Assembly (NCBI GenBank): GCA_030630935.1
Contig: DAOVMD010000239.1
Coordinates: forward strand, 1-5,388
DNA: 5,388 nt
Reading direction: 5' to 3'
Origin: Candidatus Mcinerneyibacteriota bacterium
Lineage (GTDB): Bacteria; AUK180; JAQVHJ01
Below, piece by piece: positions 1 to 5,388 of this stretch (positions are counted from its first letter, which is position 1; each line of letters starts with the position of its first letter). The translations under genes were made by a program, and so were the position numbers. A model generated the notes under the pieces. It did no database searches and had not been told where the DNA came from. It saw nothing but the letters and a program-made list of their open reading frames with translations.

Positions 1-129
1 AAAGATAAAAAGATAATAGGGTTTGAAATTACGGAATGTTCGGAAAATAATAAAAAAATATTAAATTGTTTTGGCCTAAATATTAAAAAATTAGAGGATT
101 ATATAGGTAAGACTTTTTCCCTCTCATAA
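1..129 (+). CDS. C-terminal fragment of an unknown protein (5' end off the window)
   Basis: The first plus-strand frame is open from the window edge for 42 codons and ends with TAA at 127-129; the other two plus frames hit stops within the first 15 bases. The fragment is rich in Lys, Ile, Asn and Glu, like a real AT-rich soluble protein, and contains the segments KKIIGFEIT and LNIKKLEDYIGKTF. The 'iiGFEI' stretch is loosely like the strand found in small DUF2283-type proteins, but that is a guess from a few residues and no function is assigned. It is convergent with the GTPase gene, and a weak terminator-like hairpin follows about 30 bases after the stop. A chance open frame of this length in such AT-rich DNA is unlikely but possible. 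Confidence 0.5.
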   Translation, partial: KDKKIIGFEITECSENNKKILNCFGLNIKKLEDYIGKTFSLS

Positions 130-160
130 ATTCGTTTTTATCCCCAAAGATACAGTAGTT

Positions 161-181
161 AAAAGGCTTTTTGCTTTTTTT
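161..181 (+). terminator. Weak intrinsic terminator after the plus-strand gene fragment
   Basis: AAAAGGC (161-167) can pair with GCTTTTT (173-179) around a five-T loop, with one G-T wobble. The run of T continues to 181, giving a stem plus U-tract in the plus direction. It lies 31 bases after the stop at 129. Only two G-C pairs hold the stem, so it would be weak. In the minus direction the stem lacks a U-tail. Confidence 0.4.
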
Positions 182-250
182 AGGCGTCCAACTTAGGTTA
201 TAAGTCTCGTACAAGTCCATGTTAAATATTTTGTTTTTCTTTTTTTGTTT

Positions 251-300
251 TCTCTCTGTGTACTCTGTGTCCGGAGTTTACCCCGTTTTTTTTCGGGGTG
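251..300. repeat. REP-like intergenic element: CTCTGTGT tandem plus hairpin
   Basis: Two copies of CTCTGTGT separated by one A (254-261 and 263-270) are followed by a perfect inverted repeat, ACCCCG (280-285) and CGGGGT (294-299), around a loop of eight T. The hairpin lies 29 bases past the GTPase stop, so it could mark the 3' end of that transcript, but no U-tract follows it on either strand. 'Ctctgtgt' runs of this kind recur between genes in many environmental bacterial genomes, which makes a dispersed repeat the more likely reading. The rest of the 130-328 gap is T-rich with no coding potential seen. Confidence 0.5.
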
Positions 301-328
301 GTGAAATATTATTTTCTCTTTGTTGTTC

Positions 329-1324
329 TTATTTTATATGTAATTCAATAATATCCTCATCTCTTAATTCAAAATCGTGCTGGACTTTCTGACCAGGATA
401 CACATCCTCCCCCCAAATTCTTGCATATTTTAATTTTACTGAGAAATCTTTATGAATAGATTTGGCAAAATCCTTTAGCTTTGCACCTCCATGTAATATT
501 ACCGGATCCGCTTTATCTGCATCCTTCCCTGGTTCTTTTGTGTAAACTCTAATCACTTCAAGGTATTCAAAGACCTTTCTTTTAAATTCATTTGAATTCC
601 ATTCTTTATCAGCAATTGTTTTAAATATTTCAAATTTCCCATTGATTTCCAGGTCGAGTAACTCCATATTCTCATTATCCAGTACTTTATCAGATTTTGA
701 AGCTATAACAAAAGTCCTAATTTGTTTAATTGCAGGGTCATCAAAGTCTTCTGTAATTTCTTTTTGTGGAATAATTTTATGATTACCAAGGTTCTCAATT
801 AATGAAGAATATTGTTCCAGCAACTCGTCATCAGAAAGGTCAACTACAAAAACTAAAACATCAGCATTTCTTATTATTCCAAAAACCCAGCCTTCTGTAT
901 AGTCTTCTGAAATTGGTGGTAGGTCAACAAGCTGAATCTGTACATTCTCAAAAAACATCATCCCCCAAATCGGTTTTGAAGTTGAGTATGGATAATCACC
1001 AATAACAGGATGGGCGTTTGTAACAGTTGCAAGGAGACTTGATTTACCTGAGTTGGGAGCACCAACTAAAATAACCTGACCAGCGCCTTCTTTTGGAACA
1101 AAATAAAAATCAAAACGTTTTGCACCCTTTTTCCCTGAACCCTCAGAATACTTGGCGATACGGCGCTTAATATCTGCTTGCATTTTTTCGGTTCCTTTAT
1201 GTTTGGGAATTGTTGATAACATCTCATGCAATGCATCAAGTTTCTCCTCAGGAGTCCGGGATGCACGATAGCGCTCTTCAGCTCTTTTATATTCTGGACT
1301 TAAATTTGCCGGCATAATACTCAT
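329..1324 (-). CDS. DRG/Obg-like GTPase with C-terminal TGS domain
   Basis: This 331-residue protein belongs to the bacterial/archaeal DRG-like branch of Obg GTPases, cytosolic P-loop proteins usually tied to ribosomes or translation; the exact role of this bacterial branch is not settled. In order, it has a charged helical N-terminus (about 1-65, including IPKHKGTEK), a G domain (about 80-215) and a TGS domain (about 258-331) ending in ELRDEDIIELHIK. The G motifs are G1 GAPNSGKSS (88-96), G2 YPYST (111-115) followed by SKP, G3 DLPP (134-137) and G4 SKSD (209-212). The G4 Asn of the usual NKxD is Ser here, which may change guanine affinity. It is transcribed alone from the promoter at 1351-1379. 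No Shine-Dalgarno precedes the ATG at 1324; the family often begins MPAN, so the ATG at 1315 (residue 4) is an equally good start. Family assignment is confident; the cellular role is not. Confidence 0.93.
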   Translation of the reverse strand: MSIMPANLSPEYKRAEERYRASRTPEEKLDALHEMLSTIPKHKGTEKMQADIKRRIAKYSEGSGKKGAKRFDFYFVPKEGAGQVILVGAPNSGKSSLLATVTNAHPVIGDYPYSTSKPIWGMMFFENVQIQLVDLPPISEDYTEGWVFGIIRNADVLVFVVDLSDDELLEQYSSLIENLGNHKIIPQKEITEDFDDPAIKQIRTFVIASKSDKVLDNENMELLDLEINGKFEIFKTIADKEWNSNEFKRKVFEYLEVIRVYTKEPGKDADKADPVILHGGAKLKDFAKSIHKDFSVKLKYARIWGEDVYPGQKVQHDFELRDEDIIELHIK

Positions 1325-1350
1325 CGTTTTTAAAGTTAACTGCTAAAAAT

Positions 1351-1379
1351 ATTATAACATTGAATTTCAAAAAAGTCAA
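1351..1379 (-). promoter_or_regulatory. Near-consensus sigma-70 promoter for the TGS GTPase gene
   Basis: On the minus strand a TTGACT -35 box (1374-1379) and a perfect TATAAT -10 box (1351-1356) are separated by exactly 17 bases (1357-1373). Transcription would start near 1344, giving a leader of only about 20 bases before the ATG at 1324. That leader (TTAACTTTAAAAACG before the start) has no Shine-Dalgarno, so translation probably uses an AT-rich unstructured leader. The spacing and box quality make this the clearest promoter in the window. Confidence 0.8.
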
Positions 1380-1394
1380 AGAGATTTTAAAAAT

Positions 1395-1410
1395 TGATAT
1401 TACAATATCA
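1395..1410. promoter_or_regulatory. Perfect palindrome upstream of the GTPase promoter, possible operator
   Basis: TGATATT (1395-1401) and AATATCA (1404-1410) form a perfect dyad around a two-base centre, AC. It sits 15 bases upstream of the -35 box, a position where activators often bind. With arms this AT-rich, in AT-rich DNA, a chance palindrome is quite possible. No matching regulator family is recognised. Confidence 0.25.
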
Positions 1411-1478
1411 CAATGTTATTTTTTCTTTTATCTCTTTATTTTTTCTTTTGTTTTTTTTAGTTCTCTTCCGTTTTTTAA

Positions 1479-1502
1479 TAGGGAACCCTACGTGGTTCCT
1501 TA
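1479..1502. repeat. Inverted repeat (9-bp stem hairpin)
   Basis: TAGGGAACC (1479-1487) pairs with GGTTCCTTA (1494-1502), with one G-T wobble, around a six-base loop containing ACGT. It lies in the non-coding gap between the lipoprotein and GTPase genes. There is no strong U-tract directly after it on either strand, so a terminator role is doubtful. It may be a small palindromic element or a structured RNA stem. Confidence 0.45.
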
Positions 1503-1600
1503 CTCTTTAGTTCTCTGTCAATTTAAAAAGTTTGAGCGAAGCGAGTTTTTTGTTTTTATACATTTCATACGGGAGGGTTAAGTTCAATTGGTCAGGGCAT

Positions 1601-1625
1601 GTTTGGTTAACTTTGTTAACTAAAC
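1601..1625. repeat. Inverted repeat (11-bp stem hairpin)
   Basis: GTTTGGTTAAC (1601-1611) pairs with GTTAACTAAAC (1615-1625) around a TTT loop, with a single G-T wobble. It directly abuts the GAGAACAGAG direct repeats that begin at 1623. No U-tract follows in either direction. Each arm contains GTTAAC, itself palindromic. Confidence 0.5.
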
Positions 1626-1658
1626 CGAGAACAGAGAGCAGAGAACCGAGAACAGAGA
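1623..1658. repeat. Two 15-bp direct repeats, 21-bp period, in a GA-rich tract
   Basis: The unit AACCGAGAACAGAGA occurs exactly at 1623-1637 and again at 1644-1658, separated by GCAGAG, which itself resembles part of the unit. The tract is purine-rich on the plus strand. It looks like a microsatellite-like or REP-associated repeat, with no sign of coding. Confidence 0.6.
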
Positions 1659-1725
1659 AAAATTTATCTTATTTTTTCAGATTGATAACGAGATTGAGAT
1701 AAAGTATTATTTGCATTTAGTACAG

Positions 1726-1775
1726 TCTCGATCTTGCATCTCGGTCTTGATACTGTTGTTTGCGAGAGCAAACAA
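1726..1775. repeat. Short direct repeats and an 8-bp stem hairpin
   Basis: TCTCGATCTTG (1726-1736) is repeated with one change as TCTCGGTCTTG (1739-1749), a 13-base period. Immediately after comes a perfect hairpin, TTGTTTGC (1756-1763) and GCAAACAA (1768-1775), with a GAGA loop. GAGA fits the GNRA tetraloop pattern, which hints that the stem may form in RNA. No gene is evident. Confidence 0.5.
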
Positions 1776-1777
1776 TA

Positions 1778-1850
1778 GAGATTGCCGCAGTTTGCTTTAG
1801 CGCGTGGCTGAAGTGGAACGGAAGTCATCCCGACGTGTCGGGACAATGAC
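1778..1850. repeat. Dispersed intergenic palindromic repeat, possible 3' end of the operon
   Basis: The segment begins GAGATTGCCGC (1778-1788) and ends in CAATGAC (1844-1850), resembling a widespread bacterial intergenic repeat whose ends read GAGATTGC...GCAATGAC; that family link is from memory. Its right end is an imperfect hairpin: GTCAT (1824-1828) pairs with ATGAC (1846-1850), and CCCGA (1829-1833) pairs with TCGGG (1838-1842) around CGTG, with a three-base bulge. It starts 24 bases after the lipoprotein stop, so the operon transcript would fold here, which may protect or end the mRNA. No U-tract follows, so it is not a classic intrinsic terminator. The segment is also richer in G+C than its surroundings. 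Confidence 0.55.
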
Positions 1851-1873
1851 AAATAACGGTTTGTTGACAGCTT

Positions 1874-2605
1874 TTATAGATATGTAAATTCCTTCACCTG
1901 AAAGTTCAGTTCAAGGTTTAATGGGAAGTATTTAACATTAATAGTTTCAGGATATTTAAATAAGTTACTTGTTGAATAATGACTGAACTTAATTGAGATA
2001 TAATTGGAAGCTTCGGTCTCATTAAAAAATTTAATCTCTTTTAACTCGTCAAAATAGAAACTCATATATTTTGTCAGGATAATAGATTCTTCAGTTCTTT
2101 CAAGTATTTCCGGTGCAAACTGTATCCTAAATGAATTCCCGATCGTTTTTTCTGATTCAAGTTTTTTAGTTAGTTTATCTGCGGGCAAAAATATATCTCT
2201 AATCTCCCCGATTATCAAAGGTAAAATTAATTTTGTATCCGGCATAATATCATTATTTGCAGGCTCTAATTGAATCTCATTATTCTCAAGTTGATACTTA
2301 AGAAGTAGAGTCATACCTTTATATAAGCCAAGAGCTTCATCTCCATTATCTTTTAATAATAAACCAAATTGCATTGTTGCAGACTTAGAGTTTGGTCGGG
2401 TAATTTTTATTTTTCCATTCATTTTTAATTTTGAAAAACTTGATTTCGTTTTTTTTGAAACACGTTCGGTGCACCAGTCTTCATATTTCACAATTACCTT
2501 TTTTTCTTTATTATTATCGTCACTTATACATTTAAATAAAGAAGTGCAGCCTGTGAAATATATTATAAAAACAGGTGAAAGTATTAGTATAAATAGTTTT
2601 CTCAT
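1874..2605 (-). CDS. Envelope lipoprotein, LolB/DUF4292-like
   Basis: The 243-residue product starts MRK, followed by a hydrophobic stretch (4-18) and a lipobox-like YFTGC with the acceptor Cys at 20. Phe at -3 is unusual, but the rest fits signal peptidase II. Residues +2/+3 are Thr-Ser, with no Asp retention signal by the enterobacterial rule. The mature part is mostly predicted beta: MNGKIKI near 62-68, MQFGLLLKDNGDEALGLYKGM near 78-98, and a final strand series around 203-243 with the pattern YPETINVKYFPLNLELNF. This recalls LolA/LolB/DUF4292 half-barrel lipoproteins that bind lipid acyl chains; the match is by pattern only. It is last in the operon, overlapping the Fe-S gene by ATGA, and has the best ribosome site in the operon (AAGGA, 7 bases from the ATG). 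Lipoprotein status is fairly sure; the fold and lipid-carrier role are inferred. Confidence 0.8.
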   Translation of the reverse strand: MRKLFILILSPVFIIYFTGCTSLFKCISDDNNKEKKVIVKYEDWCTERVSKKTKSSFSKLKMNGKIKITRPNSKSATMQFGLLLKDNGDEALGLYKGMTLLLKYQLENNEIQLEPANNDIMPDTKLILPLIIGEIRDIFLPADKLTKKLESEKTIGNSFRIQFAPEILERTEESIILTKYMSFYFDELKEIKFFNETEASNYISIKFSHYSTSNLFKYPETINVKYFPLNLELNFQVKEFTYL

Positions 2606-3486
2606 TTATTTATCCTTTTTGAAAGGTTACATTTTGGTTTAAAATTATTTTGTTTATTAATCAGTTTAAATGCCTGGGGATTAAGAAAATCAAGGAACCC
2701 TCCTAATCCTGTACATTTATATTTAATATTATCAGAAATAATTGCATTCACGGGACAATAGCTTAAATCTTCATCACCTATAAATATTATTTCTATTGTA
2801 TTCAACTCGAACCATGTACTTAACACATAAAAGCAATGTGGACAGCTGGTTATTATTTTTTGAATTTTATTCTGTTTAAAATACTTGAGATTCCGGGTTT
2901 GGATCTTTTCGAAATCATTCAGGTCACCGACCGCTAACTTTAGGTATCCGCAGCAGTCTAAGTTCTTTTCTATATTAAAAACAATCTTATCCTTCTCAAC
3001 TAATGTTAAAAGTGATGTATCAGGAAAGCAGCCAGGGAATAACAAGGTCTTAGACGATTTTTTATAGCTCCCCGAATTAATTGATGCATGATAAAATTTC
3101 AAAAATTCAGTTGTTGGATTCCCATCAAGTATATTATTTAATTCTTTTCTTCTTTTCCCAGTTAGTCTTTTCATATTATCCCTAAAATCGGAGAATTCAA
3201 ATAATAAACTTCGAGTTAATAAAATCAGATTCACAACATTAACCTCCAGCGGGCACTTAACTGAACATTTCAAACATAGGAAACACGTATAAAAACATTT
3301 TAGGATTTCTGAATCACCCTTGATTTTTCCATTTACTAAAGCTCCGGCTAATTGAACCAAACCCCTGGGAGAATATTCTTCTTCCCTTAAGTACATATAC
3401 ATATCACATACACTTTTACACTTACCGCAGCTTACACATTTATCAAATTCCTCTTTAATAACTTTTTTTAAGAATGATTTATTCAT
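2602..3486 (-). CDS. (Fe-S)-binding CCG-domain protein, HdrD/GlcF/LutA-like, short form
   Basis: This 294-residue cytosolic redox protein resembles the electron-transfer subunits of heterodisulfide reductase, glycolate oxidase (GlcF) and glycerol-3-phosphate dehydrogenase (GlpC). Two [4Fe-4S] ferredoxin motifs are visible: C17, C20, C23, C27 and C68, C71, C74, C78 followed by Pro. Next is one cysteine-rich CCG domain: C153 in FPGCFPD, C178-C179-Gly, and C215/C218 in SCPHC. The gap from C153 to CC is 24 residues, shorter than the usual 31-38. A second CCG domain seems decayed: CTGLGGFLDF (258-267) stands where CCGxGGxF is expected, and the closing CxxC is absent. Full family members run to about 400 residues. 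No FAD dehydrogenase or other redox partner is in the window, so substrate and partner are unknown. The start has AAAGGG 8 bases upstream and overlaps the amidase end by 8 bases. Confidence 0.85.
   Translation of the reverse strand: MNKSFLKKVIKEEFDKCVSCGKCKSVCDMYMYLREEEYSPRGLVQLAGALVNGKIKGDSEILKCFYTCFLCLKCSVKCPLEVNVVNLILLTRSLLFEFSDFRDNMKRLTGKRRKELNNILDGNPTTEFLKFYHASINSGSYKKSSKTLLFPGCFPDTSLLTLVEKDKIVFNIEKNLDCCGYLKLAVGDLNDFEKIQTRNLKYFKQNKIQKIITSCPHCFYVLSTWFELNTIEIIFIGDEDLSYCPVNAIISDNIKYKCTGLGGFLDFLNPQAFKLINKQNNFKPKCNLSKRINK
2613..2617 (-). promoter_or_regulatory. Ribosome binding site of the lipoprotein gene
   Basis: AAGGA on the minus strand lies seven bases before the ATG at 2605, inside the end of the Fe-S gene. 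It supports this start and independent initiation in addition to coupling through the ATGA overlap. Confidence 0.7.
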
Positions 3487-3973
3487 CTCTAAAACCCTTT
3501 AAAAATTTGAAAAGGAAATCCCCGGGACAGCTGCCGGGAAGTTTATCTAAATATTCCCGATGCCCTAAAACATCAGTTCTCTCTAATTTATATTCAGCGA
3601 TTAATTCAGTTAACAGGATTGTTAAAGAAACCTTCAATTGATTTGAAACCTTTTCAATATTGAAATCTCCTATTACAGCAACCCCGATATTAGCATCATT
3701 AAAACTCTCGACATGTGCTCCTTGGAAAAACTTTGATCGACCTTCAAATATTTCACCTTTTCCTGAGACCAGATAATGATACCCGATATCACCCCAACCC
3801 CTATCCTGGGTATGAAATTCTGCAAGTGAAATCAATCTTTCCTTAATTGAATATGGATAAAAAGGATTTGAATTTGTATGATGTAAGGTAATTTTTTGAA
3901 CCTGTTTCATCCTTAACATATTCTCTTCGACAGGTAAATAATTTTTCCATGTTTCAGAAGATAGAATTTTCAT
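3479..3973 (-). CDS. N-acetylmuramoyl-L-alanine amidase, PGRP/Amidase_2 type
   Basis: The 164-residue protein is a single zinc amidase domain that cleaves the bond between N-acetylmuramic acid and L-alanine in peptidoglycan or its fragments. Visible hallmarks are LHHT (30-33), giving the first zinc His; GWGDIGYHYLV (59-69), with the catalytic-type Tyr at 65 or 67; QGAHVESFNDANIGVAVIGDF (84-104 region); GHRE with H138; and PGSCPGDF with C149. H31 or H32, H138 and C149 match the His-His-Cys zinc site of T7 lysozyme and PGRPs. The opening ILSSETWKNYLP resembles the 'isRaeW' start of the family, so the domain is complete. There is no signal peptide or membrane segment, so it should act in the cytosol (for example on recycled muropeptides) or be released by lysis. 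It overlaps recJ by ATGA; no good ribosome site is near the start, so translation probably depends on reinitiation after RecJ. Confidence 0.92.
   Translation of the reverse strand: MKILSSETWKNYLPVEENMLRMKQVQKITLHHTNSNPFYPYSIKERLISLAEFHTQDRGWGDIGYHYLVSGKGEIFEGRSKFFQGAHVESFNDANIGVAVIGDFNIEKVSNQLKVSLTILLTELIAEYKLERTDVLGHREYLDKLPGSCPGDFLFKFLKGFRDE
3495..3500 (-). promoter_or_regulatory. Ribosome binding site of the Fe-S protein gene
   Basis: AAAGGG on the minus strand lies eight bases before the ATG at 3486 and within the amidase coding end, supporting this start codon. Confidence 0.6.
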
Positions 3974-5388
3974 AAATCATATTTTAAATCTTCAAGTGTT
4001 AATAAAATCTCACTTCTTTCTTTAAATTCATTTCTTATAACCGAATAAACAATATTATATAACATCGGTTGAATACTTTCAATTATTTCATTAAAATATC
4101 CCATATTCCAACCAATCGCATTGAAATATTTATTTTTCTTCCTTAGCCTGAGTTTTAGATGTTCATTATTTCGACCGTATTTTGCAATATTTAAAATTTC
4201 AACATCTCTTGTTAAAAATTTTGGTCTTGGATTCTCAATCCCGAATGGTCTAAGGTAGTCTAATTCATTCAAGAACTTATTCGTAATTTTATCAAACTCG
4301 ATCTCCATATCAATTTCAAGAACTGATTTGAGCATATCGTCAGTTAATTTATTTGTAATCTCATCCTTTATAGTCTTAATAAATTTATCAAGGGATGCTT
4401 TCTTTAAAGTAAATCCTGCAGCATATTCATGCCCCCCAAATTGAGTTAGATACTTTTCAGCTTTTCTCAAGACATCAATAATATTATAGCCTGTTATACT
4501 TCTTGCAGCACCTGTTATACAATCTTTATCCTCAATAAGAATAAAGGTAGGACGGTAATATTCATTTTTTATCTTCGTATCTACGATACCTGTAACCCCA
4601 TGCTCAATCTCAGAAGATTTTACTATAATAACCTTATCTGTTTCCTGGTTAAAAGTATCTTTTATAGAAGCAAGGACTTTGTTAAGGTTATCTTCTGTTC
4701 GTTCTTTTCTTAACTGATTGAGTTTTAAAAGGGTCTGTGCAATCTTCAGAGTCTCCTTCTTATCAATTGTAAGAAGTAGTTTCAATGCAATATCTCCGGT
4801 CTCAATCCGACCCGCGGCATTTATAATTGGAGCAATTAACCAACCAATTTCATTCTCCGCAATCTCCTTCTTTTTATCAAGATTCAAAAGAGAATATAAT
4901 GTTCTTAACCCGACATTTTTTGTGAAGGCAATCTTGGTTAATCCTAAAGCTGCAAGAATTCTATTCTCGGATGTCAAGGGAACCATATCAGCAATTGTAC
5001 CCAGTGACACAAAATCAAGATACTTGAAAACATCTACCATTGCAGGATAACGCAGTTTACGCAGTTCAACAAAAATCTTATGTAAAACATAAACATCGTT
5101 TTCTGCTCTATGAAACCGTGAAGTTTTAATATTCATAAAATCTGCAACTGCTTCCAGTTTTAGTGAACTTAATCCCGGAAACTGTGACCGTAACAATGGG
5201 ATTGTATCAATTATTTCATAATCAACTTTTTTATTTAAATATTTATTTACATATTTCTCATAAAACCTCCAGTCGAAATTTGCATTATGAGCGACAAAAA
5301 TTGTACCATCCACAAATTTGAATAACTCCTGAATAACTTTCTCTGGTGGTTCACCTTCTTTATCTAATAATTCCTGTGTAATCCCTGT
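3970..5388 (-). CDS. recJ: RecJ ssDNA exonuclease containing a DnaQ-type 3'-5' exonuclease domain (5' end off the window)
   Basis: The frame is open to the right edge, so 472 residues are visible and the true start is outside; the GTG at 5313 is not a real start, because the 25 codons before it read TGITQELLDKEG, a typical DnaQ/PolC exonuclease segment. The DnaQ part shows Exo II HNANFD (5272-5289), an internal DTIPLLRSQFPG, and Exo III HRAEND (5095-5112), the DEDDh type; Exo I lies beyond the edge. About 25 residues later comes RecJ: YLDFVSLGTIADMVPLTSENR, then INAAGRI, the DHHA1 motif GGHEYAAGF (4411-4437) with GAARSI before it, and a C-terminal OB-fold segment (RPFGIENPRP onward). The roughly 350 residues after the junction equal the usual length of that part of RecJ. 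RecJ degrades 5'-ended ssDNA in recombination and mismatch/base-excision repair; DnaQ domains degrade 3' ends. RecJ's N-terminal DHH motifs are not visible: they may lie upstream (insertion) or be lost (replacement). First visible gene of the operon. Confidence 0.9.
   Translation of the reverse strand, partial: TGITQELLDKEGEPPEKVIQELFKFVDGTIFVAHNANFDWRFYEKYVNKYLNKKVDYEIIDTIPLLRSQFPGLSSLKLEAVADFMNIKTSRFHRAENDVYVLHKIFVELRKLRYPAMVDVFKYLDFVSLGTIADMVPLTSENRILAALGLTKIAFTKNVGLRTLYSLLNLDKKKEIAENEIGWLIAPIINAAGRIETGDIALKLLLTIDKKETLKIAQTLLKLNQLRKERTEDNLNKVLASIKDTFNQETDKVIIVKSSEIEHGVTGIVDTKIKNEYYRPTFILIEDKDCITGAARSITGYNIIDVLRKAEKYLTQFGGHEYAAGFTLKKASLDKFIKTIKDEITNKLTDDMLKSVLEIDMEIEFDKITNKFLNELDYLRPFGIENPRPKFLTRDVEILNIAKYGRNNEHLKLRLRKKNKYFNAIGWNMGYFNEIIESIQPMLYNIVYSVIRNEFKERSEILLTLEDLKYDL
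4986..5112 (-). other. Junction between the DnaQ and RecJ domains
   Basis: Exo III ends at 5095, and after a short helix-like linker (VLHKIFVELRKLRYPAMVDVF, in two pieces) the RecJ segment begins at YLDF. The aspartate of GTIAD (4987-4989) corresponds to the last metal ligand of the RecJ DHH site. In ordinary RecJ this point follows the surface helix after the 'GVGVAFKL' motif, so a domain inserted here would not break the DHH core. Confidence 0.65.

Follow-up and report, generated by a model that had tools for sequence, protein, structure and literature searches.

A DnaQ-type exonuclease domain nested inside the DHH domain of a distinct branch of bacterial RecJ proteins

The truncated recJ gene located at the end of the analyzed window belongs to a form of RecJ in which a complete DnaQ domain is nested inside the DHH domain of a complete RecJ, between motif III (DHH) and motif IV (GTIAD). 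Proteins of this architecture, referred to here as insert-RecJs, represent a distinct RecJ branch occurring in several bacterial phyla. Judged from the sequences, the protein of the window's lineage is probably (at a probability of roughly 0.6) a two-polarity single-strand nuclease, combining RecJ (5'–3') with a nested PolC-like DEDDh exonuclease (3'–5'), the products of which possibly enter nucleotide salvage.

The window, i.e., the whole stretch of DNA analyzed, has a length of 5388 bases and corresponds to an entire contig (C431) of the assembly G000, which consists of 471 contigs with a completeness of 80%. The following features were assigned:

3970..5388, minus strand: 5'-truncated insert-RecJ gene, 472 of about 740 codons, with the stop codon at 3970-3972
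5071..5388, minus strand: C-terminal two thirds of the nested DEDDh (DnaQ/RNase_T) domain (Pfam RNase_T, E 2.5e-13)
5272-5274, 5110-5112 and 5095-5097, minus strand: catalytic residues Asp, His and Asp of the nested DEDDh domain
5035..5070, minus strand: junction at which the chain returns from the exonuclease to the RecJ DHH domain, between the RNase_T and TIGR00644 matches and unbroken in G001
4636..5034, minus strand: remainder of the RecJ DHH domain, including motif IV (GTIADMVPL; metal Asp at 4987-4989), and the linker containing INAAGRI (TIGR00644 matched from profile position 198 onwards)
4354..4635, minus strand: DHHA1 domain with GAARS (Arg at 4501-4503) and GGH (His at 4429-4431) (Pfam, E 1.4e-12)
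3988..4314, minus strand: RecJ OB-fold domain (Pfam RecJ_OB, E 5.1e-25)
3479..3973, minus strand: gene for an N-acetylmuramoyl-L-alanine amidase (Amidase_2) downstream of recJ, the end of which it overlaps; also the neighbour in G001
2602..3486, minus strand: downstream 4Fe-4S/CCG protein gene; same neighbour in G001

The first-pass annotation had described a DEDDh exonuclease and RecJ in one frame without a stop between them, and this was borne out by 472 open codons extending as far as the contig end, by the Pfam and TIGR00644 matches, and by all of the motifs it had quoted. Of the profiles it had proposed for a search, RNase_T (profile 57–164 of 164, amino acids 1–106), DHHA1 and RecJ_OB were matched in the window frame and DHH in the complete orthologue described below, whereas the NCBIfam model TIGR00644 (recJ) matched amino acids 119–467 of the window frame (profile 198–545, E 1.9e-89). 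The residues Asp39 (HNANFD), His93 and Asp98 (both in HRAEND) are the last three of the DEDDh set. On the RecJ side, the motif IV Asp134 (GTIADMVPL), INAAGRI and GGHEYAAGF were recognized, the motif IV Asp being the only metal ligand of RecJ motifs I–IV visible in the window. The SxR and GGH motifs of DHHA1 and the OB fold are present, with the Ser of SxR replaced by Ala in both the window and G001. Since the window is a whole contig, the end of which cuts off the 5' end of the gene, the exonuclease D-x-E and RecJ motifs I–III are not part of it, and this missing N-terminal half was not found elsewhere in the G000 assembly. At the opposite contig end, a TGS-domain GTPase of the Obg/DRG type is encoded (329-1324, minus strand), and short imperfect repeats (gagaacagagagcagagaaccgagaacagagaa) were noticed at 1600-1680 within a long intergenic stretch.

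The nearest relative, a member of the same family (G001), possesses the complete gene of 743 codons, whose product is 64% identical to the window protein, junction included; its downstream genes likewise encode an amidase and a 4Fe-4S protein. The domain order in this orthologue is DHH (81–213, profile 1–107 of 125), RNase_T (222–377), the end of DHH with motif IV, DHHA1, and RecJ_OB. Its RNase_T match spans the full profile (2–164, E 1e-36) and the D-E, D, H and D residues of the exonuclease are complete, while the metal ligands of RecJ motifs I–IV (D-x-D-x-D, D, DHH, D) are kept in G001 and in the full-length insert forms. With 551.9 bits over profile positions 2–543, G001 exceeds the TIGR00644 cut-off of 396.9, below which the truncated window frame falls (300 bits over 198–545). 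Alignment to the Staphylococcus aureus RecJ (8y30) placed query residues 2–218 and 396–729 on chain residues 3–218 and 219–547; as the 8y30 chain runs on across the query gap, about 177 residues are therefore inserted at one point. The initial description of a DnaQ domain joined to the second half of a RecJ is thus correct regarding the single polypeptide, but what is nested is a full DnaQ within a full RecJ, and the complete orthologues rule out that DnaQ is fused end-to-end to a RecJ half. A C-family polymerase domain, the hallmark of PolC, was not found in the 743-aa orthologue.

As the contig end cuts the gene and the assembly is fragmented, the join could be suspected to be an assembly or annotation artefact. 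The first-pass annotation had named two such cases, namely an assembly error joining two genes and a DnaQ part amounting to a short remnant. Both are ruled out by the unbroken 743-aa frame of G001 with its full RNase_T domain and by independent assemblies of many families carrying the same frame, leaving next to no probability for this explanation.

Structure prediction, also proposed at the outset, was performed for an orthologue from Elusimicrobia (L077, 736 aa, 28 sequences) using AlphaFold2, resulting in a model with a pLDDT of 90.4 and a pTM of 0.91, which is predicted to hold a RecJ fold together with a PolC-like exonuclease fold. The model superimposes on Deinococcus radiodurans RecJ (drRecJ) with a Z of 52 and an rmsd of 2.4 Å over 526 residues, and its residues 210–379 match the exonucleases of PolC and DinG and the E. 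coli epsilon subunit with Z values of 17–18 (PolC about 18). By sequence, the closest solved exonuclease is also of the PolC type (E 6e-38), and none of the solved chains found by sequence contains both RecJ and a nested exonuclease.

Insert-RecJs were counted at E 1e-90 in 386 genomes sampled across the domain, of which 20 from nine family-level groups were positive; within the phylum of the window, all seven genomes carry the insert form. The search for the same architecture suggested by the first-pass annotation was successful in the window's phylum, Elusimicrobiota, Ozemobacteraceae and Spirochaetota (Treponema/Spirochaetaceae). Matches in a viral collection look like RecJs of ordinary length. 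Among 129 aligned RecJs, the length of the segment between motifs III and IV is bimodal, with 117–195 aa in 50 proteins, 9–27 aa in 79, and none in between. In a tree of 57 sequences calculated with the insert columns left out, a branch supported at 99/90 sets the insert forms apart. In 15 of the 20 genomes, among them G023 (100% complete) and G170 (99%, one contig), no RecJ other than the insert form was found, whereas five genomes of family f2 encode an ordinary RecJ and a strongly diverged insert form. In these f2 genomes (L035-L039), the diverged second RecJ has an intact exonuclease insert and lies next to PNP and an mfd-like frame, the ordinary RecJ being encoded elsewhere. Most insert-RecJ genes pass the TIGR00644 cut-off and would therefore be named simply RecJ.

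Besides the insert, the branch differs from ordinary RecJs in the residues contacting the terminal nucleotide. The drRecJ complex shows Tyr80 stacked against the terminal base and Arg109 holding the 5'-phosphate, and kcat/Km decreased from 17.1 to 1.1 (Y80A) and 1.6 (R109A) upon replacement of these residues (PMC4846377). Position 80, located between the first two Asp of motif I, is aromatic in 78 of 79 ordinary RecJs (Tyr 73, Phe 5, Ser 1) and in 0 of 49 insert forms, which have Arg (34), Lys (8), Ser (6) or Cys (1) instead. The Arg109 loop (P-x-R..EGYG) is shortened and devoid of the Arg in 49/49 insert forms, while the Arg is kept in 79/79 ordinary RecJs. One of the two patterns used for scanning named genomes contains [RK] at position 80 and is biased accordingly, but the genome-search sets and the second pattern, which are free of this bias, agree with the result. 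The pocket of Tyr80/Phe and Arg109 is a feature of ordinary members and not of the TIGR00644 family model, and for the window gene, in which the region lies off the contig, the pocket residues were judged from G001 and the rest of the branch. With both Tyr80 and Arg109 changed, the branch therefore has a remodelled 5'-end pocket. The new motif I Arg/Lys may take over from Arg109, and the loss of Arg109 and Tyr80 could result in weaker or altered work at the 5' end.

The insertion most likely occurred once, in the ancestor of this RecJ branch, the same ancestor presumably having remodelled the pocket by exchanging the motif I Tyr80 for Arg/Lys and losing the Arg109 loop. The exonuclease domain tree, which was distorted by a long, poor row (L279) and retested with the long rows left out, neither positively supported nor rejected a single origin of the exonuclease (p-AU 0.084). 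The DEDDh residues are complete in f1 (DE being seen in G001), f2, f19, f31, f70, f74, f187, and Elusimicrobia (L077 and L078). All treponemes examined have lost them, as have L080, L127, L074 and L075/L076, which corresponds to four active/lost changes on the tree. The insert itself was kept at 117–180 aa despite the lost residues in Spirochaetota, Ozemobacteraceae, Endomicrobiaceae, f117 and f219. In treponemes and related spirochaetes (L079-L105, L121), it appears by sequence as a catalytically dead exonuclease domain of about 155–163 aa. By hhalign, the treponeme insert was recognized as a homologue of the active domain (E 2.6e-6, probability 89%), and it was predicted with confidence in a structure model; in the fold comparison of this model, the insert did not surface by itself among the matches listed, which were filled with RecJ rows. 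The L075 insert matched the active profile at 2e-19, while profile scores did not show homology to the exonuclease for the L080, L127 and L074 inserts, which were assigned by position and size only.

Treponemes, L074, L075, L080 and L127, having lost the catalytic residues, can thus do without an enzymatic role of the insert, and since the domain stays while the residues are gone, it may do more than cut. The main rival reading builds on this retention: the insert would be mainly structural or regulatory, gating or positioning ssDNA at the RecJ site or docking partners and thereby offsetting the lost 5'-end pocket, with nuclease activity being secondary. A structural first role at the RecJ channel would explain why dead copies were retained, and the four changes on the tree, the homology and confident prediction of the treponeme insert, and pocket changes common to active and dead forms are in line with it. 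However, the DEDDh residues are fully conserved in at least eight divergent groups including the family of the window, and a purely structural domain would need none of them; this reading is therefore regarded as rather improbable.

The exonuclease might also, as the sole domain of DnaQ type encoded in a genome, proofread replication in trans. The RecJ insert is indeed the only RNase_T match at E 1e-5 in G001, G004, G005, G006, G023, G170 and G219, but further DnaQ or PolC domains are present in G000, G002, G003, G035, G074, G078 and others, and nothing ties the insert to a polymerase. Moreover, DnaE polymerases can proofread with their PHP domain, and a proofreading role is considered very unlikely.

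Regarding known systems, the insert-RecJs have the DHH, DHHA1 and OB domains, the metal-ligand positions and the fold in common with bacterial RecJ (TIGR00644; D. radiodurans 5F54-5F56, T. thermophilus 1IR6/2ZXO, S. aureus 8Y30), but the solved RecJs contain no nested domain and have the motif I Tyr/Phe and Arg109, both of which the insert forms lack. The PolC exonuclease domain (2P1J, 9QPC), closest by sequence and fold, is likewise a DEDDh domain embedded in another protein, its host being a polymerase and not, as here, an exonuclease of opposite polarity. In S. aureus DinG (8ZEF; PMC12345164), a DnaQ-family exonuclease is also joined to another nucleic-acid enzyme, in this case as an N-terminal DEDDh domain fused end-to-end to a helicase rather than nested. 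Among the relatives of RecJ, which include archaeal homologues and CDC45, the latter resembles the insert-RecJs in having large insertions and no 5'-phosphate pocket residues (PMC4846377), but its insertion between the DHH domain and the C-lobe is not an exonuclease, and CDC45 is catalytically dead. No published description of a RecJ with a nested DnaQ domain was found in a full-text literature search, older subscription papers lying outside it, and an earlier mention is possible.

In E. coli, RecJ, ExoVII, ExoI and ExoX jointly provide ssDNA degradation of both polarities in mismatch repair, as separate proteins and not, as would be the case in insert-RecJ, within one polypeptide. As the catalytic residues of both nucleases are present in the lineage of the window, degradation from both ends is the natural prediction: both sites would be active, coupled in one chain, and would convert ssDNA or oligonucleotides to mononucleotides from either end. 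Being the only RecJ of most of these genomes, the insert form would also cover the repair work of RecJ. ExoVII is present in 12/12 insert genomes tested, so that these genomes do not otherwise lack a means of degrading ssDNA from both ends, and the idea of the insert as a replacement of ExoVII is unsupported.

Analysis of the gene neighbourhood revealed that 31 of 50 insert genes have a DeoA/Pyn, PNP, MTAP or DeoB gene as an immediate neighbour on the same strand, as compared to 0 of 79 ordinary recJ genes (Fisher's p 5e-17, which overstates the case because the loci are related) and 0 of 48 ordinary loci with up to 4 kb of flank. The neighbour families were confirmed for example loci. The phosphorylase linkage recurs in Elusimicrobiota, treponemes and seven further family groups, and in G001, 3 bases separate the end of the PNP frame from the recJ frame. 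Such neighbours are absent in G023/G170 and others, and in the window, the corresponding flank of the gene is lost at the contig end. That operon-like arrangements with thymidine/purine nucleoside phosphorylases and phosphopentomutase occur repeatedly suggests that the products of the proposed two-polarity nuclease would feed the neighbouring phosphorylases and thus nucleoside salvage. Together with the lost 5'-pocket residues, this neighbourhood leaves room for readings other than the simple processing of gaps or ends in repair.

Taken further, the protein would not be a repair RecJ at all, but an enzyme dedicated to DNA catabolism in nucleoside salvage operons, converting oligodeoxynucleotides to dNMPs for the adjacent phosphorylases. 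Apart from the neighbourhood counts, the ordinary RecJ accompanying the insert form in f2 genomes is consistent with this. On the other hand, the insert form is the only RecJ found in 15/20 genomes, and a repair role is hence probably retained; f2 insert genes are followed by a frame reading, by inspection, as the repair gene mfd; and an apt-like salvage gene neighbours 15/79 ordinary and 0/50 insert recJ genes (as defined by a loose motif), suggesting that the neighbourhood may be a loose housekeeping operon. Exclusive dedication to salvage is accordingly judged clearly unlikely. Only tentatively, and with the odds against it, do we propose that the insert-RecJs constitute a separate enzyme class, digesting DNA to nucleotides from both ends, recognizing the 5' end in a changed manner (through Arg/Lys in motif I instead of the Arg109 loop), and specialised for nucleoside salvage operons. 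Their nested exonuclease would be coupled to the RecJ channel and, in several lineages, would have turned into a dead gating domain.

Polarity and 5'-end recognition of RecJ are textbook features set by few residues, and this branch changed those same residues and gained a nuclease of opposite polarity within that catalytic domain; in the phyla concerned, no other RecJ is often present. The insert-RecJs lend themselves to testing how polarity is set, whether a single polypeptide can perform the repair work of RecJ and a 3' exonuclease, and whether DNA degradation is linked to nucleoside salvage. Since treponemes carry the dead-insert form, their relevance extends beyond uncultured bacteria.

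Some additional features of the loci were noticed. Operon-like orders with deoA/pyn, PNP, MTAP and deoB were seen in L077, L127, L071, L072, L007, L067, L079, L088 and others. In G074, the gene directly downstream of the insert-RecJ (L070:3542-5200, plus strand) reads as another DHH-family phosphoesterase. In L007, L068 and L069, recJ is directly followed by a gene for a conserved protein of 93–107 aa (MKGVIDRIEEGIAVIEFDDGG...), which is presumably DUF3006-like and precedes MTAP in L007 and L068.
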